IMG/VR virus record: IMGVR_UViG_3300050030_000136
Location: 1 to 38,932 of that record
Length of the DNA: 38,932 bases
Direction: 5' to 3' (one strand)
Origin: a virus
In this document: one piece after another, positions 1-38,932 of the stretch
Layout: every line of letters begins with the position of its first letter
Position numbering within the stretch: position 1 is the stretch's first letter
Program-made: the position numbers and the translations under genes
The notes under the pieces: model-generated
The model's database searches: none
Seen by the model: the letters and a program-made list of their open reading frames with translations, nothing else
What the model was told of the DNA's origin: nothing

Positions 1-216
1 ATGATAGAAAATAATAAACAGTTAAAGATAACAATAATCCAAAAAGACAGATTTGGAAAAGCAATAGATAGTTTTAATATGGAAAAGTCCATAAAGGATT
101 TAGAACCGAATCCTGGAAGATATATACTGGCAAAAGCTCAACTTGATTCTTTGTGGAGTATATATAGTGAATTATTAATGGAAATAACAGTATATAAAAC
201 AAAATTAAAGGAATAA
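1..216 (+). CDS. Hypothetical protein, 71 aa
   Basis: A small soluble protein rich in Lys and Glu, with a predicted helical second half (about residues 38-71). I recognise no family. It begins at the first base of the window. If the molecule is circular, the TGA that ends the window directly precedes this ATG, giving a stop-start junction with no clear Shine-Dalgarno. It heads a run of small plus-strand genes leading to the recombination genes. The reading frame is supported by tight packing with the next gene, whose ribosome site lies in its last codons. Confidence 0.6.
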   Translation: MIENNKQLKITIIQKDRFGKAIDSFNMEKSIKDLEPNPGRYILAKAQLDSLWSIYSELLMEITVYKTKLKE

Positions 217-220
217 GATT

Positions 221-541
221 ATGGCAACAATTACAAGAAAAAAGGGAAGTAAAGTCGGACTTACTAATGGAAGAATTGACTGGTCATTGATGGAAAATCT
301 GGCTTGTCTTGCAAACGCTTATTTTACGCCTTTTTATGGCAAAGTAATAGGCAAAGCGTCTGGAGGATTGACGCAAGGACAGGTCTATGAAAGACTTAAA
401 CAAACTGGTTACGGATTAAAAGACATAAGAAACGGCAAGTGTCCTATAACCCAAATGTTTGTTAAGAAGTATTCGGTTGAAAATATGACCCAAGCTACAA
501 CTGACGAACTTACAAAACAGTTCAGGTCAATGATTCCATAA
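221..541 (+). CDS. Hypothetical protein, 106 aa
   Basis: A basic protein with no recognised family. Residues 50-75 (a stretch with LTQGQVYERLKQTGYGLKDI) could form a helix-turn-helix-like pair of helices, so DNA binding is possible but unproven. AAGGAA upstream, inside the end of the previous gene, is the ribosome site. The stop TAA is followed after one T by the next ATG, so the two genes are probably translationally coupled. Confidence 0.65.
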   Translation: MATITRKKGSKVGLTNGRIDWSLMENLACLANAYFTPFYGKVIGKASGGLTQGQVYERLKQTGYGLKDIRNGKCPITQMFVKKYSVENMTQATTDELTKQFRSMIP

Positions 542-542
542 T

Positions 543-767
543 ATGTCTTCTTACCAAAGGAATCTATATAAATGGAATGACTATATAGCAATTAACTGTA
601 AGAAAAGTGATAAATTAAAATTATTACAGTTGCATAAAGACTGGTGCGAAGTGCATAATTCGAGTATGTCTTTTGCTGCTTGGATTACACTATTCTTAAT
701 CCCAAAATATATGAGAATATATAAAAAAGAATTAAAGAAATTAAAGAAAAGAAAAGACTACGTTTGA
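543..767 (+). CDS. Hypothetical basic protein, 74 aa
   Basis: A small, strongly basic protein ending in a Lys/Arg-rich helix (last 20 residues). A hydrophobic stretch with Trp and Phe lies around residues 44-58. No family is recognised. It starts one base after the previous stop (TAATATG junction), which favours reinitiation. A nucleic-acid-binding role is only a guess from the charge. Confidence 0.6.
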   Translation: MSSYQRNLYKWNDYIAINCKKSDKLKLLQLHKDWCEVHNSSMSFAAWITLFLIPKYMRIYKKELKKLKKRKDYV

Positions 768-779
768 AAGGTTTATTAT

Positions 780-929
780 ATGAAATACAAAGAAGAATAT
801 AAAAGAGTTGAAAATGAAAATCAAAATGCAAAGATAATACTATTACAGGCAAGGGAAAAATTTAGACAAGGATGTTCTGTTGTAGAACTAATGGTAGAAG
901 TAGACAGAGCAATAGAAGAATTAAAGTAG
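780..929 (+). CDS. Hypothetical helical peptide, 49 aa
   Basis: A short gene encoding a charged, probably all-helical protein. It starts MKYKEEYKRVENENQNAK and ends in an acidic helix with DRAIEELK. GAAAGG stands 8 bases before the ATG. It fills the gap between two confident small genes, and the next gene has its own AAAGGA site just after this stop. A coiled coil is plausible. Function unknown. Confidence 0.55.
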   Translation: MKYKEEYKRVENENQNAKIILLQAREKFRQGCSVVELMVEVDRAIEELK

Positions 930-942
930 TAAAGGATAAATA

Positions 943-1155
943 ATGGCAGCAGATGAAGATAAGATAGATGGTTCGTGTTGTTCAATTTGCGAAACATACT
1001 TTAAGAATTGTGTAAAGTGGTTAACTCATAGAACTAATGATATATACACTCACGGTTATCCTGTAGCCTGTCAAGAGTGCTATGGCAATCCACAAAACAA
1101 AAAACTGGTAAAGAAACTAAATCTTCAAAGAGCAGTTATAGAAAATACATTTTAG
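943..1155 (+). CDS. Cys-rich putative zinc-binding protein, 70 aa
   Basis: Seven Cys lie in clusters: C12 and C13, C16, C23 in the N-terminal half, then C46 and C49 with further His residues between. A CxxC-type knuckle is suggested by VACQEC. I recognise no named family. AAAGGA with an 8-base gap precedes the ATG. It sits immediately before the annealing-protein-like gene, so a role in DNA metabolism is possible, but that is inference from position only. Confidence 0.6.
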   Translation: MAADEDKIDGSCCSICETYFKNCVKWLTHRTNDIYTHGYPVACQECYGNPQNKKLVKKLNLQRAVIENTF

Positions 1156-1167
1156 AAAGGAATTAAA

Positions 1168-2004
1168 ATGGCAGATAGAGATGAATTTAGCATAGAAAAT
1201 GAGGCTTCAATAGAAATGGACGAAAATAAGAACTTTTTGGCTTTATCGCCACAAAATAGTATAAAAGCTCTACAAAAAGTCGATGCGCTTACTAAAGTGG
1301 TCGATGGTGCGGTCAGGCTTGCATTACAGCGTACTGTTGCACAAGATTGGGTAAATATGGGTGGTAAGTGGTATTTGCAAGCATCGGGCGTTGAAAAGGT
1401 CAGAAGTGTATTTGGACTTTACTTCAAAAGTATGGCAACAATTAAAGAAACTTTTGCAGATGGAACTTACGCTTATATTACATCTGGAACGGCAGGTTGT
1501 AAACTTCTTGATAATCTATATGGCGAAACCACAATACAAATTGAAGGTTGCCGTTCGTCAGCAGACCAATTCTTTTCAAAACAAGCTGTTACTGACCCAA
1601 TGGACGTAAGACGCTCATCTTATGCAAACTTTACAGTAAGAGCAGCAAAGGCATTATTAGGTTTTGGTAATTATACAACTGCTGATTTACAAGCTATGGG
1701 TGTAAAAGTAGGAGATTCAACTAAAGTAACATACGAAAAAGGTGCAGAAGGTGGAGTAAAAACTGGTTGCATATCAGAACCACAAGCAAAAAGACTTTGG
1801 GCTTTATGTAAAGCTAATAGTATTTCTGAAATAGCAATTAAGAAGTATTTAAAAGAAACATATAGTCTTGATACGAGTAAGAATATATTGCGTAAAGACT
1901 ATGAAACTATATGTAATTGGGTTGAAGCTGGTGGTGTAACACAACCAAAACGTGATATACAGGCAGAAATTGATGAACTAATGGGTGATGAAGATAAAGG
2001 ATAA
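1168..2004 (+). CDS. Putative single-strand annealing-type recombination protein
   Basis: 278 aa. The central part (about residues 60-180, with WVNMGGKWYLQASGVEKV and SSYANFTVRAAKALLGFGNY) resembles a phage family found beside RecB-like nucleases. The C-terminal segment at about 202-252, beginning ISEPQAKRLWALCK, is the small helical domain often found at the end of Erf/RecT/Rad52-like annealing proteins. The nuclease gene follows after two bases, mirroring the annealase-exonuclease pairs of other phages. The expected role is pairing single strands during replication and repair. The start is ATG after AGAAAGGA. The family call rests on remembered similarity and context, so it is moderate. Confidence 0.55.
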   Translation: MADRDEFSIENEASIEMDENKNFLALSPQNSIKALQKVDALTKVVDGAVRLALQRTVAQDWVNMGGKWYLQASGVEKVRSVFGLYFKSMATIKETFADGTYAYITSGTAGCKLLDNLYGETTIQIEGCRSSADQFFSKQAVTDPMDVRRSSYANFTVRAAKALLGFGNYTTADLQAMGVKVGDSTKVTYEKGAEGGVKTGCISEPQAKRLWALCKANSISEIAIKKYLKETYSLDTSKNILRKDYETICNWVEAGGVTQPKRDIQAEIDELMGDEDKG

Positions 2005-2006
2005 AT

Positions 2007-3017
2007 ATGAAAAAACTAATTGAAGCAATAGAAAAGATTAAGACTGATATACAGACTAATCTCAAAAGTCAATGTAAGATTTTGCCTCATAACTCTAATT
2101 GGGCAAGTATATTGGCAAGGCCGTGTATCAGACAACAAGTATATTATCGTCTTGATTGGGAAAAACAATCTTTGCCTAATGAGTTTTTACAGGGAATATT
2201 TAATACAGGACTTCTTGTAGAAGATATGACTATAAATACTTTGAATCGCATAGGTTTAATGGCTAACCCAAAATGGCAACTATTGAAGATACCTGATAAG
2301 ATTAACGATAAAGCTCTTGCGGAAGTTCAAATTGGTTCGGTAACTGACGTATTCTTGATAATCTACGATGAAAATGGAAAACCAGTTAATCTTGGCCCAG
2401 TAGAAATAAAGAGTATAGACCCAAATAAATTCAAAACCATAAACAAAATAGAAGACTTCCAAAAAAGCTATTGGATGAAACCATATGAAGGACAATTATC
2501 GGTTTATATGTTCGGAAGTAACTTTGAACAGGGTGCATTTTTATTGGTGAATAAAACTAACTGGTGGGATTATAAGATATTACCATATCAACTCGATATG
2601 TCTTTTATGCAAAGACTATTGAATACGGCCAAGCTTGTCAATTCATTTGTTCAAACAAAACAATATCCAGACAGAATTGACGATAAGAATGAATGTAAAA
2701 ACTGTCCATTTAAGACTTTTTGCCTTCCTGATGAATGTTCAGATTTAATAGAACTTGTTGATAGTGAAGAACTTACGCAGCTTCTCGAGCAAAGAGATTC
2801 ACTACAAGAAGCATCAAAAGAGTACGATGAAATAGACAAAACTATAAAGGAAATGCTACAAGCTAATAAAGACGGTATTTACTTGATTGGCGGGAAATAT
2901 CAAATTAAACTTTCAACTTATGACAGGTCAAGTTATGATATTCCTAATGATGTAAAAAGTAAATATTTAGAAAAAGTACCGTGTAGAAAAACGAATATTA
3001 CCAAAATAAAGGATTAA
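2007..3017 (+). CDS. Cas4/RecB-like PD-(D/E)XK nuclease with Fe-S cysteines
   Basis: 336 aa. The nuclease core shows a family-typical acidic residue E72 (GLLVED), then the GSVTD motif with D114 and E133-I-K135 (GPVEIKS), the metal-binding PD-(D/E)XK triad. Four cysteines are placed as in Cas4 and AddB: C40 in RPCIRQQ near the N-terminus, then C230-x2-C233-x5-C239, expected to hold a 4Fe-4S cluster that pins the fold. The C-terminal 90 residues are an acidic helical tail. The protein probably resects DNA ends for the annealing protein encoded just upstream, a lambda Exo/Beta-like arrangement. AAAGGA precedes the ATG. No cas1 or CRISPR repeat is near, so a CRISPR role is unlikely. Confidence 0.8.
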   Translation: MKKLIEAIEKIKTDIQTNLKSQCKILPHNSNWASILARPCIRQQVYYRLDWEKQSLPNEFLQGIFNTGLLVEDMTINTLNRIGLMANPKWQLLKIPDKINDKALAEVQIGSVTDVFLIIYDENGKPVNLGPVEIKSIDPNKFKTINKIEDFQKSYWMKPYEGQLSVYMFGSNFEQGAFLLVNKTNWWDYKILPYQLDMSFMQRLLNTAKLVNSFVQTKQYPDRIDDKNECKNCPFKTFCLPDECSDLIELVDSEELTQLLEQRDSLQEASKEYDEIDKTIKEMLQANKDGIYLIGGKYQIKLSTYDRSSYDIPNDVKSKYLEKVPCRKTNITKIKD

Positions 3018-3021
3018 TGAT

Positions 3022-3180
3022 ATGCTCGTACTTACACAAAATAAAGATGAAGAAATAGTAATTCAAAATGCTAATGGTGAAATAATCATAAGAAAAGGTG
3101 AAGATTATGGTAGAATTGCCATAGAAGCACCAAAAGAATATAGTATATTTAGACGTGAAAATTCAAAGAAAACTATTTAA
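3022..3180 (+). CDS. csrA: CsrA/RsmE-family RNA-binding regulator, 52 aa
   Basis: A compact CsrA homologue. It aligns with E. coli CsrA without a gap through residue 46: MLVLT at the start, E10, I14, R31, the A36-P37-K38-E39 turn, S41, and R44, the arginine critical for GGA recognition in known CsrA. Position 6 is Gln and position 7 Asn where bacterial CsrA has Arg, and the C-terminal tail is cut to 52 residues (usual length about 61). CsrA works as a homodimer that binds GGA in hairpin loops, often over ribosome sites. AAAGGA stands 9 bases before the ATG, in the same operon as the nuclease. It could reprogramme host or phage mRNA; the targets are unknown. Confidence 0.85.
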   Translation: MLVLTQNKDEEIVIQNANGEIIIRKGEDYGRIAIEAPKEYSIFRRENSKKTI

Positions 3181-3194
3181 GAAAGGACTCACAA

Positions 3195-3341
3195 ATGGAA
3201 GAATTGATTAAGAAACTTGAGGCGTTGTTAGTTAAATTCCCAAAACAAAACAGAGAGTGCTATAAGGTCATTACAGAAGTTGTAGTTGGTCTTAAAGCAT
3301 TAGTACCTGTACCTGAACCAGAACAACCCAAAGAGGTATAA
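3195..3341 (+). CDS. Hypothetical protein, 48 aa
   Basis: A helical N-terminal part (MEELIKKLEALLVKFPKQN) is followed by a Pro/Glu-rich tail (PVPEPEQPKE). The AAGAAAGGACTCACAA leader gives a good ribosome site. Its stop abuts the RusA start codon, so the two are probably coupled. No family recognised. Confidence 0.6.
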   Translation: MEELIKKLEALLVKFPKQNRECYKVITEVVVGLKALVPVPEPEQPKEV

Positions 3342-3758
3342 ATGCCGTCTATAAAATTTACAGTCTATGGTGAGCCTACAGCATTGAAAAGACATAATAT
3401 GTATAGGCATAAAGGGAAACTAATTTCTGTAAATCCCTCATCTAAACAAGAAGATGATTTTCTTGCTTTGGCTCACCAAAATAGACCTGATATGCCAATA
3501 AATACAAGTACTGCCATATCATTAAGTTTCTTTTTTGGTAGACCGAAATATCATTATGGAACAGGCAAAAACTCGTTAATATTGAAAGAAAAAGCACCAA
3601 AAGCTCATACATCAAGACCAGATATAGATAACTTAATAAAATTTGTATTCGACTCACTTAATGGCGTATTTTGGTCTGATGACAGTATTATATCAGATAT
3701 AATATCGCATAAATTTTATGACGTAAGGCCAAGAACTGAAATAGAAATAATTTACTAA
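3342..3758 (+). CDS. rusA: RusA-family Holliday junction resolvase
   Basis: 138 aa, close to the usual RusA length of about 120. The RusA hallmark is clear at residues 91-114: SRPDIDNLIKFVFDSLNG then VFWSDDS. D94, D96 and D113/D114 match the catalytic aspartates of the family, and K100 also fits. The N-terminus IKFTVYGEPTALKR is the typical first strand. RusA dimers cut four-way junctions, resolving recombination or replication intermediates before packaging. It completes a recombination set with the annealing-like protein and the nuclease upstream. The ATG directly follows the previous TAA, with AGAGG as ribosome site. Confidence 0.9.
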   Translation: MPSIKFTVYGEPTALKRHNMYRHKGKLISVNPSSKQEDDFLALAHQNRPDMPINTSTAISLSFFFGRPKYHYGTGKNSLILKEKAPKAHTSRPDIDNLIKFVFDSLNGVFWSDDSIISDIISHKFYDVRPRTEIEIIY

Positions 3759-3841
3759 AAATAGAGTTTCTCCTTTAACACCTGCCCAAGCTTGCATCCC
3801 TTGGGTGGGGCGCAATAATATCATATATCTTTAAGGAGATA
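3757..3841 (+). promoter_or_regulatory. Structured leader A with sequestered ribosome site
   Basis: A 10-bp hairpin (arms 3781-3790 and 3800-3809, two G-T pairs) lies between TCTCCTT at 3769-3775 and AAGGAGA at 3833-3839. Those two stretches are perfect complements, so they can pair and hide the strong Shine-Dalgarno of the dockerin gene. The leader shares AAAAATAGAGTTTC (3757-3770) with 38122-38135, and TCTCCTTTAA plus CCTTGGGTGG with 35261-35286. The structure suggests conditional translation; no ligand class is recognised. Confidence 0.5.
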
Positions 3842-3844
3842 GCT

Positions 3845-5296
3845 ATGAAAAAGTTACTTTTTTCGTTACTGTTCACCTTGATTATGTCCTGCTCTGGTTA
3901 TTGTGGTATTGTTACTATTAATGGGCTTCCATTAGTAATAAAGGAAAATTTCATCTACTTTGATAATTACTACTCTTATTGGGGGAAACAACAACCACAG
4001 ATATTTGCAGCCTATATCGTTTTCTCTGCTGATGTAACTTACGGTATTGGGGAATATAAACAGTCAGCAAAAGGTAAAAAAGTAAAGTTTAATCTTAATG
4101 GCAGCATAGGTGGACAAGGGAAATACTATCAACATTATTTAACAGGCAGCCAAAACATATTTGGAACTTATGGTTTTGTAGTTCCATATCCAGCAAACGG
4201 ATGTACTGATGAAACTGGACATATAGAATGGAAAGTTGGAATAGGTGATAAAACATTTGGATATGTAAAATACCATCCAAATGGCCCATTTCCAGATGAA
4301 TTAGTACGTTTACCAAAAGAACCACATTCACAGTTTTCTTTAGTAAATTGTTCTGTTTCTGCTTGGCAAGGAATAAAAACAGTAGAAACTCCAGCCTACT
4401 TTGCATTTGTTGTAAGTGCGCCTCACTATTCTGAAGACCCAATATTACAACAAAAGTTTGGAAATATAAGCTTTGCAGATGCTTCAATGGCAGAATTAGG
4501 AGAACCTGACCCTGCTCTTATAGATGCAATAACTGGATTAGGTAAAATGTCAATTAAAACCACGTCAGAATCTAACTCTATACAAGAAACATTAGACCCA
4601 AATTATAAGTTTCCAGATATTCAAATTTCGCCACCAATACAATATGGTTGGAGTATTTATGGTGATGGATTCTATACTTTATTAGATGGAAATATGTTTG
4701 GAAAATCAAATAGATTTTTCGCTCATAATTTACAAGAAATATCAGACCCTAATGAGGTAAAAAGTTACTTATCTTTAAATTCGCCATACTGTTATGTGAA
4801 AACTATAAATGTACCAAATGCTATTAATTATAACTCAAAAGGTTATACGGCATTTGCTTGTGCAGTAAATAACAATAATGAGATATATAACTCATTTCCT
4901 ATATTTATGACAGTATTGAAAAAAACGAGTAATACTGTAACATTTATATCGGACTATTTTTATGCGGTTGATTATACTTCAACTGGTGTACGTTATGATA
5001 AACACGGAAATAAGTTTGTATGTGTTCCAGCTATAGAAGATGGTAATATAGTTATAAACCCAATATCTCCAAGTAATTATGGCGATTTTAACAATGATAG
5101 AAAGGTCAATCTAATTGATTTTGCCAAATTTTCAGAGTATTTTGGAAAGACAACACAAGACTCAGATTTTGACAGTATGTATGATTTTAATAATAATGGC
5201 AAAGTCGATTTGTCAGATTTCGTACGTTTTCAAATGAATTGGCTAAATGATAAGACTTTTGGTATATTTATCAAAGAAATAGTAATTAATTATTGA
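3845..5296 (+). CDS. Secreted protein with C-terminal type I dockerin
   Basis: 483 aa. Residues 1-20 form a signal peptide (MKKLLFSLLFTLIMSCSGYC), with an imperfect lipobox at C16. Residues 20-415 are a Tyr-, Asn- and Phe-rich beta-type region I cannot assign. Residues 418-470 hold two dockerin repeats with EF-hand-like calcium loops, GDFNNDRKVNLIDFAKFSEY and YDFNNNGKVDLSDFVRFQMN. The F-x-x-F-x-x-x-W/F ending is typical of Phycisphaerae dockerins rather than clostridial ones (L-K-R-Y). Dockerins bind cohesins on surface or secreted scaffolds. The protein is probably exported by the infected cell as a host-modifying factor, a lysis component or a surface-exclusion factor. It follows the structured leader and precedes lysis-like genes. 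Confidence 0.75.
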   Translation: MKKLLFSLLFTLIMSCSGYCGIVTINGLPLVIKENFIYFDNYYSYWGKQQPQIFAAYIVFSADVTYGIGEYKQSAKGKKVKFNLNGSIGGQGKYYQHYLTGSQNIFGTYGFVVPYPANGCTDETGHIEWKVGIGDKTFGYVKYHPNGPFPDELVRLPKEPHSQFSLVNCSVSAWQGIKTVETPAYFAFVVSAPHYSEDPILQQKFGNISFADASMAELGEPDPALIDAITGLGKMSIKTTSESNSIQETLDPNYKFPDIQISPPIQYGWSIYGDGFYTLLDGNMFGKSNRFFAHNLQEISDPNEVKSYLSLNSPYCYVKTINVPNAINYNSKGYTAFACAVNNNNEIYNSFPIFMTVLKKTSNTVTFISDYFYAVDYTSTGVRYDKHGNKFVCVPAIEDGNIVINPISPSNYGDFNNDRKVNLIDFAKFSEYFGKTTQDSDFDSMYDFNNNGKVDLSDFVRFQMNWLNDKTFGIFIKEIVINY

Positions 5297-5307
5297 AAGG
5301 ATTTAAT

Positions 5308-5808
5308 ATGAATTGGAAATATGTTGCAGGTGGACTTGCTGTATTTTGCCTTATCGCTGTAATCGGTTGTGCAACGATGATTGATATGTATCCTGCCAAA
5401 ATATCAAAGGACTTGGCTAAGTACACTGGACACGACCCTAACAACCTTAATTGGCCTGTTGGAACAATGGGTACACTTCGTGATTGGTTAGCGGAAGCCA
5501 GCTTGAAACATCAGTTAAATCAAGCTGATATTGAGTATTATGCCAAAAAGGACAATTTAACCTATGAGGCAGTAGCTAAATCTGGTGCAGCATACTTAGA
5601 AATTGCACAAAAGGAAACAAGTTCTTTGTTTGGTCAAAATGGCCTATTGTGGCCTATATTGGCATTGACATTAGGCGGTGGTGGTATATCGGCAGCAACA
5701 GCATTAATAACAAGCAAGATAAATGCCAGTACAAACTATACTCCTGCAGAAGTTAAGACCATAGCAGATGAATCTGCATCAACAGGGAAAGCACCTGCTG
5801 TAATATAA
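5308..5808 (+). CDS. Putative lipoprotein with internal membrane segment
   Basis: 166 aa. The N-terminus has a lipoprotein signal ending in the lipobox AVIGC (Cys about residue 21). The middle (about 50-100) is helical and charged. A second hydrophobic, Gly-rich segment, LLWPILALTLGGGGISAATA, lies near residues 115-140. The start was set at the ATG at 5308 because GAAAGGA precedes it; an in-frame TTG at 5293 lacks a ribosome site and overlaps the previous gene. Position beside small membrane proteins suggests a lysis (spanin- or holin-like) or surface-exclusion role. No family is recognised with confidence. Confidence 0.65.
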   Translation: MNWKYVAGGLAVFCLIAVIGCATMIDMYPAKISKDLAKYTGHDPNNLNWPVGTMGTLRDWLAEASLKHQLNQADIEYYAKKDNLTYEAVAKSGAAYLEIAQKETSSLFGQNGLLWPILALTLGGGGISAATALITSKINASTNYTPAEVKTIADESASTGKAPAVI

Positions 5809-5840
5809 TAATTTAAAATATAACTAAATTGTGGTGAAAT

Positions 5841-6260
5841 ATGAGTATCACATACCAAGAATTGCATAATTGGAAATATAGACTTGTTAAACCTGTTACA
5901 TATCAATCTAAAATCTTAGGCATAAGTTATGATTGCTTATATTATAGCATAACTCTTGCTGGTTTAGTAACTGGTAAGGTAGGTTATGCTTGGGATGGTG
6001 CTACTGGCGCGCCAGACTCTAAAGATATTTTTGAGGGGGCTGCAATTCACGATATTCTTTGTCAAATGATGAGAGAGGGCATATTAAGCAGAGAAATCTA
6101 TTTTGATATAGCAAATAAAGCATTGGTTGAAATATGTCTATCTAAAAAAATGCCACAATGGTACGCTAATTTAGTCTATTGGATGGTAACTAATTTGGGT
6201 AAAAAAAGTACATTTCCTTCTAAATATACACCAAATAAGATTGTAATAATTGAACCTTGA
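5841..6260 (+). CDS. DUF1353-like phage protein
   Basis: 139 aa. The region GYAWDGATGAPDSKD followed by EGAAIHDILCQ fits the DUF1353 pattern (G-x-x-x-D-x-A-S/T, then H-D near a helix). DUF1353 genes often lie in phage lysis or tail regions, and a peptidase-like role has been proposed but not shown to my knowledge. H70 and D71 of the HD pair are candidate functional residues. It is preceded by GTGGTG and followed by small membrane proteins. No signal peptide is seen. Confidence 0.65.
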   Translation: MSITYQELHNWKYRLVKPVTYQSKILGISYDCLYYSITLAGLVTGKVGYAWDGATGAPDSKDIFEGAAIHDILCQMMREGILSREIYFDIANKALVEICLSKKMPQWYANLVYWMVTNLGKKSTFPSKYTPNKIVIIEP

Positions 6261-6286
6261 AAAATAGTGCAAATAGGACAGTTAAT

Positions 6287-6532
6287 ATGATATCTCCTGA
6301 ACAAACTGAAATAGTCAAAAAGCTTTGTGAAGAAAATGATATACCTTATTCAGAAGACTTAGACGAAAAGGTAAAAAAGTGGTCTGCGGATTATATGAGA
6401 CAGTGGAGAAAAGACCAATACATAAGCGAAAGGCTAAAAATGCTTGAACATAAACGCCCCAAATTTTGGTTTTGGTATGTAGTATGTATATTATTTTTAT
6501 TACTTTATGGAGTATACTATGCCTGTAGATAA
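6287..6532 (+). CDS. Small membrane protein with C-terminal anchor
   Basis: 81 aa. A charged helical domain (residues 1-60) ends in one membrane helix, FWFWYVVCILFLLLYGVYYA, and two final residues. This is a tail-anchored, N-in topology. The ATG at 6287 follows AGGA with a 9-base gap and is preferred over a TTG at 6257 that overlaps the previous stop. Its place near the end of the block with other membrane proteins fits a lysis accessory role, but no family is recognised. Confidence 0.6.
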   Translation: MISPEQTEIVKKLCEENDIPYSEDLDEKVKKWSADYMRQWRKDQYISERLKMLEHKRPKFWFWYVVCILFLLLYGVYYACR

Positions 6533-6662
6533 ATCAGTGCCAGATGAAAACTTAGAACCAAGTGAATATATACCAACTGGTAATGCCTGTATTTATTGTG
6601 GTCATAAAAAATGTGTTTGTGATGATAGATATGAAGATTATGTAGAAAAACAGCGCAAATAG
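6519..6662 (+). CDS. Small Cys-rich protein, 47 aa
   Basis: The gene overlaps the end of the previous one by 14 bases, and GGAG lies seven bases before its ATG. Residues 23-35 hold CIYCGHKKCVC, a CxxC plus CxC arrangement that could bind one zinc ion. The rest is acidic. It is the last gene of the plus block before the terminator. Function unknown. Confidence 0.55.
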   Translation: MPVDKSVPDENLEPSEYIPTGNACIYCGHKKCVCDDRYEDYVEKQRK

Positions 6663-6726
6663 GATGGTCAATAAAATAGCCTGAATATACTTTTTATTTT
6701 CCTACTTGTTTGCTCTTATTAATAAT

Positions 6727-6761
6727 ATGGCCATACCTGAAAAGGCGTGGCCATACTTTTT
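6727..6761. terminator. Terminator between convergent operons
   Basis: ATGGCCATACC-TGAAAA-GGCGTGGCCAT forms an 11-position stem with one mismatch and one G-T pair, followed by ACTTTTT on the plus strand. It lies in the only gap between the converging blocks (6,663-6,782). The plus-strand reading is the better terminator. On the minus strand the hairpin is followed by ATTATTAATAAG, a weaker tract. Confidence 0.75.
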
Positions 6762-6782
6762 AGGAGGATATGAAGATGAAGA

Positions 6783-7040
6783 TTATCTACCTGTATAATA
6801 TCTAAAAATAAAATCACCTATAACAAGCAATACTCCTATATACATAGGTATATATGTAAGAAATTTTGAAGTTTCTACTTGTTTATGCTCATTAAAGTCT
6901 TTTATAAATTCTTCGTGTCTATTGAGTTTGCTTTGAAAAGACTCACTTCCGTTATCTATAAATATCCTATCAAGTCTGTCATTTATTTTCTGAAATTCAT
7001 CTCTACATATCCTATCATACTGTTGTTGCTCATAGTCCAT
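6783..7040 (-). CDS. Small coiled-coil membrane protein, holin/XhlA-like
   Basis: 85 aa. An N-terminal coiled coil (with KINDRLDRIF and KLNRHEEFIKDFNEH) is followed by a membrane helix, TYIPMYIGVLLVIGDFIFRY, and a short basic end. This layout matches XhlA-type haemolysin/holin accessory proteins. Start: ATG at 7040 after GAAAGG, in preference to a TTG 15 bases upstream. It is the last gene of the late block, a common place for lysis genes. The role is inferred from topology only. Confidence 0.6.
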   Translation of the reverse strand: MDYEQQQYDRICRDEFQKINDRLDRIFIDNGSESFQSKLNRHEEFIKDFNEHKQVETSKFLTYIPMYIGVLLVIGDFIFRYYTGR

Positions 7041-7051
7041 TTTTAAGCCTT

Positions 7052-8329
7052 TCAAATAAATCCAAGCTGCTGTAGTTTATTTATTTCGTCTTCTATGACA
7101 GTTATAGCGTCAGTTCGATATTGAATATTAGGTATTTTTAACTTATCAATAAGACCATAAATATCTTTTTCAAGACCCTTTAAGGTTTTATTTTTACCAG
7201 TTACTTCACATATAATTCCCAAATGACCGCTTGAAACCAGTTTATTATCTTCTAAATTAACGTCTAATAACCATATATGTTCAAAACTATCTATTCCTCT
7301 TATAGGTATATTTTGATTAAATTTATTAGTAACATTAAAGTCTTTCGGTTCAAAAGGGTAAGGAGGTATAGATATTCTTATAGAACCTAACCAATCAGAA
7401 GTAGGATTTATTTTTGGTTTTTTGCCTTCACATAAACTTTTGAAAAACTCGCCTACTTTAATATCAAGACCTTCTAAAAAAGCATATATAGCTGAATATC
7501 CTATGCGTGGAGTAAACTCAAGAAAATACACATCTTTTTTGTCAGTAACCATAGTATTTACATCAAGAGGGCCATTATATTTATCAATCTTTAACGCAGA
7601 TAGCATTTTTTTGATTGTTTCTTTATATATTAAAGGCTCTTTACCATTCCAAAATTTAACTATAGATGAAGAACAACCAGTTTGCTGACCTAATTCATCG
7701 GTCATAAAACGCTTTGTTTCCCAAGTAGAGTTAAGCGTTTCCATAATTGGATGACCATCAACAAACCAAAGTTCTGTACTTATTTCATATCCTATAACTT
7801 TTTCCTGCAAAAGAAAGTCTACTTTCCCTTTCCAACGACCTTCAAAATAATCGAGCATTTCTATAAGGTCTTGAGTATCTTCAGAGTCAGAGTATGTAAA
7901 TCCATTATCATCTCCCATAGGTTTAAAAACCCATAGTTTCTTGGAAGAAACTAAAAACTTTCTTGCGTCTTCAAAAGACTTAAATTCGTGATGTTCAAGT
8001 ATTTCAAGACCGCTTTTTTCAGCTAATACTATGCCAAATTCTCTATCTTCTTCCATTTTATCTTGAAGTAAACCTGCACCATAACAATTGCATCTCTTTG
8101 ATAATTTTTCGTATATTTCTCCCATTGAACTCATATCGAATATAACATTAGAGTCTTTAGACATATTTTCTATGATACTATTTGTTTCTTTTAATATACC
8201 TTTATAAATACCACGATATTTAGGGTCTTTAATCCAAAAACAAACGTCATTTCCTTCATTTGCTATGCGAAATGCTATACCAAGACCATCTCCATATTTA
8301 GAAATAAGTTTAACATTGTTAGTCGTCAT
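7052..8329 (-). CDS. ATP-grasp ligase, PurD-like
   Basis: 425 aa. The N-terminus (VKLISKYGDGLGIAFRIANE) resembles the nucleotide-fold start of PurD-type ligases. The middle carries ATP-grasp features: LWVFKPMGDDNGF as the ATP-binding Lys strand, then LLQEKVIGYEIS, and FLEFTPRIGYSAIYAF, which replaces the metal-binding ExNPRxGxxE of PurD. ATP-grasp enzymes join a carboxylate to an amine through an acyl phosphate. The substrate is unknown. The chosen ATG at 8329 lies inside the last codons of the upstream tiny gene; in-frame starts further upstream (GTG at 8368) seem less likely because homology begins at VKLISKYG. It sits among late structural genes, unusual for purine synthesis. Confidence 0.75.
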   Translation of the reverse strand: MTTNNVKLISKYGDGLGIAFRIANEGNDVCFWIKDPKYRGIYKGILKETNSIIENMSKDSNVIFDMSSMGEIYEKLSKRCNCYGAGLLQDKMEEDREFGIVLAEKSGLEILEHHEFKSFEDARKFLVSSKKLWVFKPMGDDNGFTYSDSEDTQDLIEMLDYFEGRWKGKVDFLLQEKVIGYEISTELWFVDGHPIMETLNSTWETKRFMTDELGQQTGCSSSIVKFWNGKEPLIYKETIKKMLSALKIDKYNGPLDVNTMVTDKKDVYFLEFTPRIGYSAIYAFLEGLDIKVGEFFKSLCEGKKPKINPTSDWLGSIRISIPPYPFEPKDFNVTNKFNQNIPIRGIDSFEHIWLLDVNLEDNKLVSSGHLGIICEVTGKNKTLKGLEKDIYGLIDKLKIPNIQYRTDAITVIEDEINKLQQLGFI

Positions 8330-8399
8330 CGTATCTGTTCCCATCAGGGTCATCGTCAATATCTTCACCCGAATCTATTACGAAATCTGGAGTTATCAT
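8319..8399 (-). CDS. Tiny acidic peptide, 26 aa
   Basis: The ATG overlaps the TGA of the 1,429-residue protein (ATGA junction), and the stop lies 11 bases inside the ATP-grasp gene start, so the three frames are chained. The peptide is extremely acidic (10 Asp and 1 Glu in 26), ending DDDPDGNRYDDD. It may be a real peptide, a coupling device for ATP-grasp translation, or a chance frame. The tight overlap on both sides is the only support. Confidence 0.4.
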   Translation of the reverse strand: MITPDFVIDSGEDIDDDPDGNRYDDD

Positions 8400-11300
8400 T
8401 TTACAAGTTTATTGGCGGATTTAGCTAAAGCTATTCTTTGCTTTTCTAATTTGGCTATTTTCTCAGATTTTTGGCTTCCGTTAATTATGGTTGATTTTGT
8501 AATAATATCTATTCTTTTATTAATTTCACCTAATTGCTTAGAAATAGAATTTAATGTACTTGCCATAGCAAATTTTGGATTTTCTTTTGAAAGTTTTACA
8601 GCATCTTTAATTCTTCCATCTTTAATCATTTTATTATAAGTAGTCTGTATAGAAGTGTACTCTTTAAGATTTTTATAGAATTTATTTATACTTTCTGCCT
8701 GACCTGTTTCCATAGGACTTTTTAGAGTTGTACCATATAATAAAGGATAACGAGTAATATCAGTAGGTTTTATAGGTACTTTTTGGCCTGATTCTTTTTT
8801 AATAGAATTTATCAGGTAATCACCAACTCCTGTTATATATCTTTCTGAACCTCCCAAATACCCCTGTGCAAGATTTTCTATTTTTGCAGGTGAATAATTT
8901 ATTATTTTACCAATTTGCTTTGCAGTTTCTGAAGTATACTTTGTAGATTGTTCAGACGGTTCTAAGTTTTCTATTCCTTGAGGTAATATAGATTGTTGTC
9001 TAAAGAAGTTATAGTTAGTAGCATTTTCTATAAATGGTTTAACTGCTGTAGCAAGCATACCAGAAGAAGGGTCTCCAGAAGTAGGTAGTACTGAATCAAA
9101 GGTGGATTTGGCTAATCCATCAAATGCAGATTTATCTTTTGTATCAAGATATTCCATAAATCTTTCTGGTACAGAACTGAAAACTTGACCATAAAGAAAT
9201 GGTTTAGGTACTCTTGCGTAAACCTTTGTTCCTGGAACTTTTATACACCAAAATAGGTCTTTTTGCCATCTTGGTATTTCTTTGAAATCTGGGTCATTTC
9301 TATTAATCATATATAAAATTACAGAAGGAACTGTTAATGCGGCAATTCCTTTTACAGAAGTTCCAACTGGGTCTTTAATAACAGTTCTTATAGTCTTTTC
9401 AGTGCCTTGAACTCCAGCGTTAAAAAATGCCATAAGTTGATTTATGTCTTTTGTCCTTGAACCTCTAACACCAAAATCTACTGTGGCCTCACGACTTTCA
9501 AAACCAGATTCTATATCAGACAATCCTTTTTCTTTTGCTGTTTTGAAAACCGCTACTCTTGTTGCCTGTTCCATTAACTGACTTAAATCTTGTGCAGTAT
9601 GAATAATATTCAGTTTTTCTACAAGTCCTTTTTGACTCATTAATTCTTTATATGCAGCTTTTAATTTTGGTCTTGATAATTCAACAAAACCACTATATGC
9701 ACCTCCAGAACGTAACCAATCATAATAAACATCACTTTTATTCATAATATCTGCTATTGCTTTTACACTATCGTGTAAAGGAGTAAATCCAAACTTGGCT
9801 TGCATCATAGCACCCATTTGGTCTCTTGTTGGATTTCTTATAATAAATTCTGGAGTTATAGTAGCAGCAGTTCTTAATAGTCTTGCTGGTGCAGATAAAA
9901 TCTTAACAAGTAGACTTGATGATGTTTCATTCATTCCTGTCATAGCATCTTGTAGATTTTTAGGTACTTTATAATATTGTGGTTTACCATTCACAAAGAC
10001 TTCTATGCTATCTTTTGGTTTAAACGATGAAGGTCTAAAAATTGTACTTTCTATTGGTACTTCTTGAGTAATGACTCTTTGTATTTCACGAACAATTTGC
10101 TTAACAGTCTTTTCGACAGTTTCGCCAGTAGGTGTTTTTCCACCACTTGCTTGCGATTCAATCTTTCTTATATAATTTCCAGCTTCTGATTCGGTCATAC
10201 CTCTATGGACAAGTGCATCGACTACTACTTTTTTAAGTTTATCCATAGGCGTTTTAGCGTCTACAGTTTGACCATCTTTTGTTCTTTTTGTAGTTTCAGT
10301 TGCTTCTTGTACTACTTGAGATACGTTCTTCCTAAAGGTTCTGACTTCGGTAGATATTTCTTTAGGGTCTACCTTTATAGGACGCATTTTTATATGTTGT
10401 CTAACTATTTCATCTGGAAACATTTTCTTTAATTTTATTACATCTCTTGCAACCGTGTTTCTTTCAGAAGTATCCATAATCCTATGGACGTTTTTAATTA
10501 CACTTTCAATAACGTCTTGTTTTGGACGTAAAGAACCCTTAATCTTTCTAATAAATGAACGTGCCTCTGAAAATGGTTTATTAGATTTTGGAGTTCCAGA
10601 TATACCTTCTGCTATATCCATAATCCTATCAAATGGAATATAGTTTGGATTTTCTTTAAGGATTCGAGCATATTGAGCTTTAGACATATTGCCACTGTCT
10701 ACAAGTAAATGTAAAACTCGCTTTTGGAAATCATAGATTCTTATAGCAGTTTTGTCGAAAATAGACATATTTTCGCCATACTTTTTGTCAAGATTGTCCA
10801 TAATTTTTTGAGCTTCGGCAACCTGTTCTTTGGTTACTATATTTTCTTCACTACCTTCGTACTTTGGTTTTTGCAAGTCCTCAATAGTTCTTCGTGATAT
10901 AAGATAATCTTTTAAGTCTTGTGGTGAAGCAGTCTTTCCAAAGAAAAACTCTCTGGTTTTTTGTGCAAAGGTAGGTTTTTTACCAATATCAGATACACTT
11001 TTTTCAAAATCTTCAATTATGGGTTTTAGACCTTCGCCAGTAATTTCTATATTACCTTCTTTGTTTATCTTGTATGTTTTATCTTCTAATACCGATTCTG
11101 CCTTTTTACCAGTACCTAAATAACTACGAGAGCGCAACTTAGGGTCTTCTCCAGGTTTTATAGTAAGACCAAGTTTCTTAGCCTTTTCTCCTGCATTTTC
11201 AATAGAAGCAAAACGATTAATAACAGATTGATAAGCATTTTCTGCCGCTTCGCCTATTTTTGTACCTTTAAGAGTAATCTTTTTAGACTCTTGTGGTGGT

Positions 11301-12685
11301 TGTCCTTCAATAGGAACATCTGGTGGTTTTGGAGGTTCTTGTGGAGGTTTAGGTGGTTTTACATCAGCACCTAAATCTTCACTATGCAAATTGTCATTTG
11401 GTTTTGGTATTTGACCTGCCTCATAAGCTACTTTGCCACCTTCATTTCTATTTACAAAACGACCTTCGTTTGTAACGAATCCTTCTTCAAAGCCTTGTGG
11501 TGCATCTTCTTGTTTTAAACCAAGTTTATCATACGCTTCTTGATGATATTGACCTTCTATTATTTCTCCGTCAGGAGTTTTTATAGCAGCAGATTTTATA
11601 GTTTCACCTTGTTTTGTAGGTGGACTTATTTGATTAAGGTCTTTCTTTGGTGGTAAATCAGTTTCCATTTGCTCTTTTTGAGCCATTTGTTCATATATAA
11701 ATTTAGGTGGTTTTTTACTTTCTAAATCTTTAATAGCTTTATCGGCCCAATCTTCGCCTTTATATGGCGTTAAAACTTCAATATCTTCTGGTTTAAGTTT
11801 ACCTTCTTCAGCAGCTTTTTGGATTATAGGTTTACGGATAAGATTTTCAGTTTGGTATTTCATTTGTGCTGCAGCAAGTTCGGCCTTGCCAGTAGGCGCG
11901 CCGCTTAAATCAACCTTGCTTAAATCGCGTTTAGGCATTGATTGCGTTTCGGGGGTAACATTGGTCGGGGCAACAGGTTTTGACGCATCTGGGTCGATTG
12001 TAGACGGTTTTTGACCCTTGCCAGCGTAAGGCGTTAATATCGCGCCCATAGCCGTTTGTGCGGCAACGTCTTTTAAAGGTACACCTTCAACTGCTGCAGT
12101 ACCACCCATAGTTGCAGCGCCAGCACCACGTCTTAAATATGGATTTTTAATAGACCCTATCATTTTTAGCATTTTACCCAAAATTAATCTTTGTGCCGCG
12201 CCTTTTGCAGCACCCATCAACATAGATTTTCCTTCACGTTTTGCTTGCGCAGCACCTTGCATACCTCCATAAATAGTACCTGCTTCCCATTGTGCAAGTC
12301 CTACTGGCAAAGAACCTATTACTTGACCAACAAAATTATCAACTGAATTTGCACCTGATTTTGCGGCTTCTTTATCCCAATAATCAGCATTTACTGTAAG
12401 ATGTTTTGCGATATTATTAATTAATGAATCGTCTTTTAATTCTTTACTACCAGTATATTGACGTACTACATTAGCCATATCTTGAATATCAGTCATAAAC
12501 GATGCGGCAGATTTTTCAGCACCGCTTATTGCACCTAATTCAGCGTGTAATGGTACATTTAACTTTTCTATAAAAGAAGGTTTTCTATCTGGTTGAGTTT
12601 CTAGCTCAAATCCTTGTGGAACATTTGTTTGTGGTTGTTGTTCTATTTCAAAACCAGTAGGTAAATTTATTTGGTTACTTGCCAC
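8396..12685 (-). CDS. Giant polyvalent virion protein with LPD38-like domain
   Basis: 1,429 aa, the largest gene. The N-terminus has two short repeats (PTGFEIEQQPQ, PQGFELETQPD). Residues 130-220 are Gly/Ala-rich and may insert in membranes. The middle is Pro- and Lys-rich linker, with FVTNEGRFVNRNEGGK, a motif shared by many phage proteins. About residues 900-1320 match the large polyvalent-protein-associated domain LPD38 (PEFIIRNPTRDQMGA, VDFGVRGSRTKDINQL, AFFNAGVQGTEKTIR). Such proteins are carried in the head and ejected with DNA in podoviruses. GTG start, overlapping the previous gene by 19 bases. Confidence 0.75.
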   Translation of the reverse strand: MASNQINLPTGFEIEQQPQTNVPQGFELETQPDRKPSFIEKLNVPLHAELGAISGAEKSAASFMTDIQDMANVVRQYTGSKELKDDSLINNIAKHLTVNADYWDKEAAKSGANSVDNFVGQVIGSLPVGLAQWEAGTIYGGMQGAAQAKREGKSMLMGAAKGAAQRLILGKMLKMIGSIKNPYLRRGAGAATMGGTAAVEGVPLKDVAAQTAMGAILTPYAGKGQKPSTIDPDASKPVAPTNVTPETQSMPKRDLSKVDLSGAPTGKAELAAAQMKYQTENLIRKPIIQKAAEEGKLKPEDIEVLTPYKGEDWADKAIKDLESKKPPKFIYEQMAQKEQMETDLPPKKDLNQISPPTKQGETIKSAAIKTPDGEIIEGQYHQEAYDKLGLKQEDAPQGFEEGFVTNEGRFVNRNEGGKVAYEAGQIPKPNDNLHSEDLGADVKPPKPPQEPPKPPDVPIEGQPPQESKKITLKGTKIGEAAENAYQSVINRFASIENAGEKAKKLGLTIKPGEDPKLRSRSYLGTGKKAESVLEDKTYKINKEGNIEITGEGLKPIIEDFEKSVSDIGKKPTFAQKTREFFFGKTASPQDLKDYLISRRTIEDLQKPKYEGSEENIVTKEQVAEAQKIMDNLDKKYGENMSIFDKTAIRIYDFQKRVLHLLVDSGNMSKAQYARILKENPNYIPFDRIMDIAEGISGTPKSNKPFSEARSFIRKIKGSLRPKQDVIESVIKNVHRIMDTSERNTVARDVIKLKKMFPDEIVRQHIKMRPIKVDPKEISTEVRTFRKNVSQVVQEATETTKRTKDGQTVDAKTPMDKLKKVVVDALVHRGMTESEAGNYIRKIESQASGGKTPTGETVEKTVKQIVREIQRVITQEVPIESTIFRPSSFKPKDSIEVFVNGKPQYYKVPKNLQDAMTGMNETSSSLLVKILSAPARLLRTAATITPEFIIRNPTRDQMGAMMQAKFGFTPLHDSVKAIADIMNKSDVYYDWLRSGGAYSGFVELSRPKLKAAYKELMSQKGLVEKLNIIHTAQDLSQLMEQATRVAVFKTAKEKGLSDIESGFESREATVDFGVRGSRTKDINQLMAFFNAGVQGTEKTIRTVIKDPVGTSVKGIAALTVPSVILYMINRNDPDFKEIPRWQKDLFWCIKVPGTKVYARVPKPFLYGQVFSSVPERFMEYLDTKDKSAFDGLAKSTFDSVLPTSGDPSSGMLATAVKPFIENATNYNFFRQQSILPQGIENLEPSEQSTKYTSETAKQIGKIINYSPAKIENLAQGYLGGSERYITGVGDYLINSIKKESGQKVPIKPTDITRYPLLYGTTLKSPMETGQAESINKFYKNLKEYTSIQTTYNKMIKDGRIKDAVKLSKENPKFAMASTLNSISKQLGEINKRIDIITKSTIINGSQKSEKIAKLEKQRIALAKSANKLVK

Positions 12686-13608
12686 GTTTTTCCACCATCA
12701 TTTGAAACAATTCTTTTTCCAGTTTGTTTATTTTTAGCGTATATAGGTTGAATACTACCTTCTTGCTGAACTTGATTATTATCAGAAGTAGGTGCAGGAT
12801 TTACATCAGAAACTTGATTATTTTGTGCTTTATTAAAATAATCAACTAAGCTATCAAATAATCCTCCACGTTTAGGGACTTGTTTTTCTTCTTCATTTTC
12901 ATCTTCAAAGTTCTTTTGTATATATTCATTAACTATTGGTGCGCTATCTATGTCAATTCCTAATTGTTGTAATTGAGATATTGCATCTTGTCTATTTATT
13001 ACTCCCTTAAATGGTGTAAGTTTTCCTATTGCCCACTGTTGTTTTTGTGGTGAAAATATAGGTTTTTGTGGTTTCATAGGCGCAGGAGGAACTTTGTAAA
13101 CAGGGTCGGCATCATTAAAAGTCATTTTTGCCAATGTCTTATTTTCAGGAGATAAGGTATTGTCTGTATTATACTTTTTATACATCATTTTAGTTCGTTG
13201 AAGTTTACCTGTTAATTCCTGTACTTGCATATCGTGTTTCATTTTGGCATTTTGATATAAAGTATCTAATTGTGCCGTATCAGTTGTAGTCTGTTTAGCA
13301 AGGTTAGTTTGCTGTATATATTCATTTTCTATAGCCATTAATCCAATATCGAATTGTCTTTTAGGCATATCGTCTATATTAAACTGTTGTTGTATCTGTG
13401 GATTAGCAGCAAGTTGTTGCTCGCCAGTAGGTCTGGAAACAAATTCTGATTCTTGAGGTTTTTGGGCAAGTTGAGTTATATTATGTTGCGTATCAACAGC
13501 ACGACCACTTTGGCCATCACTACTTACCCATCCAGTGTATTGTTGTTTCTTTTGTGCTTCTGGACTGTTTTGCTCGTTTACAAAATCAGCATATTTTGGA
13601 TTAGGCAT
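12667..13608 (-). CDS. Gln-rich virion-associated protein
   Basis: 313 aa, rich in Gln, Asn and Lys, with a helical centre (about 90-150) and disordered flanks. The end, YAKNKQTGKRIVSNDGGKTW, is a short motif seen at the C-termini of other phage internal proteins. AAAGGA precedes the ATG. It lies between a GLUG fibre-like gene and the giant ejected protein, which fits an internal virion protein or its chaperone. No enzyme motif seen. Confidence 0.6.
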   Translation of the reverse strand: MPNPKYADFVNEQNSPEAQKKQQYTGWVSSDGQSGRAVDTQHNITQLAQKPQESEFVSRPTGEQQLAANPQIQQQFNIDDMPKRQFDIGLMAIENEYIQQTNLAKQTTTDTAQLDTLYQNAKMKHDMQVQELTGKLQRTKMMYKKYNTDNTLSPENKTLAKMTFNDADPVYKVPPAPMKPQKPIFSPQKQQWAIGKLTPFKGVINRQDAISQLQQLGIDIDSAPIVNEYIQKNFEDENEEEKQVPKRGGLFDSLVDYFNKAQNNQVSDVNPAPTSDNNQVQQEGSIQPIYAKNKQTGKRIVSNDGGKTWQVTK

Positions 13609-13625
13609 TTTATTTCCTTTATATT

Positions 13626-14912
13626 TTAATTAATTATAACTATTTTCCCTTTATATTTTCTCAATAGAGGGAAATTATTTGTCCATTGATACCAAATTGG
13701 TGTAGAAAAATCCCATACTATATCTCCACCATCATAAATATTATGTGTCTTATCAAAGTAAGCTGACTTTAATGTTTCATTATAAGTTACTGGTTCATTA
13801 GACCCAAGTGCAACCGAACATTGACCTGTCCACCAACCACAATTAACGATTGAGCCACTGCCAATGTTTCCAACTAATCCAGCAGCATAATTCCCTAAAA
13901 CAACTCCAGTAGCATAACAGTTTGTTATTGTAGAGCCAGGTGCTTCACCAATAAGACCGCCTTTCCAGCTTATGTCCATTCTTCCTTGAACCTGTCCAGT
14001 AGCATAAGAATTTGTTACAGTGCCATATCGAAAGTAACCAACCAATCCACCAGTATATAAAAGGTCTCCAACACTTCCATCAACATTGCCAGTGGAATAA
14101 CAATTTTCAATAACCATACTATCGCCATAACCAAGCAATCCACCAAGAGTAACGTATTCGCCACCACCTTTTGTATATACATTACCTGTAGAGTAACAAA
14201 TTCGTAACGCTGAACCTCCACCTGACTGTCCTATAAGTCCCCCAACCATATCATTTCCATAAACATCTCCTGTGGCATAGCAATTAGTTATTCCATCATT
14301 TAATTCTTGCCCTATAAGTCCACCAACATAAGTACTTCCCGAAACCTCACCCGTAGCGTAACAATATGACATTGATTCGTCATTTAATCCTACCAGCCCA
14401 CCAACACTACTTATTCCTATAACCGTAGCTGAACTATGAAGAAGTGTATAATTGCCATCAGAACCAATCCACCCCACCAGACCGCCAACACAGTAGCGAC
14501 CTGTTACGCTTCCAGAAGAAACATCGTATGCCAAATATGTAGTATCACTATATCCTATCAATGCACCTACATAATCACGACCTTTTATATTAGCGTTTGT
14601 AATATTTACATTCTGTATATTAGTATCTCCTGCACTTAAATTGCCAGCACCAAATAATCCTACATAATCTGTTGTAGAACGATTTATAAATAGATTTGAA
14701 ATTGTATGTCCTTGTCCGTTAAAAGTTCCAAAAGGTTCAGAACCATCTCCACCAAACCTTACATCAATATTTCCTATTGGTATAAATCCTGCCCCACTAT
14801 TCCAACCACTTGTGGCAGAGGCATCTATATCATTCATTAAAATACATTCATCTGCTAAGTGGTCTGGTGTTATATCCTGTAATTCAGCAAGAGTATATAT
14901 TTCGTAAGCCAT
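13626..14912 (-). CDS. GLUG-repeat beta-helix protein, putative receptor-binding fibre
   Basis: 428 aa. An N-terminal cap (MAYEIYTLAELQDITPDHLA, then GTFNGQGHTISNLFI) leads into about ten GLUG-type repeats of 25-40 residues, such as CYATGEVSGSTYVGGLIGQ and CYATGDVYGNDMVGGLIGQ. The end has a W/Y-rich closing segment (VWDFSTPIWYQWTNNFPLL). GLUG repeats form right-handed beta-helices in surface adhesins and are very common in Planctomycetes. A virion fibre or host-surface-binding role is likely, given its place among tail genes. It starts one base after the previous stop (TAATATG). Confidence 0.75.
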   Translation of the reverse strand: MAYEIYTLAELQDITPDHLADECILMNDIDASATSGWNSGAGFIPIGNIDVRFGGDGSEPFGTFNGQGHTISNLFINRSTTDYVGLFGAGNLSAGDTNIQNVNITNANIKGRDYVGALIGYSDTTYLAYDVSSGSVTGRYCVGGLVGWIGSDGNYTLLHSSATVIGISSVGGLVGLNDESMSYCYATGEVSGSTYVGGLIGQELNDGITNCYATGDVYGNDMVGGLIGQSGGGSALRICYSTGNVYTKGGGEYVTLGGLLGYGDSMVIENCYSTGNVDGSVGDLLYTGGLVGYFRYGTVTNSYATGQVQGRMDISWKGGLIGEAPGSTITNCYATGVVLGNYAAGLVGNIGSGSIVNCGWWTGQCSVALGSNEPVTYNETLKSAYFDKTHNIYDGGDIVWDFSTPIWYQWTNNFPLLRKYKGKIVIIN

Positions 14913-14913
14913 A

Positions 14914-15651
14914 TTATTGATTTATCTTTGTTATTTGAATATGTATATTTTTAATTAAAACTGAAGGTGCAGTATCAAAAACTATATAAATAAATTTTCC
15001 TGCTGCAACTGAAACAGATAATGCCCCACTTGTATATGCCCCTGTCGTTGTGTCGATTGCATTAATTAAAGTTGGAGTTCCTAAACCTATCATCGCATCA
15101 GCGTATTTCAAATCCCCTGTAATTTCTGTTGTAGGGTCTGCATCGCAAGACACTTTTATACCTGTTATAGTTATGGCATAAGGAGTTGATAATATAATAC
15201 CAATAAGATTGTTTACAGTATAAACATCATTTGGGGCAGTTATAGAAACATTTATAGTTTCAGAAGTAATAAGTTTTGCAAAAGTTGGAGTATCTCCAGA
15301 CTTATAATAAGTATTTGTATCTACTCCTAAAAGACCAGAAGTTAATTTAATTAATCCAGAACTTGCAAATGCACCGCCAGACATTGTTTGAGGTGCAGTC
15401 TGGTCAAGAGTTAAAAATGCCGATGCGTGTTGTCCATCAAGTAAATCTGCGTTAAGATTAGTATTTACTCTCGTAGAAGTTATTATAAAAGGAGACAATG
15501 TAGTTTCTGTCAGTGTTATTCTTTTAAAAATTGGATTTGAGGACGTAGACATAGGCTGTGTAACAAACCTTTGAGTTAGGTCGTTTATGATACTTTCCAG
15601 TTGTTGCCAATCACCTGCAATAACCTGATAATTTGGTCTTATATTTGCCAT
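14914..15651 (-). CDS. Tail-fibre-like protein
   Basis: 245 aa. The stretch NTNLNADLLDGQHASAFLTL is the tail-fibre repeat motif N-A-D-x-L-D-G-x-H-A found in phage fibres and baseplate spikes. The N-terminus is helical (DWQQLESIINDLTQRFV) and could be a trimerising anchor to the virion. The C-terminal half is a beta-rich domain. It overlaps the previous gene by 13 bases, with AGGGA before the ATG. Probably a trimeric fibre or adaptor to the GLUG protein. Confidence 0.65.
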   Translation of the reverse strand: MANIRPNYQVIAGDWQQLESIINDLTQRFVTQPMSTSSNPIFKRITLTETTLSPFIITSTRVNTNLNADLLDGQHASAFLTLDQTAPQTMSGGAFASSGLIKLTSGLLGVDTNTYYKSGDTPTFAKLITSETINVSITAPNDVYTVNNLIGIILSTPYAITITGIKVSCDADPTTEITGDLKYADAMIGLGTPTLINAIDTTTGAYTSGALSVSVAAGKFIYIVFDTAPSVLIKNIHIQITKINQ

Positions 15652-16148
15652 ATTCCCTGTCTTGAACTATCTTCACCACCATATCCATATTCCAAGTTGC
15701 TTTCAAATGGTGTAGCGTATTGTCTATAAGTAGGCATAGAACTTTGCATTTGAGATAATGATGTCATCATCTGTGCATAAGGTGTTATTGACTGTTGCCA
15801 AAGTTGGTTTCGAGTGTCTTCAATGTTTTTATACATTTTAGACAATTCTGTTCCACCTTGGGTTTGAAGACCTCTTGCGCCTGCCGTACTTGACATACCA
15901 GTAGATACCATAGAAGCAAGGTCTTTATTAACACCACCTTGTACGTTTTCTTTAGCCTCTTGTCTTAAACCCTTACCATAACCACCTCCAGGTTGGTAAT
16001 ACTTATTCATTTTATTAAGTTGTGGTGATACTTGACTCATCATTCCAGAATATGTACCATAAGCCTCTTGCCATTTATCCATAGCATTTTGGTATTCAGG
16101 TAAACCGAGCATTTCGTTTTGGGTTTGTTGTGATGTAAAAGTTTGCAT
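15639..16148 (-). CDS. Gln/Met-rich structural protein, 169 aa
   Basis: Helical, rich in Gln, Met, Tyr and Gly, with a Gly-rich hinge (YYQPGGGYGKGLRQEA). It resembles small internal or adaptor proteins found between beta-propeller and fibre genes in podoviruses, but I name no family. AAAGGA precedes the ATG. No membrane helix or enzyme motif is seen. Confidence 0.55.
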   Translation of the reverse strand: MQTFTSQQTQNEMLGLPEYQNAMDKWQEAYGTYSGMMSQVSPQLNKMNKYYQPGGGYGKGLRQEAKENVQGGVNKDLASMVSTGMSSTAGARGLQTQGGTELSKMYKNIEDTRNQLWQQSITPYAQMMTSLSQMQSSMPTYRQYATPFESNLEYGYGGEDSSRQGIWQI

Positions 16149-16149
16149 T

Positions 16150-17970
16150 TTATTTCTTTTCCTTTCCTTCAGAACTTAATAATACATTAGTATCCTCTAT
16201 AGACCAAGATTGACCTAATATATTATTTGAAATCTTTATAGCGGTAGATACGCCAGATACTTTATCTACAATAGAGTTTTTAAGACTATCGCCAGTTACA
16301 GTTTTTGTCAATGCAGATGTTGCACCAGATATTATGTTATTAGCCAATAAATCAGCAGATTTGGCACTATAAACATCAACGGTTACTCCATCACTTGATT
16401 GTCCTAATGTTAAACTTATTTCATTTATTCCTACCTTTTGTCTTGTATCTTCACCATTTGGATTATTAAATGCACCTAAAGTAACCCAACTATTTATTAT
16501 ATTATTTCCTTCATCAGATTTAATAGTTTCATCATACTTTCTTATAAAACCATCATATCCACCTAATAACAATGCTCTTTCAGAAGTTTTGATAGAATCG
16601 AAGTAAAATAATGATGATTGGCATTGTTTGGTCGGAAATGTATCAGGGAATATACCACCTGTTCTTAAATCTAACCACCAACAAACTGACCATAAACCAT
16701 CTTGTTGAGTAACTGATATTTGAATACCATATCTTTGCTTGTCGTATGCCATAGTAACTCTATCAGTTCTACGATTTAAACCAAGTGATGTTACCAATTT
16801 AGGCACTCTTTGTTTTGTAAGATTTTCTGGAGGTTGAGAGTTTATGATAGCCTCAGAAGATAAACCATAAATACCATCAGTTCCTAAGAAATACAGATTA
16901 TTCTTATCGTCCCAACAATATGATGTAGGACTAAAAATACCAGTAGATTTTGATAGACAAGTATTTACGCCGCCTTGCAACGGGTCAGAGCGCAATAACC
17001 ACATTTGGTTTGCACAACCCCAAATAAGGTATGAATCCTTATAAGGTATCATAGCAACGATAGCATCACCAACTTCACCAGCTTTTGCATTTTGACTTGT
17101 ACAAGCTGCACCTACGTCAGTTTGACCTGTATCCCAATCCAAAGGTTGGAATATCCTACTGGCAAACCATTGATGAGGGTTTAACATACTATTAAGGAAA
17201 ATTCTTCCAAAGCAAAGGCAACCTATATTTGAACCACCGTCTGGGAAAGTGCCACCAGTTGTAGATATTAAATTTTGTATTATACCATATTTAGAAGTTG
17301 ATATTGGGTCTGTACCACCAGCACTTCCGTCAGCTTTTAACCAATCTGCAACTGTACAAGAACCTGTAGACGCAGTATAAGCAGTTATTTGAGCATAACT
17401 TCCAGTTCCAGTACCACCAGTTACATAAACATACCAATTTTCTATATAATTATTAGTTGTATAAAAAGTTGATAAAGAAGCATCTACTAAATGAGTATCA
17501 TCTGTTCCTGTTCCAGCAGTACCTTCAATATCATAAGTTAATGTAGATGGCGCAGTAGACCAATTTAACCAATGTGGAGGGGCTACAACTGATGTAGGAG
17601 TAATTGTAGCCAAAGATGTTGCGCCTGTTACAGCGTGTGATAAAGTATCAAATTCTGTAGTAGAAGTTCTATAAACTAAAGTCCAAGTTGCTGCGCCAAC
17701 CGTAACAATTTCATCAAATATTCCTGTAGCACCACTTGTTGCTTGTGTAACAACTTCACCTTTTGAAAATGTACCAGTAACAGCACCAACTAAGCGAGTA
17801 TTTATAAAATCTATCTTGTGCATCCCAGAAATATGAATATCTGTATTCCAAGGATTCCCATCGCATATATAAACCTTTTGAAATGCAGGTATTACAGCAA
17901 CATATCCTGATGTATCTAAATCGCCAGCAGTAAAATTATGACTTGATGATAATAATGTCAAATCTGCCAT
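16150..17970 (-). CDS. Tail hub/beta-propeller protein, P22 gp10/T7 gp12-like
   Basis: 606 aa, beta-rich. The half from residue 260 carries repeated strands of the form YLIWGCANQMWLLRSDPLQG, then NNLYFLGTDGIYGLS, which I associate with the tail beta-propeller or DNA-stabilisation hub proteins of short-tailed phages. The N-terminal 200 residues are Thr/Gly-rich sandwich-like repeats (GATGIF, GTGTGSYAQITAYTAS). It should sit under the adaptor and seal the portal. It begins one base after the upstream stop (TAATATG). Confidence 0.6.
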   Translation of the reverse strand: MADLTLLSSSHNFTAGDLDTSGYVAVIPAFQKVYICDGNPWNTDIHISGMHKIDFINTRLVGAVTGTFSKGEVVTQATSGATGIFDEIVTVGAATWTLVYRTSTTEFDTLSHAVTGATSLATITPTSVVAPPHWLNWSTAPSTLTYDIEGTAGTGTDDTHLVDASLSTFYTTNNYIENWYVYVTGGTGTGSYAQITAYTASTGSCTVADWLKADGSAGGTDPISTSKYGIIQNLISTTGGTFPDGGSNIGCLCFGRIFLNSMLNPHQWFASRIFQPLDWDTGQTDVGAACTSQNAKAGEVGDAIVAMIPYKDSYLIWGCANQMWLLRSDPLQGGVNTCLSKSTGIFSPTSYCWDDKNNLYFLGTDGIYGLSSEAIINSQPPENLTKQRVPKLVTSLGLNRRTDRVTMAYDKQRYGIQISVTQQDGLWSVCWWLDLRTGGIFPDTFPTKQCQSSLFYFDSIKTSERALLLGGYDGFIRKYDETIKSDEGNNIINSWVTLGAFNNPNGEDTRQKVGINEISLTLGQSSDGVTVDVYSAKSADLLANNIISGATSALTKTVTGDSLKNSIVDKVSGVSTAIKISNNILGQSWSIEDTNVLLSSEGKEKK

Positions 17971-17971
17971 A

Positions 17972-18901
17972 TTATATTTCCAGAAAGTAAACTACTTTAT
18001 GTCCGATAATCACCAATTGCTGATGGTATCTACTTCCACTTACAGCAATAATTTCTTGAGCCATTTGCGGTTCAATCCATCTATATATACCAAGTCTGTC
18101 ATCATAACCCCAAACTAAATTTTCATCATAATCTTTTGGTCTTTCTAAAACCCAACCAATGGTCTTTCCACCTGTTAAAATAGCAGTAAGAAAAGATAGT
18201 ATATTAATATTTCCCTGTAAAAGTTGAGTGCCAGTTATTGATAAATTACCTGATAACTCGGATATTATATCAATATTACCAGTAATTAATTTTATTCCAG
18301 TTACAGTTAAAGAACCTGATAATTGAGAAGTAACTGAAATTTGCCCAAAAAGATGTTGTTCAGCAAAATTTAAAGTAGCAGATAAGGTTGAAGTTATAGG
18401 TACGTTTCCACCAAATACTATCTGGATATAGTCATAAGTTTCAAAATAATGGTCTGCTCCTGAATAAGCATCCCAATTACTACCACCATCATTAGATTGA
18501 TATGCCATACCTCCTGCATATGTAGCGCCTGAATTATCTCCACCTATTCTACAATCGTCAGCAGCAGAATTCTTTATAACTATTGCATAAGTAATTCCGC
18601 TTGTAATACTTATAGGTATGGTAAAAATAAATTCAAGCCAAGCTATATTAGCAGCAGTATCTGGGAAATCACTTGCAGGTAATACTGAAGAACATAAATC
18701 TAAACCAGAAGGAACTCCTGCAACTGTAGCCTTAATTGATACTGTAACATTTCCAGTAACTATATCATTTTTATATACATATACTTTTACTGAACCAATT
18801 AGATAACTACTTGTAGCGGTAAATGTCTGCGCCCTTAATCTTGTATCAAAGATAAATGCAGCATCATAACCTGTCTCGTAATAATCTTTTTTTGTCGCCA
18901 T
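17972..18901 (-). CDS. Virion surface protein with internal repeats
   Basis: 309 aa. Residues 15-160 look like a jelly-roll or carbohydrate-binding-type sandwich (AQTFTATSSYLIGSVKVYVY). Residues 170-250 hold four short repeats of G-x-I-x-I-x-S-x-L-x-G-x-L-x-x-T-G (for example GNIDIISELSGNLSITG). The C-terminus, SRYHQQLVIIGHKVVYFLEI, matches the end of the protein at 19,306-19,830. No Shine-Dalgarno is obvious, so it is probably coupled to the upstream gene. Tail or fibre component by position. Confidence 0.55.
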   Translation of the reverse strand: MATKKDYYETGYDAAFIFDTRLRAQTFTATSSYLIGSVKVYVYKNDIVTGNVTVSIKATVAGVPSGLDLCSSVLPASDFPDTAANIAWLEFIFTIPISITSGITYAIVIKNSAADDCRIGGDNSGATYAGGMAYQSNDGGSNWDAYSGADHYFETYDYIQIVFGGNVPITSTLSATLNFAEQHLFGQISVTSQLSGSLTVTGIKLITGNIDIISELSGNLSITGTQLLQGNINILSFLTAILTGGKTIGWVLERPKDYDENLVWGYDDRLGIYRWIEPQMAQEIIAVSGSRYHQQLVIIGHKVVYFLEI

Positions 18902-18903
18902 AA

Positions 18904-19293
18904 TTAATCAATTGTAATTGTTATTGCGCCAATATCAAATTTAGGGGTATCTCCACTTATAACAGTTTTTGCTTGAGTTAATGAACCATAAGCAAGCATA
19001 TTTCCAGTTGTTAAAGCGTCAAATAAACAAAAATAAGTTATAGTACCCCAAGAACCACTTGAAGCAGCAAAAGTTATTGCAGTTGTATTTGTAATAGTAC
19101 CATTTGCTGCAGTACCCCAAACACCTGTTGTAATTACTCTTGCATATCCCATAGCAACTGGTTCAGCAAGTCCAGAAGCATTTTCTCCAGGATTTGCAGT
19201 AGATAAACCTACCCAAACCGTTGGAGTAGAATGTGCCGTTTTACCTACTAATAACTCTAATATTTTTAGTTCTTCGTAATCTGCTAAACTCAT
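18904..19293 (-). CDS. Conserved phage tail-fibre/decoration-type protein, 129 aa
   Basis: It carries a known phage pattern: TVWVGLSTANPGENASGLAE, GYARV, AITFAASSGSWGTITYFCLF, then GDTPKFDIGAITITID at the end. Proteins with LSTADP...GYARV...GSWG occur widely in phage tail or baseplate regions; their exact place in the virion is unclear to me. AGAAAGG precedes the ATG. Its length matches the family's usual 120-140 residues. Confidence 0.7.
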   Translation of the reverse strand: MSLADYEELKILELLVGKTAHSTPTVWVGLSTANPGENASGLAEPVAMGYARVITTGVWGTAANGTITNTTAITFAASSGSWGTITYFCLFDALTTGNMLAYGSLTQAKTVISGDTPKFDIGAITITID

Positions 19294-19305
19294 TGTATTG
19301 CCTTT

Positions 19306-19830
19306 CTATATTTCACTATAATAAATAACTCCATTACCACTGTTATCTTGTCCAACAACTACTAAAGTATTCTTATATCTACCACCACCTGCAACTTCAA
19401 CTCCACCCCAAGTACCAGTATCTTCATCCCAAATACCTATTGGGTCAGGAGGTCTTGGTGGAAGCCAAGGGGTAGGTGCAGGAGTAATAATCGAAGAAAT
19501 ATCAATTCCTTGTGTTTTCCAATCTACATAATAAGGTTGTTCTGGTGGATTTGAAACCATTGTGGCATATTTTAAATAATATTTTCCTACTGGCAAATTA
19601 GGTAAAAGTTGAAGTGTTATTTTACTCCAACCATCGTCAAGAGGAATGTCGCTTAACAACCATTGTCCTTTAGGAACTCCACCTGTTTCATCTTGATTAT
19701 TATTTGAATATAATGGCCCGTCATAATTCATAAAGAGAGAGCCATCGCCTCCTGGATAGTGATACTCAAATGAAACAGTTTCTCCTGCTGTCCAATTTCC
19801 ATTATTTTGTATTTTTCTAAAATTAGACAT
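19306..19830 (-). CDS. Hypothetical tail protein with shared C-terminal module
   Basis: 174 aa. The first 110 residues look like a beta-sandwich (SVTFE-like strands, WSKITLQLLPNLPVGKYYLK). A Pro-rich linker (TPAPTPWLPPRPPDP) leads to a C-terminal module with WGGVEVAGGGRYKNTLVVVG and GVIYYSEI, which recurs at the end of the 309-residue protein downstream. This suggests a domain that docks onto a common virion partner. Stop and next start are separated by 12 bases. Confidence 0.5.
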   Translation of the reverse strand: MSNFRKIQNNGNWTAGETVSFEYHYPGGDGSLFMNYDGPLYSNNNQDETGGVPKGQWLLSDIPLDDGWSKITLQLLPNLPVGKYYLKYATMVSNPPEQPYYVDWKTQGIDISSIITPAPTPWLPPRPPDPIGIWDEDTGTWGGVEVAGGGRYKNTLVVVGQDNSGNGVIYYSEI

Positions 19831-19832
19831 TT

Positions 19833-20066
19833 CTACTCCGGTTGAATATAAGTAGTAGTTATGCTTGCCATATACAATACCGGATGCGATGCGCCACTTA
19901 TTTGAGTGGGATAAGCTAAAACTGTACCTGCGCGCTGACCTCCTCTTATCTTTTCTTTAGTTACATCAAAGGCACGAGTATTTTGTAGACTAAAAGAAGT
20001 CTGTAGTGGTTGCTCGGATGTGGAAACACCATCAACCAAACCCTTTATAGGGAAGGGAATCTTCAT
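19833..20066 (-). CDS. Small tail protein, hub N-terminus-like
   Basis: 77 aa. FPIKGLVDGVSTSEQPLQTS followed by N-x-R-x-F-D and RGGQRAGT matches the start of podovirus tail hub proteins (pattern GL..QPP.T..DALNVRPFD...RGGQRPG). In those phages this segment opens a much longer protein, whereas here the frame ends after 77 residues with QPE. It may be a separate tail-tip subunit or a split gene. GAAAGGAG before the ATG is a strong ribosome site. Confidence 0.55.
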   Translation of the reverse strand: MKIPFPIKGLVDGVSTSEQPLQTSFSLQNTRAFDVTKEKIRGGQRAGTVLAYPTQISGASHPVLYMASITTTYIQPE

Positions 20067-20084
20067 AAAGAAAACTCCTTTCTA

Positions 20085-20531
20085 TTACAGTCGTTGCGTC
20101 TGAAGCCAGAATAAAGTAATTCTAACCTTACCAGAAGTTATCAAAGTGTAATCTGAAGCGTGTGTTAACATAACGTGAACAGATTCACCTGCAGTGGTTG
20201 TATGTTCTGCGCCTGTAACTATTGTAGCTGCGCCATAAGGAAATAGATGTTTATATCCTATTGTGGTGCAAGTTCCAGTAGTTGCAGATGTCCAAGTAGC
20301 GCCAGTTGATGTAATACCAATAGAAATCGTTACAGCCGCATTAAATGTTTCAAGTGTTTCTACCAATACAGCATATCTCAAAGCGTAAGGAGGAATAACT
20401 TTTGTTAGTTCTTTAAGTCCAGTTGCGCCAGTAGCTGTAAATTGTGAATAACTAAGTGTAAAAGACGCACTTGCAAAACCTATACCAGTTCCTTCGGTAG
20501 CTTGATACGCCATAGTTTGTTTCGTTGCCAT
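20085..20531 (-). CDS. Hypothetical structural protein, 148 aa
   Basis: Thr-, Ala- and Gly-rich, beta-type protein without charged clusters, typical of head decoration or tail tube-like proteins. No family recognised. AGAAAGGG precedes the ATG. It is encoded between the adaptor and the tail hub genes, so a role at the head-tail joint or on the capsid is plausible. Confidence 0.55.
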   Translation of the reverse strand: MATKQTMAYQATEGTGIGFASASFTLSYSQFTATGATGLKELTKVIPPYALRYAVLVETLETFNAAVTISIGITSTGATWTSATTGTCTTIGYKHLFPYGAATIVTGAEHTTTAGESVHVMLTHASDYTLITSGKVRITLFWLQTQRL

Positions 20532-20547
20532 TATAAAACCCTTTCTA

Positions 20548-21327
20548 TTAAGATGTTTCTGGTATAACTTGCGTGCTATCCAGATAAACGGTTGATGTTC
20601 TTATTATATCGAAATCAGTTTTACCTGATTTCATTTGACCTAAATTTCCAACTTGTGATTGCCTTTTATCTTCGCCTATTTCTTGTTGTAACATTCTATC
20701 AGCCATTGCTTCGTGCAAACCTTGAGATTGTCCTGTAACTCCATCTTTTTCAAATGTTTCTGCAGCAGCTAAGGAACATTCAAGTATAACTTCACTTGCA
20801 AGTTCGCAACCAATGAAATAATCATTGTCATTTACTGGCGCATTTGGTGTCATTACATAAGTGTAATAGTAATGCAAAACTGCCGATGGAGGAGGGAAAA
20901 ACACTACTTCATCAGTTTGTCCTGTTAAAGTATTATAATCACCTGTTTTTATAGCAAACCATCGTGGGTAGCCAGTACCAGTAGAAAGAGATTTTTGAAC
21001 ATAAATAAAATCTAAAGGTTTTTGTACAGGATTATAACTTACAGGAACAGTATGAGTAAATGGTGTTATCAATGCTGAAAATCCGACAGGTAGTTTATAA
21101 GTATCTACATTTACAGCAGTATCTAAAGTTGTAGTTCTTTGCAAAAATGCCCAACGATATGTTCTTCCTGTGCTTGAATCTATTGGCATTAAGAATCGCC
21201 TATAACCTCTTAAAACAAGTTGTTTACATCTTTCAATATCAGCAGTATCAACAAGGTTAGGTATGCCAAGATAATCACCTACTTTAGTCCATACTTCTTT
21301 ATACGTCAGTTTTAGGTTGCTCGACAT
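20548..21327 (-). CDS. Head-tail adaptor protein
   Basis: 259 aa. It resembles the phage adaptor/connector family (P22 gp4, T7 gp11-type): an N-terminal helix with Y-K-E-V-W-x-K-V, then DIERCKQLVLRGYRRFLMP, YRWAFLQRT and a central beta part with DEVVFFPPPSA. The C-terminal helix has EMADRMLQQEIGED-like residues. Adaptors form a ring under the portal and start the tail. It overlaps the upstream 60-residue gene by 29 bases; AAGGAC before the ATG supports this start. Confidence 0.65.
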   Translation of the reverse strand: MSSNLKLTYKEVWTKVGDYLGIPNLVDTADIERCKQLVLRGYRRFLMPIDSSTGRTYRWAFLQRTTTLDTAVNVDTYKLPVGFSALITPFTHTVPVSYNPVQKPLDFIYVQKSLSTGTGYPRWFAIKTGDYNTLTGQTDEVVFFPPPSAVLHYYYTYVMTPNAPVNDNDYFIGCELASEVILECSLAAAETFEKDGVTGQSQGLHEAMADRMLQQEIGEDKRQSQVGNLGQMKSGKTDFDIIRTSTVYLDSTQVIPETS

Positions 21328-21481
21328 TTTGTTTGTCCTTATCTTCTAATTGGTCAGCTGTTTTACAACGACCAATTACCAACTGTATACTTTCTAAAAG
21401 TATTTGATGTTGTTGACGATTAAGATTGGCATTTGAAATTACATTATCTATATTTGCAATTGCTTCTTTAATTTCCATCAT
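21299..21481 (-). CDS. Hypothetical helical protein, 60 aa
   Basis: An all-helical, Gln-rich small protein (ANLNRQQHQILLESIQLV). AAAGGTGAT precedes two adjacent ATG codons (21481 and 21478). It starts right after the terminator at 21,491-21,530 and overlaps the adaptor gene by 29 bases. Similar short helical genes are often found before adaptors in phages, but no family is named. Confidence 0.55.
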   Translation of the reverse strand: MMEIKEAIANIDNVISNANLNRQQHQILLESIQLVIGRCKTADQLEDKDKQNVEQPKTDV

Positions 21482-21490
21482 ATCACCTTT

Positions 21491-21530
21491 AAAAAAAGAG
21501 GGGTTGCTTTTGTCTTCGGCGCAGACCCCT
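21491..21530 (-). terminator. Rho-independent terminator in late operon
   Basis: On the minus strand AGGGGT-C-TGC, a 13-base loop and GCA-ACCCCT make a 9-bp stem with one bulge, followed by C and seven T. It lies between the capsid cluster and the tail cluster, so it likely reduces readthrough and keeps capsid mRNA more abundant than tail mRNA. Confidence 0.75.
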
Positions 21531-21543
21531 AAAGCCGCTTAGT

Positions 21544-21657
21544 TTACTTTTTAGCTTTTTCAGCTTCTTTTTTCTGATTTTCCCAAAAGATTTCCTTCAT
21601 AGTTTTTGTAGGTTGTTCTTTGGGTTCATCATTTTTTGGTTTTTCAGATTTAGCCAT
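21544..21657 (-). CDS. Small charged protein, 37 aa
   Basis: It reads MAKSEKPKNDEPKEQPTKTM and continues as a Lys/Glu-rich helix. AGAAAGGA with a 10-base gap precedes the ATG, the same site style as other genes here. It lies between the 263-residue capsid-region protein and the terminator. Very short; function unknown. Confidence 0.5.
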   Translation of the reverse strand: MAKSEKPKNDEPKEQPTKTMKEIFWENQKKEAEKAKK

Positions 21658-21672
21658 TACAGTAAATCCTTT

Positions 21673-22464
21673 CTATATTCTACTATGGAGTGCAAATAAA
21701 GGCCCAACTCCAGTAGCATCGCCCATAACTACATCACCAGCGTATTGAGTTGTATCACCTGCGCCTAAGTTTGTAAATGTGGTAATAGTACCATTTTGCG
21801 CCCAATATCCAGCACGTTCTTTAGTTAAACCAAGACCAGAGTAAGCCGCACACCAGCAACAACCATCAGTTTGTACCCAAAAATACATATTTGCTGCAGA
21901 TACATAAGTAGCAGGTACTCCAAATTTAGTATATCCTACATCAGTAGAAAGTATCAAACTTGAAAATGGATTATAAAATACTTCTGCAGAATCAGATGCG
22001 GACAATGCACTTGTAAGTGGGCCATCAAGATATACAGTAAAATCAGCATTTGCATCAGCGGCATCATTTCCTATGATACCTCTGAATTGAGTTGTTTTAT
22101 TTGCAGGAGAATCTGCGGCTGTATAACAAACAATATAACCACCTTTAAGTTGGTCTTTAGTTAGTGCATCGTGAGTACCACCATCAATAGTCAATTTCCT
22201 TACACCTATTGCAGCAGCAGTAACTATATTATCAATAGTCTGAACATAAGTAGCTCTTGTTTCTACGCCTTGTCCGGCATAACATATTCCACTTGATTTG
22301 GCATAGGTATATTCACGTCTATCTGCTAAAGTTACTCTATCGCCAATATTATATAATGAGTCTTTATCTAAAGAAGCAACATAAATAAAGTCCCAATCGC
22401 CATATTGACTTGCAATAGTAGCTTGCATACCTAAATTCTGAACTCTTGCTTTACCTTTACTCAT
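21673..22464 (-). CDS. Capsid-region structural protein, 263 aa
   Basis: A Gly/Ala/Thr-rich, beta-type protein immediately after the coat gene, with Cys-rich WVQTDGCCWCAAYSG near residue 205. Position and composition fit a capsid decoration or accessory protein. I chose ATG at 22464 (GTAGG upstream) because an in-frame GTG at 22515 would add 17 hydrophobic, unsupported residues. No family recognised. Confidence 0.6.
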   Translation of the reverse strand: MSKGKARVQNLGMQATIASQYGDWDFIYVASLDKDSLYNIGDRVTLADRREYTYAKSSGICYAGQGVETRATYVQTIDNIVTAAAIGVRKLTIDGGTHDALTKDQLKGGYIVCYTAADSPANKTTQFRGIIGNDAADANADFTVYLDGPLTSALSASDSAEVFYNPFSSLILSTDVGYTKFGVPATYVSAANMYFWVQTDGCCWCAAYSGLGLTKERAGYWAQNGTITTFTNLGAGDTTQYAGDVVMGDATGVGPLFALHSRI

Positions 22465-22598
22465 TTGAAACCTACCATTTCTTCCTATTATTTTAAAGCT
22501 GTATAGGAACAGCACTTAGATTAGCGTCCCATAAGTACGCCTTATCCGTTAGTTTCTTTTAATAAGCAATTATAACTCATCACTTGATTGTGGACATT

Positions 22599-23687
22599 CT
22601 ATTGCTGATTTATCAAGTACCCCATATTCCTGCGGTTCTCGCAATGGGTCATCCAATACAAATCCACATATTCGGTACAAACATTATGTGCGAAAGCATT
22701 TTTGCCTTCGTCAGTTCTAAAATACCAGTTGTTAAGCACAACAGGGTAAAATACATCAAAGTTGATTGCAAATATCGGGTCAGTACCCCATTGTGTGGTA
22801 CTTGCAGTGTCAAGTTGCTGAACATATTTAAAAGGTATACCCTTATAAAGTGTTTCACCAGCATACTTTCCAAGGTCATAACCGATTCTATCATCACTAT
22901 TACGAGCAATCTTTTCAACTTGCTTGATTACGTTATTAGTTGTGTAATAGACAACTTTCTTTGGTACGCCTTCTTCAACACCTGTAACCTTATTGGGTTC
23001 GATTGGGGCTTCAAAGTCAGTTGCTCTATTTGCATCACCTAACATATCAAGTAAAGTTTCATTAAGTATGCCATTGTGGTCGGCATAATAACTTGCCCAT
23101 TTTGGATGAGCAGATGCATCTATACCTCCAGGATTGAAGGCATTAGCATCAAGATATTGGCCTGTAGTACCAGTAAAGCCACCTGTACTATTGTTAGTAC
23201 CAATGGTAAGCCAGCTTGATGGGCCAAATATCTTATTTACATCGCTTGCTGATGCAGGCGCAGACCAAAATTGCTGTTGAATGTCATCGGCAGTCTTACG
23301 ATACATAGCCATCTTTTGAGATTTAATGTAATCGTATTCTTTAACTTTATCGCCCTTGTTAATATCAATTTGGGCAAGGTCGTAAGATACGTTATTTGTG
23401 TAATGTTTCCATTCTGATATAACCTTATAGTCTGTATCATAGATATTGGAAACATCTTGAACAAAGAACATACCAACTGCACCACCATTTGTAGCGTCAT
23501 CAAGTTGAATATTAGTTGTGTATCTTTCGCCAGAACCCATCTTCTTACGTTTACGAAGTATATCATTTAACACTTCATATCTTGGGTAAGTTAATGTCAT
23601 TGCAAGTTTATCTGGTTGAAAATCGTCCCTTGTCGCATTGAGCAAGGTTAGAAACTGATTTAGTGAAATGCCACTTTCTGAAGCCAT
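22599..23687 (-). CDS. Major capsid protein
   Basis: 362 aa. The C-terminus FYPVVLNNWYFRTDEG, then EYVDLYWMTHCENRRNMGYL, is the pattern of a widespread phage coat family with N-N-W or similar before Y-F-R and D-L-x-W...N-R-R. The N-terminus starts MASESGISLNQFLTLLNATR. It follows the scaffold gene, the standard order. AAAGGA precedes the ATG, with a small GCTGT/ACAGC hairpin just upstream in the 46-base gap. It should adopt an HK97-type fold, an expectation for tailed phages. Confidence 0.85.
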   Translation of the reverse strand: MASESGISLNQFLTLLNATRDDFQPDKLAMTLTYPRYEVLNDILRKRKKMGSGERYTTNIQLDDATNGGAVGMFFVQDVSNIYDTDYKVISEWKHYTNNVSYDLAQIDINKGDKVKEYDYIKSQKMAMYRKTADDIQQQFWSAPASASDVNKIFGPSSWLTIGTNNSTGGFTGTTGQYLDANAFNPGGIDASAHPKWASYYADHNGILNETLLDMLGDANRATDFEAPIEPNKVTGVEEGVPKKVVYYTTNNVIKQVEKIARNSDDRIGYDLGKYAGETLYKGIPFKYVQQLDTASTTQWGTDPIFAINFDVFYPVVLNNWYFRTDEGKNAFAHNVCTEYVDLYWMTHCENRRNMGYLINQQ

Positions 23688-23733
23688 TTTATGTTCCTTT
23701 AGTCAAGCTGTTTTACAGCATTATAGTTAATTT

Positions 23734-24657
23734 TTACTCAATACCGGCTTTTTTATAAGCTTCGTCCATAATAGCTTCTTTACGTTCATTTTCCGTTTCA
23801 AATTTTCTTGTAGAAATATCTGAATGTCTCCGTGTTGGAGGATTAGTAAAGTGCTTTTTTTGTCCGTTAAGCTTATCAACAAGCCGTTGAGCCGCTACTT
23901 TTTCACCATCTTGATTTTTAAACTTATTGATTTCTGTTTCGATAGCTTTTTCTATTGGTATACCTCTAATTTCAGAAGTTACCATAGCGTGCCTAAATAA
24001 CTCTAATCGAGTTTTGTATTGACCTTCAGACATATTAGAAGAATTACCTAATTGTGGTATTTGTTTTGAAAATCTATCAAAATGACCGTCTATCTTTTGC
24101 TGAAAAGAACTTTCACGTTCCTGTTGCAATCTTTGAGTTTCAGATTCAAGGGATTTACCTTGTTCGTTTATTCGAGAAACGATACTGTCGATTGCACTTT
24201 TTACATCAGCCCCTACCAAGTCAGGGTCAAGATTTACCTTAATTTCTTTAAAGGTACTTTTTGGTGCATTTTGCTTTTCAACAACAGGTTTACTTTGTTG
24301 TTTTTCATTTTCAATTTCTTCTTTAATACTTGAAAGCAATTCAGGCGATTCTTTAACTATCGAATCAATAGTTTCTTGGCTTAGACCGTAATCGCTAAAA
24401 ATCTCTGCAACTTCTGGGTCTAAGGTAACTTCATCGGTATTTTCGTTCTGTGTTTCGGTTTCATCTGCCTCAGCAGATTCTTGGTTATTGTCGATTTCAT
24501 CGACATTATTATCTTGGTCTGCCATAGGCTGACCATTTGACTCGACAAAAGACTCATCTTTTTTCGAGAATATTTCGCCCATTTGTTCGCCAAAATGTTC
24601 TTGTGAAGTTTGGTCTATTTCTTTTTCTTGTTCGTTATTTTCGTTTTCTTTTGCCAT
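23734..24657 (-). CDS. Scaffolding protein
   Basis: 307 aa. Strongly acidic N-terminal half rich in Glu, Asp, Asn and Gln, a helical middle, and a basic C-terminal end (PPTRRHSDISTRKFETENE). Acidic, helical, with a basic tail that binds coat protein is the scaffold pattern, and the gene directly precedes the coat gene. It is expected to direct procapsid assembly and then leave. AAAGGA before the ATG. No protease is visible, so it may exit intact. Confidence 0.75.
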   Translation of the reverse strand: MAKENENNEQEKEIDQTSQEHFGEQMGEIFSKKDESFVESNGQPMADQDNNVDEIDNNQESAEADETETQNENTDEVTLDPEVAEIFSDYGLSQETIDSIVKESPELLSSIKEEIENEKQQSKPVVEKQNAPKSTFKEIKVNLDPDLVGADVKSAIDSIVSRINEQGKSLESETQRLQQERESSFQQKIDGHFDRFSKQIPQLGNSSNMSEGQYKTRLELFRHAMVTSEIRGIPIEKAIETEINKFKNQDGEKVAAQRLVDKLNGQKKHFTNPPTRRHSDISTRKFETENERKEAIMDEAYKKAGIE

Positions 24658-24712
24658 AGTAATAGTCCTTTACATAATTATTCATATATTGTCAATACAA
24701 ATCAATTTTATC

Positions 24713-24742
24713 ATTATAAGTTTTACTTATACAAGTTATAAG
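24713..24742 (-). promoter_or_regulatory. Candidate late capsid promoter with alternating repeat arms
   Basis: On the minus strand TTATAA (24741-24736), 17 bases, then TATAAT (24718-24713), 50 bases upstream of the scaffold start. The -10 box is perfect and the -35 weak. TATAAG (24715-24720), CTTATA (24726-24731) and TATAAG (24737-24742) alternate with an 11-base period, so overlapping inverted repeats could be an operator. The gap 24,658-24,815 holds no other gene. Confidence 0.45.
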
Positions 24743-24752
24743 AATTTTTAAT

Positions 24753-24780
24753 TTGACAACATTTTCAAGATGTGTAAAAT
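24753..24780 (+). promoter_or_regulatory. Candidate antisense promoter
   Basis: TTGACA, 16 bases, TAAAAT with TGTG before the -10 box. The boxes closely match the plus-strand promoters at 33,052 and 36,817. It would point into the zinc-ribbon, HNH and portal genes on the opposite strand, so it could give an antisense RNA or be a chance match. Confidence 0.35.
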
Positions 24781-24815
24781 GGTCTTTCAGCGGTTGTAAT
24801 GTTATTTTCTGTAGT

Positions 24816-25127
24816 TTAATCAAGTTCAATCATACCCCTTTGTTTAAGCTTGTTTAGTTTATCTTTTCTACTATTTATAATAAGACGACCATCTTTTGTA
24901 TACTTACTTCCAGGAAATTTCTTTTCAGCTTCTTTAATCTGTCTTGGATTTACACCTAAAGACGAACTTAATCTTTCATTATTTTTAACATCTGTATTAG
25001 ATAAAGATACAATTTTTTGCGCCTTAGAACCACATCTACAAGTAATATAAGTGCTTGATTCATAAGTCTTTGTGAATACTTCAATGTAATTTCCACAATT
25101 AGAACAGCGATATTCGTAGATAGGCAT
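24816..25127 (-). CDS. FmdB-type zinc ribbon protein
   Basis: 103 aa. MPIYEYRCSNCGNYIEVFTK is the classic FmdB zinc-ribbon start, with CxxC at C8/C11 and CxC at C31/C33. The C-terminal part (SSSLGVNPRQIKEAEKKFPG, YTKDGRLII) is the phage version of the family, commonly found beside portal and scaffold genes. Zinc binding is certain by pattern; the role in virion assembly or regulation is unknown. Its start is one base after the previous stop (TAATATG). Confidence 0.8.
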   Translation of the reverse strand: MPIYEYRCSNCGNYIEVFTKTYESSTYITCRCGSKAQKIVSLSNTDVKNNERLSSSLGVNPRQIKEAEKKFPGSKYTKDGRLIINSRKDKLNKLKQRGMIELD

Positions 25128-25128
25128 A

Positions 25129-25530
25129 TTAAGCTTTCCCTAAAATACAGTAACTAAACGCTGCCGTAACGGCTGAACCATCAATTTTTAGTCCTAAATT
25201 AGCAGCAGGATTAATAGGCAAATAGCACGCTTCGCCAACATTTAACACTAAATCTGCTGTTGTAGAAGTAAAAGTTGTAGTATCGACAGTATTAAGTATT
25301 ATATAAATAGTACCTACTTGTGCTTTTATATAAACTCCATAGGTTTTAGCAAGTGCTATTTTTGTTATGTCTGTAAATAACTGTATAGCTGTAATTGTAG
25401 CAGTATCTACTATTGTATAACCAGTGATTTTTTCTACTGGCACAGTCATAGCAATAGAATTTTCTAATGTAATTTCATCACCTATGCCAGTTACGTCTAA
25501 TTTTATTGATAATGTTGCTATGCCAGCCAT
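25129..25530 (-). CDS. Hypothetical structural protein, 133 aa
   Basis: A beta-rich Thr/Ile/Val-rich protein (IALAKTYGVYIKAQVGTIYI) with a helix-poor profile. It sits between the HNH gene and the zinc ribbon near the portal, where phages often encode head decoration proteins. Families of this shape occur in phage heads, but I cannot name one. AAAGG lies upstream of the ATG, close to the HNH stop. Confidence 0.5.
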   Translation of the reverse strand: MAGIATLSIKLDVTGIGDEITLENSIAMTVPVEKITGYTIVDTATITAIQLFTDITKIALAKTYGVYIKAQVGTIYIILNTVDTTTFTSTTADLVLNVGEACYLPINPAANLGLKIDGSAVTAAFSYCILGKA

Positions 25531-25531
25531 T

Positions 25532-26020
25532 TTATGCCACCCTTTCTACAAGCGGAAAGTTAAGTCTTGCAAAGTCGCCAAAAAGCCACATAGCGTGTAT
25601 GTCGTAAGCATATGCGGCATCAATTTCATTTGTAAATTCACCTAAATTATATATTTTATAATCTTTATTTATTCTTACTCTCCATTTATTTCTTTTTTTA
25701 GAAAAATCTACTCCTTTATATTTTGATATTCCTTTAATCTTTATTCTATTTTGCTGATTTTCTGAATAATTACATAAACGGAGATTTTCTTTGCGATTAT
25801 CTAATCCATTACAGTTTATATGGTCTATTTGTTTCTTATCATTTTTAACCAATAATAACACTTCACGGTGCATTTTTATAGTAGAATGTTTCCCTAAATG
25901 CCTCCAAGCATACCAACAGTTTCTTAATTTGCTTGAATACCATTTATGTTTATTTAATCTATCAAAGTCCTCATCATCGACTAATGCAACTTTATTTTGA
26001 GTTAATTGTATTTCTTTCAC
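25532..26020 (-). CDS. Free-standing HNH-AP2 homing endonuclease
   Basis: 162 aa. HNH residues: H51 in KMHRE, D66-H67 in IDHIN and N75/N79 in LDNRKENL. The C-terminal domain (about 98-155: YKGVDFSKKRNKWRVRI, then YAYDIHAMWLFGDFARLNFP) is AP2/ERF-type DNA-binding. The pair is a known mobile phage endonuclease layout. Start is GTG at 26020, overlapping the portal TGA, with the strong GGGAGGTGA site inside portal. It likely entered between portal and the next gene and spreads itself by gene conversion. Confidence 0.9.
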   Translation of the reverse strand: MKEIQLTQNKVALVDDEDFDRLNKHKWYSSKLRNCWYAWRHLGKHSTIKMHREVLLLVKNDKKQIDHINCNGLDNRKENLRLCNYSENQQNRIKIKGISKYKGVDFSKKRNKWRVRINKDYKIYNLGEFTNEIDAAYAYDIHAMWLFGDFARLNFPLVERVA

Positions 26021-27765
26021 ATCTCACCTCCCATTTTTTGTGTTTTTGAATTTATCTGTTGAAGTCTATTGTTGTCATTGTCGGCAGGATTACTACCAAA
26101 ACGAGTATCTGCACTCTTTACTCCCCCGCCCATCCCCATTTGTTGGTATGCGTTCATTTGTTGTTGTTGCTGTGGATTTTCAGTCAAAAACCAAGACGAT
26201 GTTTCTAAATCCATATATGTAGAAAGTTGTTTTGTTATTTCAGGTATATTAAGTTGTTGTCCTTGCTGAGCGGCCATTTGTGCAGTTGGAAGTACCCACG
26301 CAGTAAGCATTTGCATAATCTTTTGAAACTTTTGCTCAGGTGTAAGTTTTTGCATACTAAACATTTCTACGTCAAGATAATAGTCTGTAAACTTACCTTG
26401 TTGTTGGAGTTGATTATACATTTGAGGTATTTGTATACCTCCTGGAAGGTCTTTTATGGCCTTAATCTGCATAGTTGGATTATTCCAAAGTTCAAAAGCC
26501 AGCTTTTCAGCTATATTTGAAGCGAAATAATGTACTGTTTGGGACATATCATTTAATGTTCTTGAAGCATTTGTCATAAGCATTTCTTCTTGACCAAGAG
26601 TTTTTGCCTGTGATTTACGCCCACCAGTAGTAAATAAATTTCCACCTTGTTCGCTAAATTGTCCTAATGAAAATTGTATAAATTCATAGATTTCTGGAAC
26701 TACACCGCCAACGGTTAATTCTTTAACGCTTGCAGGGTCAGTAAGTGAAAGCATATCTCCATCTTTAGCATCTCTTACTGTTTCAGCGTCTTCTTGACTT
26801 CCTCTTGCACCAACGCCAAGCTTTTTAAGTCTTTCGGCCTGACTACGAGCCTTTGAAAATAAAGTGTTTATAGCTGCATCAAGTTCCATAAGACTAAAAA
26901 TTGGTGGTATTGGTATTGTACTTTCTGGAAATTGTTTATAAAACAATACATCATAAGGGCCGCTTTGAGGGCCATTATATTCTACTGTATTTAATATCTT
27001 AGTATATCCTTTTCCTGGAGGCATTATAGTTATTATAACACCTTCTTTTGGAAGCCATAAATCTATAAATTCAGAATAATCGTGTAACTCATTATAAAGA
27101 ACCTTGCTTGGATTAGTTATTTCCTTTGGATGCTGGTCGCCATAAAGTTTAAAGTCTGGTATTATTTTATCTGCGTGCTTTGAAAACTGTTCTTTGGCTT
27201 GTGCTGTAGGTAAATAATAACAATCCCCTTCAAACTCGTATTGCTCGCGGTCTTTAGCTGTTACATCGGCAACATATGACGATTCAGACACAATTTCACA
27301 ATAAGGCGAGCCATAATCACTTAAAATACCATTTACATTATAAGTACCTTCTTTTTTAGTTCCAGTTTTAGTTATACCTTGCCCAAAAAGACTATTAAGA
27401 ACTACAGGTTTTAGTGTCCTTGTGGCAAATTTCATATCTTTAAGTAGTTGATTTAATGCCATTTGAAATACTGCTGCAAATGGACTGTATTGTAAATTTA
27501 TCTTTGGATTTATAACTACTTTAGGATAACCTCCAACAAGATATGGAAGCCAAATACTAACTGCCCTATCAACCATATTGAGTGGATGTGGGTCGCCTTC
27601 GGCAAGTTTTGGTTTGTAATATCCACTTGCATAAGCATTTAGCATTTTGTTATTTTTTTCATTGACGTTTTTATTAAGTTTACGCCATTGAACAATAGCC
27701 TTGTGTAATCTACCTACATAATTAGTTTTTGCAGGTTTTCCGTTATTATTTACAGGTTCAGCCAT
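26017..27765 (-). CDS. Portal protein
   Basis: 582 aa, in the usual size range. The helix-rich pattern with WLPYLVGGYPKVVINPK, then YNGPQSGPYDVLFYKQFPES and VRDAKDGDMLSLTDPASVKE, fits phage portals. The C-terminus is Gln/Met-rich and low complexity. It forms the dodecameric ring through which DNA is packaged and ejected. It follows TerL (overlap 16 bases) and precedes the scaffold cluster, the standard order. AAGG before the ATG. Confidence 0.85.
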   Translation of the reverse strand: MAEPVNNNGKPAKTNYVGRLHKAIVQWRKLNKNVNEKNNKMLNAYASGYYKPKLAEGDPHPLNMVDRAVSIWLPYLVGGYPKVVINPKINLQYSPFAAVFQMALNQLLKDMKFATRTLKPVVLNSLFGQGITKTGTKKEGTYNVNGILSDYGSPYCEIVSESSYVADVTAKDREQYEFEGDCYYLPTAQAKEQFSKHADKIIPDFKLYGDQHPKEITNPSKVLYNELHDYSEFIDLWLPKEGVIITIMPPGKGYTKILNTVEYNGPQSGPYDVLFYKQFPESTIPIPPIFSLMELDAAINTLFSKARSQAERLKKLGVGARGSQEDAETVRDAKDGDMLSLTDPASVKELTVGGVVPEIYEFIQFSLGQFSEQGGNLFTTGGRKSQAKTLGQEEMLMTNASRTLNDMSQTVHYFASNIAEKLAFELWNNPTMQIKAIKDLPGGIQIPQMYNQLQQQGKFTDYYLDVEMFSMQKLTPEQKFQKIMQMLTAWVLPTAQMAAQQGQQLNIPEITKQLSTYMDLETSSWFLTENPQQQQQMNAYQQMGMGGGVKSADTRFGSNPADNDNNRLQQINSKTQKMGGEM

Positions 27766-29741
27766 AATTTAACCTTACTTTTTTCTTTATACTCTTGTTC
27801 TTTTTGTCTTCTTTTACGCCATTCTATAGACCCTATTAAGTTTTGCTCGAACTTTTTTTCGGCAAGTGATTGGTCTTGACTTGCTGCACAACATAAAGCA
27901 TCTGCTATAACCCTGTCTCCGTGGCAAGCTTGCGCACCACCAGTATCTTCAATACATTGTGATAGTACAATAGTATTACCATTAAAAATATAATCTTCAG
28001 CTTCTCTTATAGAATCTTGGTCATAATTTACAAATTTACTTGCTTTCATTGCAGGATGAAAAGTAGCAGTTAAACTTGCATTATAATTAGCCAATAGTTC
28101 TATTTTAGAATCTCTATCAGAGTGCCAACCCAAAGTAGTACCTTTTTCGTGAATTCCACGTTTTTCAGATGTAGTTTTACATACAAAACTATAACCGACC
28201 TGTCTTATCCTTTTGCTAAAAACCTGTCCAATGCCGTTATTTTCAAAGTTAAGCAAAGGCATACCCGAAACACCACCCACCCAATTTCCGATTGACCAGA
28301 CCGTGTCTGCGAAGTCCTGTGGCAAAGTATTGGAGTCCACCCAACTTCCAACTTTTTGACGAAGGTCTACGTCAAAAATCGAGCAAACCGAATTTGATTG
28401 TCCTTGACCTAAAGATATATCACAACCTAAAACGTAGTTATGGTTTTGAACTGGCCTTGCGCCGCCTAATTCACCCCACCATTTAAGTTTACCCTTGCCG
28501 CCCTGCATAAACCGACAATTAGTTATTTTATTGTCTTCAACTTTATAAAGAATTTCACCTTGAAGGTCTGGTTTTTTGGCAAGTGCAATCATTTGATTTA
28601 AAGTTGCTGATGTAAATACCATATCACCAGCACCTATTTCGTTCATATCAAGATTTGTCGCAACGTCTAAAACAGACCGTTCTTGTTCTTCTTTATCATA
28701 CCAAGGCGAACGCCATTTTGGTTTATCAGGTTTGCCTCCATCAGCTATAAATGACAATTTAAGTTGCGGATAAGATATAAAAAGTTCTGTCATCAAATCA
28801 GAATATTTTATAGTTTGCGCATTTTGATACTTATCAAATACTTTTGGCGCAAGTTGTTTATAGTAATCAATATCTTCTATAATTATTTGGTTTATATCTG
28901 GAGACCAATAAAGACCTTTTGCCTTAAATGGGTGAAGCCACCAACCAAATGCCATCTTAATAACTCCAGATTGAGTTCCCATTTTACTAAATGGGTGCGA
29001 GCGATATTCAGAAGTGCCTAAGTATATTTTACAACTTGCTGTATCTGATAATGCACGCTCAATACAAATTGCGTCCGAGTGCTTTACAGCAGGAAATTCA
29101 TCACAAAATACCCAATTTAAACGACCACCACGACCTACGTTTTCTACAGTGGCTTCGCCGTTTGTAACTGAATCATTCCATAGATTTTTACTATGTCTTT
29201 CAGTTCTTTCGTATGTAGGCGTAACCCATTCGGGTAAATTTTGTATAAGGTAATCCCACTTCCAAAATAGACAATCTGGACTACCCTTTTTGTCTACAAG
29301 TTCTTCTTTTCTACTTACAAGTAACCCTTGAGTTCGTGGTCTAAATAGCCATAAGTTTACACCACAGCCAATGATAATCCAAGTACCGCCGACTTCTCTT
29401 GATTTTTTGGCCTGTATTTTACCAGACGAACACATACAATCTGATATTTCTTGTATTTTATCATCTTGCCAAGGCCAAGTTATAAAAGGTAATACACCAT
29501 AAGGTTGTATATTTGGCTTTGGTTGAAACGTCCAAAACATAGTTTTAAAAGAAATCTGTGGTTTAACAAGACACATTTGCGCAAAGTCGTTGCGAGCGTC
29601 TTTACTTGCACCTGCAAGATATTCGTGAAGGTCAGCCCTGAAAAGTACGTTACTGGTCGGACTTATCGGAATTTGCTTCAAGAACTTGTCTGGCGAGAGC
29701 AATAACTTTTTTTCTATCTCTTTGACTTGGTTCGGAGTCAT
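27750..29741 (-). CDS. terL: Terminase large subunit
   Basis: 663 aa. ATPase: Walker A-like KKSREVGGTW at residues 112-121 and Walker B VFCDE near 211-215, with S/T-rich coupling motif LGTSEYRS. Nuclease: VLGCDISLGQGQSNSVCSIF supplies the first metal-binding Asp, and the C-terminal HGDRVIADALCCA a further Asp. It cuts concatemers and drives DNA into the head. ATG at 29741 lies 92 bases inside the TerS gene; GGG is close to the start, and no better downstream start is seen. Confidence 0.9.
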   Translation of the reverse strand: MTPNQVKEIEKKLLLSPDKFLKQIPISPTSNVLFRADLHEYLAGASKDARNDFAQMCLVKPQISFKTMFWTFQPKPNIQPYGVLPFITWPWQDDKIQEISDCMCSSGKIQAKKSREVGGTWIIIGCGVNLWLFRPRTQGLLVSRKEELVDKKGSPDCLFWKWDYLIQNLPEWVTPTYERTERHSKNLWNDSVTNGEATVENVGRGGRLNWVFCDEFPAVKHSDAICIERALSDTASCKIYLGTSEYRSHPFSKMGTQSGVIKMAFGWWLHPFKAKGLYWSPDINQIIIEDIDYYKQLAPKVFDKYQNAQTIKYSDLMTELFISYPQLKLSFIADGGKPDKPKWRSPWYDKEEQERSVLDVATNLDMNEIGAGDMVFTSATLNQMIALAKKPDLQGEILYKVEDNKITNCRFMQGGKGKLKWWGELGGARPVQNHNYVLGCDISLGQGQSNSVCSIFDVDLRQKVGSWVDSNTLPQDFADTVWSIGNWVGGVSGMPLLNFENNGIGQVFSKRIRQVGYSFVCKTTSEKRGIHEKGTTLGWHSDRDSKIELLANYNASLTATFHPAMKASKFVNYDQDSIREAEDYIFNGNTIVLSQCIEDTGGAQACHGDRVIADALCCAASQDQSLAEKKFEQNLIGSIEWRKRRQKEQEYKEKSKVKLWLNL

Positions 29742-30291
29742 ATCCCTGCGATTTAGAATGTACTAATTCTTTACTTACTTTCCACTTATCACCAAACATA
29801 TTGGTCATTAGCATTATAAACAACTGACTATTTCCAGGTTGATGTTTTTTATATATTTTCTTTTTTACTTCTACCCAACCTCCAGGGTCGTGTTCTGTTT
29901 GTGGTGCTTTTATAAATGTTATTTCTTCTTCATTTACACTATATCCTAATGACTGAACTACCATTTGCTGAGCTAACTTTTTTTCAAGTTCAGTTAATGC
30001 TTCTTTAGTTTCTTGTTCAGTTAATTTCGTATTTTCAAATAATCTATTTACGTCTATAGGAGATTTAATATCGCCAATTTGTTGAATTACAGACATTTCG
30101 TTTTCATTTGGATTTTGTCCTAATGCTATTTTCTTTGAAGCTTCTTTAAAAATATCAGTTTTAATTTTACTATAAGTTTGGTCTATACCTGCCACGCACG
30201 TTTTACAGTAAAAGTAACCCTTGCGAACAGTAAGTTCACTTACTATAAATTGTTTTTTACATTTATCACAATGTCTTTTAAGTCCTGCCAT
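29650..30291 (-). CDS. Putative terminase small subunit with zinc finger
   Basis: 213 aa. An N-terminal zinc knuckle (C8-DKC11, then YC-KTC) is followed by helical segments. The last 92 bases overlap TerL, the usual TerS-TerL coupling. Many TerS proteins carry a helix-turn-helix; here a zinc finger may replace it. The ATG at 30291 was chosen because it is one base after the upstream stop (TAATATG); an in-frame TTG at 30315 would add 8 residues. Confidence 0.6.
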   Translation of the reverse strand: MAGLKRHCDKCKKQFIVSELTVRKGYFYCKTCVAGIDQTYSKIKTDIFKEASKKIALGQNPNENEMSVIQQIGDIKSPIDVNRLFENTKLTEQETKEALTELEKKLAQQMVVQSLGYSVNEEEITFIKAPQTEHDPGGWVEVKKKIYKKHQPGNSQLFIMLMTNMFGDKWKVSKELVHSKSQGYDSEPSQRDRKKVIALARQVLEANSDKSDQ

Positions 30292-30292
30292 A

Positions 30293-30613
30293 TTATGACC
30301 GCCACATAATGTCAATCACGTCTCCAGGAGTCCCACTATAGAACCAAAGTTTTGCAACATCATCAATAGGAACTCTTATTTGAGTCGATTCGGGTATTTC
30401 AATACCAAGACTTGAAGTTGCAGCAGCATCAATATTCATTCTAACTGGGCCAGTATTTGCAGCAGGACAAGTAACGTAACACTCACGGCAAGGCATAGTT
30501 GTTCCACCATTGCCTCTATCATCTGTGGTTGTTCCAATAGTTACTCTTACTGCGCCACCTGTTATACTATTACGGTTAATATCAAAATTTTCACATTTTG
30601 TTGATAATGTCAT
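30293..30613 (-). CDS. Small virion-type protein, paralogue 1
   Basis: 106 aa. It shares PCRECYVTCPAANTGPVRMNI with ATSSLGIEIP and LWFYSGTPGDVIDIMW; the matching segments of the 100-residue protein at 31,350-31,652 are PCRFCRLQSRDGNAVVRVRI and LLYFYGTENNVIDVEYF. Beta-rich with a CxxC pair. Such small proteins are often head decoration or fibre subunits. It lies directly downstream of the LamG gene. Confidence 0.6.
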   Translation of the reverse strand: MTLSTKCENFDINRNSITGGAVRVTIGTTTDDRGNGGTTMPCRECYVTCPAANTGPVRMNIDAAATSSLGIEIPESTQIRVPIDDVAKLWFYSGTPGDVIDIMWRS

Positions 30614-30615
30614 TT

Positions 30616-31350
30616 TTATACTCCTAAATAACTAAATAATTGTTCACCAGTTGAGTTTAATCTCATTTGGTCTGAATTCGATTCATTATATAATTGTTTC
30701 ACTTCATTTGCACTAAGGGCTTTATTATAAATGCGAACATCGTCAAGGAGACCAGTAAAAATGCCCGCACCACTTTCGGTATTTTCTTTTCCAATATATA
30801 AACTTTTTGGAATTGCAAAACTCGCATATTGGTCTAATGAATTTCCATCACTACTATTAACTAATATTCCATTTTTATACCAATAGAATTTAGAAGTAGT
30901 TGGCGATGTTTGCTCTGCAACACCGACAAAAAAATACCATTCGTTTAAGATATATTTCCCAAAATCATTACCTGTCGAACTAACACCCCCAGATATATGA
31001 GAGAGTCCAGTTTCTCTACCTGATGTGAGAGGGATAAAGATTAAGTCCATTTCATCTATACTATCTATGCCTAAAATAAATTGGGAATTTATAGCTCTAT
31101 CAGTTTTAAACCATCCGCTTATGGAAAAGCTATTTTGAAACGTGCTTTCAAATGTTTCTCCGGTATCTACATAATCCGTAGTGCCATTAAAATTCAACGC
31201 GCCGCCAATCTTTCCTGCAACGTGCATTAGGTTCGTATTCCTCTGTGCAGTTCCATTATAACCATTGCCGCTGGAATCTAATACCACTTTAGATGGAAGA
31301 CTATCGTCCATTTTCCAAAGTGCTACTAATGATTCTTGCATAGTTGGCAT
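30616..31350 (-). CDS. LamG/concanavalin-like domain protein
   Basis: 244 aa. The pattern ESLVALWKMDDS, DSSGNGYNGTAQ, GGALNFNGTTDYVDTGE, FSISGWFKTD, WYFFVGVAEQ and LLDDVRIYNKALSANEVKQLY is the classic LamG jelly roll that binds glycans and is very common in Planctomycetes. A ligand-binding role on the virion is likely. The ATG shares an A with the previous TAA; GGAG precedes it. Confidence 0.85.
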   Translation of the reverse strand: MPTMQESLVALWKMDDSLPSKVVLDSSGNGYNGTAQRNTNLMHVAGKIGGALNFNGTTDYVDTGETFESTFQNSFSISGWFKTDRAINSQFILGIDSIDEMDLIFIPLTSGRETGLSHISGGVSSTGNDFGKYILNEWYFFVGVAEQTSPTTSKFYWYKNGILVNSSDGNSLDQYASFAIPKSLYIGKENTESGAGIFTGLLDDVRIYNKALSANEVKQLYNESNSDQMRLNSTGEQLFSYLGV

Positions 31351-31652
31351 TATCTGAAATACTCCACGTCAATTACATTATTTTCAGTGCCATAAAAGTA
31401 CAAGAGATTTACATTGCTTACTGGATAAGGAGTTAATGTTGGGAAACTCGGTAATCCAACTCCGGTTGTATTAGTACAAACATCGCCAATTCTTACTCGT
31501 ACTACCGCATTACCATCTCTTGATTGTAGCCTACAAAATCTACACGGTAAATCTGCACCTTGAATATTTCCGGCGGCAGGGATTGTTATAGAAGTCCACG
31601 CGCCAGATACGACATTTATATTTGTTTTTATATTTTCGTAATCTGTTGTCAT
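31350..31652 (-). CDS. Small virion-type protein, paralogue 2
   Basis: 100 aa, a divergent copy of the 30,293-30,613 protein (CxxC pair PCRFC, then NNVIDVEYFR at the end). A duplication flanking the LamG gene. GGAATAA stands before the ATG. Confidence 0.6.
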   Translation of the reverse strand: MTTDYENIKTNINVVSGAWTSITIPAAGNIQGADLPCRFCRLQSRDGNAVVRVRIGDVCTNTTGVGLPSFPTLTPYPVSNVNLLYFYGTENNVIDVEYFR

Positions 31653-31656
31653 AATT

Positions 31657-31881
31657 TTATTCCAAAAGGTTTCTTTGTATTTGGTAAGTATTATAATGCG
31701 TATCTCTTACCACTACCCAATGATAACCAATATCAATAATTATATATTCTTTACCATTATTTTTTATGGTAGACTCTCTTATTAATGAGCTTGACCATTT
31801 TTTAATAGTATTTTCTTTTTTCTTTTCATTGATTATCAGTTTATCAGGTTTATCTTTTTTTTTCCAGAATTTCCAGTTCAT
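31657..31881 (-). CDS. Hypothetical basic protein, 74 aa
   Basis: The N-terminus is very basic (MNWKFWKKKDKPDKLIINEK) and the second half is a small beta part (YIIIDIGYHWVVVRDTHYN). No membrane helix, no family. Its ATG shares bases with the previous TAA (TAATG). Confidence 0.55.
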   Translation of the reverse strand: MNWKFWKKKDKPDKLIINEKKKENTIKKWSSSLIRESTIKNNGKEYIIIDIGYHWVVVRDTHYNTYQIQRNLLE

Positions 31882-32183
31882 TAGGCACGCATTGGACTTT
31901 TCTTATCTTTAGACTGTTCAATTACAAATGTTTGTGCGGTATCAACTGTAACGGAATTTATTTGTTCAGGTTCTTTTTTAACTTCAAGAGGTTTTACTCC
32001 AAAGGCTTCGGCGGTACAACCCCAGCAAAAGCAAAATTCATCCTTGCCGTACTTTTTCTTTGCTTCAGCAAGTTCATTTTGCTGATTTTTATTTCTAATA
32101 GAGCCTCTTGTCATTAATGCAAATCCATACAAATCAGTACAGTCCTTACCGCATTTATCACAAAATATTCTTCCTATAATCAT
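31881..32183 (-). CDS. Putative zinc-binding protein, 100 aa
   Basis: Two Cys pairs: CDKCGKDC at residues 8-15 and CFCWGC at 51-56, which can make one or two zinc sites. The tail is charged and flexible. A rubredoxin-like or ribbon fold is possible. Function unknown. Confidence 0.55.
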   Translation of the reverse strand: MIIGRIFCDKCGKDCTDLYGFALMTRGSIRNKNQQNELAEAKKKYGKDEFCFCWGCTAEAFGVKPLEVKKEPEQINSVTVDTAQTFVIEQSKDKKSPMRA

Positions 32184-32199
32184 ATCAATCTCACTTTCA

Positions 32200-32415
32200 T
32201 CAATTATTTTTAAACTTTGAAACTATTTTCTTTCTACGTTTTACTATTCCTCTTGCGCCAGATTTTCTTGCTTGGCTATATGCAACTGCGATGCTTTGCT
32301 TATCAGCCTTTGCCTTGCCGAATTTTTTCATAGTTGCGGCGTAAGTATCTCCTTTATGAAATTCACTTATATTTTTTCCTATTGTTTTTTTAGATGAACC
32401 TTTTTGTAATGGCAT
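32200..32415 (-). CDS. Conserved small basic phage protein (DUF6496-like)
   Basis: 71 aa, beginning MPLQKGSSKKTIGKNISEFH, a start typical of a small phage family with PLKKG.SKK.IS.NI and a later A-I-A-x-A motif (QSIAVAYSQARKS). Highly basic; possibly nucleic-acid binding or virion-associated. It starts four bases after the previous coding end via TAATATG. Confidence 0.65.
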   Translation of the reverse strand: MPLQKGSSKKTIGKNISEFHKGDTYAATMKKFGKAKADKQSIAVAYSQARKSGARGIVKRRKKIVSKFKNN

Positions 32416-32416
32416 A

Positions 32417-32584
32417 TTAGTACATCCCTTCTCTATTTTTTAACCAATAATCCGCACCCATTTCCATCATCTTAGATTTCTTAGAACGCGTCATAGCCTT
32501 AGACATTATCTTTTTTGCTCTTAACTTCTTGTCTGGTTCTTGTCTTTCTTCCATCATTTTTATAGATTCAGGACTATTTTTCAT
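32417..32584 (-). CDS. Small basic protein, 55 aa
   Basis: It starts MKNSPESIKMMEERQEPDKK and then RAKKIMSKAMTRSKKSKMM. The R-A-K-K-I-M-x-K-A motif recurs in the 121-residue protein directly upstream (RAKRIMQKALTKS). Stop of the upstream gene and this ATG form a TAATATG junction, and AAGGG inside the upstream gene is the ribosome site. Confidence 0.6.
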   Translation of the reverse strand: MKNSPESIKMMEERQEPDKKLRAKKIMSKAMTRSKKSKMMEMGADYWLKNREGMY

Positions 32585-32585
32585 A

Positions 32586-32951
32586 TTAATACCCTTGTGA
32601 TTGAATTCTTAATTTACGTTGCTGTTGTGTTTCGCCTTCGTATGCGTGTGAACCCAAAACTGCTTCTCTTGATTTTGTAAGAGCTTTTTGCATAATTCTT
32701 TTTGCACGACCATACGAATTGCCTGTTTTTAAAGTTTGAGATGGAATTACTTTGTCTTTTAAACTTACTGCTTGTTCGGCACGAATTGATGTCTTGCCTT
32801 GATTATAAGCCTTTTCAACTGGGTCAATATATTTTGCCATAGGTTTATCCTTTATGAAAATTCCAGATTTTTCTATATCACTATCAGTCATACCTTGAGT
32901 TTTAAACTCTTTGTATTTTCTTTGTGTTGCTGCGTCTTTATATATTGGCAT
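32586..32951 (-). CDS. Hypothetical basic protein heading the late block, 121 aa
   Basis: The first gene of the late block. Helical and basic with RAKRIMQKALTKSREAVLG, a motif shared with the next gene. AAGGAT with a 7-base gap precedes the ATG. No family recognised. It could be a virion DNA-binding protein or a late regulator. Confidence 0.6.
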   Translation of the reverse strand: MPIYKDAATQRKYKEFKTQGMTDSDIEKSGIFIKDKPMAKYIDPVEKAYNQGKTSIRAEQAVSLKDKVIPSQTLKTGNSYGRAKRIMQKALTKSREAVLGSHAYEGETQQQRKLRIQSQGY

Positions 32952-32973
32952 ATATTATATCCTTAATTATGTA

Positions 32974-33003
32974 TAGTTATGCAAGAAACATCTAAAAAGT
33001 CAA
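32974..33003 (-). promoter_or_regulatory. Candidate late-block promoter (weak)
   Basis: On the minus strand TTGACT (33003-32998), 18 bases, TAACTA (32979-32974), followed by an AT-rich run to the ATG at 32951. The -10 match is poor; placement at the head of the block is the main support. The gap 32,952-33,184 also holds the opposite promoter and leader B. Confidence 0.3.
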
Positions 33004-33051
33004 AACAATTTTATTTTGCAAAAAAAAATAAAAAAATATTTTATTTTTCCC

Positions 33052-33080
33052 TTGACAAAAATTTTGGCTTTTGGTAAAAC
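33052..33080 (+). promoter_or_regulatory. Early-type promoter TTGACA-17-TAAAAC
   Basis: A perfect -35 box, a 17-base spacer and TAAAAC. It lies 105 bases before the first plus gene and drives the leader B hairpin. It is one of three near-identical sites (also 36,817 and 24,753). Confidence 0.65.
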
Positions 33081-33126
33081 CTTTTTTAGGCTTTTGCGGT
33101 TAGAACCCGACAGGCACACGGACTCC

Positions 33127-33156
33127 GCCCCATTACGAGTGATACCGTAATGGGGC
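33127..33156 (+). promoter_or_regulatory. Leader B hairpin
   Basis: GCCCCATTACG and CGTAATGGGGC form a perfect 11-bp stem around an 8-base loop, then ATTATTCAC and, 15 bases on, the AGAAAGGA ribosome site of the next gene. Leaders C and D have the same order: GC hairpin, ATTATT, then AGAAAGGA. It is not followed by a T run, so it is unlikely to be an ordinary terminator. Confidence 0.5.
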
Positions 33157-33184
33157 ATTATTCACACTATAAGAAAGGAATCTT

Positions 33185-33430
33185 ATGTTTTCAATAGATA
33201 TTAAAGTGAACGGAAAGACTTTATACGCAATTCAGGGTAAAAATCTAACTCCCAGAGGTATTGATTATGCAGGTATATGTGCATATGAGTTAGAAATCAA
33301 AGGCCAAAAGTTCTCTGTATTCCACGAACGGAGAGATGGTCTACTTAGATTGGTAAGCAAGGTGATAGCAAGATTATCAAGAGAGGTTAGAAGTGGAAAT
33401 ATAAAAAGAAAAGAAATAGAGGAGAAATGA
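33185..33430 (+). CDS. Hypothetical protein, 81 aa
   Basis: A small, mixed-fold protein with a beta N-terminus (MFSIDIKVNGKTLYAIQGKN) and a basic C-terminal helix (KVIARLSREVRSG). It opens the plus-strand block after promoter and leader B. No family recognised. Early host-takeover genes often occupy this position, but this is inference. Confidence 0.6.
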   Translation: MFSIDIKVNGKTLYAIQGKNLTPRGIDYAGICAYELEIKGQKFSVFHERRDGLLRLVSKVIARLSREVRSGNIKRKEIEEK

Positions 33431-33455
33431 AAGAATTAGATAAAGGAATTATTTT

Positions 33456-34277
33456 ATGAAAGAACAATTAATTACAGTATCAAAAACTCGTAGGGTTGCA
33501 GAAGCCACAATAACACCAGAAGTCGCCCAAGAATTACTCAATAGACAAAGTGATTTACAAAGGAAGGTAAACGCAATACATTTGGGCAGATTGACAAATG
33601 TTATGGCTAATGGCTCTTGGAAAGACCTAAATGGCGATTCGATAAAGTTTGATAAGGACGGATTTTTGATTGATGGACAGCATAGACTATTGGCAGTAAT
33701 AAATAGTAAAAAAACCATTAAAACCTATGTGGCATTGGGATTAGACAAAGATGATATATATTTTATAGACCTTTGGCATAAAACAAGAGGAACATCTGAT
33801 GTATTTAAGATGAAAGGAGTAGATAATTATTGCGTTATAGCTTCTGCTGCAGCAAGTCTATGGAGATATGACAATGGAAGTTTCGCAGATAAAGTTACAT
33901 ATCCTGACCCCGAAGAAACCTTTAAATATTTTATGCAAAATCAAGGATTAATTATTAGTGCAAAATACGGAGAAACAGTGAAGAAAATGATAGGAAAATC
34001 TTTAGCTACATTTTTGCATTATACATTTGCTCGAATTAACCAAAATCAAGCAAGTAGGTTTTTTGAGGATTGGTCTACTGGTGCTAATCTTAATGCTGAT
34101 AGTCCTATACTACAACTTAGAAATAGACTTATGTATAATAAAAGAGAAGATGTTCAAATGAAACTTGACCCTGTAAATCAAGTTGCTCTTGTTATTTTAG
34201 CGTGGAACGCTATAAGGGAAAATAAAAAATATACAAAGTTAAGATGGACTGGAAATGCTTTCCCAGAAGCGATATGA
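33456..34277 (+). CDS. ParB-like (DGQHR) phage protein
   Basis: 273 aa. Residues 57-85 contain DLNGDSIKFDKDGFLIDGQH then RLLAV, the D-G-x-H-R motif of ParB/sulfiredoxin-fold phage proteins. The family may act on nucleotides or DNA, but no reaction is established for this branch. The C-terminal half is helical (FLHYTFARINQNQASRFF). Its TGA overlaps the radical SAM ATG (ATGA), showing tight coupling. AAAGGA precedes the ATG. Confidence 0.7.
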   Translation: MKEQLITVSKTRRVAEATITPEVAQELLNRQSDLQRKVNAIHLGRLTNVMANGSWKDLNGDSIKFDKDGFLIDGQHRLLAVINSKKTIKTYVALGLDKDDIYFIDLWHKTRGTSDVFKMKGVDNYCVIASAAASLWRYDNGSFADKVTYPDPEETFKYFMQNQGLIISAKYGETVKKMIGKSLATFLHYTFARINQNQASRFFEDWSTGANLNADSPILQLRNRLMYNKREDVQMKLDPVNQVALVILAWNAIRENKKYTKLRWTGNAFPEAI

Positions 34278-35218
34278 AGATACTTATTATCGACATAGAT
34301 TCAACAATTCCAAACGTAGCCTTGCATAAGGTCGCAAAATACTATGGCGACCAAGGCCACGAAGTCATTTGGAACAATCCGCTTTATAAACATATAGCTG
34401 ATAAAATATATGTAAGTTGTATCTTTAGTTATAATAAGCATTTATGTAATGAATGGGTTGGACACTCGGCAACTTCGATAGGGGGAAGTGGTTTCGATTT
34501 AAGCATAGCACTTCCCCCTGAAATCGAACAAATTAAGCCGAAAATTAATATAGGTTTTACTACAAGGGGTTGTATTAGAAATTGTCATTTTTGTATAGTC
34601 CCTAAAAAAGAAGGAAAAATACGAGTTGAAGGCGATATATTAGACTTATGGGATGGCAAGTCAAAAACTATTATGATTTTGGATAATAACATACTTGCCT
34701 TGCCTGAGCATTTTTTAAAGATTTGTAAACAGTTAAAAGATAACAACTTACGAGTAGATTTTAACCAAGGGTTAGATTTTAGATTATTGACTGATGATAT
34801 TTGTAAAGAGCTTTTTAGTTTAAAGCATTGTCAGGAAATCCGTTTTGCGTTTGATGATATTGCATATAAGGCTCGTGTTCTACTCGCCTTAGAAATGTTA
34901 AAACGAAATGGATTAAAGTCGTGGCAAACAAGATGGTATGTATATGTTGGAGTCAAAGACACACTTGAAACTGTTTACGAAAGATGTAAGCTTCTTTGTC
35001 AGGAAAAGCAGCTTATTTATATGATGCGAGATAGAGATAAATCTGTTCAGGAAAATAAACAGTTTATAGCTCTTGCCAAGTGGACAAATTGGACACCGTT
35101 TTTTAAATACGACTTTTATCAGGTGTTAGAAAAAAGCGAGCATTTTAAAGATTATAGAAAAGATTTTGGTCTAAAAGATAAACCAGTGGAACAGTATACA
35201 CAAAAGTTTGATTTTTGA
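34274..35218 (+). CDS. Radical SAM enzyme, B12-binding-like N-terminus
   Basis: 314 aa. The 4Fe-4S cluster motif TTRGCIRNCHFCIVPKKEG gives C100-x3-C104-x2-C107. It is preceded by IGGSGFDLSIALPPEIE and an N-terminal MKILIIDIDSTIPNVALHKV part that resembles the Rossmann fold of B12-binding radical SAM proteins, but without the D-x-H-x-x-G cobalamin motif. LDNNILALPEHF and VDFNQGLDFRLLT are typical of this phage-frequent family. The substrate is unknown; modification of a nucleic acid, nucleotide or protein is possible. The ATG overlaps the ParB-like stop. An in-frame ATG 30 bases earlier is not preferred. Confidence 0.85.
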   Translation: MKILIIDIDSTIPNVALHKVAKYYGDQGHEVIWNNPLYKHIADKIYVSCIFSYNKHLCNEWVGHSATSIGGSGFDLSIALPPEIEQIKPKINIGFTTRGCIRNCHFCIVPKKEGKIRVEGDILDLWDGKSKTIMILDNNILALPEHFLKICKQLKDNNLRVDFNQGLDFRLLTDDICKELFSLKHCQEIRFAFDDIAYKARVLLALEMLKRNGLKSWQTRWYVYVGVKDTLETVYERCKLLCQEKQLIYMMRDRDKSVQENKQFIALAKWTNWTPFFKYDFYQVLEKSEHFKDYRKDFGLKDKPVEQYTQKFDF

Positions 35219-35260
35219 CAGCCCCAGTCGCAGGTGGGTTAAAACAGCGAATGGATTAAA

Positions 35261-35304
35261 TCTCCTTTAAGCATACCTTCGGGTGGTGGGACGGAAAACC
35301 GCCC
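35261..35304 (+). promoter_or_regulatory. Leader C: anti-SD and GGA hairpin
   Basis: TCTCCTTTAA (35261-35270, identical to leader A) contains TCCTTT, complementary to AAAGGA of the ribosome site at 35329-35334. GGGTGG (35281-35286) can pair with CCGCCC (35299-35304), leaving GGGACGGA in the loop. A competing stem, GGG-A-CGG with CCGCCC, has an AAAA loop. ATTATTTATT follows. The 122-base gap 35,219-35,340 has no gene. Confidence 0.5.
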
Positions 35305-35340
35305 ATTATTTATTAACTTATTATTAAGAAAGGAATCAAA

Positions 35341-35502
35341 ATGGTAGACGAATTAGAAAAAGAGTCAGTAGTGCAAGACGTATCAAAACTTATTTTTGTA
35401 TCAGTAAGGGTACAAATAAAAGATTGTTCGGTTGAGGTTTCTGGCCCAATGGGTTGGGCCGAAAGACAAGTAACAAGATTAATGGGACAAATGAAAGGTT
35501 AA
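35341..35502 (+). CDS. Hypothetical protein, 53 aa
   Basis: MVDELEKESVVQDVSKLIFV with a beta-like centre and a helical end (RQVTRLMGQMKG). AGAAAGGAATC precedes the ATG, after leader C. No family recognised. Confidence 0.55.
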   Translation: MVDELEKESVVQDVSKLIFVSVRVQIKDCSVEVSGPMGWAERQVTRLMGQMKG

Positions 35503-35512
35503 AAGGTGATTT

Positions 35513-36253
35513 ATGACTATAAAAAATGAAATGAGACTGGCAAGTTGGATGACCGCAGGAAGTACAACTTCACCAAATTATAGTAATGCTGGTTCTTATT
35601 TTCCTAAAACTGGAACATTAACGCAAAACTTACAACAAGTAAGACAAGGAATGGATATGGGGTATATGATTGAACCTATGACGTGGGGTATGGCTCAAAG
35701 AGAAAGTTTATCTACAAGAGAAAACATAACTGCTCAAAAAGCATTAACAATGATTAAAAAGTCTGTTAAGCAAATCAACTCCGAAAAAATTACCACTGAA
35801 AAATCCACAGCAATCTGGAATAAAATCGAAAGATTAGAAAAGCTTGGTCTTAAAGCACAGGCAGCTATTCTTGAAGCGGAAATCACTTTACGTCAAAAGC
35901 TAAATGCTTTGATGGAATGGGATTATAAGCTTTTGCCATCAGATAAAATTGATGAATATAATGGTAAATATGACAAAAACAATGACAAGATTATGGTTCA
36001 CGTTGATAGCGTGCAAACTTATATTGGCACAAAAGACACAAGTATAGCAAAAGATAAAGTTATACCTGATAACGTGTTAGGAGATTTTGAGGTTGCTCAA
36101 GACCGAAAACTTTTTGATGCTTACTCAATACTTTGGGTTGAAAAGGTTAAAGACCCTTTATTGCTTGGTATGATTGATGGTTGTAAAGATTATTTTCTTA
36201 TTGCCGAATGGGGCGATGATGTTAAGTTTGACGACATTGTAAAGGAAAAATAA
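35513..36253 (+). CDS. Hypothetical phage protein with conserved C-terminal domain, 246 aa
   Basis: The first 110 residues are Gln/Thr-rich and helical (MIKKSVKQINSEKITTEKST). The C-terminus (LFDAYSILWVEKVKDPLLLG, then FLIAEWGDDVKFDDI) resembles a domain present at the ends of many phage proteins of unknown role, with VKDPLLLG and a W-G-x-D motif. AAAGGTG precedes the ATG. No enzyme is recognised. Confidence 0.6.
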   Translation: MTIKNEMRLASWMTAGSTTSPNYSNAGSYFPKTGTLTQNLQQVRQGMDMGYMIEPMTWGMAQRESLSTRENITAQKALTMIKKSVKQINSEKITTEKSTAIWNKIERLEKLGLKAQAAILEAEITLRQKLNALMEWDYKLLPSDKIDEYNGKYDKNNDKIMVHVDSVQTYIGTKDTSIAKDKVIPDNVLGDFEVAQDRKLFDAYSILWVEKVKDPLLLGMIDGCKDYFLIAEWGDDVKFDDIVKEK

Positions 36254-36483
36254 TGGCATACTTTTCTAATAGTTCTGAGGGTGAAGTTCTTGAAAACCAA
36301 TGCTGCGATTGCTTACTGGCATCTGGCCCTTGTCCGATATATATAGCACAGATTTCTTATAACTATCCAGCTTGTAATAATCAAGTCGCAAGGTCAATTT
36401 TAAATTGCATTGTAAGTCAAGAGCCAGATGGCACTTACATTGGTTGTCAGATGAAACCATTACTTGATAGGTATAAAAAATGA
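36253..36483 (+). CDS. Cys-rich small phage protein, 76 aa
   Basis: Opening MAYFSNSSEGEVLENQCCDC resembles a recurrent phage family with about six Cys (C17, C18, C20, C27 and more at 41-65), suggesting a metal site. The ATG shares an A with the upstream TAA (TAATG); AAAGGA lies 12 bases before. No function known. Confidence 0.65.
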   Translation: MAYFSNSSEGEVLENQCCDCLLASGPCPIYIAQISYNYPACNNQVARSILNCIVSQEPDGTYIGCQMKPLLDRYKK

Positions 36484-36665
36484 AAAAAGGCCGAATAACA
36501 ATTAGAGTTTCTGATGTCGATAAAGTAACAGTAGTTGCTTATCCAAAAACACAGGACAATGACACCTATGCCTTGATTTTAGAATATCTTATGAATTCTA
36601 AAAAAGTTCAAGATAAAATAAGACAAGAAATTACTGATAGAATTTTTAAAGTATCCGCAAAATGA
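36480..36665 (+). CDS. Hypothetical protein, 61 aa
   Basis: A small alpha/beta protein (KGRITIRVSDVDKVTVVAYP then a helical end). It overlaps its neighbours with ATGA on both sides, a strong sign of a coupled operon. No family recognised. Confidence 0.6.
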   Translation: MKKGRITIRVSDVDKVTVVAYPKTQDNDTYALILEYLMNSKKVQDKIRQEITDRIFKVSAK

Positions 36666-36805
36666 GCAAGGTATTTCCTACTATAATTATAGCTCTAAGT
36701 CTATTGGCATCAATATATTACATACCAAGCAGAAATTGGCAAGGAGTAGTGTATTGGTTTGCAGGGGCAGTATTAAATTTTGCGGTAACGTATTTGGGAA
36801 AATAA
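36662..36805 (+). CDS. Two-helix membrane protein, 47 aa
   Basis: Two hydrophobic segments, FPTIIIALSLLASIYY and VVYWFAGAVLNFAVTYL, joined by a polar turn (IPSRNWQG). The ATG overlaps the upstream TGA. Small two-helix proteins in phages can be holins or superinfection factors; the position in a replication operon argues against a main holin. Confidence 0.6.
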   Translation: MSKVFPTIIIALSLLASIYYIPSRNWQGVVYWFAGAVLNFAVTYLGK

Positions 36806-36816
36806 TTTATTTTTGC

Positions 36817-36845
36817 TTGACAGCAACCAAAACGCAACATAAAAT
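36817..36845 (+). promoter_or_regulatory. Promoter TTGACA-17-TAAAAT before the replication gene
   Basis: A perfect -35 box, a 17-base spacer and TAAAAT, 33 bases before the initiator ATG, with ACGGAG as ribosome site. It sits in the gap 36,806-36,878. The close match to 33,052 suggests both are read by the same host polymerase. Confidence 0.75.
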
Positions 36846-36878
36846 TTGTGCAAAATGGTTAAATGAACGGAGTCGATT

Positions 36879-37676
36879 ATGCACGAAACAGGATTTACTA
36901 AATTATTTTCAACAATCGTAACATCGACAATTTGGAGAGAGGACGACAAGACAAGGATTTTATGGATTACAATGCTTGCTACAGCGAATAAATATGGCGA
37001 AGTTGCAGGTTCAGTTCCAGGATTGGCAGCGATGGCTAATATGTCAGTTGAAGATTGTCGTAAGGCGATATTAAAATTAGAGTCTCCTGACCCAGATAGT
37101 AGAACATCAGATAATGAAGGAAAAAGAATAGTAAAAGTAGATGGTGGATGGGAGATTTTAAATTATACTTTGTATCGTGAAAAAATGCGGGTAAGAGATT
37201 CACAATATTTCAGGGATTATCGGGCGGCAAAAAAAGTGCAAAGTGCAACCATTTGCAACCAATCGCAACCGCCCGCAGCCAGCCGAACCATTGCGCAACC
37301 GAGAGCAGAAGCAGATGCAGAAGCAAAAGCATTTAAAAACAACATTCCTCAAAATTTTGACAAATTTTGGTCTTTGTACCCAAAAAAGCTATGTAAAAAA
37401 AATACTTTACAACAATGGATTAAACTAAATCCTAACGAAGATTTAGCAATGAAGATATTTTTATCGGTAGTAACTTATAAGCAAACTGAGCAATGGCAAA
37501 AAGATGGAGGTAAATACATACCGTATCCTGAAAGATTTTTAAAACATAAGCGATGGGAAGATGAGATAGAAACAATCACCAAAGAAAAAATGACTCCATC
37601 ACAGTTGGCGTTTGAACAGATATTAGAAGAAGAAAGGAATGGTAATGGACAAGGCACAGGCACAGCAAGTATTTAA
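36879..37676 (+). CDS. Replication initiator/DnaD-like phage protein
   Basis: 265 aa. The winged-helix-type N-terminus (GFTKLFSTIVTSTIWREDDK, VPGLAAMANMSVEDCRKAIL, then GGWEILNYTLYREK) is a very common phage replication protein start. A Gln/Ala/Pro-rich linker follows, and the C-terminus has NFDKFWSLYPKK, a motif of DnaT/helicase-recruiting domains. It should bind the origin and recruit the host helicase. No origin iterons were seen inside it. ACGGAG precedes the ATG. Confidence 0.8.
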   Translation: MHETGFTKLFSTIVTSTIWREDDKTRILWITMLATANKYGEVAGSVPGLAAMANMSVEDCRKAILKLESPDPDSRTSDNEGKRIVKVDGGWEILNYTLYREKMRVRDSQYFRDYRAAKKVQSATICNQSQPPAASRTIAQPRAEADAEAKAFKNNIPQNFDKFWSLYPKKLCKKNTLQQWIKLNPNEDLAMKIFLSVVTYKQTEQWQKDGGKYIPYPERFLKHKRWEDEIETITKEKMTPSQLAFEQILEEERNGNGQGTGTASI

Positions 37677-38220
37677 AGACGAGATATTATCACGTTGGCC
37701 AGATTTACAGTTGTCAAAGGCAATAGCCGGAGATTGGATATATTTCATATCCAACTTTACACCAGACCAAGTATCTAAGGCCATTAAACAATATGTATTA
37801 AATTTCGACTCATTTAAGAAACCTGCTCTTAATAAATTTCGTGAAATTATAAACGCACAAAATCAGACGGTGCAATCTGGTTGGCATCCTAAAGAGGAAA
37901 TATGGCCTCAATACTTCTTGCAACAAGACACAAAAGATTGTCCATATTGGGGCTATGGTTGTTTTACTCAAATACAACCACAAGCTGACGACCCAAATTT
38001 ACAGCTTAAAGCAGCACAACAGGCAAAGCTAAAATTTACCGAACTTTATGGTGGTCATTGGAACGTGATTATATGTAATGATAATCAGGAACGTGGTCTA
38101 TTAATACAAGACCGAAGCGAAAAAAATAGAGTTTCCAGGACGGTGGGGCATAGTGGCGAAGGAACGCTTGCGGTCGCTATGCCCATTATTACTAAAGACT
38201 TAGTCAGAAAGGACTTATAA
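37645..38220 (+). CDS. Helicase-loader-like protein with hairpin-encoded tail
   Basis: 191 aa. The N-terminal helical part (EILSRWPDLQLSKAIAGDWI, VSKAIKQYVLNFDSFKKPAL) resembles the G39P-type helicase loader/inhibitor shape. It follows the initiator as expected for a loader. ATG at 37645 is chosen because AAAGGA stands 6 bases before it; an ATG at 37639 is too close. The last 32 residues are translated through leader D and look unlike the rest, so the frame may have been extended by that element. Confidence 0.55.
   Translation: MDKAQAQQVFKDEILSRWPDLQLSKAIAGDWIYFISNFTPDQVSKAIKQYVLNFDSFKKPALNKFREIINAQNQTVQSGWHPKEEIWPQYFLQQDTKDCPYWGYGCFTQIQPQADDPNLQLKAAQQAKLKFTELYGGHWNVIICNDNQERGLLIQDRSEKNRVSRTVGHSGEGTLAVAMPIITKDLVRKDL
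38122..38184 (+). promoter_or_regulatory. Leader D hairpin with GGA hexaloop
   Basis: GGGCATAGTGGC (38146-38157) pairs with the complement ending GCCC at 38184 (12 bp, two G-T). Inside, GGCG-AAGGAA-CGCT makes a 4-bp stem with an AAGGAA hexaloop (38159-38164), the geometry CsrA proteins prefer. ATTATT follows, then AGAAAGGA of the next gene. AAAAATAGAGTTTC at 38122-38135 is identical to 3757-3770. Confidence 0.5.
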
Positions 38221-38456
38221 TGGCAAATGAACAAGAAAGAATAGTACAGGCAATATTTGAATTCAGTGGTGAAATGGAAGATAAGATGCTACAAAAGTTT
38301 GATGATGGGTTGAGAGGGTGGGATGATAAACTATGTGCAGACATTATAGAAAAAAAGCTTAAAGAAAACTTAGAAAGGGCAGATTACATAGACGTAGCCA
38401 ATCTTGCTATGATGTTGCATAGATTTCAAAAGGGAACAAATGAAACCGTGTCTTGA
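38220..38456 (+). CDS. Hypothetical acidic helical protein, 78 aa
   Basis: Acidic helical protein (EMEDKMLQKFDDGLRGWDDK) without recognised family. AGAAAGGA precedes the ATG, which overlaps the previous stop (TAATG). It follows leader D. Confidence 0.6.
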   Translation: MANEQERIVQAIFEFSGEMEDKMLQKFDDGLRGWDDKLCADIIEKKLKENLERADYIDVANLAMMLHRFQKGTNETVS

Positions 38457-38748
38457 CTGTAGTCATAAGGACAAGTGCCGTATAGTTTGCAAAGCTTATA
38501 GCAAATGGGCTAATGACGAAAGTCCCGATTTGCCAATACTTGATAAAAAGCCCCAAGAGTTTAACTGGCTTGCAAAGCACCGATACGCAGTTTCGGCCAC
38601 TTGCCTCAAGCACCCCCAAGCATTAACCGTCAAGATTAAATCGACTGGCAAGCCAAACAAGGCCACTGGCGGGCATACTAAAACAACCAAACCAAAGCGT
38701 GATAAAAATGGAAAGTTTACCAAAGCTTTAAAAAAGGAAATAAATTAG
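38440..38748 (+). CDS. Cys-rich basic protein, 102 aa
   Basis: The N-terminus MKPCLDCSHKDKCRIVCKAY gives C-x2-C-x5-C-x3-C, fit for zinc or Fe-S. The C-terminus is strongly basic (TKTTKPKRDKNGKFTKALKK) and likely binds nucleic acid. Base composition is clearly richer in G+C than its neighbours, a hint of separate origin. It overlaps the upstream gene by 17 bases; AAGGGAAC precedes the ATG. Confidence 0.6.
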   Translation: MKPCLDCSHKDKCRIVCKAYSKWANDESPDLPILDKKPQEFNWLAKHRYAVSATCLKHPQALTVKIKSTGKPNKATGGHTKTTKPKRDKNGKFTKALKKEIN

Positions 38749-38758
38749 GAGTTAAAAA

Positions 38759-38932
38759 ATGAGACTACCAAGGAAAATTGACGCACCATTAAGGACTGAT
38801 AAGTGCAAAGAATGTTCAATGTTAGAAGAAAGCAATAAGATTTTAGCTATGAATAGAGAACTGTTTTTGTCCAATCAAAAGCTACTGGCAGAAAACCAAG
38901 ACCTAAAAAAAGCCCTCAATAAGACGTTGTGA
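38759..38932 (+). CDS. Short coiled-coil protein, 57 aa
   Basis: MRLPRKIDAPLRTDKCKECS, then a Leu-heptad helix (ESNKILAMNRELFLSNQKLL) that predicts a coiled coil. AGGAG precedes the ATG. Its TGA ends the window exactly. Confidence 0.6.
   Translation: MRLPRKIDAPLRTDKCKECSMLEESNKILAMNRELFLSNQKLLAENQDLKKALNKTL

Follow-up and report, generated by a model that had tools for sequence, protein, structure and literature searches.

The csrA-like gene and its operon

The analysed stretch of DNA (the window) is a viral record of 38,932 bases. Its designation as a phage proved right, since the record gave matches to a terminase, a tail assembly chaperone and a head-tail adaptor. The csrA-like gene is part of an early recombination operon, in which it follows a gene for a Cas4-type exonuclease and precedes a small ORF and the gene for RusA. 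The features of this region are the following:

1168 to 2004, plus strand: gene of 278 aa, upstream in the same early operon; no PHROG match and a weak, sub-cut-off Pfam match
2007 to 3017, plus strand: Cas4-domain exonuclease gene, 336 aa (phrog_1990, E 2.1e-18); its stop lies 4 nt before the csrA-like start
3010 to 3013, plus strand: Shine-Dalgarno-like AGGA, 8 nt upstream of the csrA-like ATG, found by sequence inspection
3022 to 3180, plus strand: csrA-like gene, 52 aa, with Q6-N7 in beta1, R44 and E46 retained, and most of the C-terminal helix absent
3195 to 3341, plus strand: ORF of 48 aa, located after the csrA-like gene and before RusA; Pfam, PHROG and PADLOC gave no match
3342 to 3758, plus strand: RusA Holliday junction resolvase gene (PF05866, E 5.9e-23; phrog_140, E 4.2e-32)

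An earlier reading of the letters alone (the sequence-only reading) had placed a gene of 52 codons at 3022-3180, and an ORF of this length was indeed found there on the plus strand, with the product MLVLTQNKDEEIVIQNANGEIIIRKGEDYGRIAIEAPKEYSIFRRENSKKTI. Its frame had a codon-usage score of +25.5, the remaining five frames being all negative, and its codon use resembled that of other phage genes. The intact frame, the Shine-Dalgarno-like motif and the early operon position suggest that the gene is probably expressed. The first three bases of the record itself are an ATG and the last three a TGA (window positions 1 and 38932), and the rightward early operon is divided between the two record ends, as if the genome were circularly permuted or had been cut at gene boundaries.

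The product is a CsrA-domain protein

The search against the CsrA family that the sequence-only reading had proposed gave a match of 37.6 bits to Pfam CsrA (PF02599; E 2.2e-9), above the gathering cut-off of 27. A six-frame Pfam search of the whole record returned a single CsrA match (E 4.4e-10, 35.4 bits), and the sole PHROG family matched by the protein was PHROG 9500, "CsrA-like regulator" (E 7.7e-5), with a weak score of 23.6 bits; the profile of this family is 65 positions long. We have also scored the protein with a viral CsrA profile from whose construction it had been left out, and obtained 43.1 bits, the highest score among 5000 shuffled sequences being 18.7. As a CsrA-domain protein on a phage genome, it belongs with the phage-encoded CsrA-like proteins of the PHROG 9500 kind.

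The equivalog models gave another picture, with 29 bits against a cut-off of 70.1 for TIGR00202 and 26.6 bits against 73 for NF002469. Because both cut-offs were missed, the sequence identifies the product as a CsrA-domain protein and does not support its status as a CsrA orthologue. Hence, the term "phage-encoded CsrA homologue" used in the sequence-only reading holds at the level of the domain family, as seen with Pfam, PHROG and the six-frame search, but not in the sense of orthology.

Residues retained and lost

For comparison, csrA-like ORFs were collected from 101 viral loci; the 89 distinct sequences were aligned together with E. coli CsrA, giving a set of 90. The residues reported as conserved by the sequence-only reading (L4, E10, R31, A36-P37-K38-E39 and R44) are all present in the window protein. 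R44 and E46, which occur in 90/90 compared sequences, are both retained, as are L4 (89/90), A36-P37 and R31. L4 and R44 are described as particularly critical for RNA contact in CsrA (PMC7652899). The basic R6-K/R7 pair expected in beta1 is replaced by Q6-N7. Arginine had been described as usual at both positions; this is correct for position 6 (R in 90/90), but position 7 is usually lysine (K in 70 of the 90, R in 10). The pattern used for the first viral csrA scan was independent of position 6, so that the invariance of R6 is not purely a search artefact; the pattern used to scan bacterial genomes required R6, and R6 losses in bacteria are thus not countable from that scan.

Two further positions, hydrophobic and nearly invariant elsewhere, diverged: G30 occupies a site with V, I, A, T or C in the other 90 sequences, and N47 one with V, L or I in 88/90. 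At 52 aa, the window protein was shorter than any other of the set (the next having 53) and had by far the longest branch in the tree (8.7, the next being 5.05), although the tree tool flagged the placement of long branches as unsure. The reported loss of the C-terminal tail was borne out, the chain stopping at residue 52 with most of the helix missing. An unusual C-terminus is not unique to this protein, since in about one in four of the viral sequences the usual H43 is missing and the tail is of another kind. The gap-free alignment to position 46 was reproduced by Pfam, where profile positions 1-46 correspond to residues 1-46, but it may hide a +3/-3 residue compensation relative to the related phage proteins L006 and L022, whose beta2-beta3 turn is longer than that of the window protein.

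Structure prediction

We have modelled the window protein as a monomer with AlphaFold, using 34 relatives and producing five models. The predicted strands (2-4, 11-16, 19-24, 32-34 and 41-44) and a short helix (45-51) follow one another in the order seen in CsrA, with beta3 looking shortened. Confidence was low, the mean pLDDT spanning 58.8-74.3 over the five models, with 74.3 the best. A control phage CsrA (L009), run with the identical sequence set, reached a pLDDT of 90.4 and had a full C-terminal helix at 45-59, unlike the window protein. In Foldseek, this control gave 12 matches at E <=0.001, all of them CsrA/RsmA family structures (best 2.8e-5), showing that the method can recognise a CsrA monomer. 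Foldseek and VIA searches with the window monomer model listed no CsrA in the PDB or in the viral library. CsrA is natively an intertwined dimer in which peripheral strands are supplied by the partner (PMC7652899), and a poor monomer model is therefore not proof of an absent fold. The modelling result would nevertheless weigh somewhat against an ordinary CsrA dimer.

Relationship to known CsrA proteins

Phage csrA genes have been catalogued (PMC7366521; PMC8450108), and repression of CRISPR-Cas has been put forward as a role of phage CsrA (PMC8450108). In phage PTXU04, knock-down of the csrA homologue resulted in smaller plaques (PMC11879866). Phage-encoded CsrA is thus already known from work published in 2020-2025, and the window protein is an additional, unusually reduced and diverged member.

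With bacterial CsrA/RsmA (PF02599, TIGR00202) it shares the predicted strand order, L4, E10, R31, A36-P37-K38-E39, R44 and E46; identity to E. coli CsrA is 33%, and it lacks the R6-R7 and the full helix of the latter. Judged from the sequences, even the substitution that stands out most, that of R6, is not without precedent: gp46 of Burkholderia phage DC1 has I6-K7 and keeps R44. The Pfam scores of the two proteins are similarly weak (39.0 bits for DC1 gp46, 37.6 for the window protein) and limited to about residues 1-45, but the two are only 27% identical. The Lessievirus (Bcep22-like) proteins DC1 gp46 and JC1 gp47 further differ in having 64 aa, a longer C-terminus and no E46, and their genes are found near the portal among structural genes, whereas the window gene is among recombination genes.

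The long-turn IMG/VR phage proteins L006, L022, L073 and L090 end like the window protein in x-R44-x-E46, without H43, but all keep R6, have a beta3 that appears about 3 residues longer, measure 58-72 aa and score 50-57 Pfam bits. L006 is among the sequences closest to the window protein (46-49% identity). The 53-aa viral CsrA L070 has nearly the same length and a short basic tail replacing the helix, as in the window protein, but keeps R6-R7 and scores 72.1 Pfam bits.

The viral set contained two other arrangements. A 78.6 kb viral contig (IMGVR_UViG_3300032053_005312; L046 and L058) carries two csrA-like genes, one canonical and one long-turn, and the viral CsrA at L014:5001-5201 has its beta5 segment in tandem duplication (VSVHRREVSVHRREV).

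Sister phage, gene neighbourhood and host

A sister phage was found in IMGVR_UViG_3300027863_000071 (L194, L195 and L196; 41,254 bases). Its capsid-region protein is 77% identical to that of the window phage, and good matches were also obtained for the terminase and the head genes next to it. The early module is almost wholly different: no early gene of the window phage had a match there save one weak one, a replication initiation protein. A CsrA search of the sister's ORFs and of its whole record found nothing. The survey of related phages suggested by the sequence-only reading thus yielded a single near relative, which lacks the gene, and the csrA-like gene is therefore an accessory gene of a variable early module. 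Exact peptide scans of viral contigs revealed no close relatives of the CsrA-like protein, and no relatives were found in this way for the exonuclease or for the radical SAM protein described below.

Genes of the csrA type also lie near replication or recombination genes in the viral loci L005, L035 and L006 (ORFs read by eye), and in L035 RusA is directly downstream of csrA. L035 and L006 had suggested a general csrA-RusA neighbourhood, which we have rejected, RusA being present in 5/50 csrA-bearing viral records. The possibility that viral csrA genes are mislabelled flagellar fliW-csrA loci was likewise rejected, FliW being absent in 20/20 csrA-bearing records tested. One GenBank entry, "Bacteriophage sp." (MT836588.1; L002), has csrA directly after an ORF that reads by eye as FliW-like, and is probably a bacterial flagellar locus.

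Several other genes of the window drew attention. The gene at 3845-5296 (+) encodes a protein of 483 aa that appears to have a signal peptide and carries a type I dockerin domain at its C-terminus (Pfam 6.4e-9). Host searches with this protein yielded weak matches in 9/294 Planctomycetota genomes and in 4/293 genomes of the phylum to which a Clostridiales genome belongs, the planctomycete and clostridial matches being confined to the dockerin region; the terminase gave weak matches in 5/392 Planctomycetota genomes (25-32% identity). Host assignment through these two proteins was dropped, the matches being weak only. At 33456-35218 (+), a gene pair encodes a protein of the phrog_5931 family (E 4.9e-52; function unknown) and a radical SAM protein (phrog_9298). 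Relatives of the radical SAM protein occur in Bacteroides, Methanomassiliicoccales and Marinitoga phages, and on the viral contig L005 a gene related to it lies directly upstream of csrA. An HNH-like gene (read by eye) at 25532-26020 (-) lies between conserved head genes, has no match in the sister phage and looks like a mobile homing endonuclease; similar ORFs occur in five csrA-bearing viral contigs. Finally, 8396-12685 (-) encodes a protein of 1429 aa with the large polyvalent protein domain LPD38 (Pfam E 8.1e-42).

Proposed function and alternative explanations

We give about an even chance to the reading that the window protein is a reduced CsrA-domain, RNA-binding translational regulator of the early phase, probably homodimeric, with weakened or altered RNA contacts. 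The protein would be made together with the early recombination proteins of the phage and form a CsrA-type homodimer. Its L4 and R44 contacts would serve to bind GGA-containing leaders in mRNAs of the phage, of the host or of both. With Q6-N7 in place of R6 and K/R7, the beta1 contact would be weakened or altered, and the translation of bound mRNAs would change during infection. Of this picture, the gene, its domain family, the residues kept and lost and the operon are observed, and dimer formation, RNA binding, targets, timing and the effect on infection are inferred. This reading is supported by the Pfam and PHROG matches, the retention of R44, E46 and L4, the predicted strand order, the csrA-like genes of other phages and the plaque phenotype of PTXU04. 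Counted against it were the loss of R6, the departures G30 and N47, the apparently short beta3, the mostly missing helix, the low-confidence model with its lack of a match to a CsrA structure and the lack of binding-site enrichment. The window contains 16 CsrA consensus sites against 21.4 expected, which gives no support for self-regulation through strong consensus sites, and where GGA occurs near phage start codons, it is mostly at a Shine-Dalgarno position. On both counts, we have rejected CsrA-consensus targets in the phage's own RNA.

The sequence-only reading had proposed that the protein competes with or redirects host CsrA, a plausible hypothesis by analogy with RsmQ and PTXU04. In a specific form, which we consider unlikely, the window protein would strand-swap with host CsrA and hamper repression that depends on bridging two sites. 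Since each RNA site combines beta1 of one chain with beta5 of the other, the predicted heterodimer would have unequal sites, one weakened, pairing Q6-N7 of the phage chain with R44 of the host chain, and one good, pairing R6-R7 of the host chain with R44 of the phage chain. The asymmetric loss of R6/K7 with retention of R44 fits this proposal. For E. coli CsrA, it is established both how the sites are built and that some targets require two of them (PMC7652899), and RsmQ, a homologue encoded on a plasmid, forms heterodimers with the Rsm proteins of the host (PMC9928087). However, the host of the window phage is not known to possess CsrA, the protein's own dimer interface has diverged (G30, N47, short beta3), and its monomer model does not look dimer-ready, unlike that of the control. 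Taken furthest, the idea is that a minimal CsrA without R6 and nearly without helix would act as a one-sided partner, its heterodimers with host CsrA having a single good RNA site and dismantling two-site repression early in infection; this we regard as a long shot.

The same losses could be read as departure from RNA regulation. That the protein derives from CsrA but has lost specific RNA binding and taken another role, for example protein-binding or virion-associated, appears improbable to us. R6 and conserved core positions are indeed gone, the low-confidence model matched no CsrA, and in phage JC1 a single peptide in mass spectrometry hinted at a virion-associated CsrA (PMC9144972), but the functional positions conserved most strongly, R44 and E46, are retained and the gene sits among recombination, not structural, genes. 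Less probable still is a neutral passenger, an acquired csrA losing constraint, as the longest branch in the set, the loss of otherwise invariant residues and the absence from the sister phage might suggest: the frame is intact and preceded by a Shine-Dalgarno-like motif, codon use is like that of other phage genes, and R44, E46 and A36-P37 are still there.

Phages with CsrA-like genes could in principle rewire host translation. The window protein is among the smallest and most diverged examples, having lost a residue that is invariant in most relatives while keeping R44. It would therefore be a useful natural case for finding out how small a part of CsrA suffices for RNA binding or for interference with host CsrA.

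Follow-up and report, generated by a model that had tools for sequence, protein, structure and literature searches.

A dockerin on an exported-type protein of an uncultured podovirus-like phage, and its possible use at the host surface

Few functions are known for cohesin–dockerin pairs outside cellulosomes, and a phage gene whose product carries at its C-terminus a dockerin, a calcium-binding plug by which proteins are normally fixed to extracellular scaffolds, raises the question of what a virus might gain from such a module. The gene lies in a virus record of 38,932 bases, the whole of which was analysed (hereafter the window) and which represents a podovirus-like phage. In the preferred reading, to which a probability of roughly 40% is assigned, it codes for an accessory exported protein that would be tethered by the dockerin to a cohesin on the host surface and would change the envelope of the infected cell. 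If phages do reuse dockerins to dress the cells they infect, this would be the first viral role for dockerins and a new route of surface takeover, and it would offer a way to find the hosts and the cohesin partners of uncultured phages. The features of the locus are as follows (coordinates of the window, with the basis of each call in brackets).

3342–3758, + strand: RusA Holliday-junction resolvase, upstream of the dockerin gene (Pfam)
3833–3839, + strand: Shine-Dalgarno-like AAGGAGA, a few bases before the ATG start (direct sequence reading)
3845–5296, + strand: gene of the exported-type dockerin protein (P0001), 483 aa (ORF list, Pfam, codon-position GC)
3845–3904, + strand: signal-peptide-like N-terminus, residues 1–20 (simple rule)
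3905–5059, + strand: orphan cargo, residues 21–405 (without relative in the searches)
5078–5224, + strand: dockerin domain with two calcium-loop repeats, residues 412–460 (PF00404 above cut-off, predicted fold, alignment A2)
5084–5119, + strand: calcium loop 1, DFNNDRKVNLID (alignment A2)
5183–5244, + strand: calcium loop 2 with helix, DFNNNGKVDLSDFVRFQMNWL, of the NWL sub-type (pattern search)
5308–5808, + strand: lipoprotein-like membrane protein, adjoining the dockerin gene (ORF list)
5841–6260, + strand: DUF1353-like/phrog_1158 gene, common to the related contig L032 (phrog_1158 match; Pfam DUF1353 weak)

The codon-position GC of the gene (0.40/0.35/0.20) is similar to that of the remaining phage genes. 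The signal peptide proposed earlier from the letters of the DNA holds by the home-made simple rule applied throughout this work, which the N-terminus of the 483-aa protein, MKKLLFSLLFTLIMSCSGYCG, satisfies with its hydrophobic core. The same segment contains a near-lipobox, IMSC (IMS/C), the strict lipobox being absent, and judging by this motif the protein is possibly a lipoprotein. The cargo region of ca. 385 residues has no detectable relative among the phages, viral contigs, genome contigs, and 40 relative records searched, and no homologue of the whole protein was found in these four sets. Outside the dockerin no Pfam or NCBIfam cut-off was passed, i.e., there is no match to a glycoside hydrolase, a CBM, or another catalytic domain. 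A search of a defence-system library gave no relevant match, and the full-length protein, modelled with AlphaFold from the single sequence without an alignment, reached a mean pLDDT of 32; the beta-rich character proposed earlier for residues 20–415 is putative.

The two dockerin repeats named by the sequence-only reading are borne out. Dockerin_1 (PF00404) matches residues 412–460 with 36.3 bits (E 6.4e-9, cut-off 22.9), and ligand positions 1, 3, 5, 9, and 12 are intact in both loops, DFNNDRKVNLID and DFNNNGKVDLSD (alignment A2). The DNA pattern of the second repeat has a single match in the window and none in 100 shuffles. That reading was to fall if the repeats did not fold; the AlphaFold model of residues 401–477, built with an alignment of 27 dockerin-like sequences, has a core pLDDT of 95–98, and its top Foldseek matches are all dockerins, type II first. 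The type II X-dockerin of CipA from Clostridium thermocellum ranks first (TMq 0.69, rmsd 1.4 Å), and another of these matches is a type II dockerin from Bacteroides cellulosolvens. The likeness to type II is modest (Foldseek E 2e-3), and the best PDB matches by sequence, two type II dockerins aligned free of gaps over 49 columns, are weak (E 0.055 and 0.094). Type II dockerins anchor cellulosome scaffolds at the cell surface. The phage dockerin would presumably bind both calcium and a cohesin. The dockerin region alone gave no tblastn match in phages or plasmids, and the protein is not a member of NCBIfam NF041540, the GC-type dockerin domain-anchored proteins (14.5 bits, below the cut-off of 29).

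Carriage by a phage, also claimed before, is confirmed by terminase, portal, and LPD38 genes in the virus record. The strand of the dockerin gene bears a Cas4-like nuclease (weak match), RusA, the dockerin gene itself, the lipoprotein-like gene, and the phrog_1158 (DUF1353-like) gene, while the opposite one bears the terminase (phrog_5989), a portal candidate (phrog_449), the large LPD38 protein, and a podophage GP4 gp80-like fibre protein; all virion genes recognised in the window are on the latter. With an upstream TTG at 5293 as its start, the lipoprotein-like ORF shares bases with the dockerin stop codon. Strand and position are what suggests early expression of the dockerin gene.

Of the 168 related viral contigs found with a terminase alignment built from the window and L032, 80 were retained; the five closest relatives have 59–66% of terminase residues in common. 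Most of the close relatives (G026, G028, and G030) are without any dockerin, and its function is therefore dispensable. Another one, G027, codes for a protein of 211 aa that has a signal-peptide-like start and, at the C-terminus, the loop WDLNEDGIVDLLDYALLLEAYPDGVPTWILASLMENWL; its gene is on the strand opposite to the G027 structural genes. This protein is unrelated to that of the window and belongs to no Pfam family, and the call of its dockerin loop rests on sequence, since the Pfam dockerin score of 13.7 bits is below the cut-off. L032, a more distant relative with the DUF1353-like gene, terminase, and portal in common with the window, codes for a protein combining a signal peptide, a single dockerin repeat, and LamG. 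The cargo is different in each of the three phages, so that their common element is export together with the dockerin.

Beyond these relatives, a loose dockerin-loop pattern has at least 120 matches in the viral collection, and many of those listed are single loops in non-exported proteins, e.g., of the KKIDLNKNGKIDGEDLAKLRA type; signal-peptide-like starts are found in 23 of the 88 listed generic dockerin-like loop proteins, a frequency close to that of neighbouring ORFs (27 of 119). The strict "...NWL" sub-type, matched by the window and chosen as a pattern after the window sequence had been seen, was found in another 13 viral stretches, on which there are 14 dockerin ORFs. Each of these has a signal-peptide-like start, against 27 of the 119 neighbouring ORFs (Fisher p ~1e-8, or 1e-6 if 10 distinct proteins are counted, the 14 including the near-copies L066/L132/L134 and L130/L136). 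Some contigs may be proviral or host-like, and L228 lies in a 548-kb record. LamG domains are recurrent in the exported-type phage dockerin proteins, and a signal peptide, a paired dockerin, and, by eye, a LamG-like region are seen in L013. The dockerin protein, presented by the sequence-only reading as a one-off oddity, thus has counterparts, as exported-type dockerin proteins recur in uncultured phages.

Two further groups were noted in the same collection. The short KKIDLNKNGKIDGEDLAKLRA motif, a single calcium-loop-like repeat, occurs in many different viral-contig proteins without signal peptides (L044, L047, L065, L075, and others). Proteins of L052 (7188–7916), L018 (665–1996), L080 (3595–4377), and L060 consist of a signal peptide, a beta-looking region, and a C-terminal pair of dockerin repeats with NNW or SNWG at the end; their N-termini look cohesin-like by eye, but Pfam Cohesin gave no match, and this reading was rejected.

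The mechanism proposed for the window protein is that an accessory gene on the replication (early-type) strand would yield a product exported by Sec, possibly as a lipoprotein, whose C-terminal dockerin, folded by calcium, would plug into a cohesin outside the infected host. The orphan cargo would thereby be fixed to the cell surface or within a scaffold outside the cell, where it would most likely benefit the phage by altering the envelope of the infected cell. The likeliest single task would be masking or alteration of a receptor, i.e., superinfection exclusion, itself rather unlikely when taken alone. The small lipoprotein Llp of phage T5 is exported early and blocks the receptor (PMC9586334). 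The probable export and the proposed action at the host envelope are what the window protein has in common with the Llp-type superinfection-exclusion lipoproteins; it is much larger, shows no homology to them, and would have a dockerin in place of direct receptor plugging. Tethering of a phage factor to the host surface, put forward earlier, is a reasonable suggestion, and it is strengthened by the similar exported-type dockerin proteins encoded in many other phage contigs. Since several other, mostly unrelated, uncultured phages have similar dockerin plugs on exported-type proteins, docking sites of the host may serve to change the surface of the infected cell. It is a more doubtful proposition that phages of bacteria decorated with cohesins and dockerins repeatedly gained dockerin-tagged exported proteins, host docking being a universal socket for interchangeable phage cargo; the proteins of the window, L217, and L032 would be examples of this strategy, as would those of NWL type in the 13 further stretches.

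The chief rival, though an unlikely one, is that the dockerin is a calcium-stabilised C-terminal module taken along with a secreted protein of the host, having no cohesin partner, and that the cargo acts alone outside the membrane. It is consistent with the finding that Pfam Cohesin matches neither the phage nor any relative searched and with the wholly different cargo of the window, G027, and L032, while the single or degenerate repeats in several phage copies suggest that the docking constraint is loose. In the window protein, however, both loops and their helices are intact in the sequence and in the predicted fold, and retention of the same module with unrelated cargo argues that the module itself is functional.

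It is improbable that the protein helps in lysis or envelope disruption together with the adjoining lipoprotein-like and small membrane proteins (5308–7055). The products of these neighbours are indeed membrane or lipoprotein-like, and no endolysin was recognised among the window ORFs scanned with Pfam or PHROGs, but the neighbours themselves have only a putative part in lysis, no peptidoglycan-active domain was found in the dockerin protein (Pfam, NCBIfam), and a close relative keeps a similar membrane gene without the dockerin gene. The chances are equally slim for a virion-attached adhesin whose dockerin would grip host surface cohesins at adsorption. This would agree with the location of exported-type dockerin genes in other phages, often within virion (head/tail) blocks and often with LamG: in L066 and L113 the gene adjoins Neck1 (phrog_27) or is close to it, in L136 it precedes a tail-tip-like gene (phrog_1101), and the L131 contig also bears terminase and portal. 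A Sec signal is nevertheless at odds with cytoplasmic assembly, and the window gene is on the strand opposite to all the recognised virion genes. Recent host DNA or an assembly artefact without a phage role, which would explain the absence of a homologue from the 40 relative records, is very improbable given the phage-like base composition (GC3 0.20), the tight placement between phage genes with a strong ribosome site, and an analogous gene in a relative phage (G027).

The preferred reading, a dockerin-tethered protein acting on the envelope of the infected cell, calls for a host with surface cohesins, and here a member of Planctomycetota is our guess. Hints of such a host, we assume, are the NWL sub-type and the accompanying LamG and GLUG proteins. 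For Planctomycetes, non-cellulosomal cohesin/dockerin systems have been proposed under the name "planctosome" (PMC6461901). The best dockerin matches in genome contigs, in a search that hinges on exact 8-residue words, included members of Patescibacteria; a host from this phylum, to which the L004 Microgenomates genome belongs, is disfavoured by the NWL-type pattern being found in 0 of its 287 genomes.

Among known systems, the cellulosome dockerins (PF00404; type II of CipA and of Bacteroides (Pseudobacteroides) cellulosolvens) resemble the phage protein in the paired calcium loops, the predicted fold, and the spacing of the repeats, but the phage protein is encoded by a virus and comes without cellulase, CBM, or scaffoldin. 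The planctosome of freshwater Planctomycetes likewise comprises exported non-cellulosomal dockerin proteins with proposed docking on surface cohesins (PMC6461901); it is, however, a cellular peptidase system, and the phage dockerin protein has no peptidase domain. The NF041540 proteins, too, are of the exported kind and have the dockerin at the C-terminus. Gene 40 of Vibrio phage VvAW1 was noted in passing for its Blastp likeness to dockerin type I (PMC3558961), whereas neither the dockerin of the window nor its whole protein has a tblastn match in the phage collection. Apart from this remark no study of exported phage dockerins was found in open-access papers, and the recurrence of this known domain on exported phage proteins appears to be undescribed.

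Several other genes of the window deserve a record. A 428-aa protein with GLUG repeats (13626–14912, − strand; PF07581, 86.9 bits) is encoded among the virion genes and is possibly a tail fibre or an adhesin. A LamG (concanavalin-like) protein encoded near the terminase genes (30616–31350, − strand) has no dockerin; the LamG protein near the terminase of L032 has both a dockerin repeat and a signal peptide. Pfam and PHROGs recognised no endolysin among the window ORFs scanned, and this phage group may have a new lysis enzyme. The LPD38 protein (1429 aa; 8396–12685, − strand) has relatives among the large proteins of Pelagibacter, Bacillus, and Vibrio phages, and beside its gene lies that of a 438-aa protein (7052–8368, − strand) with a weak GARS_C match, perhaps ATP-grasp-like; a protein of similar size is encoded beside the giant gene of G026. 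An HNH/AP2 homing-endonuclease-like gene (25532–26020, − strand) adjoins the portal gene, and genes similar to it are found at other places in the G027 and G028 genomes. Finally, an ORF with a weak, below cut-off match to radical SAM proteins (34244–35218, + strand) overlaps with its start the end of the upstream ORF (33456–34277).
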